A stretch of DNA of 45,958 nucleotides, taken from the NCBI RefSeq assembly GCF_023256325.1, contig NZ_JAGDXI010000033.1, positions 1 to 45,958 on the forward strand. Direction: 5' to 3'. Source of the DNA: Caldisphaera sp. GTDB taxonomy: Archaea > Thermoproteota > Thermoprotei_A > Sulfolobales > Acidilobaceae. Below, in pieces: positions 1-45,958 of the stretch. The notes below the pieces were generated by a model, which did no database searches, was not told where the DNA came from, and saw only the letters and a program-made list of their open reading frames with translations. The translations under genes were made by a program, and so were the position numbers. Position 1 is the stretch's first letter. The number at the start of each line of letters is the position of its first letter.

Positions 1-65
1 TATGAATTTATATTTAATTTTCAAATAAAATAAATTATATAAAAATAATAAAATTCTTAAAAATC

Positions 66-88
66 ATTGTTAACCGGGGGGTAACAAT
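66..88 (+). promoter_or_regulatory. Oriented G-centred palindrome, copy 1
   Basis: Left arm ATTGTTAAC (66-74), centre CGGGGG (75-80) and right arm GTAACAAT (81-88), which lacks one T compared with a perfect mirror. The site lies 67 bases before the preferred start of the amidase gene and just upstream of AT-rich TATA-like sequence around 102-113. Near-identical sites stand before the starts of two other genes (6528-6556 and 44194-44217) in the same orientation relative to the gene. That pattern suggests a regulator binding site or a transposable hairpin; the sequence alone does not decide. Confidence 0.55.
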
Positions 89-155
89 TAATAAGTTAAT
101 TCTTTTTAATAAAGTTTAACTACTTTCGATCTTATAATATTATATGGTGATAAAA

Positions 156-1454
156 ATGGTATATGAATCTGTATTATATAATGATTTACACACTAATGGC
201 ATTATAGGTCCTCATAGCAAAATGCTAGGTCCAGTAGCTGATGGAGGTAAAATAGTTTTCTTAACGCCACCAGGATGTTGGGGCCCTATGATTACACCAA
301 ATATTAGAGGAGGCCATGAAGTTAATGTTCCTGTATTAGTAGAAAAGGCTGAAATTGGGAACTCTATAGCTATATTTCTTGAAGATATAAAAATAAAATC
401 AAGGGCAACATCTTCAGGTGTTGGAGAACCCGTTGAAAACACTTATATGGGAGATCCATTTGTTTTTAAGATATGCCCATCTTCTAAGGAACCATGGCCG
501 GATTATGAAGTTGTTGGCATAGGAGATAATGCTGTAAGGTGTAAAGATGGTACTCCAGCATCACCTTTTAAGATGGTTCATGGTTATACCATGTTATTTG
601 ATGATTCTTATAAGGTAGGTATAACTGTTGATAAAAAATTATCTGAAGAAATAGCAAAAAATGCTAAAAGTTACATGTCTATTCCGCCGAACTCAAAACA
701 GGTACCTGTTGTAACGTTAGCTAAAGCAGATCTTATAGGGGCAGTCTCGAGAATTAGGCCTTTTATGGGTCAATTAGGATCGATACCTGCAGTAGATATA
801 CCAGATTCTCATAATGCAGGCGACTTTGGATACGCTTTAATTGATGCAAACCATCCGTATAGAATAACTAGAGACCAATATGAGCACGATTTAACGGATG
901 GCCATCTGGATATAGATTCTGTTAGGCCTGGTTCTATAATTATAGCCCCAGTCAAGGTAAAGGGGGGAGGAATTTATGCAGGGGATGGCCATGCTATGGA
1001 AGGTGATGGAGAAGTGGCAGGCCATACTACAGATGTTACTACAGAAGTTTCAGTAAAGGTAGAAGTTATAGATAAGTTAAACCTTGAAGGGCCATTATTA
1101 TTACCTAGAGAAGAAGATTTGCCTCCTTTAGCTAAGCCTTGGAGAAAGGATGAGTGGGATTATGTAATGAGCTTTGCAAAAAAGGTAAATATAGAGGTAG
1201 AACCAGTTGCTCCCTTACAAATAATAGGATCAGGTCCTACTATAAATGATGCAGCTAAAAAAGGTTTTGAAAGGGCTGCAAAACTTTTTGGCATGAAACT
1301 AGAAGAGGTTTTAAATAGGGTCACTATAACAGGCGCTGTAGAAATTGGAAGATTGCCTGGTATTGTGCAAGTATCTATGCAAGTTCCAATAAGAATTCTC
1401 GAAAAACTAAATATTGCTGATATTGTAATTAAACATTATAATTTATCATATTAG
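156..1454 (+). CDS. Acetamidase/formamidase family protein
   Basis: A 432-residue cytoplasmic protein of the FmdA/AmdA family, which hydrolyses formamide, acetamide or similar short amides to the acid and ammonia. Visible family features are the N-terminal GPHSKMLGPV region, the GGHEVNVP block, and the strongly conserved GDGHAMEGDGEVAGH stretch around residues 276-290. The length fits the family (about 400-450). ATG 156 is preferred over the in-frame ATG 144 because GGTGAT (147-152) sits three bases before it, the ribosome-binding pattern seen throughout this window. The next gene is an acetyl-CoA-synthetase-like enzyme, so the two may turn acetamide into acetyl-CoA; this is inferred from neighbourhood only. 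The exact amide cannot be read from sequence. Confidence 0.9.
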   Translation: MVYESVLYNDLHTNGIIGPHSKMLGPVADGGKIVFLTPPGCWGPMITPNIRGGHEVNVPVLVEKAEIGNSIAIFLEDIKIKSRATSSGVGEPVENTYMGDPFVFKICPSSKEPWPDYEVVGIGDNAVRCKDGTPASPFKMVHGYTMLFDDSYKVGITVDKKLSEEIAKNAKSYMSIPPNSKQVPVVTLAKADLIGAVSRIRPFMGQLGSIPAVDIPDSHNAGDFGYALIDANHPYRITRDQYEHDLTDGHLDIDSVRPGSIIIAPVKVKGGGIYAGDGHAMEGDGEVAGHTTDVTTEVSVKVEVIDKLNLEGPLLLPREEDLPPLAKPWRKDEWDYVMSFAKKVNIEVEPVAPLQIIGSGPTINDAAKKGFERAAKLFGMKLEEVLNRVTITGAVEIGRLPGIVQVSMQVPIRILEKLNIADIVIKHYNLSY

Positions 1455-1464
1455 AATCTAGTAT

Positions 1465-1488
1465 AATTTTTTATTTACAAACTTTTTA
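1465..1488 (+). terminator. T-rich putative terminator
   Basis: Two T-tracts (1467-1472 and 1483-1487) follow the amidase stop directly. Oligo-T runs are the usual archaeal termination signal, so a transcript end here is plausible; the downstream synthetase gene then has its own promoter. Confidence 0.3.
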
Positions 1489-1592
1489 ATTAATATCTTT
1501 ACGGCTTTTAGATTCATATCAAAAATTTACATTATATAGCCAATAATTAAAAATATAACCTTCACTGTATACATAAATTTATGGTGTATTGT

Positions 1593-3572
1593 ATGCCAGA
1601 AGAGAATATATCATCAAAGCCTATTTTAATTCCTCCCATGGTTAGTTATCTTATTAGAAAGGCGCAAGAAGATCCGGTAAAGTTTTGGGATGAGGTTGCA
1701 AAAAGCGAAACTGATTTAATATATTGGAAACGGTTGTGGGATAAGACATTTGAATGGGAAGAAAACAAGCCTTACAGATGGTTTATTGGAGGAATAACTA
1801 ATGCAGAATATAGTCATATTGATTTCCCAGTAGAAAAGGGATTTGCTAACAAAGCCATATACATCTATGAGAATGCGGAGCTAGGAATTACTAAAACGTA
1901 TACATATTATCAATTCCTTGATCTAGTTAAAAGATATGCAGCCTCTATGAGAGCTCTTGGTATAAAGAAAGGAGATAGGATTACAGTATATATGCCAACT
2001 AAAGTTGAAAGTATAGCAGTTTTCCATGCAGCTGCCAGAATAGGAGCAATAGCTACTCCAGTATTTGCTGGATTTTCAGCTGGTGCCCTAAGGGATAGAA
2101 TACTTCTTACTGAGCCTAAGTTATTGTTTACGCAAGACTTTAATATGAGAAGAGGTAAGCTCATCGGCCTTAAAGATATTGTAGATGATGCTCTTAAGGG
2201 AATAGAGAAACCCACAATTGAAAAGGTAATTGTACTTAAGTCAGGCTACACAGAAAAAGAATCATCTGTGAATCCTAAACGCGATATGACTTTTGAAGAG
2301 TTCTTAAGCAAGTCCAAAGAGGGGTCAAGCGATGTTGAATGGATGGAGTCTAACGATCCATTATATATTATTCCTACTTCAGGTACCACTGCAAAGCCCA
2401 AGCCAGTTGTGCATAAACACGGTCCATATCAAGTTTATGTAACTACTATGAGCAAATGGGTTTATGGAACAGAGCCTAGCGATGTCTGGTTCAATACAAG
2501 CGATGTAGGTTGGGTAGTAGGCATGAGTTACATAGTTTATGGTATACCGATATTTGGTGCTACAAGTATTGTATATGATGGTGTTGCAGATTATCCGAAA
2601 CCGGACATGTGGTGGGAAATAATTGAAAAAAACAGGGTAACAAAGTTATGGTTATCTCCAACTGGAATTAGGCTTTTAGGTAAATATGGAACGTCGTATG
2701 CGAAAAAGCATGATCTCTCTAGTTTAAAGGCTGTATTTAGTGCTGGTGAATTGCTTAACCCTGAGCCTCTTAAATGGTTAATGTATGATGTACTTGATGG
2801 TCGTGTGCCTGTTATAGATCATATGTGGCAAACAGAAACCGGTGGACCAGTTGTAGGTAATCCTTATGGAATACAGATGCTGCCAATAAAGCCGGGTAGC
2901 GCTGGTATACTATTGCCAGGTCTAATAGGTTATGTTGCAAACGAAGAAACAGGTCAACCAGCTAAGCCAGGTGAAAAAGGTGTTTTGGTAATTAAACACC
3001 CATTCCCGGGCTATACATCAGAACTTTGGCAAGATTATGATAGATATATAAGATCTTATTGGAATGCAAGGCCTCAACTCAAGGGCGTTATATATACAGG
3101 AGATGGAGCTATGGTAGATGAAGATAATTACATATGGTTTGTAGGAAGGGTAGATGATGTAATAAAGATATCTGCTCACCGTATAGGATCATACGAGTTA
3201 GAAAGTGCTCTTGTATCGCATCCAGCAGTTGCTGAAGCTGCAGTTATTGGTGTGCCAGACCCTATAAGAGGCGAAGTTGCTGTAGGGTTTGTGGTGCTTA
3301 AGGAAGGTTATCAACCCAATGAAAAAATTAGGGAAGAATTAGAAGATCACGTTAAGAAAGTTTTTGGACCAGTAGCTGTATTTAAGACTATTGAGTTCGT
3401 TAAGGCAGTTCCTAAAACAAGGAGCGGCAAAATTATGAGAAGAGTAATAAGGGCTGTTTATAAAAATGAACCGTTAGGTGATATATCAACTTTAGAAGAC
3501 GAAGCAGAGGTTGAAGAAATAAAGAAGGCTATTGAGCAGTTTAAGCAAGAACTCAAGGAAAGAGAATCTTAA
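1593..3572 (+). CDS. AMP-forming acyl-CoA synthetase (acetyl-CoA synthetase-like)
   Basis: A 659-residue acyl-adenylate-forming enzyme that activates a short carboxylate (acetate, propionate or 3-hydroxypropionate) to its CoA thioester. The phosphate-binding motif reads TSGTTAKPK near residue 262; the usual Gly before KPK is Ala here. Further motifs are WQTETGG at 412-418, YTGDGA, and GRVDDVIKISAHRIG at the hinge. The catalytic Lys is K613 in PKTRSGKIMRR, the residue commonly acetylated in this family. The Trp before QTETGG is typical of small-substrate enzymes. Overall sequence and length also recall the crenarchaeal 3-hydroxypropionyl-CoA synthetases, so the substrate is open. ATG 1593 follows a GGTG (1583-1586); ATG 1581 is the alternative. 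It may use acetate released by the upstream amidase. Confidence 0.9.
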   Translation: MPEENISSKPILIPPMVSYLIRKAQEDPVKFWDEVAKSETDLIYWKRLWDKTFEWEENKPYRWFIGGITNAEYSHIDFPVEKGFANKAIYIYENAELGITKTYTYYQFLDLVKRYAASMRALGIKKGDRITVYMPTKVESIAVFHAAARIGAIATPVFAGFSAGALRDRILLTEPKLLFTQDFNMRRGKLIGLKDIVDDALKGIEKPTIEKVIVLKSGYTEKESSVNPKRDMTFEEFLSKSKEGSSDVEWMESNDPLYIIPTSGTTAKPKPVVHKHGPYQVYVTTMSKWVYGTEPSDVWFNTSDVGWVVGMSYIVYGIPIFGATSIVYDGVADYPKPDMWWEIIEKNRVTKLWLSPTGIRLLGKYGTSYAKKHDLSSLKAVFSAGELLNPEPLKWLMYDVLDGRVPVIDHMWQTETGGPVVGNPYGIQMLPIKPGSAGILLPGLIGYVANEETGQPAKPGEKGVLVIKHPFPGYTSELWQDYDRYIRSYWNARPQLKGVIYTGDGAMVDEDNYIWFVGRVDDVIKISAHRIGSYELESALVSHPAVAEAAVIGVPDPIRGEVAVGFVVLKEGYQPNEKIREELEDHVKKVFGPVAVFKTIEFVKAVPKTRSGKIMRRVIRAVYKNEPLGDISTLEDEAEVEEIKKAIEQFKQELKERES

Positions 3573-3740
3573 ATAAAATATTTTTAAATTAATTTATAAC
3601 AAAACTTCTTATTGTTTTATTGTTAAGTTTTATTCAACATAATTATTGCAAATAAAAAACATATCTTTATTATTAAAGGAAACAAGATAATGCATATAAA
3701 TCTAATTTGACCAAATAAAAATAAATAAAAATATTACAGC

Positions 3741-4001
3741 TTAAAACCTATGCCTTATAAAAACAGCTGTTATAGCTATTATGCCTATTACTACAGCTAC
3801 CCCACCTAAAGCTCCAAAATTTGTGGATACAGATGATACCTTACTATTTACAGTCGTAATACTTAAGTTTAATGATGATATTCAAGATGATAATGATTTG
3901 TAGTTATTTGATACTGAGCTGCTTAGTGATAAGAGTTCTGATGTTAATGTGGAGTTTACATTTTGTAATTTTGTATTTAATGATAATGTGTTACTGTAAA
4001 G
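3741..4001 (-). pseudogene. Decayed Ser/Thr coiled-coil surface protein with C-terminal anchor
   Basis: On the minus strand one frame runs from 4001 to the TAA at 3743-3741 and is interrupted only by a TGA at 3884-3882; a TAG closes the frame at 4004-4002. The translation is Ser/Thr/Asn-rich with Leu/Val at heptad-like spacing. It ends in a hydrophobic anchor (GGVAVVIGIIAITAVF) and a basic tail IRHRF. The architecture matches the gene at the right window edge (45615-45958). No intact start or upstream part is present, so this looks like a 3' remnant. Weak coding signal makes the exact limits uncertain. Confidence 0.5.
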
Positions 4002-4226
4002 CTATAAATATACAAATGTTTAAAGATTTCATAATTAACTTTATATGGAAAACTTAAATCTTTATAAAATTTTATTTATATTAAATATATCTTGAAATTC
4101 CTTGTATTATATGTTTTGATTATTTTTCATATAAAATTTAAATGAAAGCAGGATTAATATAAGGACCTTCAACTTTTTTAATTCTGAAAGTAAATTGAAA
4201 ACATAATATATAATAAAAGGGACGGG

Positions 4227-4916
4227 ATGATCGAGCTGATAATAAAAGAAAAATCAAGAAATGTTTTATGGATTAACCTTAGCTATACTTATAATAGAAT
4301 TGCTGTAGTTTCAGATCTTCATGCGGAAGACAAGGGATTTAGTGCAAGGTGCTTTACAAAAACTATTAAGGCAGTTAATCCTGAGGTTTTAATAATTGCC
4401 GGGGACGTTTTTAATAATATGGAAAAACAGAAATTTGATGAATCTATGGCAAAACTTGTTGTTGAATTAACTGGTTACCCTAATAATTTGCGTGAGATTT
4501 TAATAACCTTATCTATAGGTAATCACGATCCAAAAATTAAAGGATTGATAGAAAGTTTTAATATTAATAATATTAATGTAAAAGCAATTAATGGTGTTGC
4601 GTTGTTAAGGTTTAATGATAAGCATTTAGTTGTGCTTCATGGAGATTTGTTGTTCAAAAATGGTATAATTGCTGCATTTATTAATTTACTTTTAGGAAAA
4701 GGGTTTTATGAAAAAATAACGAAAAGAATCTTACTTTTAAACTCAGATATATTTTTAATTATGGGCCATACCCACATTCCTTTTATTGATTATAAAATGA
4801 AATCTGCAAATAGTGGTTCATGGGCTTGGAGGCCTATAGTTGGAAAATCTTCTACAATTTTGATAATTAATAAGGATTTTGTCATTAAGCTCTTAAAACC
4901 CTCTTGTAAAGTATAA
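4227..4916 (+). CDS. Calcineurin-like metallophosphoesterase
   Basis: A 229-residue phosphoesterase with the full metal-binding signature: DLH near residue 29 (strand-loop after IAVVSD), GDVFN near 58, GNHD near 98, a His in VVLHGD, and GHTH near 180. These ligands bind two metals in the family. The length and the late HTH-PF segment fit small archaeal phosphodiesterases of the YfcE/LpxH-like group. The substrate cannot be inferred. ATG 4227 follows GGGACGGG, a weak ribosome-binding match. The gene stands alone between a decayed gene and a convergent monooxygenase. Confidence 0.85.
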   Translation: MIELIIKEKSRNVLWINLSYTYNRIAVVSDLHAEDKGFSARCFTKTIKAVNPEVLIIAGDVFNNMEKQKFDESMAKLVVELTGYPNNLREILITLSIGNHDPKIKGLIESFNINNINVKAINGVALLRFNDKHLVVLHGDLLFKNGIIAAFINLLLGKGFYEKITKRILLLNSDIFLIMGHTHIPFIDYKMKSANSGSWAWRPIVGKSSTILIINKDFVIKLLKPSCKV

Positions 4917-4970
4917 TTTTCTACTTTTTAATTAATTTATAAATATATATTTATTTAAATTTTTTGATAA

Positions 4971-6428
4971 TTAAGGCATTTCATCACTTATCCCAGAAGC
5001 ATAATACGCAAGTTTTTTGCTTTCTTCGTAATTATAGGACCTATATAATTCTATAACACTTGCTTCAATAGATCCTTCTGCATGTATCATTATTGTAGTG
5101 AAAAATGCCCCTAAACTTGATAATATTTCTCTCGTTAATGATAAAAGCTTTGCTCTAGTTAGTGGATCTGTACCTTTCTTTCCAACTAGGTATTTTTTCA
5201 AGTATTTTACTTCTTCTTCATTATAAAAATCTTGAGTTGCTGGTAATGTATCGGCAAGTCCTCCGGCTATTTCTACTAGATCCTTAACCACGTTAAGATA
5301 ACTTTCGTTTGAAACAAGCTTACCAACGTTTGTAAATATCCTATTAGGTATAGCAATTTTTGTATCTTCATCTAATTCAGCATATAAAGAGGCTGCTAAA
5401 GCAGATTCTCTCAATATTTCCTTATATTTTATCATATCGACAATATCTCTCCTTACATGAGACTTATCATCAATGCCATTTAATTCTGCTAATAGTTTTC
5501 CCAAGCCTATTAATAAATCAGCTATAACAGCCCTATAAGATATAGCAGTAAACCTGTGGAAAGTTGGGAACATAACTGCTAAAGGTCCTGCTAATTGGTA
5601 TTCACCAGCTAAAAATACTCTATCCCATGGAACAAATACATCATCAAATATTACTAGTGATTGTGTTTCCATATTTTCCTTTCCCAAAACAAACCAAGGA
5701 TCATTTAAAGCAGTTTCACTAGCTTTTAATGGCTTTGAAATCATCTTTAACCCCTTGGTATTTGGAGGTATAGAAAAAGATACTGCATAATCTTTATCCT
5801 TTTCTCCCATATTTCTTGTTGGCAAAACTATAATTTCATTAGCAACTGGTGCCTGTGTTATTTGTGCTTTTGCTCCCCTAACTATTATACCATCTTTGTT
5901 TTTGTCTACTATCCTTAAATATAGATCTTTATCTTCTTGTTCAAAAGGTCGTAAATCTCTATCTCCTTTCACATCTGTTTGAGCAACAGCTAATCCCAAA
6001 TCATTTTTTATAACGTATTCATAAAACTTCATTACATTTTCATAATAATGTGTTTTAAAATATGAATCAGTTTTCTTTGCAACAATCATGAGAGCAAACA
6101 ATGCATCGGAGCCAATAGCTTTAATTACATCAAAACTCCCCCTTCCTAATTTTGATGTTTCATAAATTAAATTAAACCTTTCTATTAGATCGTTTCCATT
6201 TCTAGGTATTTTATAAAATTTGCTTGAATAACCATAAACATCATCTTTATAAACAGTTAATTCCCTTGTTTTTTCATCCTGTTGCCATTTATATATTAAA
6301 GATGCATGATTTACGGCTGATTTTAAAATATCATGTTTAGTCACATCATCAACTCTTTTACCTCTATAATATACTTCCCTACAATCTCTCAGGCTGTTTA
6401 TATATTCTTGAGAACTCCTTAAACCCAT
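4971..6428 (-). CDS. 4-hydroxyphenylacetate 3-hydroxylase (HpaB)-family flavin monooxygenase
   Basis: A 485-residue protein with the family N-terminus (SQEYINSLRDCREVYYRGKRV), the flavin/substrate core (IVDKNKDGIIVRGAKAQIT, then NEIIVLPT) and the C-terminal helical domain ending in an EIAGGLADTLP-type segment. Such enzymes use FADH2 and O2 to hydroxylate phenols; 4-hydroxybutyryl-CoA dehydratases are relatives. The only Cys I see is at position 16, so the four-ligand iron-sulfur site of the dehydratases is missing and the monooxygenase branch is favoured. No flavin reductase lies next to it. Start ATG 6428 has GGGGAT upstream. A 26-bp direct repeat and one of three oriented palindromes lie in the promoter. 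Confidence 0.85.
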   Translation of the reverse strand: MGLRSSQEYINSLRDCREVYYRGKRVDDVTKHDILKSAVNHASLIYKWQQDEKTRELTVYKDDVYGYSSKFYKIPRNGNDLIERFNLIYETSKLGRGSFDVIKAIGSDALFALMIVAKKTDSYFKTHYYENVMKFYEYVIKNDLGLAVAQTDVKGDRDLRPFEQEDKDLYLRIVDKNKDGIIVRGAKAQITQAPVANEIIVLPTRNMGEKDKDYAVSFSIPPNTKGLKMISKPLKASETALNDPWFVLGKENMETQSLVIFDDVFVPWDRVFLAGEYQLAGPLAVMFPTFHRFTAISYRAVIADLLIGLGKLLAELNGIDDKSHVRRDIVDMIKYKEILRESALAASLYAELDEDTKIAIPNRIFTNVGKLVSNESYLNVVKDLVEIAGGLADTLPATQDFYNEEEVKYLKKYLVGKKGTDPLTRAKLLSLTREILSSLGAFFTTIMIHAEGSIEASVIELYRSYNYEESKKLAYYASGISDEMP

Positions 6429-6452
6429 AGTTTATCCCCATATTTTCTTATA

Positions 6453-6524
6453 TTAAATAATATTTAAATACAATAAATTTGTAATTCTATATGAAGGTTT
6501 AAATAATATTTAAATACAATAAAT
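6453..6524. repeat. 26-bp perfect direct repeat in a promoter
   Basis: Positions 6453-6478 and 6499-6524 are identical (26 bases each, start-to-start 46 bases). Each copy carries a TATA-like TTTAAATA on the minus strand. Read toward the monooxygenase gene this gives two tandem TATA-like boxes. The distal copy ends 4-6 bases from the palindrome at 6529-6556. It may be a duplicated promoter element; low-complexity AT sequence makes chance likelier than the length alone implies. Confidence 0.6.
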
Positions 6525-6528
6525 CTTA

Positions 6529-6556
6529 TTATTGTTAACTCCCCGGTTAACAATAA
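6529..6556 (-). promoter_or_regulatory. Oriented G-centred palindrome, copy 2
   Basis: Perfect 11-base arms TTATTGTTAAC (6529-6539) and GTTAACAATAA (6546-6556) flank a centre that reads CGGGGA toward the monooxygenase gene. The site stands about 100 bases upstream of that start, directly beyond the distal TATA-like repeat. It matches copies at 66-88 and 44194-44217 in sequence and in orientation relative to the downstream gene. Confidence 0.6.
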
Positions 6557-6819
6557 GAGCAATTTAGTTTTCATTAGAAGAGCCTTCGTCTTATTTAAAA
6601 GTAATTATAAATACATTGTGTATCTATAAATTAGATTTATAGAATTTGATTCTTGATTTCCTTTATTATATTAAACAAAATTTTTTAAGACCTTTATCTT
6701 CTTTTAAAAACTTCATAATTTATAGTTAAGTATTTACCAAAATGCCCAAGGCTGAATTAGAAATTGCTACCTTCTTCCTATAATTTTCTACTTACGTATT
6801 GTAATAAACCTTTTTTCTA

Positions 6820-7000
6820 TCATATACTAATATCTATGGCATTCGTTAATGTTCTCTCTATGCCGTTGGTGTTACAATCCTTGATCCTTGAGCATTTTCG
6901 CCATAGAACTTCCTTAATTAAGTGGACCACTTGGGTTTCCTTTCACTGATTGGAGATAGTTTCTGAGCTTTATCCTATCTGAATAGTTAAAGGACACAAG
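6820..7000 (-). pseudogene. Possible frameshifted transposase fragment
   Basis: On the minus strand two adjoining frames give a basic, protein-like stretch: first NYSDRIKLRNYLQSVKGNPSG, then after a frameshift VVHLIKEVLWRKCSRIKDC followed by NTNGIERTLTNAID and a TGA at 6822-6820. The N-T-N-G-I-E-R motif preceded by a Lys/Arg-rich helix recalls the C-terminal part of several archaeal DDE transposases. No intact ends or start are visible. I cannot assign an IS family, and this could be chance. Confidence 0.3.
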
Positions 7001-7027
7001 TTTATTTATTGAAATTAAGATAAAAAT

Positions 7028-7426
7028 TCAAAGTATTTCATTAACTGTACATGTTTCTTTGACTTTATCAATTAAAATTGATAATTCCTTTAAAACTCCA
7101 ATTCCTATTAAATTCTTTCCCTCAAAATCTCTTGGGGATAAGACGTAAGTTTCCATCTTTTTATTGCCAAAATCTATGAGTGCTCTTGACGTCTTCATGA
7201 TAACATAACCATTTAAGGTTTTAAACCTAAACCATGAATCTTCTGGTAATTCTCCAACTTCAAAGTACTTATAGATAGTATCTGTTAGCATTATTGTACC
7301 ATCAAAACCTGTATCTAATCTTAAGCTTAATTCAAATTCATCAAGCTTGATATTTTGGAGTTTTAAATTAATATAAGGTTTTTCGCCATTAAAACACTTT
7401 ATTGTAATAAACTTCCTCCCAACCAT
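7028..7426 (-). CDS. Retropepsin-like clan AA aspartic protease
   Basis: A 132-residue single-domain protein with the aspartic-protease signature LDTGFDG (catalytic D38-T39-G40) and, near the C-terminus, the hydrophobic-Gly element LIGIGVL that packs against the active site in this clan. The half-size (one DTG) implies a homodimer like retropepsins. There is no signal peptide, so it is cytoplasmic. Its start lies 28 bases inside the upstream ribbon-helix-helix/DUF5678 gene, so the two are almost certainly cotranscribed and probably translationally coupled. Pairing of this protease type with a DNA-binding or antitoxin-like protein recurs in archaea; the target is unknown to me. Confidence 0.8.
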   Translation of the reverse strand: MVGRKFITIKCFNGEKPYINLKLQNIKLDEFELSLRLDTGFDGTIMLTDTIYKYFEVGELPEDSWFRFKTLNGYVIMKTSRALIDFGNKKMETYVLSPRDFEGKNLIGIGVLKELSILIDKVKETCTVNEIL

Positions 7427-7767
7427 TCGCCCTCACTTTTGATATCTTTACTGGGATTAAATACTATAGCATGTTTAACGTTTAATTTCTTAAGAACCTC
7501 CTCAACTTGATCTATGCTATCGTAGGCTCCTATGAATTTACCTTGAGCTATAATTACGTATTTATCTTTATATTTTGATAGTATTTCATCTTTTAATTTA
7601 TTAAAGACTTTATTATTTTCTTGTCTTTCATCGTTATCTCTAACCCTATTCAACCAGAGATCCATAGCTTGATCAATAGCTTCAGATAAAGTTAAACCTC
7701 TTCTTATAGCTTCAGCTTTGAATTCTCTGAGTTTCTCCTCATTTACATTTTTTATTACCAAAGTCAC
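7399..7767 (-). CDS. Ribbon-helix-helix protein with C-terminal DUF5678-like domain
   Basis: A 122-residue two-part protein. Residues 1-45 form a ribbon-helix-helix domain of antitoxin/repressor type (beta strand TLVIKNV, then two helices through LTLSEAIDQAMDLWLNRV). Residues 60-105 (KYKDKYVIIAQGKFIGAYDS, then VEEVLKKL) match the DUF5678 pattern of archaeal proteins often found beside retropepsin-like proteases. A GTG start at 7767 is supported by GGTGA ten bases upstream. It overlaps the protease gene 3' to it by 28 bases. It may repress its own operon or serve as the protease's partner or substrate; both are inference. Confidence 0.75.
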   Translation of the reverse strand: MTLVIKNVNEEKLREFKAEAIRRGLTLSEAIDQAMDLWLNRVRDNDERQENNKVFNKLKDEILSKYKDKYVIIAQGKFIGAYDSIDQVEEVLKKLNVKHAIVFNPSKDIKSEGEWLGGSLLQ

Positions 7768-8194
7768 CTATTTCACCAATTTAACCTATGTAACCAAAGT
7801 TAATAATTTTTGAATGCCTATCTTATGTTTAAGAAATTTATTATAAAAAATGTAAAACACCTTTTGTCAAAAAGCTTTTCTTGTTGTTATAAAAAAGCCT
7901 TATTTACTGTACTTTTTCCTAACGTTATTAAAAGAGTTATAAAAGCATGAAAATAATGAGTTAATAGAAAACCATTAATTTAATTAGATAATTAATTAAA
8001 AAGCGATTTAAATAGAAGGAATTGACTGCTTATAGGCTTTATTATAAATGATTGATTTGATATAATAGTAGAACTTGCAGCAAGATGATTCCATTATTTT
8101 CATAATAGAAATCATGGAGATATTTAGGAAATTAACGGATTTAATTCTAAAAAACATATTTAAGCTATAAAAACATATTAAAAACGGTGAAAAA
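7768..8194. other. 427-bp AT-rich intergenic region between divergent genes
   Basis: It must hold the promoters of the leftward ribbon-helix-helix/protease pair and of the rightward penicillin-acylase gene. I see only AT-rich sequence with scattered TTTAAA/TTAATTAA-like elements and no convincing ORF, RNA or long inverted repeat. GGTGA at 8187-8191 is the ribosome binding site for the acylase gene. Confidence 0.6.
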
Positions 8195-10738
8195 ATGGCT
8201 AAGAAATCCTATATATTAATAGCGGTTTTCCTTTTTATATTAATATTTGTATCTTATTTGGGCCAAAGTTTTTCATTATTTAGCCCATCTAAAAACAGTA
8301 TTTGGCCTTATTCCTACACCTCTAAATTAAAGAGCCAAACAATATACCTAAAAGGTTTAAAGAGTCCTGTTAAAATTATAATAGATAATAATGGAGTAGC
8401 ACATATATATGCTAATGATACCTATGATGCCTTTTATGCTGAAGGATATTATACCGCTTATATGAGGTTGTTTCAGCTTGAATTATTCGGTTTAACAGGA
8501 GTAGGTAATTTAAGTTCATGGTTTGGCAATTTAACTCTAAGCACAGATCTTTACGCCCATTACGTTGGTTTTCCTCAAAATGCAAACTTTTCATTAAATT
8601 ATGTTAAGGAAAACTACCCTGTTATATATTCTTATTTGCAGGCATATTCAAACGGAGTTAACGCTTACATTTCTCAGGCTGAAAGCTCTCACGAATTACC
8701 TCCCATTTTTTATTTGCTAAGAATCAAGCCTTACAATTTCACTCCATATTATTCAATAGCCTGGGGTGAAGTAATGTCATGGGGATTAGCCAAAGGTTTT
8801 TGTGATGAACTAAGGCTTTCTTTAATTTATACACATTTAGGCTACAATTTAACTCAAGAACTTTTCCCATATTACCCTTATTATACAAATGGTTCTTTAA
8901 CAGCAATGCCAGGCAATGGAACTGTTAATAACTTAAATCTTCAAAGCTTTAATATAAGTCCTTCATATTTTTGGTCATTGAACTTTTATAGCAATTTTGC
9001 AAATGGATTAAGTAATGAAACCTTATATAAGGCAATCCCATTAATTATCTCATCTCTTAATGAAATATGCTCAGATCCATTAAGCTTTGTTGATTTAGGT
9101 AGCAATGAATGGGAAGTTACTGGTAATTACAGCAGTACTGGATACCCAATGATGGCTAACGATCCGCATTTAACTTTATATGATCCGTCATTATGGCTTC
9201 CATTACAATTAGTATCTCCTAGATTAAACGTAACTGGTTATGAATTAGTTGGAGAGCCAGGTGTTTTGATAGGTCATACGGAAAATACTGCATGGGGATT
9301 AACAACTCCTTTAGGTGCGTCTAGCAACGCTTATTTAGAAGTTGTAAATATGGAAAACCATTCTTATCTATTTAATGGTGAATGGTTACCTTTAAAGGAG
9401 TATAATTTTACTTTATTGAACAAAAAATATACAATTTATTATACAAATAACGGACCTTTAGTTTCTTATAACAATACATTAAAAATGGGTATAAGCCTTT
9501 ATTGGGTAAATCAATATTATCCATTCTTAACATTGGTATCTGAATTCCTATTGGATAATTCAACAAATTTCTCTCAATTATTAAATGCAGCAAGATATTG
9601 GGTTGAACCAACACAGAATTTAGCAATGGTTTCAAAGAATGAGACAGGATTTATTACAGCAGGTCTCTATCCTTTAATAAGGATTACATTACCAAATAAT
9701 GAAAGTGTAGAGGTTGTCGGTGGTAGAACTATCTTAAATGGATCAATACCTAATTATGAACCTGTTGGTTATATACCATTTAATTACTTGCCTCAATCAA
9801 TTAACCCTGAAAGGGGCTTTGCCTTTGCACCAAATCAGCCAACAGCATTTATAGATTATCCGTACCCATTTGTTGGAGGTTATTGGGTCTCTGATGGAAG
9901 GGCGTTAACAATATATAGATATTTGAATTCTCATAGGAACATGACTATCTCAGATATGGAATCTTTGCAAAGCAATGTAACTGATTCATGGGCTTCCATA
10001 TTAGATCCTGTAATGGTTTCATGCTTAGAAAATGAGAACTTTTCAAATAATCTTAAAGAAGGTGTTTTGTTGTTATCGGCATGGAATTATACATTTTATC
10101 AAAACGAGGTGGCGCCAACAATTTATACATATACTTTATTGAACATAATAAATAATGTAGTTAACCCAGTTTTAAATGAACATGGATTAACCCAATATAA
10201 GAATTTGCTAACAGGTACAGTTGGTTTTTATGGAACTGATACTTTAATTACAAGCGATCTAGCATATTTTGCGACACATAATCCAAATTCATCATTATTT
10301 AATGGAAGTTTTTGTAAAGTAGTTAATTCGTCTTATAATGAGGCAATGAGTTATTTATCAAGTAAGCTGGGTAATATTTCTAATTGGAAATGGGGTAACG
10401 TGCATGTATTAGAGCTCATAAATCCTGCTGGAATTTCATCTCTGAATTATGGCCCAATACCCATATGGGGTGATGGTTTTACTCCATCAGCAGCTTACTT
10501 TAACTTCAATGGTACAATTTCTATTCCACTAATTGTTAGTGAAGGACCAAGTTTAAGGATAGTAGATTCCCCTGCAACTAATCAATTTTATTCAGTATTC
10601 CCAGGAGGGCCCAGCGAAAACCCCGCAAGCCCATGGTTTGAAACGCAACTAAATTCATGGCTAAACTTTAATTATTATCCATTTTCACCTGTTGTTGAAG
10701 TTAATGCTACATGGTATTTAATTCCTAGAGGTGGATAA
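8195..10738 (+). CDS. Penicillin acylase-family (Ntn hydrolase) exported amidase
   Basis: An 847-residue precursor. Residues 5-24 are a hydrophobic export signal or anchor. The alpha-chain motif VAHIYANDTYDAFYAEGY and downstream MRLFQLEL are visible. The autocatalytic site is at GSNEW, where S303 would become the N-terminal nucleophile of the beta chain; it is followed by ANDPHL and the GHTENTAWGLT segment typical of the family. The family cleaves amides of penicillins, acyl-homoserine lactones or cyclic imides; the natural substrate here is unknown. Many N-x-S/T sequons fit a glycosylated surface protein. GGTGA lies before ATG 8195. A small membrane protein starts one base after its stop. 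Confidence 0.9.
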   Translation: MAKKSYILIAVFLFILIFVSYLGQSFSLFSPSKNSIWPYSYTSKLKSQTIYLKGLKSPVKIIIDNNGVAHIYANDTYDAFYAEGYYTAYMRLFQLELFGLTGVGNLSSWFGNLTLSTDLYAHYVGFPQNANFSLNYVKENYPVIYSYLQAYSNGVNAYISQAESSHELPPIFYLLRIKPYNFTPYYSIAWGEVMSWGLAKGFCDELRLSLIYTHLGYNLTQELFPYYPYYTNGSLTAMPGNGTVNNLNLQSFNISPSYFWSLNFYSNFANGLSNETLYKAIPLIISSLNEICSDPLSFVDLGSNEWEVTGNYSSTGYPMMANDPHLTLYDPSLWLPLQLVSPRLNVTGYELVGEPGVLIGHTENTAWGLTTPLGASSNAYLEVVNMENHSYLFNGEWLPLKEYNFTLLNKKYTIYYTNNGPLVSYNNTLKMGISLYWVNQYYPFLTLVSEFLLDNSTNFSQLLNAARYWVEPTQNLAMVSKNETGFITAGLYPLIRITLPNNESVEVVGGRTILNGSIPNYEPVGYIPFNYLPQSINPERGFAFAPNQPTAFIDYPYPFVGGYWVSDGRALTIYRYLNSHRNMTISDMESLQSNVTDSWASILDPVMVSCLENENFSNNLKEGVLLLSAWNYTFYQNEVAPTIYTYTLLNIINNVVNPVLNEHGLTQYKNLLTGTVGFYGTDTLITSDLAYFATHNPNSSLFNGSFCKVVNSSYNEAMSYLSSKLGNISNWKWGNVHVLELINPAGISSLNYGPIPIWGDGFTPSAAYFNFNGTISIPLIVSEGPSLRIVDSPATNQFYSVFPGGPSENPASPWFETQLNSWLNFNYYPFSPVVEVNATWYLIPRGG

Positions 10739-10739
10739 A

Positions 10740-11090
10740 ATGAATAAGACTAATTTAATAATATATATGACTTCGATAGCTTTAACTCTAGCCTTATCAT
10801 ATTTTATCCCCTACGTTTGGATTGGAATAATACCAGGCATAATAATGGGATTAATAAGAAGAAGATCATTAAGGCTTATTTCAAGCTTTTTAATTGGATT
10901 TATAGGCTCTTTATTAATGTATTTAGTATACCCAATAAATTATTTAGTTTCTTTAGCTAAGACTGTTGGAGCGTTAGCTGGAATATCTTGGTTAATATTA
11001 ATACTAATATATCCGCTATTATATGGGTTGATAGAATTATCGGCATCGGGTATTATTGGAGAAATTTTAAATTCTAAAAATAAAAAATAA
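10740..11090 (+). CDS. Small multi-pass membrane protein
   Basis: A 116-residue protein with three to four hydrophobic helices (about residues 5-25, 27-43, 47-68 and 78-105) and a basic RRR patch near residue 41, suggesting a cytoplasmic loop. I do not recognise the family. ATG 10740 is chosen over the in-frame GTG 10731 because GGTGGAT, lying in the last codons of the acylase gene, is correctly placed before it. The tight coupling suggests it helps insertion, anchoring or function of the acylase. Confidence 0.75.
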   Translation: MNKTNLIIYMTSIALTLALSYFIPYVWIGIIPGIIMGLIRRRSLRLISSFLIGFIGSLLMYLVYPINYLVSLAKTVGALAGISWLILILIYPLLYGLIELSASGIIGEILNSKNKK

Positions 11091-11122
11091 AATTTTCTAA
11101 AAATAATATTTATGATAATAAA

Positions 11123-11677
11123 TTAAAGATTATCTTTTAATTCTCCTAGTTCCTGTATCAAATATAGAATCGAATAATCTTTATCAAAACTATCAAAATC
11201 TTTATCTATTTCCTTATCTAACAATACAATTGAATATGAAATTTCATAATCCTCATTTTCCTCTCCATCCTCATCCTCTTCATATGCATCCCAAATCAGC
11301 TTTACTCTTTTTATTTCTTTATTTATAATAAATAATTTTAATCTTAAATCAGCTTTACTATTAATGTCAATAGAAAACGATATTTTTAAAACCCCATCAT
11401 CTTTCTTTCTTGATTCAATATCAAAAGAATTGTCATGAAAGTATTTTACTAACTTATATTTTAACAGTTCATTTTTTATATTTTGATATTCTCTTATTCC
11501 AGCCTCGTTCGATGTAGCTAAATTTAATCTGTCATCGAGATTAATAGGTAGTTTTTTATATTTATTTAGTTTTTCCCTTATAACTTTTTTAATATTGGAT
11601 GTATTTTTCGAATTTTTAAACTTATCAGAAATATCGATTATTTCTTCTTCAATAGTGTTATCTAGTAGATTACTCAT
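11123..11677 (-). CDS. Unknown acidic cytoplasmic protein
   Basis: A 184-residue protein with no signal peptide or membrane segment. Residues 1-75 are rich in Lys/Glu/Asn and probably helical; 95-170 look like alternating beta strands with a very acidic loop (EDEDGEENEDYE). I do not recognise it. GGTGAAATT stands before ATG 11677, which supports the start. It is a single gene, convergent with the small membrane-protein gene. Coding use resembles its neighbours. Confidence 0.7.
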   Translation of the reverse strand: MSNLLDNTIEEEIIDISDKFKNSKNTSNIKKVIREKLNKYKKLPINLDDRLNLATSNEAGIREYQNIKNELLKYKLVKYFHDNSFDIESRKKDDGVLKISFSIDINSKADLRLKLFIINKEIKRVKLIWDAYEEDEDGEENEDYEISYSIVLLDKEIDKDFDSFDKDYSILYLIQELGELKDNL

Positions 11678-11926
11678 AATTTCACCATCCTATATACAAT
11701 TAATAATTAAGATTAGAAATTATATAAGCTTTTAAAATATTAGATTACGGGAATTCCCATATAACTTAAATCTAGTTAGATATGAGAAATAATCAATTCA
11801 GTTTGTAAATTCTTGTATTTCAGTATTTAATTCAAAAACTAATAGATTCATGAAAATTCCCAAAAATTCATGTCTCAAGATTTATATAATTTTAAAACAT
11901 CATTAATAATTGCAGAAGGTGGAATT

Positions 11927-14806
11927 GTGTACTTTGGTAAATCAAAAAGGTTTAAGATAACTGTTCTTTCGTTATTTTTGCTGTTGATATTAATTATGCC
12001 TTTATCCCATGCTATGAAAATAAGCAAATACGAAAGTCAGGAAAGTAATATAACTATGAGTGCAAGAAAAGTAATTGGTTTGCAGTCAGGCTTTAATGAA
12101 AGTGTTGGCATAAATGATAATGGATCGGCTTTAATAAATAACAACTTAATAGAATATAGTTATTCAACAAATTCTCTATTAGGTTACTTCGCATTTTATG
12201 GAGGTAGCTTTTATTCTGGTACGCCTATTAATAATAGTGCTTTTTCTGTTCAACTGAACTCAAATTTTAACGTTACAAGTAGTATGACATTATGGGCTCA
12301 AGATGTATTCGATGTTGAATATCAAAACGGCGTTTATTATATCAACATAATAGATAATCTATGGAACAGCACTACTTCCGATGCTAATATTAGTCAAGGT
12401 TTAGTTTCTGGAAAAGGAACTGTAAGTATAAGCGGTTCACAAACATATTATTACAGTTGGGCATTAAACAATAACAATATTATTACCACCTATGCAACAA
12501 ATATCCCATTTTATTTATATGCATATATGACTATAAACCAGAGCAGCAATGGCTATCCACAAATATATATGTATTATGAATTTCGGAACTCTACTTTTAA
12601 CTCTGGATGGATTTTATATGATAAAATAACTGTTTATGTAAAGTCTAGCAATCCACAATTCTTAACTGGAATACAAAGTTCAATAAACTCATATTTTCCT
12701 TATTATCCATTCGTAACACAATGGGTTGTAGGAGGAGCAGGTGGCGGGTCTCAATTAACTGTATATAATTGGAACGCTTCAATGGGCCTTTATTACGAAT
12801 ATAATGGTAATTTCTATAGTGTACCTGACGCAATAAGTTTACAGCCCTCTATATTTACCGCTGGCGCAACCGCTGAAAATGTAAATCAATATTATGGAAT
12901 ACAAGAGTATTATAAAAATGGTATAGTACATCAGATTGAAGGGCAAAATCAACAAGAATTCTTATGGCAGCCTAAATCATATTATCAATTAAATGGAAAT
13001 AACCTGACCTTATATTTAACTCCTCCAAACGGGGAATGGTTAATAACAATATCAGGTAATAACTATTATAATCAAACATTCGGTCAATATTCTCCAATAT
13101 CGTATATATTGCAACCCGGTAATTACAACTTATCAGTAACTTTATATGCAGGTTCTATGCCAATAGAAACGTTTACTTCATCATTGACGGTAGGAGGAGG
13201 TATAGTTAATGTTACTTCTCCAGTTAACTTTTATGTTGACGGATTTTCTCATTTAAGTGGAAATTATTTATTTAATACTCCTGTCAATTTAACGTTTCCA
13301 AGTATTTATTATATAAATAATAACAGCAGGATGCTGTTTAAATATTTAATAGTAAATGGTCAAATAGTTAAAAGCAATACAATAATTTTATATGTTAATG
13401 CAAATGTGACTGCAGTATATCAACTGCAATTCTATGTGACTTTTCCATTCGAATTAAATGGTTATATTAACAATTTATATCAAAAAATAAGTAATGGTTG
13501 GTACAATGAAGGGACGATAATAGATATACCAGCGCAAACAGTTTATAATGGTAGCTACACAAGGTTTGTTATATATAAAGAAACCTATTATAAAATAAAC
13601 TCCTCTATGATTATTACCCCACCATTCTATACTCAATATTATTTAAAGATAAATTATGCCATACCTGCTGAAATAAATGGAGTTAATTCAACATTAGTAA
13701 GCGATTGGTATAACAAATCTACAGAAATTTTTATATACAGCATTTATTACATTAATAGTACTGCTAGAGAATCAATTAACTCAAATATAAGTAAGATTAT
13801 TTTACGAAACCCAGTAATCATATCTGTTTCAGTCACTTACCAGTATTTTATTAATATTAGGTTACCTAACGGAACGATAAGTAATTGGTTTAACAAAGGA
13901 ATGCTCATTAAACTACCCTCCATAATATATAACGGTAGTCTAGAAAGATACGTATTAAATCAAAGCAACACTATAATAATTAATAGCACATTTAACCTAA
14001 CTATAAATTATATCAAGCAATATTACGTAACCATTAAATTGCCTAATCAAACGATAAGTAATTGGCACAATGTAAATTCTGTAATTACATTACCCTCCAT
14101 AATATATAACGGTAGTCTAGAAAGATACGTATTAAATCAAAGCGGAATAATTAATGTAAATTCACCATTTAACCTAACTCCATCATATATTAAACAATTC
14201 TACATCAATGTATTATTGCCAAACGGAACAATAAGTGGTTGGTACAACTCAGGTTATAAGTTAGTGTTACCTTCCATAATATATAATGGTACCCGAGAAA
14301 GATACGTATTAAATCAAAGCAATGAGATTTTAATTGAAAAATCATTTAACCTAACTCCATTATATATTAAACAATATTACGTCTTTATCAAGCTACCTAA
14401 CGGAACGATAAGTAATTGGTTTAACTATAAAACAGTAATTGCTTTACCTGAGATAATTTATATTACCAATCAAGAAAGATACGTATTGAACCAAAGCAGT
14501 TCAATAACCGTGCTATATCCTATAATTAATGAAACGGCAGATTATTATAAGCAATATTTGGTAACAATAAATGGTATAGATAATTGGTACAATTTTGGTT
14601 CTACTATTAAGCTATACGAATCAGTGCCTATATATGAGACTCTAACCTGGGTTGGCAATTATACATTACCAAATAATTCTAATGTAACTGTAAATGGACC
14701 TTTGATTGAAAATGCAAAAATATCAACTAATATAACTTTTGTTGGAAGTATAGCTGCGATAATAATTGTTGCAGCTATAGCTGGAATATTTCTAAGGAAA
14801 CATTAA
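11927..14806 (+). CDS. Thermopsin-family acid protease with C-terminal repeats and membrane anchor
   Basis: About 959 residues. Domains in order: signal peptide (hydrophobic VLSLFLLLILIMPLSHA); a thermopsin (peptidase A5) domain over roughly the next 400 residues, with hallmark segments TNSLLGYFAFYGG, FSVQLNSNFN, LWAQDVFDVEY and VVGGAGGGS; beta-rich repeats, the last four being 59-residue units; and a C-terminal transmembrane segment ending IFLRKH. Thermopsins are secreted, acid-active endopeptidases of thermoacidophilic archaea. I favour the GTG start at 11927 because GGTGGA (11919-11924) precedes it and it gives a normal signal peptide. The in-frame ATG 11870 would add 19 residues. Dense N-glycosylation sequons are present. 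Confidence 0.85.
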   Translation: MYFGKSKRFKITVLSLFLLLILIMPLSHAMKISKYESQESNITMSARKVIGLQSGFNESVGINDNGSALINNNLIEYSYSTNSLLGYFAFYGGSFYSGTPINNSAFSVQLNSNFNVTSSMTLWAQDVFDVEYQNGVYYINIIDNLWNSTTSDANISQGLVSGKGTVSISGSQTYYYSWALNNNNIITTYATNIPFYLYAYMTINQSSNGYPQIYMYYEFRNSTFNSGWILYDKITVYVKSSNPQFLTGIQSSINSYFPYYPFVTQWVVGGAGGGSQLTVYNWNASMGLYYEYNGNFYSVPDAISLQPSIFTAGATAENVNQYYGIQEYYKNGIVHQIEGQNQQEFLWQPKSYYQLNGNNLTLYLTPPNGEWLITISGNNYYNQTFGQYSPISYILQPGNYNLSVTLYAGSMPIETFTSSLTVGGGIVNVTSPVNFYVDGFSHLSGNYLFNTPVNLTFPSIYYINNNSRMLFKYLIVNGQIVKSNTIILYVNANVTAVYQLQFYVTFPFELNGYINNLYQKISNGWYNEGTIIDIPAQTVYNGSYTRFVIYKETYYKINSSMIITPPFYTQYYLKINYAIPAEINGVNSTLVSDWYNKSTEIFIYSIYYINSTARESINSNISKIILRNPVIISVSVTYQYFINIRLPNGTISNWFNKGMLIKLPSIIYNGSLERYVLNQSNTIIINSTFNLTINYIKQYYVTIKLPNQTISNWHNVNSVITLPSIIYNGSLERYVLNQSGIINVNSPFNLTPSYIKQFYINVLLPNGTISGWYNSGYKLVLPSIIYNGTRERYVLNQSNEILIEKSFNLTPLYIKQYYVFIKLPNGTISNWFNYKTVIALPEIIYITNQERYVLNQSSSITVLYPIINETADYYKQYLVTINGIDNWYNFGSTIKLYESVPIYETLTWVGNYTLPNNSNVTVNGPLIENAKISTNITFVGSIAAIIIVAAIAGIFLRKH
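13853..14560 (+). repeat. Four 177-bp (59-residue) tandem repeats in the thermopsin gene
   Basis: Units are spaced exactly 177 bases, measured at the CCTCCAT-type block (13916, 14093, 14270, about 14447). Each encodes a LPNGTISNW-type strand, a LPSIIYNG strand and ERYVLNQS. Units 1 and 2 share about 50 identical bases around 13916/14093, so they were recently duplicated or homogenised. The fourth unit is the most diverged. Confidence 0.9.
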
Positions 14807-14905
14807 GAGGCATTTAATTTATTTTTTATATAAAAATTTATATGAAATTATTTTAAGATCTATTTAAAATAATTTATTTTTTTATTATATTATTGATAAA
14901 CATTT
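14807..14905. terminator. T/A-rich terminator region between convergent genes
   Basis: The region between the thermopsin gene and the convergent MBL gene contains T-runs on both strands (for example around 14820-14826 and 14877-14882), consistent with archaeal oligo-T termination in both directions. Confidence 0.3.
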
Positions 14906-15823
14906 TTATTTTAATGGATATTTTGCCATTTTCGTGGCTAGTTCTGGTAAATTTGTTACCATCTCTCCAGGAGGTTTACCTTGGAAATCCAATATTGCTC
15001 TAGCGACGTTGAAAACTATTCTTTCTTCAAGGCTCCATCCTTTAAGAGGTCCAGGGCCTATACTTTTTGCTATAATTAAAGGATCTGAAATTCCATTTGA
15101 TAAACTCTCTTTAGTGCCATTTGCTATGTGTATAAGGTAATCTTTCATAAGTTTGATTACTTTTTCATCAGTAACTTCTCCATGCCCTCCTACAATCTTT
15201 TTACCTTTTGAAATGCCTTCCAACTTATCTAGCACTTTAATCCAATTTAATACCGTACCATCAAGGGCTAAGGGGGTTACTTGATTAAATATTATATCTC
15301 CAGCAAATATCGTATTCGCATGATCTACTATAGCTATTAGATCTCCTACAGTGTGCGCTGGTCCTAAATATTTTACATTAATTGGACCATATTTTGATTC
15401 TATAACTATTCCATCATCACCTATTACTATATCAGGTAATGTGTATTTTGAACCCTTAAAGTCTAATTGTGGAAAGAACGCTTCATAAATGCTAGATCCA
15501 ATTTCTTTAAGTGTTTTTATCATGTTATTTGCCTCTTTATGGATAATAGCAGGTGCTCCTATGACATGGTTACCCCATACATGGTCTCCATGATGATGTG
15601 TATTTAATATTAAACCGGGTTTCGGCAGCCCTAAATTTTTGATAACGTTTATAATATCATTAGCTCTTTTTTCATTATATTGTGTATCGATGATTAATGT
15701 ATAGGAACCCATGTCAATAAGGCCAGAATTACTTAAAAACCATCCACCATTTTTATCAATAATTGCATAAACATTTTCGCTTAACTTTTCTATATTACAC
15801 CAATTGCAATCGGACATGCTCAT
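14906..15823 (-). CDS. Metallo-beta-lactamase-fold hydrolase
   Basis: A 305-residue MBL-fold protein with HHHGDH (H76, H78, D80, H81), a further His in GPAHTVGD, an Asp in FAGDIIF, and GGHGEV toward the C-terminus; together these bind two metals. The layout resembles SoxH/quinoprotein-relay type and lactonase-like MBL proteins; the substrate is unknown. ATG 15823 is chosen because it overlaps the stop of the upstream hydrolase gene as ATGA, with GAGAGG just before. The longer frame begins at 15841. Two Cys near the N-terminus (CNWC) are unusual and could bind metal. Confidence 0.85.
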   Translation of the reverse strand: MSMSDCNWCNIEKLSENVYAIIDKNGGWFLSNSGLIDMGSYTLIIDTQYNEKRANDIINVIKNLGLPKPGLILNTHHHGDHVWGNHVIGAPAIIHKEANNMIKTLKEIGSSIYEAFFPQLDFKGSKYTLPDIVIGDDGIVIESKYGPINVKYLGPAHTVGDLIAIVDHANTIFAGDIIFNQVTPLALDGTVLNWIKVLDKLEGISKGKKIVGGHGEVTDEKVIKLMKDYLIHIANGTKESLSNGISDPLIIAKSIGPGPLKGWSLEERIVFNVARAILDFQGKPPGEMVTNLPELATKMAKYPLK

Positions 15824-16713
15824 AACCTCTCTAACAGCCATGCTGATTCATAAATTGCGATTTCATTTAATAAAGGTTGTTTATAGATTTCAAAATGGCC
15901 TACATTATATTCCTTTATTGTTACTTCGCTTTTAATTCTATCAGCTACTTCTTTAGCTATTTTTGGAGGTGTTGTTTGATCTTTAGATGCAATTATCATT
16001 AATAAAGGTTTCTTTATTAAGTGAGAGTAATCTCCTGGATTGTAAGCTAAAATATGAGTTAGGCTATCTAAAGTGATTTTGTTTTCAAAAGTTTCATATT
16101 TTGATGCAATGCTTGTATAATATTCATAAGCCTCCTTGGTCATTAAAGCTGCTATACCATCTTTAGATACTATAGGAATATAAGAAGGTCTTCCTTCGCA
16201 ACAATCCTTTGAGTTCTGTGAGTATAGCATTAAAACTGGTTCAAGGCTACCAAAATATTCCAAGGCTGTTCTATACGAATAAACATTTGGAACTTGGGAT
16301 ATTCCGCATTTTAGGCCAGGTTCCGGAAATGCTAATAGGGTTAATACATGGCCTCCTGAAAAGCTTGTCCCCCAAACACATATCCTATTTGGATCGACTT
16401 TCTCAATAGTTTTCATAAAAGAAATGGCGCATCTATAATCAGATACTTGATCCATTGGATATAGAGCTTGTCGTGGCATCCCTTCGCTTCTTCCAAATCT
16501 TCTGTAATCGAAAACGAAAACAGCTATTCCTTTCTGAGCAAAGTATGGGGCATAATCATCGGCATGCACTTCTTTTACCATGCCAAAACCCATGCCCATC
16601 ACTAAGGCCGGAGCTTTCTTAATACCAGAAGGCAAATATAAAATACCATGACACTTTTCCCCATTACAAGGGAAAAAAGTTTCTTTCTTTTCATAAGGCA
16701 AATTGCTAGTCAT
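15820..16713 (-). CDS. Alpha/beta hydrolase (dienelactone hydrolase/Xaa-Pro peptidase-like)
   Basis: A 297-residue alpha/beta-hydrolase. The nucleophile elbow reads GTSFSGG with S117; the oxyanion strand is LVMGMGFGM near 38-46; the acid is in SKDQTTP and the catalytic His in NVGHFEIY. The N-terminus (ETFFPCNGEKCHGILYLP) is typical of hydrolases that cut small esters. ATG 16713 is preferred over GTG 16722 because GGTGAT precedes it by three bases. It forms an ATGA-coupled pair with the MBL-fold gene. A perfect 25-bp palindrome lies directly upstream. The substrate is unknown. Confidence 0.85.
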   Translation of the reverse strand: MTSNLPYEKKETFFPCNGEKCHGILYLPSGIKKAPALVMGMGFGMVKEVHADDYAPYFAQKGIAVFVFDYRRFGRSEGMPRQALYPMDQVSDYRCAISFMKTIEKVDPNRICVWGTSFSGGHVLTLLAFPEPGLKCGISQVPNVYSYRTALEYFGSLEPVLMLYSQNSKDCCEGRPSYIPIVSKDGIAALMTKEAYEYYTSIASKYETFENKITLDSLTHILAYNPGDYSHLIKKPLLMIIASKDQTTPPKIAKEVADRIKSEVTIKEYNVGHFEIYKQPLLNEIAIYESAWLLERL

Positions 16714-16729
16714 GTTTATCACCTATAGC

Positions 16730-16754
16730 GTTTAATAACTTTATGTTATTAAAC
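16730..16754. promoter_or_regulatory. Perfect 25-bp palindrome upstream of the hydrolase/MBL operon
   Basis: Arms GTTTAATAAC (16730-16739) and GTTATTAAAC (16745-16754) surround TTTAT. It lies 17-41 bases before the start at 16713, where a repressor would block the core promoter, and the ribosome binding site begins just inside it. I found no other copy in an intergenic position in the window. Best read as an operator for the two-gene unit. Confidence 0.55.
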
Positions 16755-16866
16755 ACCATATACATATTTAATTACGTTTTTTAGATTAATAAATTTAAAC
16801 GTGTATATATTTTAATCAATAACTTAATAAATAGTTTAAAAATTTTTTATATGATAAAAATTGAAG

Positions 16867-17685
16867 CTAAATAAGTCCTGAATATAAATCAGTTTTTCTT
16901 TGGGTGAGCAAGGGCAATATTTTTCTAGCTTCATTGATTCTTTCTTTGTCTACTTCGCCAAAAATAATTCCTTCCTCTTCATTCATTCTATGCATTATAA
17001 TTCCGAGGGGGTCTACGAAACTTGTTATGCCAGTAAATACGTTTCCTATTTGATTTGATGTAGCTATATAAACAGTATTTTCTAATGCTCTTGCTTTGAT
17101 CATAGTTAACCAATGCTCTTCCTTATTGTAACCCTTAAACCATGCACTTGGGACTAATATTACATCCGCTCCATTTAAAGCTAAAATTCTCGCAATTTCA
17201 GGAAACCTTATCTCATAGCATACCATAACTCCTATTTTAAATCCATTAAAGTCAAAGACTCTATAAGGATTTTTAGATTCTTTAAAGAAATCAGATTCTT
17301 TAAAGTTAAATGCATCATAAAGGTGTGTTTTTCTATAGATATTTATTATATTGCCATTATCATCAGTTGTTATTATAGTATTGTATGTTTTTAGGCTGTT
17401 TTCTATAGATTCATACATGCCTACTGTTATGGATAAATTATATTGCTTCGATATTTTTAATATACTTTTTACAAAATTACCATTTAGGCTTTCAGCCTCC
17501 TTAGATCTTTTCTCTAAGCTATCTTCAGAAGAGAAATATATCATAAAAACTTCGGGGAAAACTACCATATCTGCACCTTTATTTTTGGCTTTTTTTGAAA
17601 ATTTTTCAATTTTTAATATATTTTCTTCCTTGTTTTTACTTGATACAAGTTGTGTTAGACCTATTTTTAATGCTTTTTCTTGCAA
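16867..17685 (-). CDS. Carbon-nitrogen hydrolase (nitrilase superfamily)
   Basis: About 272 residues with the Glu-Lys-Cys triad of the family: E45 in VVFPEVF, K119 in YRKTHLYD and C156 in VMVCYEIRFPE. The length and the THLYD/CYEIRFPE wording fit omega-amidase or other C-N hydrolases that deaminate small amides, in the cytoplasm. TTG 17685 is suggested because GGTGAG lies four bases before it; the in-frame GTG at 17694 is the alternative. It precedes the esterase/MBL pair on the same strand after about 150 bases that include that pair's own operator. Confidence 0.85.
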   Translation of the reverse strand: MQEKALKIGLTQLVSSKNKEENILKIEKFSKKAKNKGADMVVFPEVFMIYFSSEDSLEKRSKEAESLNGNFVKSILKISKQYNLSITVGMYESIENSLKTYNTIITTDDNGNIINIYRKTHLYDAFNFKESDFFKESKNPYRVFDFNGFKIGVMVCYEIRFPEIARILALNGADVILVPSAWFKGYNKEEHWLTMIKARALENTVYIATSNQIGNVFTGITSFVDPLGIIMHRMNEEEGIIFGEVDKERINEARKILPLLTQRKTDLYSGLI

Positions 17686-17831
17686 TTCTCTCACCTTATT
17701 TTATTATGTTTTAAGTTTTTATAATTCTTATTTTTATTTATATACAAGAAGAAAAGAATTAAAATATATTAATAAAATATAGTATTTAATGTAGGCATTC
17801 GATCTTAAGACAAGGCTTTGAGGTTTAGAAG

Positions 17832-18545
17832 ATGGGATTTAAAAAGATCGTATGGATCTTAACTACAATTTACCCAATAACACTAGTTTTATCAATTCTT
17901 CATATTAACGGATTAATTGAATATTTTTCAAGTATTTATTCGATACCATTAGTTTTTATTATTCTCTATTTTTTGAACTCATTATTAGAAATGGGGACTA
18001 ATACGACAGTTAAATTCTTAATTGTATCTATAACAATATCATATATTTTTGAGTTTATTGGGGTGCATTATGGCATACCGTTTGGAAAATATTACTATAC
18101 AGAAGGTTTGGGACCAAAAATTTTAGGAGTCCCTATTTTTATACCTTTGCTTTGGTCGTCATTAGGTTTTTATTCGTTGGCTGCTACCAATAGCTATTTG
18201 CTAGCATCGCTTGCTATGGTTATAATTGATTTGACTTTTGATCCTCTTCTTTCTCAAAAAGTTAAGCTATGGATTTGGCAATCTCCTGGACAATATTTTG
18301 GAGTTCCTATAACAAATTTTATTGGCTGGTTCATAGTTTCAGCTGTTTTCTTTTATTCTTTCTACATTTTAAGTAAGTATAAGGCTTCACAACTTAAAAA
18401 AACAAAACCCTTCTCTTCAATTTTTTATTTAGAATATAACGTATCATGGGGGATAATAGATATTATAAAAGGACTTTTTGTAGTAGGAATTGTTGGCATA
18501 GTTTTGTCTATATTATTAATAATTATAATAGCTAGCCTAAACTAA
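17832..18545 (+). CDS. Carotenoid biosynthesis (CruF/DUF422-type) membrane protein
   Basis: A 237-residue polytopic membrane protein with about seven hydrophobic helices. The family stretch FIGVHYGIPFGKYYYTEGLG, followed by LGVPIFIPLLW and IDLTFDPLL, then GQYFGVPITNFIGWF, is characteristic of CruF/DUF422 proteins, which in other prokaryotes hydrate carotenoid ends, e.g. the bisanhydrobacterioruberin hydratase of haloarchaea. No other carotenoid gene is in the window, so its role here is inferred from family only. GAGGTTTAGAAG precedes ATG 17832. Confidence 0.8.
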   Translation: MGFKKIVWILTTIYPITLVLSILHINGLIEYFSSIYSIPLVFIILYFLNSLLEMGTNTTVKFLIVSITISYIFEFIGVHYGIPFGKYYYTEGLGPKILGVPIFIPLLWSSLGFYSLAATNSYLLASLAMVIIDLTFDPLLSQKVKLWIWQSPGQYFGVPITNFIGWFIVSAVFFYSFYILSKYKASQLKKTKPFSSIFYLEYNVSWGIIDIIKGLFVVGIVGIVLSILLIIIIASLN

Positions 18546-18597
18546 ATCGATAAAGCTCTATATTATTATATAGATAATTTATATAATATAAAAAAGT

Positions 18598-20166
18598 TTA
18601 TAGATAAGTTGTTCTCGCTTGTTCTCTCAAAAACGAAATTAAATAATAAGGTCCTCCTGCATTTCTTCCAGTAAATCCAGAAGACTTCCATCCTCCAAAT
18701 GGTTGTACTCCAGGCATTGCTCCTGTTGTTGACCCGATTTCTCTGTTAGCATAAGTTACACCTGCTTCTATGTTGTTGAAAAAATATTCTACCTCTTTTT
18801 CGTCATTTGAAAAAATTCCTGCAGTAAGTCCATAATCGACATCATTTGATAGTTTTATTGCTTCTTCTAAATTTTTAACTTCTTTTATTAAAAGTATTGG
18901 AACAAAAAATTCTATTTTCCAAAGCTCGCTTTCATATGGAAGATCTACAATAATTGTTGGCTCTACTAAATAGCTTTCTTTCTCTTCTATCACTTTACCT
19001 CCGATTAATATTTTTCCACCATCATTAATAGCCCTATTAATGAAGTTTTTGTACTTTTCGACAGCTCCTTTATTTATAATGGGACCAAGAAATGTTTCCT
19101 TCTTTCTTGGATCGCCTATAACAATTTTTTCTACTTTTTCTTTTAATAAATTAATAAATTCATTATAGACTTTTGACTCGACAAAAACCCTAGAAGTTGC
19201 GCTGCATTTCTGTGCCCCAAAACCAAAGGCTCCACGATATATGCCTTCAACAGCTTTCTTTAAGTCTGCTTTTGAGGTAACTATGGTTGCATTTTTTCCT
19301 CCTAATTCTAAAACAATTGGTCTAGGCCTAATACTAATAGCTTGTTTTAATATTTTTTGACCAACTTCCTTAGATCCAGTAAATGCTATACCATCAAATC
19401 CAGAATCTTTTTCTAAGAATTTTGCTATGGTTTCATTAGAAACAGTAACATAATTTACAGCCTCATTAGGGAAGCCAACGCTTCTTAAAATCTCAACTAG
19501 CTTATATGCTGATAATGGAGTATGCGGAGACGGCTTTATAACAATAGTATTGCCAGTAATTAAAGCACCTAAAGACATTGTTGTAGTTATAGCTAAAGGA
19601 AAATTAAAAGGAGATAAAATTAACCAAGCTCCATATGGTCTTAAAACAGAATTTGCTCTTTCATTTTTAAGAATTCTACTTTCCATTTCCTTAATAAATC
19701 CTCTATTTTCTTCTAAAACATGGGCATAATAATTAAAATAATCTATTGTTTCATCAACTTCTGCCACACTTTCATACCTATTTTTACCGTTTTCATACGT
19801 TATCATTCCCGCTAATTCAAATTTATTTCTTCTAATTTCATCTGCCGCCTTTATTGAAAGCTCAACTCTTTCATGCCAATCAACTGTTTGCCAAAATTTA
19901 AAATATTCCTTAGCTGTTTTCAATGCTTTATTTAATATACCCTCATCACCGTTTTGGAAAATCCCTATAATAATTGATGTATCTATTGGGGATTTGACTT
20001 CAAACTTCGATTGAGTCTTTATATATTCATTTCCAATTAATATTGGATATTCTTTTCCGAGTTCCTCCTTAGCTTTTTCTAAACCAATCTCAAACAGTTT
20101 GTGAAATTCTTCCTCTTTTCCTTCTTCCAAAAATCTATAATATGTTTTCTCATTAACGAAAGGCAT
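18598..20166 (-). CDS. Aldehyde dehydrogenase, delta-1-pyrroline-5-carboxylate dehydrogenase-like
   Basis: A 522-residue NAD(P)-dependent aldehyde dehydrogenase. Catalytic C321 lies in FGAQKCSATSR, whose QKCSA-SR form is typical of P5C dehydrogenases. The general base Glu is in VLELGGKN, and the cofactor loop is FTGSKEVGQKI. The C-terminus (QPFGGWKSSGF, GGPYYLISFLREQ) also fits the P5CDH branch, which oxidises glutamate semialdehyde to glutamate in proline breakdown. No proline dehydrogenase is nearby. ATG 20166 is chosen with GTGATGG upstream; GTG 20175 and ATG 20172 are possible. Confidence 0.85.
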   Translation of the reverse strand: MPFVNEKTYYRFLEEGKEEEFHKLFEIGLEKAKEELGKEYPILIGNEYIKTQSKFEVKSPIDTSIIIGIFQNGDEGILNKALKTAKEYFKFWQTVDWHERVELSIKAADEIRRNKFELAGMITYENGKNRYESVAEVDETIDYFNYYAHVLEENRGFIKEMESRILKNERANSVLRPYGAWLILSPFNFPLAITTTMSLGALITGNTIVIKPSPHTPLSAYKLVEILRSVGFPNEAVNYVTVSNETIAKFLEKDSGFDGIAFTGSKEVGQKILKQAISIRPRPIVLELGGKNATIVTSKADLKKAVEGIYRGAFGFGAQKCSATSRVFVESKVYNEFINLLKEKVEKIVIGDPRKKETFLGPIINKGAVEKYKNFINRAINDGGKILIGGKVIEEKESYLVEPTIIVDLPYESELWKIEFFVPILLIKEVKNLEEAIKLSNDVDYGLTAGIFSNDEKEVEYFFNNIEAGVTYANREIGSTTGAMPGVQPFGGWKSSGFTGRNAGGPYYLISFLREQARTTYL

Positions 20167-20370
20167 TTCCATCACAATTAGTTTTATTCAAAAAACAAAT
20201 AATATAGACCTTTTTATATATGTTTGAATTATATTTAATGATAGCACAAAAATTTTTAAAACTATTTTTAATCTCTATAAGAAATATAAAATGATAAGTC
20301 ATAAGGTATAATAAAGTTTAAAAGCTAATTTTAAAATAAAAATGCATTATATTGACAAAAAGAATGATAA

Positions 20371-20777
20371 GCCTCGCCTTTACAAGGCGGGGTAAAAGCT
20401 TTTGAGCTTTGCTTAAGATAAATCAAATAAAGCTAGCCATCAAATGGAGTACGCTTCACCGATTTAAGATGTGAGGTAAGCCTCTACTCCGATACTCAAG
20501 AAACATAGGTATGGGGAAGCCCATATGGGCATCATGTATGTAATGTGTCCCCATGTCTTTACATATCCCTGAGTCCCTAGGAGACAGGAGCGGAGGGCAA
20601 CTCCTGTTGAGGGATAGGGGTAATGGGCTGAAGACCTAGCGGTGGTCTACCGTTAAACGAATGGAGCGGGGTGGGTAATTCCCACTAGCAATGAAGTGAT
20701 GAAAATGAAGGCGGTAAACCACAAACCCATGATCTCCCTGAGGGAACCCTCGCCCTTCAGGGCAGGGAGGAGGTCAG
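20371..20777 (+). mobile_element. Transposase-less IS200/IS605-like relic (candidate MITE)
   Basis: This roughly 400-bp block is far richer in GC than its surroundings. It begins with a hairpin CCTCGCCTT-TAC-AAGGCGGGG (20372-20392) and ends with a complex fold: CTCCCTG (20734-20740) can pair with CAGGGAG (20763-20769), enclosing a GCCC-TTCA-GGGC hairpin, then GAGGTCAG. From memory, this kind of right end is typical of archaeal IS605-family elements carrying TnpB. A short open stretch (PLLRYSRNIGMGKPIWASCM then stop, 20490-20541) may be the tail of a lost tnpB. No transposase gene remains. Limits are approximate; IS605 elements make no target duplication, so none is expected. Confidence 0.5.
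20500..20777 (+). ncRNA. Candidate structured RNA, TnpB omega-RNA-like
   Basis: Multiple nested helices can be read directly: ATGGGG (20511-20516) with CCCCAT (20549-20554) around the 12-base palindrome GCCCATATGGGC (20519-20530); TATCCCT with AGGGATA enclosing CAGGAG/CTCCTG; AGACC with GGTCT; GTGGG-TAATT-CCCAC; and the terminal fold at 20734-20769. In IS605-family elements the 3' end encodes the guide RNA of TnpB, with the guide just past the element (here from about 20778). I saw no RNase P or SRP RNA signature. Expression and family are unproven. Confidence 0.4.
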
Positions 20778-20889
20778 TATAACTGAAAAGATAAAATTAT
20801 CCTTACAACTATATAATATATCTACAACTATGAAAAGATTAGAGAAAAGTATAAACGCTCCCCATATATCCAATATATAGGGTGAGTAT

Positions 20890-22323
20890 ATGATTAGAAG
20901 ATATCTATTAACTATAGCAATTATAGCAATTATAGCAATTGGTATTGCGTTGCCATTAACTACAAAAGCCGATTATATTGATGATTCACAAAACATGAAT
21001 AACAATTATATATTAGTATATCCCAATTCAATATCATTTTTGTTCAACGGATCAAAATATATAAATTACGAGGGTAATGGAAACCTAAGTTTGAGTCTGT
21101 CATTTTTAAATGGATACAAGATACTAAAATTAAATGCTACAAAATCTGTTGAAAATAATAAATATAGGTTAAGTGAGCTTGTATATTATCACAATTCTAA
21201 TGGAGGGAAGGGAATATCTAATTATTCCGCTTTATATGAAACTCAGTATTTTAACATAACATCAAATGGTTATCTAATGATAACTGCTAACCCATCAAAC
21301 AAAATTTATTATATTAACCTATCAATAGCCGCAAATTGGCAAGGCTCATTTAATGATTCAAATGAAGAAATTAGTGATCAGCTATATAGTAATTTCAATA
21401 ATCTATTTAACTATAATGAAAATGACGAAAATTCTTTTAATCCTTCTACGAATCCTAATGATTTTACAAAATATTTCCAAGATATCAATTTAAATGATTT
21501 ATCTCAACTTTCAAGTATTTCTTTATTAAAAGACTTAAACATAACTGGATTAAACATAACATATTATAATGTTAATTTTAATTTAAACTCAGTAAGTATA
21601 ATGATTAATGCAACTTTCAATTCGACAGAAGCAACAACAAGTAATGCAAGTATGTTAATTAATAATCTAATTAATAACTTCCTTAAACCTAAATTTGTAA
21701 AGATAAACTCATATTCAATAACCAAAAACGGTATATTTAATTTAAACGTATTTATGAATACAACTGCTGATTTAACATCAATATCTATGCCATATAACTT
21801 TAATTTATCATCATTACTCTCATCATTAAACATACAATCAATAAGTCAATATAACCTATCTTTAATCAAAAATGCATTAAATGCTTCGGCAGAAATAATA
21901 AAATATATAAACGATAATTATGAAATAATTATTCCAAGTTCCTTAGAGCTAAACGTATCACTTAACGGGAACGAAAGTCATTATAGTGTAGAGACTCCAA
22001 AAATAGCGTATAAAGGTTCAACAACGCCAAAAGAAAACTTAGTTAGTGTTGATTACCTAATAGGAAATGTATCGGAAATATTACAACAAAATGGTTTCAG
22101 TGAAGCAGCAAATAAAGTTTTATCAATAAATAATGTTAAAGTAACACTAATCGGCATAGGAGTAAAGGTTAAACCAAATCAAACAATAATAGGCAATTTA
22201 AGCCAGGTCAGCGTTACTATTAACAATAATTCCAGCATAACAACTCAAGAAGCTATAGGTGGGACAATAGCTGTAGTTGTACTGGCAGCAGTATTAGCTA
22301 TATTTATTAAGAAACACTTCTAA
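20890..22323 (+). CDS. Unknown surface protein with signal peptide and C-terminal anchor
   Basis: A 477-residue protein: an N-terminal signal peptide rich in Ile/Ala (about residues 4-26), a long Asn/Ser-rich extracellular region with many N-x-S/T sequons, and a C-terminal transmembrane helix ending IFIKKHF. No enzymatic motif was seen. The tail (GGTIAVVVLAAVLAIFIKKHF in part) resembles those of the thermopsin and of the decayed gene at 3741-4001. GGTGAG (20881-20885 region) precedes ATG 20890. The next gene starts 16 bases after its stop, so the two probably form an operon of cell-surface proteins. Confidence 0.7.
   Translation: MIRRYLLTIAIIAIIAIGIALPLTTKADYIDDSQNMNNNYILVYPNSISFLFNGSKYINYEGNGNLSLSLSFLNGYKILKLNATKSVENNKYRLSELVYYHNSNGGKGISNYSALYETQYFNITSNGYLMITANPSNKIYYINLSIAANWQGSFNDSNEEISDQLYSNFNNLFNYNENDENSFNPSTNPNDFTKYFQDINLNDLSQLSSISLLKDLNITGLNITYYNVNFNLNSVSIMINATFNSTEATTSNASMLINNLINNFLKPKFVKINSYSITKNGIFNLNVFMNTTADLTSISMPYNFNLSSLLSSLNIQSISQYNLSLIKNALNASAEIIKYINDNYEIIIPSSLELNVSLNGNESHYSVETPKIAYKGSTTPKENLVSVDYLIGNVSEILQQNGFSEAANKVLSINNVKVTLIGIGVKVKPNQTIIGNLSQVSVTINNNSSITTQEAIGGTIAVVVLAAVLAIFIKKHF
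20914..20940 (+). repeat. Three perfect 9-bp tandem repeats in a signal-peptide coding region
   Basis: ATAGCAATT occurs three times in a row within codons for the hydrophobic core of the signal peptide. Gain or loss of a unit would keep the reading frame and change core length by three residues. Confidence 0.9.
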
Positions 22324-22338
22324 CTTTTGGTGTAGTTA

Positions 22339-23622
22339 ATGCTATATAGCAAAGCATTAGCGTTAATAGTTATTTTTTCCTTTTTAATTTTAGGATCTCT
22401 CATGTTTTCTTTGTATGGAATATACAATAAATTAGATCAAGGTATAATAATAAAAACAACCTTGAATCTGATATATTACACGCCAAAAAACAATAAACAA
22501 ATTAGCATATTAAGCAATAATAGTCAGACATATATAATAATTAATAATAAAGAATATATGATAAATCATTTAGATACAAATGAAGCATGTAGTTACGAAA
22601 ACTATTACATTGCTCTTTCAGGCTATTATAATGAGAATCCTTCGTTAACTATTTTTTATAATAATGGTAGTTATGTTATCTATCAATTAGATGAATCGCC
22701 TACAGCTCTTTACTGTACAAAAAATGAAATTGCATTTTCAGGGATTAGCCAGATAAATCCATATATAGGTTTCTTAAATGTAAGCAATGGCATATTAAAA
22801 AGTTATAAAGCAAATATATACATAGGAACGCCAAGCTACATAGAGTTTTATAATAACACTTATTTTATAACATTTAACAATAATAATGTCTTACTTTTTA
22901 ACATTAATAAAAGTTATGTTATATCTTATCCTACATTCATTAGTTTATACGGCATATTTCATTACAACAAAAACATATATTTAGTAGGCTCTATAAACAA
23001 TAATTCTGTATATGGATTTTTAAGCAACCCTATAAACAATAATTCTTTTATTGTCGGTTTAAATGATTATCAGGGCTATATAAACATTGGTATAGGTAAA
23101 CTAAATGGTTTTTCATTGCTATATAGGCCTTATACCACATGGGCATATTTAATAACTGTAACTCAAAACAAATTTGTCCATACGACCATGATAGGATTAT
23201 CATATCCTTTTTCTTTATATAATTTAGGTACTTATGATAAAGGTATATGGTTAACTGGATCAATTACAATAAACAATCAAAGTTATCAACTGGGATTATA
23301 TGTTAATGGATCTATCAATGGATATATAGGATATAAACTTCCTGTAGCATATACTTTAACATCTTCTCCCATAGTATCTAGTGGATTCTTAAAAAAGGTT
23401 AACGTTAATTTAGAATTAAATAGGATAAATGTAACTCAAAATGAAATCGAATACAATAAAATATATGGTATATCTAATATAACAAACAGTATTGAATTTC
23501 AATATCTTGAATTTTATGTTAATAAATACATAATATTTGGAGAATACACATTTATTTCTGTAATAATTGGAATAATAATATATTGCATATTAGCAAAAAG
23601 CTATAAGTGGAAATGTTTTTAG
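22339..23622 (+). CDS. Unknown membrane-anchored extracellular protein
   Basis: A 427-residue protein with an N-terminal hydrophobic segment (about 5-28), an Asn/Tyr/Ile-rich ectodomain with repeated short strands (YIALSGYY, IAFSGISQ, IYLVGSIN, GIWLTGSI) that suggest a beta-propeller-like fold, and a C-terminal transmembrane helix (about 398-418) followed by KSYKWKCF. I do not recognise the family. Its GGTG lies eleven bases before ATG 22339. It follows the surface-protein gene by 16 bases. Its last four bases overlap the convergent sat gene. Confidence 0.65.
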   Translation: MLYSKALALIVIFSFLILGSLMFSLYGIYNKLDQGIIIKTTLNLIYYTPKNNKQISILSNNSQTYIIINNKEYMINHLDTNEACSYENYYIALSGYYNENPSLTIFYNNGSYVIYQLDESPTALYCTKNEIAFSGISQINPYIGFLNVSNGILKSYKANIYIGTPSYIEFYNNTYFITFNNNNVLLFNINKSYVISYPTFISLYGIFHYNKNIYLVGSINNNSVYGFLSNPINNNSFIVGLNDYQGYINIGIGKLNGFSLLYRPYTTWAYLITVTQNKFVHTTMIGLSYPFSLYNLGTYDKGIWLTGSITINNQSYQLGLYVNGSINGYIGYKLPVAYTLTSSPIVSSGFLKKVNVNLELNRINVTQNEIEYNKIYGISNITNSIEFQYLEFYVNKYIIFGEYTFISVIIGIIIYCILAKSYKWKCF

Positions 23623-24764
23623 TAAAAAGGATTTTTATATGATAATATTACATCAATAACTTCGGGTCTCATTATATATTCTGGAGGTCTTTCACCTTTA
23701 ATAATTGAGTTTCTTATTTGTGTTCCGCTAATTCTGACTCTGTCGTTTTCTGTATGGGGGCATATTTTTTCATTTGCCATTGCATTACATTTCTTGCAAT
23801 AAAAAGCCTCTCTAATAAACAACGGCATTATACCTAGATCAGGGAATTCTTCAAATATCTTCCATGAATCGTATGGACCATAATAATTACCAACACCCGC
23901 ATGGTCTCTTCCTACAATTATATGAGTAGCACCAAAATTTTTTCTAACAATTGCATGATGAATCGCCTCCTTAGGGCCTGCATATTTCATCTCCATCCTC
24001 AATATACTAAAAACATAACTATCTTTTGGGAAATAATTCGTTAATAATGCTTTATAAGAGTTTACTATAACATCATCTATAAAATCCCCTTTCTTTTTCC
24101 AACCCAATAATGGATTAATAAATAATCCATCAACAAAAGTTAACGCGGCTTTCATAACATACTCGTGACCTAAATGAGGTGCATTCCTTGTTTGAAAAGC
24201 TGCAACGCTTTTTATATTTAAATGATCAAATAGTACCCTAGTATCTTTTGGAAAAAGTCTTACTGTTTCATAGGGTTCCTTTATATTTTTTAATAAGGTT
24301 ATAGGGCCAGCTAATAACTTATTTTTCATATCATAAACTTTGTTAACTCCTGGATGTTCTCGCGAAGTTGTTTTATAAATATAATAAGCATACTCTTTTT
24401 TATCCCACGAATAGACCTCTTCTACTCTTATAACAGCCAAAACTTCGTTGTTATATACTAATGAAACCTCGTCTCCCTCTTTTATGTCTTTTAAATCGTT
24501 TTCATCAACATCTAATATAATAGGTATTGTCCACGGTAAATCATTTTCTAATCTCATATTTTTAATAACAGATTCATAGTCATTATAACTCAGAAAACCT
24601 TCAAGAGGTGAATAAACACCATATGCAATATTTAATATGTCATATGCTCTGCCATCATTAATATTAATTTTAGGCATGCTTTTTGATTCTTCTATTAGCC
24701 TTTCTAATGACTTTCCTACTCTTGTTCTATCTATAAGTCTACCTCCATGAGGTTTAGAAACCAT
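23619..24764 (-). CDS. sat: Sulfate adenylyltransferase (ATP sulfurylase)
   Basis: A 381-residue enzyme making adenosine 5'-phosphosulfate from ATP and sulfate, or the reverse in sulfur oxidation. The nucleotide-binding motif R193-N-A-P-H197-L-G-H200 and the later VGRDHAGVG are intact. A C-terminal CKKCNA...ICPH cluster probably binds zinc, as in archaeal and thermophilic bacterial Sat proteins. The N-terminal PUA-like domain (KPHGGRL...) is complete. GGTGGTTAT stands before ATG 24764. The upstream ribbon-helix-helix gene ends eight bases away, and the APS kinase gene diverges just beyond; together they form the sulfate-activation unit. Confidence 0.95.
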   Translation of the reverse strand: MVSKPHGGRLIDRTRVGKSLERLIEESKSMPKININDGRAYDILNIAYGVYSPLEGFLSYNDYESVIKNMRLENDLPWTIPIILDVDENDLKDIKEGDEVSLVYNNEVLAVIRVEEVYSWDKKEYAYYIYKTTSREHPGVNKVYDMKNKLLAGPITLLKNIKEPYETVRLFPKDTRVLFDHLNIKSVAAFQTRNAPHLGHEYVMKAALTFVDGLFINPLLGWKKKGDFIDDVIVNSYKALLTNYFPKDSYVFSILRMEMKYAGPKEAIHHAIVRKNFGATHIIVGRDHAGVGNYYGPYDSWKIFEEFPDLGIMPLFIREAFYCKKCNAMANEKICPHTENDRVRISGTQIRNSIIKGERPPEYIMRPEVIDVILSYKNPFY

Positions 24765-24772
24765 ATAACCAC

Positions 24773-25012
24773 CTATATATATCCAAGTTTCTTCAGTCTT
24801 TCAATTATTTCCTTTTTTTCTTCTTCTGATATCGTCGATGACATTTTTTCCTGCTCCATGCTAGCAACTACATCTCTTAACACATAAATAACAAATTGAG
24901 AAACACTAGTAAATCCCGTACCTTGAATTAAATTCTTGATCCTATCATAAAGAGTTATGGGAATTGAAACGGTCGTGTATCTTGTATTAGGTTCCCCTAC
25001 TCTTTGCTTCAC
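24773..25012 (-). CDS. Ribbon-helix-helix transcriptional regulator
   Basis: A 79-residue DNA-binding protein: a beta strand YTTVSIPI followed by helices YDRIKNLIQGTG and SVSQFVIYVLRDVVASM, then a charged tail ending RLKKLGYI. The GTG start at 25012 has GGTGAG three bases before it; no ATG is available in frame. It is cotranscribed with sat and lies beside a palindromic TTAATTAA array, so autoregulation and control of sulfate-activation genes is the natural inference. The second small ribbon-helix-helix protein at 27277 has the same kind of tail. Confidence 0.8.
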   Translation of the reverse strand: MKQRVGEPNTRYTTVSIPITLYDRIKNLIQGTGFTSVSQFVIYVLRDVVASMEQEKMSSTISEEEKKEIIERLKKLGYI

Positions 25013-25020
25013 ATTCTCAC

Positions 25021-25064
25021 CTCTTAATTAAATTTAATTAAGAGTTTAATAATATTTAATTAAG
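25021..25064. promoter_or_regulatory. Palindromic TTAATTAA operator array between sat and APS kinase genes
   Basis: Positions 25021-25044 form a perfect 24-bp palindrome with halves CTCTTAATTAAA and its mirror. It contains TTAATTAA at 25024 and 25034; a third box stands at 25056. Spacings of 10 and 22 bases keep the boxes on one face of the helix. The array lies nine bases upstream of the ribbon-helix-helix gene start and about 100 bases before the APS kinase start. Ribbon-helix-helix dimers typically bind such repeated short boxes. Confidence 0.6.
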
Positions 25065-25168
25065 AAAATATATACTTCACTACCTTTGTTAAGCTTATAT
25101 ACCTTAAAGAAAAAATTATTAAAAAGCTATCAAAAGTGAAATTGCTCTTCGAGAAAAGGGTCATAAAT

Positions 25169-25723
25169 ATGAGGTGCTTGCAAAAAGGATTAGTGATTTG
25201 GTTAACAGGCCTTTCAGGTAGCGGTAAGACTACAATAAGCAATATTGTAAAAGACTTGATTAAGAAAGATGGAATCAGGGTTGAAATTTTAGATGGAGAT
25301 TGGTTTAGGCAAAACATAGATCCAGAAGCTGGTTTTACTAAAGAAGAAAGGAGAAAACATTTAATAAGAGTTGCAAACGTAGCAAAACTTTTAGCTAGAA
25401 ACGGCATAGTTACTATTTGCAGTTTTGTATCCCCATATGAAGATGTTAGAAATGAAATAAAAAACATAATAAGAGAAGAAGCTAAATTTTTTCTAATATA
25501 CACTAAATGCGAAATCGAAGAATGTATAAAAAGAGATCCCAAAGGATTATATAAAAAAGCGCTAAAAGGAGAAATAAAAAATTTTACTGGTATAAATGAT
25601 CCTTACGATGAACCCAAAGAATATGACCTATTATTAGATACGGTTAGAAACTCCATTGAATATAATGTTGAAAAACTTTACAGCTTCATAAAAGAAAAAA
25701 TAAATGAAATTGAGAAAGCGTAG
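25169..25723 (+). CDS. cysC: Adenylylsulfate (APS) kinase
   Basis: A 184-residue kinase that phosphorylates APS to PAPS. The P-loop GLSGSGKT is at residues 14-21, followed by the substrate region LDGDWFRQNID (with Trp where many have SVR/NVR), the lid GFTKEERRKHLIRVANVAKLL, and FVSPYEDVRN. CysC normally starts shortly before KGxVIWLTG, so ATG 25169 (MRCLQKG) is preferred over GTG 25136. It diverges from the ribbon-helix-helix/sat operon across the TTAATTAA array. PAPS could serve sulfite production or sulfation; no PAPS reductase or sulfotransferase is in the window. Confidence 0.9.
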   Translation: MRCLQKGLVIWLTGLSGSGKTTISNIVKDLIKKDGIRVEILDGDWFRQNIDPEAGFTKEERRKHLIRVANVAKLLARNGIVTICSFVSPYEDVRNEIKNIIREEAKFFLIYTKCEIEECIKRDPKGLYKKALKGEIKNFTGINDPYDEPKEYDLLLDTVRNSIEYNVEKLYSFIKEKINEIEKA

Positions 25724-25827
25724 AAATCCAATTAAATTAAGTTTAAAATAGTTATATACTTTTTTTAAAAATCCTCAAACATAAGCTTATTGAAAAGGGA
25801 AGTTTAAGAGAATTAGAGGGTAAATTA

Positions 25828-26235
25828 ATGGAAAACGTGTCAGAAATAATCAAAAACAAAAGGGATTTAGATGAAATAGAACAGTATTTATTGCATAAAC
25901 CTTTTCATTACCATATCTTAATAAGAAAATCAAATACGCAGCTACCAAAAACCAAAGGTTACAAAAGATCTCTAGGAGAGTACAATGGAGAAAAATTAGA
26001 TTGGAGAAAGACTTTAATAGATGGAAGTTGCATTCATATTAGAGAATATAATGATTATTACATAATTCACAGAGACAGAGTTAACCCAGATGATAATTTG
26101 CTAAAGCATATTGCTCTGGATTCTTTGAAAAGCCTTCCACTAATTTTACCATTTGTAATACCAATCATTCTTTTAAGGTACAATCAAAAACTTATTATAA
26201 AGAAAAAGTTAAGGAAGTCTCTTAAAATAGCTTAA
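25828..26235 (+). CDS. Unknown protein with C-terminal membrane segment
   Basis: A 135-residue protein. The N-terminal 95 residues are charged and soluble, with a His-rich [14 protein letters not shown] segment and a [26 protein letters not shown] region. One strong hydrophobic helix (about 103-118, [14 protein letters not shown]) is followed by a very basic tail ([13 protein letters not shown]), so the tail is likely cytoplasmic. I do not recognise the family. GAGGG precedes ATG 25828. The last four bases overlap the convergent queC gene. Confidence 0.65.
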
Positions 26236-27059
26236 ATACAATCCTTTCTTACATAGTAATCATTAATCTTCACAAACTCCTCTGGATTTGATGGAGGAAC
26301 TAAATATTTTGTACAATCCTTTAGGCCAGCCTCTATAAAAGCGTTGTTCCTGTTTCTACATGATTCGCATTTTCCACAATGATATTTTTCACTTAAATAA
26401 CAACTCCATGTATCGTAAATGGAATTGCCAATAATTTCAAAGCATGATTTCAAAACATCACTCTTTTTCAGACCTTCTTTACTTGGTGACCAAATTTCTA
26501 TATTTCTTTCCCCTCTAAAATGGCATATCCTAAATGAAGATTGTAGAGATTCAATACACTCAGGGCTACAATCGGGATATAAAGGTTCATAAGTGTCCTG
26601 CCTAGGTACTATATCATTATAGTGCGATCCATAAATTACGTAAACGTTTTGATTATATGTTTCTGATATTGTATAAGCATATGCGGTAGCAATTGATAAC
26701 ATAACAACATTTCTTATAGGAACAACAACATTTGGTTTATATATTCCTTCCACATTCACATTACTATCAGTTAATTGAGTATTTTTCCAAATTTCTGCCA
26801 TAAAAGACATGTCAACAACTTTATGTTCTACTATTTTTCCAAATTTATTAAAAGACAATGAATTTAATTTTTCTACCATTTTCTTAGCTATTTCGGTTTC
26901 TTTAGCTCCTTTTTGCCCATAAAGAAAGCTTAAAGCGTGCACATCACATCCTCTAGAAAGCCATAGAGCTGTATAGCATGTAGAATCAGGACCACCGCTC
27001 ATAATTGATACAGCCCTGCAGGGTCTATTTATATTTGGTTTTACTCCTAAACGATACAT
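26232..27059 (-). CDS. queC: 7-cyano-7-deazaguanine synthase QueC
   Basis: A 275-residue PP-loop ATPase that converts 7-carboxy-7-deazaguanine to preQ0, the precursor of the archaeal tRNA base archaeosine. The PP-loop is S21-G-G-P-D-S-T27, followed by [12 protein letters not shown] (bacterial QueC has YGQRH) and the C-terminal zinc site TWSCY...[15 protein letters not shown]. These features fit crenarchaeal QueC. ATG 27059 is chosen over GTG 27068 because GGTG is part of the ribosome binding site. No other archaeosine gene is in the window. Confidence 0.9.
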
Positions 27060-27276
27060 TTTTTGCACCTTAATTTACTTAAAACTTTAGTTATTTTATA
27101 TTTATAAGCTATATTTTAAATTTTATATAAGAGGCTGATTATAATAATTAAAACTTAATTTGCTTAACATAAATTATCTTACTTATTTAAATTTGAAATA
27201 GACTATAGTTTTAAAAGATAGATTATTGGAAAAAGTTTTAATATCTTTAAGAATAAATTTAAATTAGGTGTTTAAG

Positions 27277-27486
27277 ATGAGCCAAGATAAACAAACTGTT
27301 TATATATCAAAGGAATTATATGATAAAGTAAAAAAATACCTAGAAGATCAAGGAACTTTCAATACAGTTGAAGAATTAATAGAATTTATGTTAAATGAGC
27401 TTCTCCAACAGTCTTCTGGAGAAATTATGTCAAAGGAAGATGAAGAAAAAGTTAAAGATAGATTAAAAAGACTAGGTTATATGTAA
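27277..27486 (+). CDS. Small ribbon-helix-helix-like regulator
   Basis: A 69-residue protein: strand QTVYISKELY, two helices through TVEELIEFMLNELL, then SKEDEEKVKDRLKRLGYM. It is about the size of CopG-like regulators. The tail closely parallels that of the regulator at 24773-25012 (RLKKLGYI), so they are probably paralogues or use a common C-terminal element. ATG 27277 follows GGTG directly and is preferred over GTG 27268. It stands alone on the plus strand, divergent from queC. Confidence 0.7.
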   Translation: MSQDKQTVYISKELYDKVKKYLEDQGTFNTVEELIEFMLNELLQQSSGEIMSKEDEEKVKDRLKRLGYM

Positions 27487-27615
27487 CTTAATAAAACAAT
27501 AATGTGCTTAATTTACTTTGTAATTTTGCTGTACAATATTAAAACAATTTTTATTTCAATTAAATTCAAACCTTATAATATTTTAATGTTAATTCATATA
27601 TTTTAATTGATAGCT

Positions 27616-28041
27616 ATGAGTGAAAATAATTGCGATAATAAAATAATAATAATCATTAAAAACTTAATTAAAAAAGGGCTTGGCAAAAGCTGTATTGAGT
27701 CAACTCTATATTTTTATTATAATTATTCATTGGGCCACGAAGAATTTCTCAACTACTATGAAACAGCTTTTAATTGCCTATACAAAATAGATGAAAAAGA
27801 AAACAATGAACCAAACGATTTATTTTTATTATGTGAAAATGAAGTGGTAAAGGATATAATTATGATGATTTTAAAAAATTTTGACAAAAATGATATAAAG
27901 ACAAAAATATACAAGAAATATTTATTGCACAAAGATAAAAATGGAGAATATAATAAAATAACATTGAGAGATATAGATAATTTTTATGAAATTTCTAAAA
28001 AATGTATTAATTATAAAAAATATAAAAATGCTAATACATAA
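27616..28041 (+). CDS. Unknown small cytoplasmic protein
   Basis: A 141-residue, Lys/Asn/Glu-rich, probably all-helical protein with no signal or membrane segment and five Cys. It looks like an alpha-helical repeat or adaptor, but I recognise no family. ATG 27616 is preferred over TTG 27607; no strong ribosome binding site is seen, while TATA-like sequence near 27575-27600 would allow a leaderless transcript. The next gene follows after 41 bases on the same strand. Confidence 0.6.
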   Translation: MSENNCDNKIIIIIKNLIKKGLGKSCIESTLYFYYNYSLGHEEFLNYYETAFNCLYKIDEKENNEPNDLFLLCENEVVKDIIMMILKNFDKNDIKTKIYKKYLLHKDKNGEYNKITLRDIDNFYEISKKCINYKKYKNANT

Positions 28042-28082
28042 ATTTTTAATCTATAAAACATATTATAGAATAGGTGATATTC

Positions 28083-28439
28083 ATGTCTTTAGATGTTAAA
28101 GGTTTATTGTCCTCTCCTGATGATAAAAAAGAAGAAGTCTTAAAAAATGTATTTTCTTCATTATTGGGATTAAAACAAGAAGAAGTAGTTAACGCTTTAA
28201 CTGATTTTTTAAAAGAATTGCAGAAAAATGCAAACGATATTCAATATAAAAACGTTTGTAAAATAAACTTAAAAATCATCTCATCTCTACCAGATAATGT
28301 GGCAAAACAAGTTATAGCAATGAGATTACAGGCTCAAAATAGTTTGCCAAAAGATATGAAGGCCAGAGATCAAAAAGTTTTAAATGATGCCATAAATGAA
28401 TCGCCTTATAGGGAAAAAATATTAAAGCTATTAAGCTAA
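28083..28439 (+). CDS. Unknown small helical protein
   Basis: A 118-residue protein, predicted helical from its periodic Leu/Val/Lys pattern (EEVLKNVFSSLLGL, EEVVNALTDFLKELQKN, DNVAKQVIAMRLQAQNSLP). No membrane or catalytic motif was seen. GGTGAT precedes ATG 28083, which argues for a real gene; the frame's earlier GTG 28074 is part of that site. It may form a pair with the preceding unknown gene. Confidence 0.65.
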   Translation: MSLDVKGLLSSPDDKKEEVLKNVFSSLLGLKQEEVVNALTDFLKELQKNANDIQYKNVCKINLKIISSLPDNVAKQVIAMRLQAQNSLPKDMKARDQKVLNDAINESPYREKILKLLS

Positions 28440-28624
28440 TCCATAAAATTTTTCCCATTAACTACAACTTATATTTATTTCAAAATATAAACGCATTTTT
28501 ATCCAAATTAGAATTAACAAATATTATTTTTACTAATTAGGTTCTATAGAATTTAAGCTCATTTTATTATAAGTAGTGTTTGAACCTTACATAATTAAGT
28601 TATTTTAAATACTAGATAAAATTT

Positions 28625-29605
28625 TCATAAACAATTGGATTCATATATATCCAAGACTGCCCTTAGATCTCTTAAAGCTATTTCTGGAGGCATTGGAACA
28701 TTTTTTTCTTCTATTATAGAATCAATAAAACCTTTAAGCTCATCTTTTATTGAATCGCTGTCAGGTAATTCTATTCTGTTATTATTATATATCAGATCTC
28801 CATATCTTCTAACATATCTCGTTTTACCTGAAATTTCAACTTTTCTAGTATAGGGGTCTTCATAAATAGTTCCTTTTTCTCCATATATTTCAAAAGCAGG
28901 AACCATTGGGGAATTATTCATACCCCAACTAAACATCAGCAAACCATTAGCCCCATTTTTAAATTTGATTAATGAGAAGCTAGTATCTTCTCCTTCCATA
29001 TCGACAATCGATTTGTAATTTGATGAACATATTTTTTCATAGCTTCCTCCTAAATTAAGTAAAGTATCAACCAAATGTATCCCACCATCTATTAGTGATC
29101 CTCCCCCCATAGAAGTCTTAATTTTTCTCCAAGTCCTAGGTTGATTAAAAGTAGTATACCTTACAATAATCGTATATATTTTGCCTAATTCTTTAATCAT
29201 TTCGACTGCTTTTCTTATAGAGGTATCAAAATAATAGTTCTCAGCCACCATAAACTTAACTCTACTTGATTTAGCTTTTTCTATTATTTTATTAGCCTCT
29301 TCAACTGTCCTTGCTATAGGTTTCTCAAGCAGGACATGCTTCTTCTTCTCCATTGCCTTTATACTCATGTCTAAATGAGCATCATGGCTGACTATTAAAT
29401 CAACGATATCAACATCAGAGTTTAATACTTCATCATAAGAAGTAAAAATACCAGATGCCTTAAATTCCTTTGCTAAATTATCAGCATCGTTTTTATCAGA
29501 ACTAAATACATATATTTTTAAATCGTAACCTTCATCTTTTAATTTATTTAGAGCATATAAATGAACTCTTCCAAATCCTCTACTGCCAACTACCGCTATT
29601 TTCAA
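28625..29605 (-). CDS. Gfo/Idh/MocA-family oxidoreductase
   Basis: About 326 residues: an N-terminal Rossmann domain (KIAVVGSRGFGRVH), the family motif EKPIA, and a C-terminal domain with GGGSLIDGGIHLVD, where the G-G-I-H catalytic His is visible. Such enzymes oxidise or reduce sugars and inositols with NAD(P). I suggest TTG 29605 (GGGGGA upstream), which starts right at the Rossmann strand. An ATG at 29668 adds 21 residues and overlaps the preceding stop as ATGA, so it cannot be excluded. Position at the end of the ABC-importer run suggests it acts on the imported sugar. Confidence 0.85.
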   Translation of the reverse strand: MKIAVVGSRGFGRVHLYALNKLKDEGYDLKIYVFSSDKNDADNLAKEFKASGIFTSYDEVLNSDVDIVDLIVSHDAHLDMSIKAMEKKKHVLLEKPIARTVEEANKIIEKAKSSRVKFMVAENYYFDTSIRKAVEMIKELGKIYTIIVRYTTFNQPRTWRKIKTSMGGGSLIDGGIHLVDTLLNLGGSYEKICSSNYKSIVDMEGEDTSFSLIKFKNGANGLLMFSWGMNNSPMVPAFEIYGEKGTIYEDPYTRKVEISGKTRYVRRYGDLIYNNNRIELPDSDSIKDELKGFIDSIIEEKNVPMPPEIALRDLRAVLDIYESNCL

Positions 29606-29664
29606 AATAGTCCCCCATTCTATTTGCCAATAAGAAATTAAAATATTTTTCTTAAGCCCTAAAA

Positions 29665-29850
29665 TCATTTAAACACTTTAGATAAAAAATGTAATAATCC
29701 TCTTATTCCAATCATAGCTCCAGCTAAGCTCATGGATAAGGCTATTACTAATATCCATAAATTACTAAAAATCATCCCAATATATGTTAACATGAAAGAA
29801 AAAAACAAAAGCAAAACGCCAATAATTATTTCTATAAAATAGCTTTTCAT
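29665..29850 (-). CDS. Small two-helix membrane protein
   Basis: A 61-residue protein with two hydrophobic helices (about 5-26 and 31-50) and a basic end (FLSKVFK). GGTGATTTCAA before ATG 29850 gives a good ribosome binding site. It starts ten bases after the Dpp-type ATPase gene and its stop overlaps a possible ATG of the oxidoreductase, so it belongs to the transporter operon. I know no named family; it could be an accessory subunit of the importer. Confidence 0.65.
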   Translation of the reverse strand: MKSYFIEIIIGVLLLFFSFMLTYIGMIFSNLWILVIALSMSLAGAMIGIRGLLHFLSKVFK

Positions 29851-29860
29851 TTGAAATCAC

Positions 29861-30853
29861 CTAATATAACCAACAAGCTACCTCATGATCAGAACTCATT
29901 GATTTAATATCAGGCATCTTTTCTAAACACTTTTGAGTCGCAAAAGGACACCTATCATAAAATGGGCATCCTTGAATTTTAGAAGTATCTATCTTACTTT
30001 CTTTTACATTAATTGTTTTTATAGTATCTTTACTCTCTGGATTAATCTTTGGATATGCCTCTAATAAGACCTTAGTATACGGATGTAAAGGGTCTTTTAG
30101 AACAGTTTGAGCCCTACCACTTTCAACGATCTTTCCTTTATACATAACAGAAATCCTGTTTGCTACTATCTTTGCTATTGGCAATTCATGTGTTATAAAC
30201 AAAATGGTTATACCGGTTTGCTTATTTATCTTTTTCAATAGATCCACAATTTCCCCTTTTAGTGAGGCATCTAGCATAGTAACTGGTTCATCGGCTACTA
30301 AAAATTTAGGGTCTAAAGATAAAGCTCTAGCAATACTAAGCCTTTGTCTTTGACCTCCAGATAGTTGAAAGACATAGTTATTTATCAAATCAAGTGGAAG
30401 GCCTACCATGTTTAGCACTTCTTCAATCTTTTTATTAATATATTCTTTATCTTTAATTTTAGAATATTTTAATGGCATGCTTAAAGCATCATATACTTTC
30501 ATATAAGGATCTATAGATGAATATGGATCTTGATAAACCATTTGCAGTTCTCTTCTTATATGTTTTATAATCTTAGTTTTAGGAGTAATTACAACAGGAC
30601 TACTGTCCCTATTATATATAATTTTACCCTCCGTTGGCTTTTGTAATCCTATCATAGCTCTACCTAGAGTTGTTTTACCTGATCCGCTTTCTCCAACCAA
30701 CGCCATTACTTCTCCTTTATTAATTTTTATGCTAACTCCATCAACTGCTTTGGTTATTTGTTTTTCAGCCAGAAATCCACCCCTTACAAAGTATACCTTC
30801 AATCCTTCTGTTTGTATCAATACATTGGGATCAATATAGCCAGCATGAGACAT
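29861..30853 (-). CDS. ABC transporter ATP-binding protein, DppF/OppF type
   Basis: A 330-residue ATPase. Walker A is GESGSGKT, the signature LSGGQRQRLSIARAL, and Walker B FLVADEPVTMLD; the C-terminal oligopeptide-type extension carries Cys-rich GCPFYDRCPFATQKC, which in the family can bind an iron-sulfur cluster. It energises uptake together with the DppD-type partner. ATG 30853 follows GGTGAT and is used instead of GTG 30862; the gene starts 23 bases inside the previous one. In archaea this transporter class imports di- and oligosaccharides as well as peptides. Confidence 0.92.
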   Translation of the reverse strand: MSHAGYIDPNVLIQTEGLKVYFVRGGFLAEKQITKAVDGVSIKINKGEVMALVGESGSGKTTLGRAMIGLQKPTEGKIIYNRDSSPVVITPKTKIIKHIRRELQMVYQDPYSSIDPYMKVYDALSMPLKYSKIKDKEYINKKIEEVLNMVGLPLDLINNYVFQLSGGQRQRLSIARALSLDPKFLVADEPVTMLDASLKGEIVDLLKKINKQTGITILFITHELPIAKIVANRISVMYKGKIVESGRAQTVLKDPLHPYTKVLLEAYPKINPESKDTIKTINVKESKIDTSKIQGCPFYDRCPFATQKCLEKMPDIKSMSSDHEVACWLY

Positions 30854-31772
30854 ATCTATCACCTTCTATTCTTTTCAATTCGGGTTCTTTCTGTTTACAT
30901 ATTTCCATTGCGTATGGACACCTATCACTAAACCTACATCCCTTAGGTAAGTTTGCCAAATCAGGCATAAATCCTGGAATTCCTTTTATATAGTCCTTAT
31001 TAATATCTGCTATAGAATCCATTAATAACTGAGTATATGGATGCTTTGGATTTTTATATAAGTCTAATGAATAACCACTTTCCATTATGCTTCCTGCATA
31101 CATAATATATAGCCTATCAGATATTTCTGAAAGAAGCGCCAAATCATGAGTTATAAAAATTATAGATAAGCCAAGTTCTTTCTTTAATGTTTTTAATAAA
31201 TTGATTATTTTTGCTTGTGTTATTACATCTAAGGCTGTTGTAGGTTCATCACAAATGAGTATCTCAGGATTTAAAGCCAATGCCATAGCAATGAAAGCTC
31301 TTTGCCTCATCCCGCCAGATAGTTCATGAGGATATTTATCTGATACTGAAGGATCTAACTCTACCATTTTTAAAAGCTCATTAACTCTTTCTTTAAAATT
31401 CCCTTTATATTCATGAACTTCTAATACTTCTTCAATTTGTTGACCTATTTTAAAAACTGGAGTAAAACCGTTCATAGACCCTTGAAATATCATAGATATT
31501 TTTTTCCATCTAATTTCCTTGTTAAACTTATCCTCATCGTATGATAATATATCCTCATTATTAAACAATACCTTGCCTCCAACAATTTTTCCAGGAGGCG
31601 TTATTAAACGCATAATACCCATTGCTAATGTGCTTTTTCCTGAACCGCTTTCTCCTGCAATTCCTATGACTTCTTTTTTATTTAAATCTAAATTAACCTT
31701 ATCAACAGCTTTCCTGACACCTTTAGGCGTATAAAAGTGTATAGAAAAATCTTTAACAGACAATATAGGCAT
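30831..31772 (-). CDS. ABC transporter ATP-binding protein, DppD/OppD type
   Basis: A 313-residue ATPase with Walker A GESGSGKS, signature LSGGMRQRAFIAMALAL, and Walker B ILICDEPTTALD; the C-terminal segment has CRFSDRCPYAMEIC like its partner. It pairs with the DppF-type protein as an asymmetric heterodimer. GGAGGT in the last codons of the permease gene is the ribosome binding site for ATG 31772, with one base between the genes. Confidence 0.92.
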   Translation of the reverse strand: MPILSVKDFSIHFYTPKGVRKAVDKVNLDLNKKEVIGIAGESGSGKSTLAMGIMRLITPPGKIVGGKVLFNNEDILSYDEDKFNKEIRWKKISMIFQGSMNGFTPVFKIGQQIEEVLEVHEYKGNFKERVNELLKMVELDPSVSDKYPHELSGGMRQRAFIAMALALNPEILICDEPTTALDVITQAKIINLLKTLKKELGLSIIFITHDLALLSEISDRLYIMYAGSIMESGYSLDLYKNPKHPYTQLLMDSIADINKDYIKGIPGFMPDLANLPKGCRFSDRCPYAMEICKQKEPELKRIEGDRYVSCWLY

Positions 31773-31773
31773 T

Positions 31774-33120
31774 TTACTTACCTCCGAAAACAGCCTTTTC
31801 TATAGAGAAGCCTATCATCACAAATGGAATAGAAACCAAAATTATCATAACGCCTGGGAAGAGAATCCACCACCACCATCCATTTACAGCTGCCAAATTT
31901 GATTCTGCACTGTTTAAAATCGAACCCCATGTTACTAAACCCGTTGGGGTTAGACCTAAGAAAGCAAGGGTCTCAACCAATATTATAGCAGCAGGCACAC
32001 CTAGTGCTGTATATGCTATTGCAAATGGTGTTAACCTTGGAAGAAAATGAGTGAAAAATATCCTATATGAAGGTATGCCTAATACTTTATCAGCCTCTAC
32101 AAACGTCTCGTTTTTTATTGATTGTGCAGAACTCCTTGCTATTATGGCATAAAAAGGCCAAGACAAAAATGCTATTAATAATGCTTCTAGAAATAAGTTA
32201 GGCCTCATAATGTAAGATAAGACAACTAAAAACGGTAAAGCGGGCAAAACTAATATCACCAAAGTTATCCAGTTCATAGCAGAATCTGTTTTACCTCCAA
32301 GAAAGCCTGATATACCCCCTACAATAACTCCACCTATAACTGATATTATTGATGTGAGCAATCCTATTTCCAAAGCGTTTGGGAATCCTAATAGAATACC
32401 TAAATCTATTGGCCTTCCGTATATATCTGTACCAAATAATCCATATGCGTTGCCTTCTAAGTAAATTTTATTTGATAATATTTTAGTATTTGGGGAAGTA
32501 ACGATAGTTATTGAAACCTTATATAAACCCTTTTCAACAGTACCGTTTAATAAATTTTTTCCTTCATATCCAAATAAGGCTTGAGAATAGGTTTGTGACG
32601 TTGAAGAAGAAGGTACATAACCTATTTGCTGGCTTATATAATTGCCAATAGAGCTGGAATAACTTATTAGATCTGTAATGCTAGTAGGAGAATTTGAGCT
32701 TAAAGTAATATTAGTCCCATCTGGTTTTATCCATAATATCTGCATTGCTTGAATAGGGCTAGATGTTTCTATATAAAAAACTACGTCTGTTGGGGGTTTA
32801 TCTTTAGTCCAAGTAAAATTATAATTTAACTGATATATATCATAACTGCTTGATGAATAAATAGATAAAGGACTTGTAGATATAGTTTTTGTTCCAAATA
32901 TTTTTGAAGGATTAAAATATGACATCCAATAAGGCATTGCGTTTTTTGGGTATGTTTCCCAATAGACAGAGTTTTCCCACTGTGGAGACACTTTTCCAAA
33001 ACTGGTTACTGCATAAATAGATAAGGCTACAAAAAAGATAATCATTATTAAGCCTATCAAGCCTGACTTATTTTTTATTATTGTATTTACATATAGCTTT
33101 ATCCCAGTTTCTGTCGCCAT
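31774..33120 (-). CDS. ABC transporter permease, DppC type, with large extracytoplasmic insert
   Basis: A 448-residue permease, about 150 residues longer than usual DppC. The first membrane helix (about 21-41) is followed by some 190 Ser/Thr/Tyr-rich residues with beta character before the family motif FGTDIYGRPIDLG (LGTD..GRD in most DppC). Five membrane helices and the EAA loop (ETFVEADKVLGIPSYRIFFTHFLPR in part) follow. The insert faces the outside, where it could contact the large binding protein. ATG 33120 has GGTGGGTGA upstream, which overlaps the stop of the DppB gene. Confidence 0.9.
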   Translation of the reverse strand: MATETGIKLYVNTIIKNKSGLIGLIMIIFFVALSIYAVTSFGKVSPQWENSVYWETYPKNAMPYWMSYFNPSKIFGTKTISTSPLSIYSSSSYDIYQLNYNFTWTKDKPPTDVVFYIETSSPIQAMQILWIKPDGTNITLSSNSPTSITDLISYSSSIGNYISQQIGYVPSSSTSQTYSQALFGYEGKNLLNGTVEKGLYKVSITIVTSPNTKILSNKIYLEGNAYGLFGTDIYGRPIDLGILLGFPNALEIGLLTSIISVIGGVIVGGISGFLGGKTDSAMNWITLVILVLPALPFLVVLSYIMRPNLFLEALLIAFLSWPFYAIIARSSAQSIKNETFVEADKVLGIPSYRIFFTHFLPRLTPFAIAYTALGVPAAIILVETLAFLGLTPTGLVTWGSILNSAESNLAAVNGWWWWILFPGVMIILVSIPFVMIGFSIEKAVFGGK

Positions 33121-33121
33121 A

Positions 33122-34183
33122 TCACCCACCTGCCTTAATTCTTGGATCTAAATAACCTTTTACTAATTCATTTATAAATAAAGCCAGCAAAAGAATAACA
33201 GTCAAAACAAAGTTAATCCCAAGTATTACAGGCAAATCATTTAGCAATATCGCTACGTATGTCAACCATCCAACACCATGCCAGTTAAACACAATTTCTG
33301 TTGTTAATCCTCCGGCAAAAGAACCAGCTATAGCTAATGCCACTTGAGTAGATATAGATGGTGACGCAGTTCTTAGTATATGCCTATATAATATCCTTGA
33401 ATCGCTTAATCCTCTGGCCTTTGCAGTCATAACAAAGTCTTCCTTTGTTGTACTGATGACTAAGCTTCTTACAACATACGCAAATCCTCCTACATTGACT
33501 ATAAAAAATGCCAATAAAGGAAGCGCCATATGATAAAGCATATTTATAGAATACATAAGTGGACTTTTAGGAGGAGGAATTGACGTTATTCCTCCTGGAG
33601 GGAAAACTTTTACACCATATGCTAATGCGGCTATCAAAAGAAAACCCAACCACCATGTAGGTAAGCTTGAGTGTATAACGGCAATAGTTGGAACTATTTT
33701 ATCCCATACTGTACCTGCATACCTTGCTGATAACAATCCAATTAAAGTACCTGCAAATATTACTATTAATGTACCTGTAGTAAATAATATTATCGTGTAA
33801 GGTAAATAACTTGCAATAATAACATATACCTTATGGCTACCGTTAGGTGCCTCTAAAAAATATGCATTTCCGAAATTGAATGTTAATAGATTTTTCATCT
33901 GGATGAAATATCTTAAATAAAGAGGTTGGTTTAGGCCATAGGCTGTCATCAAAGAATCCTTATATTTATTTACTAAAATGTTAATATTTGTTAGGTTTAT
34001 ACTACCGTGACCTGCAGAGTGCTTTAATATTGCTTGCTTAAATCCTTCAGCTTCTGTTTGCACTGTTGCTTTAAGAACTTCCTGTATTACGGGATATGTT
34101 AATAGATATAGCAAACTCATAGCAGCTATCAATACTGTTATATAAATTATAATTTCTTTAGCTAAGTATGACTTATATCCCAT
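33122..34183 (-). CDS. ABC transporter permease, DppB type
   Basis: A 353-residue permease: a first helix at about 9-33, an extracytoplasmic loop with the family GLNQPLYLRYF segment, then five helices and the EAA loop (KEDFVMTAKARGLSDSRILYRHI). ATG 34183 is preferred over the upstream TTG 34210 because GGTG sits twelve bases before it and the shorter form starts right before the first helix. It forms the translocation pore with the DppC-type protein. Confidence 0.9.
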   Translation of the reverse strand: MGYKSYLAKEIIIYITVLIAAMSLLYLLTYPVIQEVLKATVQTEAEGFKQAILKHSAGHGSINLTNINILVNKYKDSLMTAYGLNQPLYLRYFIQMKNLLTFNFGNAYFLEAPNGSHKVYVIIASYLPYTIILFTTGTLIVIFAGTLIGLLSARYAGTVWDKIVPTIAVIHSSLPTWWLGFLLIAALAYGVKVFPPGGITSIPPPKSPLMYSINMLYHMALPLLAFFIVNVGGFAYVVRSLVISTTKEDFVMTAKARGLSDSRILYRHILRTASPSISTQVALAIAGSFAGGLTTEIVFNWHGVGWLTYVAILLNDLPVILGINFVLTVILLLALFINELVKGYLDPRIKAGG

Positions 34184-34256
34184 AACTTTTAACACCAGGT
34201 TTGTATCCAAAAATAAAAAAGAGGTATAAAGTTAAAAAAGTTTTTTAATGGATTTG

Positions 34257-36887
34257 TTATCTTCTTCTAATTAATAAAACTGCTGCAACTATAACAATGA
34301 TGACTACAACTGCTGCAACTACTATTGTGACTGTTGATGATGATGGCGGTGGAGTGGTTGTAGATGTTGTTGAGGTTGTGGTTGATGTTGTAGATGTTGT
34401 TGAGGTTGTGGTTGATGTTGTAGATGTTGTGGTTGTTATCGAAGGAACTACTAATAATGTATAAACTGTGGGATCCATCATTATATTTTGATACGTATAT
34501 GTAAATATTCTTAAATAATATTTACCATTTAAGCCTGTTGGTAGGGTAAATGAAAACTGACCATTGGAATTTGTTGTAACGTTATAAACCCTTACAACTT
34601 CTCCATTACTATTAACAAGTTGAGCATAAACTATAACATTTGGTGCAGGAGTTGTTACTTTAGATCCATCAGGAGTTTGCAATACTTGACCTGTTAATGT
34701 TTGCCCTGCCCCAACTATTGATGGAACTTGGAAGTTTAATGTATATAGCATTGGAATCTGGAATACTATACTAGGTAATGATAAATTGAAGTTTGGATTC
34801 CTAACTACAACTGCCCCTCCTGAAGTAACGCTATAGCTAGTTAATATAAATGGACCATCACTCACAAAAGCATTCCCATATTTATTGATAAAGTTAATTA
34901 AATTCTTATATCCTTGAACTGCTGTTGTTTCATTTACTAAATTGAAACCGCTTAATTTTTGAACCTCCATTAGATCTTGAGGTATGTAACCTGTTGATGA
35001 ATAATTATTCAAAGCCTGCATCATATATCCTACGTCTTTTGGACTAACTATGCTTAACCAATCTATACCTTTTGCAGTTGCAGTAGAGTCATCCCATGCA
35101 GCTAATCCATGTGATACGACCCAATTCATTGCAGAATATTCTTGCCACGGGAAGAACTCTGCAGGGCTATAACCTCCTAAGGGTAAGAAGTCACCTAATA
35201 AAGTTTCAGCTGCATATAATGGATCAAAGAACTTTACATCACCCCATATCTGTATAGTTGTAGAATTTATTATTTTGAATCCTATTACTGATGGATACAT
35301 AGCAAATGAATAAAAGCTCTCTACGGCAGGATCGCTTATTGAGCTGCTTGGAGATAGCATTTTTTGAGCCTCAAGATATATGTTTATTATATCAGCTAAA
35401 GTTATGCTTTGGTTGTCTGCAAATTTATCATTATTCATTAGCGGAGCAAAGTTAGCTATTACACTTAGTTCTGCCGTTGTATTTGGTTCAACGTACTGAA
35501 CTTGTAACGTGCTAGTATTAAACGTTATGGCATTAGTGGGAACAGGTATATTTGATACATTTGACTCATTTACAACCTTTAGTATTACTCCTGTTGGTAC
35601 TGAATACCCGTTTGGACCCGCTTCGCTTAATGGATAAATCAATGAATATGCTAAATCAACAGAATAGGCATCTGTAAATCCAAGACCTGGATTCATTGAT
35701 CCTTGAGATAAATATCTAACGCCTATTGTTGTAATTCCAGTAGGAGTAGACATAGTCATATAATTTGGAGTGTTTAATACGCTACCATAGGAAACTGATG
35801 GTAAAACTCCTTGCAATATAGAGCTTCCATAAATCGGTATTTGTGATTCTGCCACAAATACTCTAATTGAATCATTTATACCTAAAGACACTAGCTGGCT
35901 TAATAAATTATAATATTGTTTAGATGTATTAAATTGAGTGAAATACAATTGTAATGATATTGCATCTAATTTAGACATTGTATTAAACAAATCTGGAGTT
36001 TCGTACATACTATCATTATATGCTCCAAAAGTTAAACTTATGTTACTTGTAGCAGGAACTGCTCCGAATAATGGTGCCAGAAATTCTATAGGCAATCCAT
36101 AATCATAATAGCTATATCCTCCTGACCAAGATTCTATAGCTATATTCCAGGTAGAATTGTGTGGATCAGATCCATATATTACAGTATTTTGTTTTTGTAA
36201 GTTACCGCTAACTTCCTGTATAGTAAAGCCTAATTGCTGTAATTGTGACTCTAAAAACTTTGCATATTCTTGTCTAACTATTGTATCTGTTCTAACAAAG
36301 AAATAAATTGTTATTGGTTTTCCGTTATAATACCATTTACCGTTTATGTATTGAGCCCCGTGTTTAATCAGCGTATTGTATATAGTTTGATTAGCATAAG
36401 TTAAATTATAATGTATATCTATATATGGTGCAGAAGCATTTGAAGTCATTAGACCTTCAAATTGTCCTGCATAAGGTCCATAAGTTGGTGTTCCATAACC
36501 GCCCAATATATTATTCACAAAATAGCTCCTATCAACTATATAGTTCATTGCATACCTAACCGGTTGGAACATAAACGGATTGAATCCAAAAGATGTATTT
36601 AATGGATTTAATAAAACATCATAAAATGCTATTGGCATTATATAAGTGCTATAATTTGAAGGTAGACTAGTTATTTTATTGGGTGGAATTGGAAAAGTAT
36701 ACATGCTTATAGCACCACTCGTAAAGGCTTCTATGCCGTTTAAGTCATTTCCGTTATATGATATGAAGGTTATTTGATTTAGTCTAGGATATTGAGTTGT
36801 ATCAGCTTTAGCATTGTTGTATGCAAATGGAAATACAAAACTAATTAACATTATCGCCAACAAAACACCTATGTAAATTCTTCTCAC
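34257..36887 (-). CDS. ABC transporter solute-binding protein (oligopeptide/oligosaccharide type)
   Basis: An 876-residue surface-anchored binding protein. Domains: signal peptide (1-28); a family-5 solute-binding domain to about 740; a beta-sandwich carboxypeptidase-regulatory-like domain (GQVLQTPDG, then TNSNGQFSFTLP) near 750-820; a Thr/Ser linker of about 35 residues; and a C-terminal membrane helix ending IRRR. This layout is known from Sulfolobus sugar-binding proteins of the oligopeptide-transporter class, so sugar uptake is as likely as peptide uptake. GTG 36887 has GGAGGCG upstream. It heads the five-gene importer operon. Confidence 0.9.
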   Translation of the reverse strand: MRRIYIGVLLAIMLISFVFPFAYNNAKADTTQYPRLNQITFISYNGNDLNGIEAFTSGAISMYTFPIPPNKITSLPSNYSTYIMPIAFYDVLLNPLNTSFGFNPFMFQPVRYAMNYIVDRSYFVNNILGGYGTPTYGPYAGQFEGLMTSNASAPYIDIHYNLTYANQTIYNTLIKHGAQYINGKWYYNGKPITIYFFVRTDTIVRQEYAKFLESQLQQLGFTIQEVSGNLQKQNTVIYGSDPHNSTWNIAIESWSGGYSYYDYGLPIEFLAPLFGAVPATSNISLTFGAYNDSMYETPDLFNTMSKLDAISLQLYFTQFNTSKQYYNLLSQLVSLGINDSIRVFVAESQIPIYGSSILQGVLPSVSYGSVLNTPNYMTMSTPTGITTIGVRYLSQGSMNPGLGFTDAYSVDLAYSLIYPLSEAGPNGYSVPTGVILKVVNESNVSNIPVPTNAITFNTSTLQVQYVEPNTTAELSVIANFAPLMNNDKFADNQSITLADIINIYLEAQKMLSPSSSISDPAVESFYSFAMYPSVIGFKIINSTTIQIWGDVKFFDPLYAAETLLGDFLPLGGYSPAEFFPWQEYSAMNWVVSHGLAAWDDSTATAKGIDWLSIVSPKDVGYMMQALNNYSSTGYIPQDLMEVQKLSGFNLVNETTAVQGYKNLINFINKYGNAFVSDGPFILTSYSVTSGGAVVVRNPNFNLSLPSIVFQIPMLYTLNFQVPSIVGAGQTLTGQVLQTPDGSKVTTPAPNVIVYAQLVNSNGEVVRVYNVTTNSNGQFSFTLPTGLNGKYYLRIFTYTYQNIMMDPTVYTLLVVPSITTTTSTTSTTTSTTSTTSTTTSTTSTTTPPPSSSTVTIVVAAVVVIIVIVAAVLLIRRR
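34357..34436 (-). repeat. 30-bp tandem repeats in the Thr/Ser linker
   Basis: A 30-base unit starts at 34357, 34387 and (partly) 34417, coding for TTSTTTSTTS-type linker. Frame-preserving copy-number change would alter linker length between the binding domain and the membrane anchor. Confidence 0.85.
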
Positions 36888-37004
36888 TAAAACTACGCCT
36901 CCTTAATATATCCTTTTTTACCTTATATCTTCTGGGTTTAAATATCTATCGTTTTATACTAATAAAATTAATTAATTTAGATTTTATTTAAAATATTAAT
37001 AAAT

Positions 37005-38453
37005 TTAAGAAATATATGCATTTAATGCATCAATCCATTTTTGAACTACAGAATTCATAATTTCCTGAGCATTATTAGATTGATTTGTTATATAAGAAAA
37101 TATTCCATTGTCTAAATACGTAGACAAAGTTGGAATTTGAGATGGCACACCTGTACCAACACCTGCATATGCTTTTTGAGATGCTATAAGAGTAGCATTA
37201 TATCTTTCCCTTACTAGCAAAGGCAAAGATTTGTTTGATATTAGCATATTAAATGCCTGCTTTGAAACTGGAACAGAAGATAAAACTTGAACTTGTGGCG
37301 ATGTTAAAAATTGTAAGAAAAGCTCTGCAGCTTTCACATGAGTCGAATATTTACTTATACCTAAAAATGTAGGCCCTGGCTCGGCATATCCTCCAGGCAA
37401 TGGTGCAAATGCTATATATTTACTTACGTTACTTGGGACAGCATCTATTTGAGAATTCCACATAAAAGCACCTGGAGAAACATTTTCACCCAAAATATCA
37501 GGTAAATTATCATAGGTTATAGGAAGCTGTAATGGGTTTGGTTCATAGCTTATTAATTCCTTATATGTTTCTAATGCTTCTATTCCAACACTTGTGTTTA
37601 ATGCTATTTGTGGATATTTACTATTTGAGCTCATATATCCATAAAAATAAATTCCCCAACCGGGGATACCAGCTGATGTACCTCCATTAACAGTTTCGTT
37701 ATGCTCATAGAACCAATAATATACAGCCGGAAATGAATAATCTATATCTTTATCGCTAGCGCTATCAGCTATTAAGAAACCATACTTTGTTATGTTATGG
37801 GAGACAAAGAATTGATCAGCATCAATTACTTGGGTCCAGTTATTCCAAGTCCACGGGTTTAAACTAAAATGATATTCATTATAAAACTCTTGCTGTAATA
37901 AAGTGTTATTAAATAACTTTGTATTATAGGCAAATATATAAAAGCTTGACCCAAAAAGTTCTCCTACAATTTCATATTGATTTGATGTCTTGTTATAATA
38001 AATACCTCCATCGGCTTCCGCGCCTTGTAATATATCACTTTGGTTAATGCCAGAATTATTTAAAGGGATCAAATAAGGCCAAAATTGATATGCTGTTCCA
38101 TGTGTATATAAAACTATATCATATTGATTAGAACCTGCTTGAAATGCAGTAGAAATTGCTGAAAAATATTGACTATACGGATAGGTAACTAAATTTACTT
38201 TAATGTTTGGATATTCTTTTTCAAACATAGGTATAACTGTTTTATTTAAAAAGTTGGCCCCCCCACCGCTATACATAACAACAGTTATTGTTTGAGGTTG
38301 TAATGAAGAATTTGTTATGAGTGTAGTGGTTGTTTTAATAGATTCTCTATAATAGTTATACGAAACAACCCCTACAACTATTATAACTATAACAATAACA
38401 ATAATGCCCGCTATCATTTTAGAAGATATACTGTCATTATATCTTTTAGACAA
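37005..38453 (-). CDS. Extracellular solute-binding protein, family 1 (sugar type)
   Basis: A 482-residue lipidless binding protein held by an N-terminal membrane helix (about 12-33) preceded by charged residues, then a Thr/Ser-rich spacer. The binding fold begins ITVVMYSGGGANFLNKTVIP and contains the MalE-like YDIVLYTHG segment. Such proteins bind mono- or oligosaccharides or glycerol phosphates. A TTG start at 38453 has GGTGAG three bases before it; the downstream ATG would cut into the membrane helix region. It is the third gene after the ATPase and the fused permease. Confidence 0.88.
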   Translation of the reverse strand: MSKRYNDSISSKMIAGIIVIVIVIIVVGVVSYNYYRESIKTTTTLITNSSLQPQTITVVMYSGGGANFLNKTVIPMFEKEYPNIKVNLVTYPYSQYFSAISTAFQAGSNQYDIVLYTHGTAYQFWPYLIPLNNSGINQSDILQGAEADGGIYYNKTSNQYEIVGELFGSSFYIFAYNTKLFNNTLLQQEFYNEYHFSLNPWTWNNWTQVIDADQFFVSHNITKYGFLIADSASDKDIDYSFPAVYYWFYEHNETVNGGTSAGIPGWGIYFYGYMSSNSKYPQIALNTSVGIEALETYKELISYEPNPLQLPITYDNLPDILGENVSPGAFMWNSQIDAVPSNVSKYIAFAPLPGGYAEPGPTFLGISKYSTHVKAAELFLQFLTSPQVQVLSSVPVSKQAFNMLISNKSLPLLVRERYNATLIASQKAYAGVGTGVPSQIPTLSTYLDNGIFSYITNQSNNAQEIMNSVVQKWIDALNAYIS

Positions 38454-38523
38454 ATTCTCACCACATTATTTTTAATCAAATTAATATAAAAACATATATT
38501 ATTTTTAAATACATATTGTTTAT

Positions 38524-40185
38524 CTAAATAAACTTTATTCCTCCACTATATGATCCCTTTAGTACCCTTGTTATTGTAATTAATGAAAGTATCATTACTG
38601 GAAGAGCTGTAACAACAGCTGAAGCAGCTAACAAAGCCCAATTAACACCAATATCTCCTATAGCAAGTAAAGCAAATATAGAAAGAGTTTGCGCTCCTTT
38701 AGGTGGAAAAGAAAAATTATAGGGAGTTTCAGATAAAACTAAAGGTACAAAAAGAGCATGCCATGTACCTATTATTAATAAGAGAAGCGTAGAAAATAAA
38801 ACAGGCCTACTTAATGGCATTATAATTCTTGTAAACTTCCTTTTTATGTTAAATAGTTCAGCGGTCTCATCATAAAATTTTGGCAAGAGCATAAAGTAAT
38901 TATACATTAGCCATAATGCATACAATGCTCCATATAAAGGCATTGCTAAAATTAATGCCCACCATGTATTTAATATATTTATTTTAGCAACAAATATGTA
39001 AATCGGTATTATAAAGGCCATAACAGGTAAAGAATACAAATACATAGATAATGGTAAAATCCAAGCGTTTTTCCCTCTAGATATTTCATAAGATGCAGGA
39101 GCTGCTAAAAATATTGAAATAAGTGGGCCAATAATGCTTATAACTACAGTTGTTATTAAATAAGGTATAGACTCATATAATGCCTGGATAAAATATGTAG
39201 AAGTTAACCCTTTTGGTATAAGTATCGGAGGTGTTGTAAAATCTAACTCAGGACTTCTAAAAGCTGATAGAAACATATAATAAATTGGAAAGTCTAAAAA
39301 GAAAAGCAAAAGTATTAAAAATATTGAAACCAAAGCTAACATAATTTTATTATTTAGCCTTAATTTAAATGATGGAAATATAACCTTTTGCGTTTTTAGT
39401 GCTTTCACATATAATAATGCTGGAACCGTAGCAATAATAGATAAAATGGCTGCAGAAAATGCACCTCCGGCAAGAGCATTTCTTAATGAAGATTTAAACG
39501 ATATCGTATAAACAGCTAAACCAAGGGTTGTAGTCGAAAATAATGGGCCACCACCTGTCAATATATATGGTGTGTCAAACGCACCTAGAGAAAAAACAAA
39601 TTGCAATAGAAAAACAATTAGAATAGCTTTTCCTATTAAAGGTATTGCTATTCTAGAATAGTATTCAGATTTAGGGATTCCATCCATCAATGCATTTTCT
39701 TTTATTTCCCTTCCTATAGATTTTAACGACGAAAAAATTATCAAAAAAGACATTGGTATTCCTGCCCAAACGCTTACTAATATAACGCTGAGCATTGCTG
39801 TTCTTGAAATTAACAAAGGATCATATTTAATTCCAAGCAAATAAGTAAACCAACCGTATGGACCATAAAAGCTTATACTCCAAATAAGAGCAGAAGAAGT
39901 AAAAGGTATTGTATAGGGTAGCATAACCATAAATGATAATAATAATTGAACCCTTCTATTATCAATTGAATCTATAGCTATCGCAGCTAGTAATCCTAAC
40001 AATGTAGTTAAAAATGAAACACCAATAGTATATACAAAGGTGTTGTCAATTATTTCTATTATAGGATATAATTTGTATATCAAAATAACTTGATGACTAG
40101 CTATGCCAGCTATGTAAAAAGTTGCTACAAAAGGAATTATTCCTAAAGCTGTTATATAAATTAAATAAGGCGCAGAGTATTTCAA
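38524..40185 (-). CDS. Fused ABC transporter permease (two permease domains)
   Basis: A 553-residue protein with two complete permease halves. Residues 1-265 have about six helices and an EAA loop (KENALMDGIPKSEYYSRIAIP). Residues 280-553 repeat the layout with YDETAELFNIKRKFTRIIMP. CUT1-type sugar systems normally have two separate genes (MalF, MalG); fusion is usual in iron, thiamine or molybdate-type transporters. TTG 40185 directly follows the ATPase stop and has GGTG upstream, so the two genes are coupled. Confidence 0.88.
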   Translation of the reverse strand: MKYSAPYLIYITALGIIPFVATFYIAGIASHQVILIYKLYPIIEIIDNTFVYTIGVSFLTTLLGLLAAIAIDSIDNRRVQLLLSFMVMLPYTIPFTSSALIWSISFYGPYGWFTYLLGIKYDPLLISRTAMLSVILVSVWAGIPMSFLIIFSSLKSIGREIKENALMDGIPKSEYYSRIAIPLIGKAILIVFLLQFVFSLGAFDTPYILTGGGPLFSTTTLGLAVYTISFKSSLRNALAGGAFSAAILSIIATVPALLYVKALKTQKVIFPSFKLRLNNKIMLALVSIFLILLLFFLDFPIYYMFLSAFRSPELDFTTPPILIPKGLTSTYFIQALYESIPYLITTVVISIIGPLISIFLAAPASYEISRGKNAWILPLSMYLYSLPVMAFIIPIYIFVAKINILNTWWALILAMPLYGALYALWLMYNYFMLLPKFYDETAELFNIKRKFTRIIMPLSRPVLFSTLLLLIIGTWHALFVPLVLSETPYNFSFPPKGAQTLSIFALLAIGDIGVNWALLAASAVVTALPVMILSLITITRVLKGSYSGGIKFI

Positions 40186-41124
40186 CTAAAACACCCTATA
40201 TTTCTTTATGGAAAATTTAACTTTTTCACCTTCATTGAATTTTCTATCAGAATATCCCCTTATTTCTTTGTTATTATATCTTACATATATTAAATATTTT
40301 CCATTAATAAATTCAACATCTATAACTTCCCCTTCATATTTACCATGGGTATCTATTTCGATATCTTCAACCCTTAAGCCTATTTTTCCATGTACATTAA
40401 ATAAATTCCCATCTAGAATAAGCATTGGAGGGTCACCAATAAAAGAAGCAACAAATTCATCTTTTGGCTCATTATATACCTCTTCAGGGGTTCCTACTTG
40501 CAATATCTTTCCGTCCTTCATAACAGCTATTCTATCAGCTAATGCCATAGCTTCAATTTGATCATGAGTTACATATATAGTTGTTATGCTTTCTTTTCTT
40601 TGCAAATCCTTAATAAATCTCCTTGCAGATATCCTTTGGGGAGCATCTATGTTACTTAAAGGTTCATCTAATAACAAAACTTTGGGATTTTTTATTAATG
40701 CTCTCGCTAATGCAACTCTCTGCTGTTGTCCACCAGATAATTGAGATGGATACCTATTTAAAAGATCTCCAATGCCTAAGGCTTTACTTATTTCATCTAT
40801 TTTTATTTTTGCATCCTTCTTATCTTCTACAGGCATAAGGAGATTTTCATAAACAGTTTTATGGGGATATAAAACATAGTTCTGAAAAACCATGGCTACT
40901 CCTCTTTTGGATGGATGCAAATTAGTTACATCTTCATTATCGATAAATATTTTGCCGGAATCTATTTCTTCTAATCCTGCTATACATCTTAAAAGAGTTG
41001 TTTTACCCGAACCAGAAAAACCTAATATAACAAATAGTTCGCCTTTTTCAATTTCCAAGTTTATTCCTTTTAGTACCTTATTTTTTTGATAGCTTTTTTC
41101 TAAAGCCTTTATAGAGACGCTCAA
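40186..41124 (-). CDS. ABC transporter ATP-binding protein, MalK/UgpC type
   Basis: A 312-residue ATPase: Walker A GFSGSGKT, the signature LSGGQQQRVALARAL, Walker B VLLLDEPLSNID and a His switch in YVTHDQ, followed by a short TOBE-like C-terminal domain (from about 240) that is smaller than in typical MalK. It powers the fused permease and serves the binding protein downstream. A TTG start at 41124 is preceded by AGGGA. The gene diverges from the epimerase gene over 68 bases. Confidence 0.92.
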   Translation of the reverse strand: MSVSIKALEKSYQKNKVLKGINLEIEKGELFVILGFSGSGKTTLLRCIAGLEEIDSGKIFIDNEDVTNLHPSKRGVAMVFQNYVLYPHKTVYENLLMPVEDKKDAKIKIDEISKALGIGDLLNRYPSQLSGGQQQRVALARALIKNPKVLLLDEPLSNIDAPQRISARRFIKDLQRKESITTIYVTHDQIEAMALADRIAVMKDGKILQVGTPEEVYNEPKDEFVASFIGDPPMLILDGNLFNVHGKIGLRVEDIEIDTHGKYEGEVIDVEFINGKYLIYVRYNNKEIRGYSDRKFNEGEKVKFSIKKYRVF

Positions 41125-41192
41125 TACTTTTCCCTGTTTTTAATTTATAAAAGAGTTTAAAGATTTTTCATTACACTTAATCAGGGGAGAAA

Positions 41193-42110
41193 ATGATAAT
41201 AGTTACTGGAGGAGCTGGATTCATAGGGAGTAATTTAATAGAGGATATATTAAAAGATGATAATGATGCTATTATAATAGATAACTTATCATCTGGATCA
41301 AGATATAATATAAACGGAAGGGCTAAGTTAATTATTAGCGATGTTTCAAAATACAAGGAAATAGAATTTTTAGAGAAATTCAAAGGAGAAGAAGTTAGTA
41401 TAATCCATTTAGCTGCTATTGTAAGTGTTGATGAAGTGAGAGAAAACCCTATAAGGGGAATAGAAGTAAATGTTAACGGAACATCAAACGTATTGGAGTT
41501 AGCGAGAAAGTTAGATGCATACATAACTATAGCGAGCAGCGCAGCAGTTTATGGAGAAAAAGAAAAAATGCCAATAGATGAAGACGATGAAAAAAAACCG
41601 ATTAATCTATATGGATTCACCAAGTTAATGGGAGAAGAAATGCTTTTATCTTATATAAAAGAATATGGATTAAAAGGTTCTGCCTTACGTCTTTTCAATG
41701 TTTATGGGCCTAAAATGAAAAAAGGGCCATATGCTGGAGTTATACAAATATTTATTGAAAAGCTATTAAAAAATGAAACTCCAATAATTCATGGCGATGG
41801 TAAAAACACAAGGGATTTCATATATGTAAAAGATGTTACAAACGCATTTATCAATGCAATTAAATTTAAGGCAAGCGGTATTTATAATATCGGTACTGGT
41901 AAAGAAATAACAATAAAAGAATTATTAGATGTTATAGAAAAAATTATAGGTAAATATAAAGAACCTATATATGATGAACCTAGGAAAAACGATATTAAGA
42001 AAAGTGTGGCAAAGATTGAAAAAGCAAAAAAAGAACTTAATTGGGAACCTGTTTACAGCTTAGAAGAAGGTTTAAAAAAAACAATTAATTATATTTATTC
42101 AAAGATTTGA
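41193..42110 (+). CDS. NAD-dependent epimerase/dehydratase (UDP-sugar 4-epimerase-like)
   Basis: A 305-residue extended short-chain dehydrogenase: nucleotide motif GGAGFIG at 6-12, Ser-Ala near 115-118, and the catalytic Y140-x-x-x-K144 (YGFTK). The segment LRLFNVYGPKMKKGPYAGVI is typical of GalE-like sugar epimerases. It probably makes UDP-galactose or another nucleotide sugar for the glycans of the neighbouring glycosylation genes. GGGGAGAAA precedes ATG 41193. Confidence 0.88.
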   Translation: MIIVTGGAGFIGSNLIEDILKDDNDAIIIDNLSSGSRYNINGRAKLIISDVSKYKEIEFLEKFKGEEVSIIHLAAIVSVDEVRENPIRGIEVNVNGTSNVLELARKLDAYITIASSAAVYGEKEKMPIDEDDEKKPINLYGFTKLMGEEMLLSYIKEYGLKGSALRLFNVYGPKMKKGPYAGVIQIFIEKLLKNETPIIHGDGKNTRDFIYVKDVTNAFINAIKFKASGIYNIGTGKEITIKELLDVIEKIIGKYKEPIYDEPRKNDIKKSVAKIEKAKKELNWEPVYSLEEGLKKTINYIYSKI

Positions 42111-42124
42111 TTAGCATATTATTT

Positions 42125-42397
42125 TTAGCTTTTCTTTAAGCTTTCTATTAAATTATTAATTTCATTTAATTGCTTTTCTATGTTGCTTTTTGCATTTTCT
42201 AAATTACTCTTAAGGCTTTCAAGCCATAATATTTTATCTTCCTTTGATATTTGAAGACCTTGAAACATTGCTGGAACATATCCGTACCTTAAGTAAAATC
42301 CTGGCCTTTCCCATGGAGGTAAATAATTGAAGGGCCCATTTCCCGGATATATATTAATATTTCCTGGGTACCAACAGTTGTTTCTACCCCAACCCAT
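42125..42397 (-). CDS. Small Gly/Pro-rich protein with C-terminal coiled coil (DUF5320-like)
   Basis: A 90-residue protein: residues 1-45 are rich in Gly, Pro, Tyr and Trp (MGWGRNNCWYPGNINIY), residues 55-90 form a coiled coil (WLESLKSNLENAKSN then EINNLIESL). The layout resembles DUF5320-type archaeal and bacterial small proteins of unknown function. ATG 42397 follows GGTGAG and is used instead of GTG 42406. A short inverted repeat (CGTATC 42408-42413, GATACG 42422-42427) lies just upstream. Confidence 0.65.
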   Translation of the reverse strand: MGWGRNNCWYPGNINIYPGNGPFNYLPPWERPGFYLRYGYVPAMFQGLQISKEDKILWLESLKSNLENAKSNIEKQLNEINNLIESLKKS

Positions 42398-42480
42398 TCT
42401 ACTCACCCGTATCTATTATTCGATACGAAACTTATAAACTTTTCTCATATAAATATTTGAACAGGTTAGTATACATTAAA

Positions 42481-43158
42481 ATGGGGGTAAAATTGTTCCA
42501 AGCATTAAGATTTGAAAAGGTAGTACCAGAAGACAGGGATAAGATAAATAAGCTTACTGAAAATACTTGGATGTGGGGAGATTATATACCTGAATACTTT
42601 GACAAATGGGTAAAAGAAGGTCTTTTTATAAAAGCTGTTAGTGATGGTGAAATTCTTGGTATAATACATGCAAGAATATTCGAAGACTTTACATGGTTCG
42701 AGGGAATAAGAGTTAAACAAGAAATAAGAAGGAAAGGTGTTGGAAAGGCATTAGCTAAAAAAGCTATGGAATTAAGTCCAAAGAAAATATTCAGGTTAGC
42801 AGCTAATGAGAAAAATGTTCCATCAGTGCAACTTGCTAAAGCTCTTGGATTTAAAGAAATAGATATGTTTTATTTTATAGATGGCAAGGTATATGACATT
42901 AAAGAATTAATAAACGAATTTAAACTAAAAGAAGTTAAAGCTAATTTGAAAAATGTTAAAGGATTTGTTAACGATTGGGTTTGGTATCCTATAACCAAAT
43001 ATTCTGGAAAAATATATTCAAATGGCGAATTAACAATATTAGAAACGAATCCTCCATTTTTAGTTAATGGATATTTGGAAAATATAAGACATATGAGCAA
43101 GAATTTTACTTCAAATTCAGAAGGTTTCATAGTTTTTGAATTAAAATTAAATGTATAA
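42481..43158 (+). CDS. GNAT-family N-acetyltransferase
   Basis: About 225 residues with a GNAT domain in the first 150: the acetyl-CoA loop reads RRKGVGKALAKKAM (Q/R-x-x-G-x-G/A motif), followed by NVPSVQLAKALGF typical of the C-terminal helix. About 80 further residues look like an extra beta domain. The target amine is unknown. ATG 42481 is used; TTG 42493 with GGGGGT four bases before it is a good alternative, and the TTG at 42457 is less likely. It overlaps the convergent transferase gene by 12 bases. Confidence 0.8.
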   Translation: MGVKLFQALRFEKVVPEDRDKINKLTENTWMWGDYIPEYFDKWVKEGLFIKAVSDGEILGIIHARIFEDFTWFEGIRVKQEIRRKGVGKALAKKAMELSPKKIFRLAANEKNVPSVQLAKALGFKEIDMFYFIDGKVYDIKELINEFKLKEVKANLKNVKGFVNDWVWYPITKYSGKIYSNGELTILETNPPFLVNGYLENIRHMSKNFTSNSEGFIVFELKLNV

Positions 43159-44163
43159 AAATAAGGAAATTATACCAACAATGATTTGAAGTATAAAAAT
43201 AAAAATTACTACACCCCTTTCTGTTGCTTTACCTCTTATCTTTATTAAAGCCTTTATAGCTAAATGCGTAATACTATAAGACCTTTCATATGGCGGCATT
43301 AAAGAGTTACCTTCAACTTTCCCAAAGTTTTCTTTATAAACTCCATGGAAAAGACCCCTAATAAATAAAATTAGTTCTATGTAATATAGGAAAAACATTG
43401 TTAAGCCAAACTTGGGTATATCACCTAATATTATTAAACCTGCATATAACGCTCCTATAGCATATGTAAAAGTATTACCAGGGAATACCTTTGCTGGATA
43501 CCAATTATAAATCAAGAAAGCAATCAAAGCCCCCATTAAAATTATGCTAACATATACTACAATTTCTATTCCCTTAATTAAACCGAAAATCATTGTAAAT
43601 GTTAAAAGAATTATAGCATTACCGGCTTCCAAACCATTATAACCTGCTATCATGTTATAAGCATTACTAGCACCTAAAACTCCTATAGGTATAATAATTA
43701 AAGGATATAAAATACCTAAATAAATTTTGTTAAAAAATGGTATAGATAATATGTAAGAGTTATATTTAGCGATCATCAATGGTAAAGCTATTGGTACCAT
43801 AGCTAGTATTCTTATCCATTGAGGTACCCCTTTTTTCCATCCCAAAATGTCATCCATAAAGCCTAAAAAAGAAGATAAAATCAGTAAAGTAATTATTGAG
43901 TAAAAATAAAGCAAATAAAAATATTTGTTTTGTGTAAAAACATAAACTGCTTCAAATAATAAGAGGCCAAATATTGATGATATAACAACCCATATTCCAC
44001 CAGCTTCCGCAACTTCACGTTTATCGGCTTTATTTATATCTTTACCAACTAATCCCTCTCTTTTAGCAACACTAATCCATGACCTTATTATAAATAATGC
44101 TGAAATAAAAGATACAATAGATGATGTTATTGCTAATGGTATACCTATCAAATTTTCTCCCAT
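43147..44163 (-). CDS. Alg7/MraY-type GlcNAc-1-phosphate transferase
   Basis: A 338-residue polytopic membrane enzyme of the GT4/MraY superfamily with about ten helices. The first cytoplasmic motif DKREVAEAGGIW, the catalytic MDD (D104, D105), and NAYNMIAGYNGLEAGN fit the eukaryal-like Alg7/archaeal AglH group. That group joins UDP-GlcNAc to dolichyl phosphate in the first step of N-glycan assembly. GNSLMPPYERSYSITHL stands in the last cytoplasmic loop. ATG 44163 fits a leaderless transcript: a TTAAAT box lies about 25 bases upstream, directly after the oriented palindrome at 44194-44217. Confidence 0.9.
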   Translation of the reverse strand: MGENLIGIPLAITSSIVSFISALFIIRSWISVAKREGLVGKDINKADKREVAEAGGIWVVISSIFGLLLFEAVYVFTQNKYFYLLYFYSIITLLILSSFLGFMDDILGWKKGVPQWIRILAMVPIALPLMIAKYNSYILSIPFFNKIYLGILYPLIIIPIGVLGASNAYNMIAGYNGLEAGNAIILLTFTMIFGLIKGIEIVVYVSIILMGALIAFLIYNWYPAKVFPGNTFTYAIGALYAGLIILGDIPKFGLTMFFLYYIELILFIRGLFHGVYKENFGKVEGNSLMPPYERSYSITHLAIKALIKIRGKATERGVVIFIFILQIIVGIISLFLYI

Positions 44164-44193
44164 ATAAATAAAAATAGAGTCAAATTTAAGCTA

Positions 44194-44217
44194 ATTGTTA
44201 ACCCCCCAGTTAACAAT
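44194..44217 (-). promoter_or_regulatory. Oriented G-centred palindrome, copy 3
   Basis: Perfect nine-base arms ATTGTTAAC (44194-44202) and GTTAACAAT (44209-44217). Toward the transferase gene the centre reads TGGGGG. It ends 30 bases before the transferase start, and its far end touches the stop codon of the phosphatase-superfamily gene. Sequence and orientation relative to the gene match the other two copies (66-88, 6529-6556). Confidence 0.6.
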
Positions 44218-45557
44218 CACTTTCCTAAAATTAATTGCTCTAAAACATTTTTGATTTTATTTATCTCTATAACACCTTTATTACCTTTTTCTATTGTTCC
44301 TTCTGGATCATAAATAGAAAACACACCATACCAATCATGCATAGAATCATCTGGCCCTTTATCATTTTTCTCTAAATACATGCTCTTGTAACCTATTGTA
44401 CCTATTGGCCTCCAATTCAAATCATCTAAATAAACTGTTAAATCTGGTGCATCCCCTTTTATTTCTGGATAAATTTCTTGAGGGGTATAGGCTTCATTCT
44501 TCCACTGCTCATTATTAGGTCCTTTAATTTTTGATATAGAGTTTTTCAAATCCTTTATTAAACCTTCTATCTCTTCTTTTTCTAAAATTCCTTTAGGTTC
44601 TCTTCCTTTAATATTAAAGAAAAAGCGAGAATAATAACCTCCCCATGCCCAAACTTTTGTCTCATTCCAATTTATATTATCAGGTAATAAATCTTCTCCT
44701 TCTTTTGTCTCATTTTTAATTTTTAAAAAGCCTTGCTGCATTAACCACTGATTTATAGGATAAGAGCCCTTCATGCTTTTTGTTCCATGATCGCTTACAA
44801 TAACATAAATTGTATCTTTTGGTAGTTCCTTAATTAACTTAGAAAACCAATTATCAATCTTTCTGTAAACATTTGGAATTGCTTTACTGAACTTTTCATT
44901 ATATTCATACCTTGGATGGGTATTATCAAAATATTTCCAAAACATATGATGAGCTCTATCAACTCCTATTTCAACATAAATAAATAGATCCCATGCTTTT
45001 TTTACTAAATAGTTAAGGATTTTTTGATGATTATCTATCATTTCCATCAGATCAGAATATGCTTTATCTCTATCTTCAGTCCTATATACTACATCGAATA
45101 TTGGAGATTCCCCAATTTTATTTTCAATTTCATTTTTTAACCATGGTGGAAAAGTGTAAGGTTTTTCTTTACCAGGAGTATTGAAATCTGTAACCATAAA
45201 GCCATTCATTGGTTTAGGAGGATAAGTTGGAGGAACTCCAAATAATCCTGTTTTAATGTTAAACTTAGCTAATTCATCCCATATAGTCTTTTCTTTAACG
45301 TCATTAGAATTAACTACATAAGAATCAAAAGTACCAGGCTTCCTATGCCTAAAACCATAAATTCCTAATTCACCAGGTGTTTTCCCTGTAAACATTGATA
45401 TCCATGCAGGTACAGTTATCGGCGGGTGGCAGGTTTTCATCAAATAATTTTGAGATTCATTTGTTAATTGCCTAATAGAATCTAAACCTTCTCCATAGTT
45501 TTCGTATAAAACTTTAGGTGGTAATGAATCTAAACCCAAGACAAACACTTTTCTCAA
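44217..45557 (-). CDS. Alkaline phosphatase superfamily phosphodiesterase/phosphatase
   Basis: A 446-residue protein with the superfamily metal-site residues: D10 in VLGLDSLPP, the likely nucleophile T48 in ITVPAW, D/H in GVDRAHHMFW, DHG in VSDHG, and a final His in DSMHDWYG. The GFRHRKPG and YPINQWL segments are common in archaeal type I phosphodiesterase/nucleotide pyrophosphatase-like enzymes. No signal peptide, so cytoplasmic. I suggest TTG 45557, preceded by GGTG; the frame extends to 45575. It sits beside the glycan transferase and may act on phosphorylated sugars or lipids, which is inference. Confidence 0.85.
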   Translation of the reverse strand: MRKVFVLGLDSLPPKVLYENYGEGLDSIRQLTNESQNYLMKTCHPPITVPAWISMFTGKTPGELGIYGFRHRKPGTFDSYVVNSNDVKEKTIWDELAKFNIKTGLFGVPPTYPPKPMNGFMVTDFNTPGKEKPYTFPPWLKNEIENKIGESPIFDVVYRTEDRDKAYSDLMEMIDNHQKILNYLVKKAWDLFIYVEIGVDRAHHMFWKYFDNTHPRYEYNEKFSKAIPNVYRKIDNWFSKLIKELPKDTIYVIVSDHGTKSMKGSYPINQWLMQQGFLKIKNETKEGEDLLPDNINWNETKVWAWGGYYSRFFFNIKGREPKGILEKEEIEGLIKDLKNSISKIKGPNNEQWKNEAYTPQEIYPEIKGDAPDLTVYLDDLNWRPIGTIGYKSMYLEKNDKGPDDSMHDWYGVFSIYDPEGTIEKGNKGVIEINKIKNVLEQLILGK

Positions 45558-45614
45558 TCTACACACCAAAAACAAATGGAAAGAAAAAAATAAAAAATAT
45601 ATTTGAATTTAGGT

Positions 45615-45958
45615 TTACATTTTAGCAAAGGCCATATATGCTACTACAATTAATACTATCACTGCTAATACTAGTGCACCCAATGCGTAATATTCAGCAC
45701 TCTGAGCTCTACTAGATGCAGTTGATACAGTTGAACTAACGGATGATACAGTACTTGGTAATGAGCTTAATGATGATAGTGAACTGCTCATGCTTGAGAC
45801 TGTTGTGCTAAGAGATGAGACTGTTGTGCTAAGAGATGAGACTGTTGTGCTAAGAGATGATAGTGAACTGCTCATGCTTGAGACTGTATTGCTTAATGAA
45901 GACAGTTGTTTGCTCAGGCTTGAGACCGTTGAATTTATTGATGATACAGCTACACTAA
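45615..45958 (-). CDS. Ser/Thr heptad coiled-coil surface protein, 5' part cut by window edge
   Basis: The open frame continues past 45958, so the true start is outside. Visible part: perfect heptads of the type SSLSTTV with Leu/Val/Met at positions a and d, a short SRAQSAEYY junction, and a C-terminal membrane helix (ALGALVLAVIVLIVVAYMAF) ending AKM. This is a long coiled-coil stalk with a membrane anchor, the design of S-layer stalk proteins such as SlaB, though similarity to SlaB is by architecture only. ATG 45875 is an internal Met. The decayed gene at 3741-4001 has the same architecture. Confidence 0.75.
   Translation of the reverse strand, partial: SVAVSSINSTVSSLSKQLSSLSNTVSSMSSSLSSLSTTVSSLSTTVSSLSTTVSSMSSSLSSLSSLPSTVSSVSSTVSTASSRAQSAEYYALGALVLAVIVLIVVAYMAFAKM
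45775..45890 (-). repeat. 21-bp heptad-length tandem repeats within an 84-bp duplication
   Basis: GAGACTGTTGTGCTAAGAGA is repeated with period 21 from 45796, 45817 and 45838, one coiled-coil heptad each. The flanking GATAGTGAACTGCTCATGC recurs at 45775 and 45859, exactly 84 bases (four heptads) apart. Confidence 0.9.

Follow-up and report, generated by a model that had tools for sequence, protein, structure and literature searches.

A protein-free IS200/IS605-type element in Caldisphaera sp. that probably retains its TnpB guide-RNA gene

Anatomy of the island and its relatives

The window, which is the whole analysed stretch of 45,958 nucleotides from Caldisphaera sp., contains an island in which the GC content jumps to 47% (20400–20799, composition scan of the window) from about 25–30% around it, so that the GC-rich island claimed in a sequence-only reading of this DNA is real. 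The interpretation given there is also largely right: segment 20352–20777 derives from an IS200/IS605 element and encodes none of its proteins. The element itself, which is non-autonomous, of the IS200/IS605 type and devoid of protein genes (PATE/MITE), occupies 20357–20777 on the forward (+) strand, as do all features described below. Its left end is 80% identical to the IS200-605 element of the virus SMV1 over 54 nt, and its right part is 87% identical to the same element. The sequence TTGAC at 20352–20356 is the inferred insertion target and TAM (family consensus NTGAC). A 10-bp left-end hairpin (20371–20393) was predicted by folding and recurs in the copies, and further hairpins were predicted at the right end (20735–20767). 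Between them lies a spacer private to the window copy (20404–20507, from BLAST and folding) that can itself form hairpins; a BLAST search with 20404–20514 gave no significant match in the fetched loci except to itself. Near its termini the island has palindromes that are related to an IS605 element, and an ORF scan found in it no transposase gene and no open reading frame of at least 60 amino acids; anatomically, it is a PATE/MITE.

Alignment of the genome copies showed that they share TGAC and an A-rich stretch at their start and GGTCAG at their end, and that they diverge immediately past GGTCAG, whose last base is position 20777. The right boundary proposed earlier was therefore exact, whereas the proposed left end was too far in, as the true start lies about 14–19 bases further out, after the TTGAC at 20352–20356. 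NTGAC preceded the A-rich start in 33 of 39 left ends collected with a regular expression, a count that is not independent of that expression because it itself required a TG-purine-pyrimidine motif. One candidate empty site, in a gene of G004 (a genome of the window's family but of another genus), showed an apparent deletion of about 48 nt beside the element's right end, and a clean empty site was not found there.

Within the right part we identified a remnant of the tnpB C-terminus (20562–20731) that is interrupted by a frameshift and stops. The frame at 20562–20639 translates to HIPESLGDRSGGQLLLRDRGNGLKT* and that at 20657–20731 to TNGAGWVIPTSNEVMKMKAVNHKPM; compared with the SMV1 and pHVE14 TnpB proteins, both match the C-terminus of the SMV1/ISSis2 TnpB, HIPESLGAGSGGQLLVRDRGNGLK...TNGAGW...YEVMKMKAVNRKPM. 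The "possible scrap" of tnpB suspected previously is thus confirmed as two pieces in different frames.

Comparison with related archaea, which the sequence-only reading had proposed as a check, found this RNA where tnpB genes end. In G004 and in G002 (likewise of the window's family and another genus) a stretch of about 226 nt occupies the tnpB 3' end, and in named records the RNA core forms the tnpB 3' end in the IS200-605 element of SMV1 and in the plasmids pMGB1 and pHVE14. Identity of the core was 86–87% to SMV1, pMGB1 and pHVE14; one contig each of Marsarchaeota and Methanomethylicota matched it at 88% and 84%, respectively. The relatives on both plasmids and in SMV1 also carry tnpA; the adjoining tnpA of the pHVE14 element is annotated as ISSis2 family, and the proteins of the SMV1 element are, by Pfam, Y1_Tnp and OrfB_IS605/TNB. 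ISSis2-type elements (pHVE14, SMV1, pMGB1) therefore have the left end, the right end, the omega-RNA and the tnpB C-terminal sequence in common with the window element, but carry the tnpA and tnpB that it lacks. This homology bears out the proposal of an IS605-type element that lacks tnpB but has retained its two ends, the right one resembling a guide RNA; the ends are clearly similar to IS605 ends, the absence of such similarity being one outcome that had been set against the proposal. A short unannotated remnant in Acidianus two-tailed virus 2 (L213:806–961) combines a left end with the first stem of this RNA.

Structure of the right-end RNA

The scaffold of the putative omega-RNA, the body of the guide-RNA gene, spans 20556–20777 and is supported by a covariance model, by Rfam matches and by the same RNA at tnpB 3' ends in named elements. 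In the Rfam search, sot0042 (RF02656) aligned over positions 1–174 of 174 (E 6.5e-7) and HgcC (RF00062) over 1–130 of 130 (E 1.1e-5). Both families thus align end to end with the window RNA, yet score below their gathering scores. RF02656 has been treated as a TnpB omega-RNA family (PMC12558985), and the covariance search suggested earlier has accordingly returned an end-to-end match to a TnpB guide-RNA family. No Rfam family reached its gathering score in the window, RNase P, SRP and other housekeeping RNAs included, so the match to a stable RNA that had been named as contrary evidence did not occur; a tRNA search of the window also gave no match.

We built a covariance model from 22 copies, against which the window scored 237 bits, a value that is not independent because the window belonged to the 22-copy training set. 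In the 22-copy alignment 93.8% of cells were paired, and 16 pairs (63 cells) had changed on both sides. Covariation exceeded that of all 500 shuffles on four of five measures and that of 488 of the 500 on the fifth, and sliding the pairing partners lowered the paired cells to 42–54%; the slides, not the shuffles, control for relatedness, and the structure was derived from the same 22-copy alignment. The window RNA had a fold z of -2.2 and keeps 47 of the 49 consensus pairs although its coding frame contains stops and a frameshift. The RNA therefore combines a conserved scaffold with covarying pairs and a variable 3' guide, as expected of an omega-RNA. In the cis copies the homologous RNA occupies the tnpB 3' end and stops where the transposon does, at its right end; in the window copy the tnpB beside it has been deleted.

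A second structure extends the RNA on its 5' side (20508–20557), where folding, the relatives and compensatory changes point to a hairpin made from the zinc-ribbon codons of tnpB (the LCGEAH..RCPRTG region) that are now non-coding. The tnpB genes of related elements form the same hairpin from their zinc-ribbon codons CTGTGCGGGGAGGCCCAC...GTGTCCCCGCACAG, and protein-free copies keep the pairing by two-sided changes (GAGGGAGGGA/TCCCTCCCTC and TGTAGAGGGA/TCCCTCTACA in G213, ATGGGGA/TCCCCAT in the window), so that here structure has outlasted coding. In ten hand-aligned sequences 98 of 100 cells were paired, against a shuffled mean of 81, although the former figure is biased upward because the arms were chosen and aligned by hand and decayed copies were omitted. 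A second group of solo copies retains just half of this stem.

HgcC was described as an RNA of unknown function as late as 2017 (PMC5732400). Four HgcC matches in G004 and two in G002 start 24–120 nt past a TnpB zinc-ribbon domain, with a fifth G004 match at 110 nt. In G004 the two best-scoring matches both lie beside tnpB and exceed the gathering score; matches above the gathering score at G004:C1:245323–245455, at 387630–387762 and at L064:1800–1943 are directly 3' of TnpB zinc-ribbon domains. The orphan family HgcC therefore seems to represent the 3' portion of TnpB omega-RNAs. A prior link between hgcC and TnpB was not found in the literature searched, and as far as we searched the association is new.

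Solo copies and their partner proteins

Through BLAST the element was found at 18 places, including the window, in its own genome (1.52 Mb in 50 contigs), the best other match having an E-value of 6e-66. Seven strong RNA copies that stand solo were detected in this genome. Against the window's 47, the other copies keep 36–44 of the 49 pairs, suggesting that decay is in progress and that the window copy is the best preserved. Four contig ends (C22:1, C22:43659, C3:13648 and C50:1) stop inside near-identical copies of the element ends; at two of them the right end equals that of the window over 55 nt, and at another the left end matches at 37 of 38 positions. These sequences point to recent sibling copies, at least some of which must be unassembled, as the contigs break inside them. 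Elsewhere in this genome (L013:2132–2630) two RNA cores follow one another in tandem, separated by a run of N.

The sequence-only reading had suggested that a TnpB encoded elsewhere could use the RNA, which our searches of this genome did not support: PF01385 gave no match, the only tnpB C-terminal pieces were one at the end of C26 (of another subgroup) and a fragment on C23, and a search for the cognate TnpB yielded one weak match only. A search for Y1 transposases also gave no match. An autonomous copy may still be missing from the assembly, as the genome comprises 50 contigs, four ends of which lie inside near-identical element ends. Across the family, a Y1 TnpA was present in only 2 of 48 genomes, though IS605-type elements are abundant in several.

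In the class as a whole, the covariance model (taking the best nine places or fewer per genome) detected the RNA in 79 of 229 genomes and 36 of 87 genera. Cognate tnpB adjoined 27 of the 87 strong hits and was not detected beside the other 60, an upper bound because at most the eight best tnpB candidates per genome were considered and 5'-truncated tnpB pieces were not counted; L162, L165, L166 and one G004 copy were counted as solo, yet on inspection have tnpB pieces upstream. Two cases are firm: G004, in which a single copy has an intact cognate tnpB and about ten others lack it, and G013, whose eight to ten copies come with no match to a cognate tnpB. Other genera and families, too, have solo copies that share the left end of the window copy, and multi-copy families of solo RNAs are present across several families of the class. 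A near-identical predicted guide was seen at L055:5388–5616 and L069:2004–2110, in different species of one genus, and that insertion therefore looks old and orthologous.

Origin of the stubs and possible use of their RNA

Overall, we regard it as very probable that a solo omega-RNA element makes up the island, namely an ISSis2/SMV1-type IS200/IS605 transposon from which tnpA and most of tnpB have disappeared while both ends and the whole guide-RNA gene remain. Protein-free derivatives of IS605 elements are already known as PATEs, and the window holds a further member. PATEs of Haloquadratum and Halanaerobium likewise have IS605 ends without a transposase, the Halanaerobium case retaining a hairpin at its left end, the final 58 nt of tnpB and the complete right end; they differ from the window element in lineage and sequence, and an intact covarying guide RNA is not described in the parts of those reports cited here (PMC3119063, PMC7290912). 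A PATE of the virus HRTV-DL1 and its host is also protein-free and archaeal, is 489 bp long and has one strongly transcribed end (PMC10544981); unlike the window element it is haloarchaeal, and for the window element omega-RNA homology was tested. The 320-bp MITE SMN1 of Sulfolobus is another mobile stub (PMC3718332). Heat-loving archaea contain many stubs like this 420-base island, in which the guide RNA of a CRISPR-like nuclease has rarely been recognised.

ISDra2 TnpB carries the right-end RNA, the last 16 nt of which come from the flank; it cuts at a TAM that equals the insertion target, and has been proposed to restore the transposon after excision (PMC8612924). By analogy, the TAM of the window copy would be TGAC and its guide would be read from 20778 on. 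The predicted guide, TATAACTGAAAAGATAAAAT (20778–20797, host flank), follows from the boundary at 20777, past which the copies differ, and the earlier placement of a guide from 20778 onward is supported by the terminal GGTCAG and the variable flanks. We propose that the stubs would have been mobilised by TnpA supplied in trans, and that a TnpB likewise supplied in trans may have used the stub RNA with the flank past 20777 as its guide. Cutting by this TnpB at the empty site left by excision (TGAC plus flank) would then have led to the stub being copied back and retained. The cognate TnpB and TnpA of this host may have been lost, or may lie inside an unassembled repeat. Counting against trans mobilisation and trans use in this host, neither a cognate TnpB nor a Y1 transposase was found in its genome, and Y1 turned up in only 2 of 48 genomes of the family.

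A plainer history is that the island is simply a decayed IS605 remnant whose RNA is intact merely from youth and was never a trans guide, which we consider unlikely, though a serious contender. The older copies in this genome are decaying, its cognate TnpB was not found and the near-identical contig-end sequences suggest recent arrival, all of which would fit; however, the same protein-free architecture occurs in several genera, and the once-coding hairpin keeps its pairing through compensatory changes that decay would not yield. It is also conceivable, though on balance unlikely, that these RNAs form an old, self-standing class of omega-RNA-only elements in Thermoprotei, selected as RNAs, that outnumber and outlive TnpB, act as trans guides (one TnpB with many guides, as in G004) and parasitise the autonomous elements of SMV1 and plasmids.

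That the solo RNAs were domesticated to serve the host, with guides chosen for regulation or defence, seems very improbable: the one cognate tnpB copy and many solo RNAs of G004 would suit such a role, as would a near-identical guide common to a G004 and a G002 copy, but the other guides resemble unrelated flanks, the left ends are preserved as in mobile elements, and the TAM with 16 nt of the window guide gave no match to viral contigs. We give virtually no credence to the idea that the island encodes some other stable RNA, such as RNase P or SRP, or a GC-rich regulatory RNA with no connection to transposons. A GC-rich island in an AT-rich genome recalls the hgc RNAs of hyperthermophiles, yet the window has no Rfam match at gathering score, HgcC itself sits at the tnpB 3' end, and homology to annotated IS200/IS605 elements refutes a stable RNA unrelated to transposons.

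As a solo omega-RNA element, the window copy is now probably a well-preserved but idle stub. Present use of its RNA in trans is possible but not its likeliest state; the family's use in trans in the past has better support. Should solo omega-RNAs indeed serve in trans, a single TnpB would protect an entire family of stubs that lack protein genes, and this would help to explain why IS605 stubs persist even where a genome shows no Y1 transposase. Through this family, guide RNAs naturally separated from their nuclease become available, and a function is suggested for HgcC.
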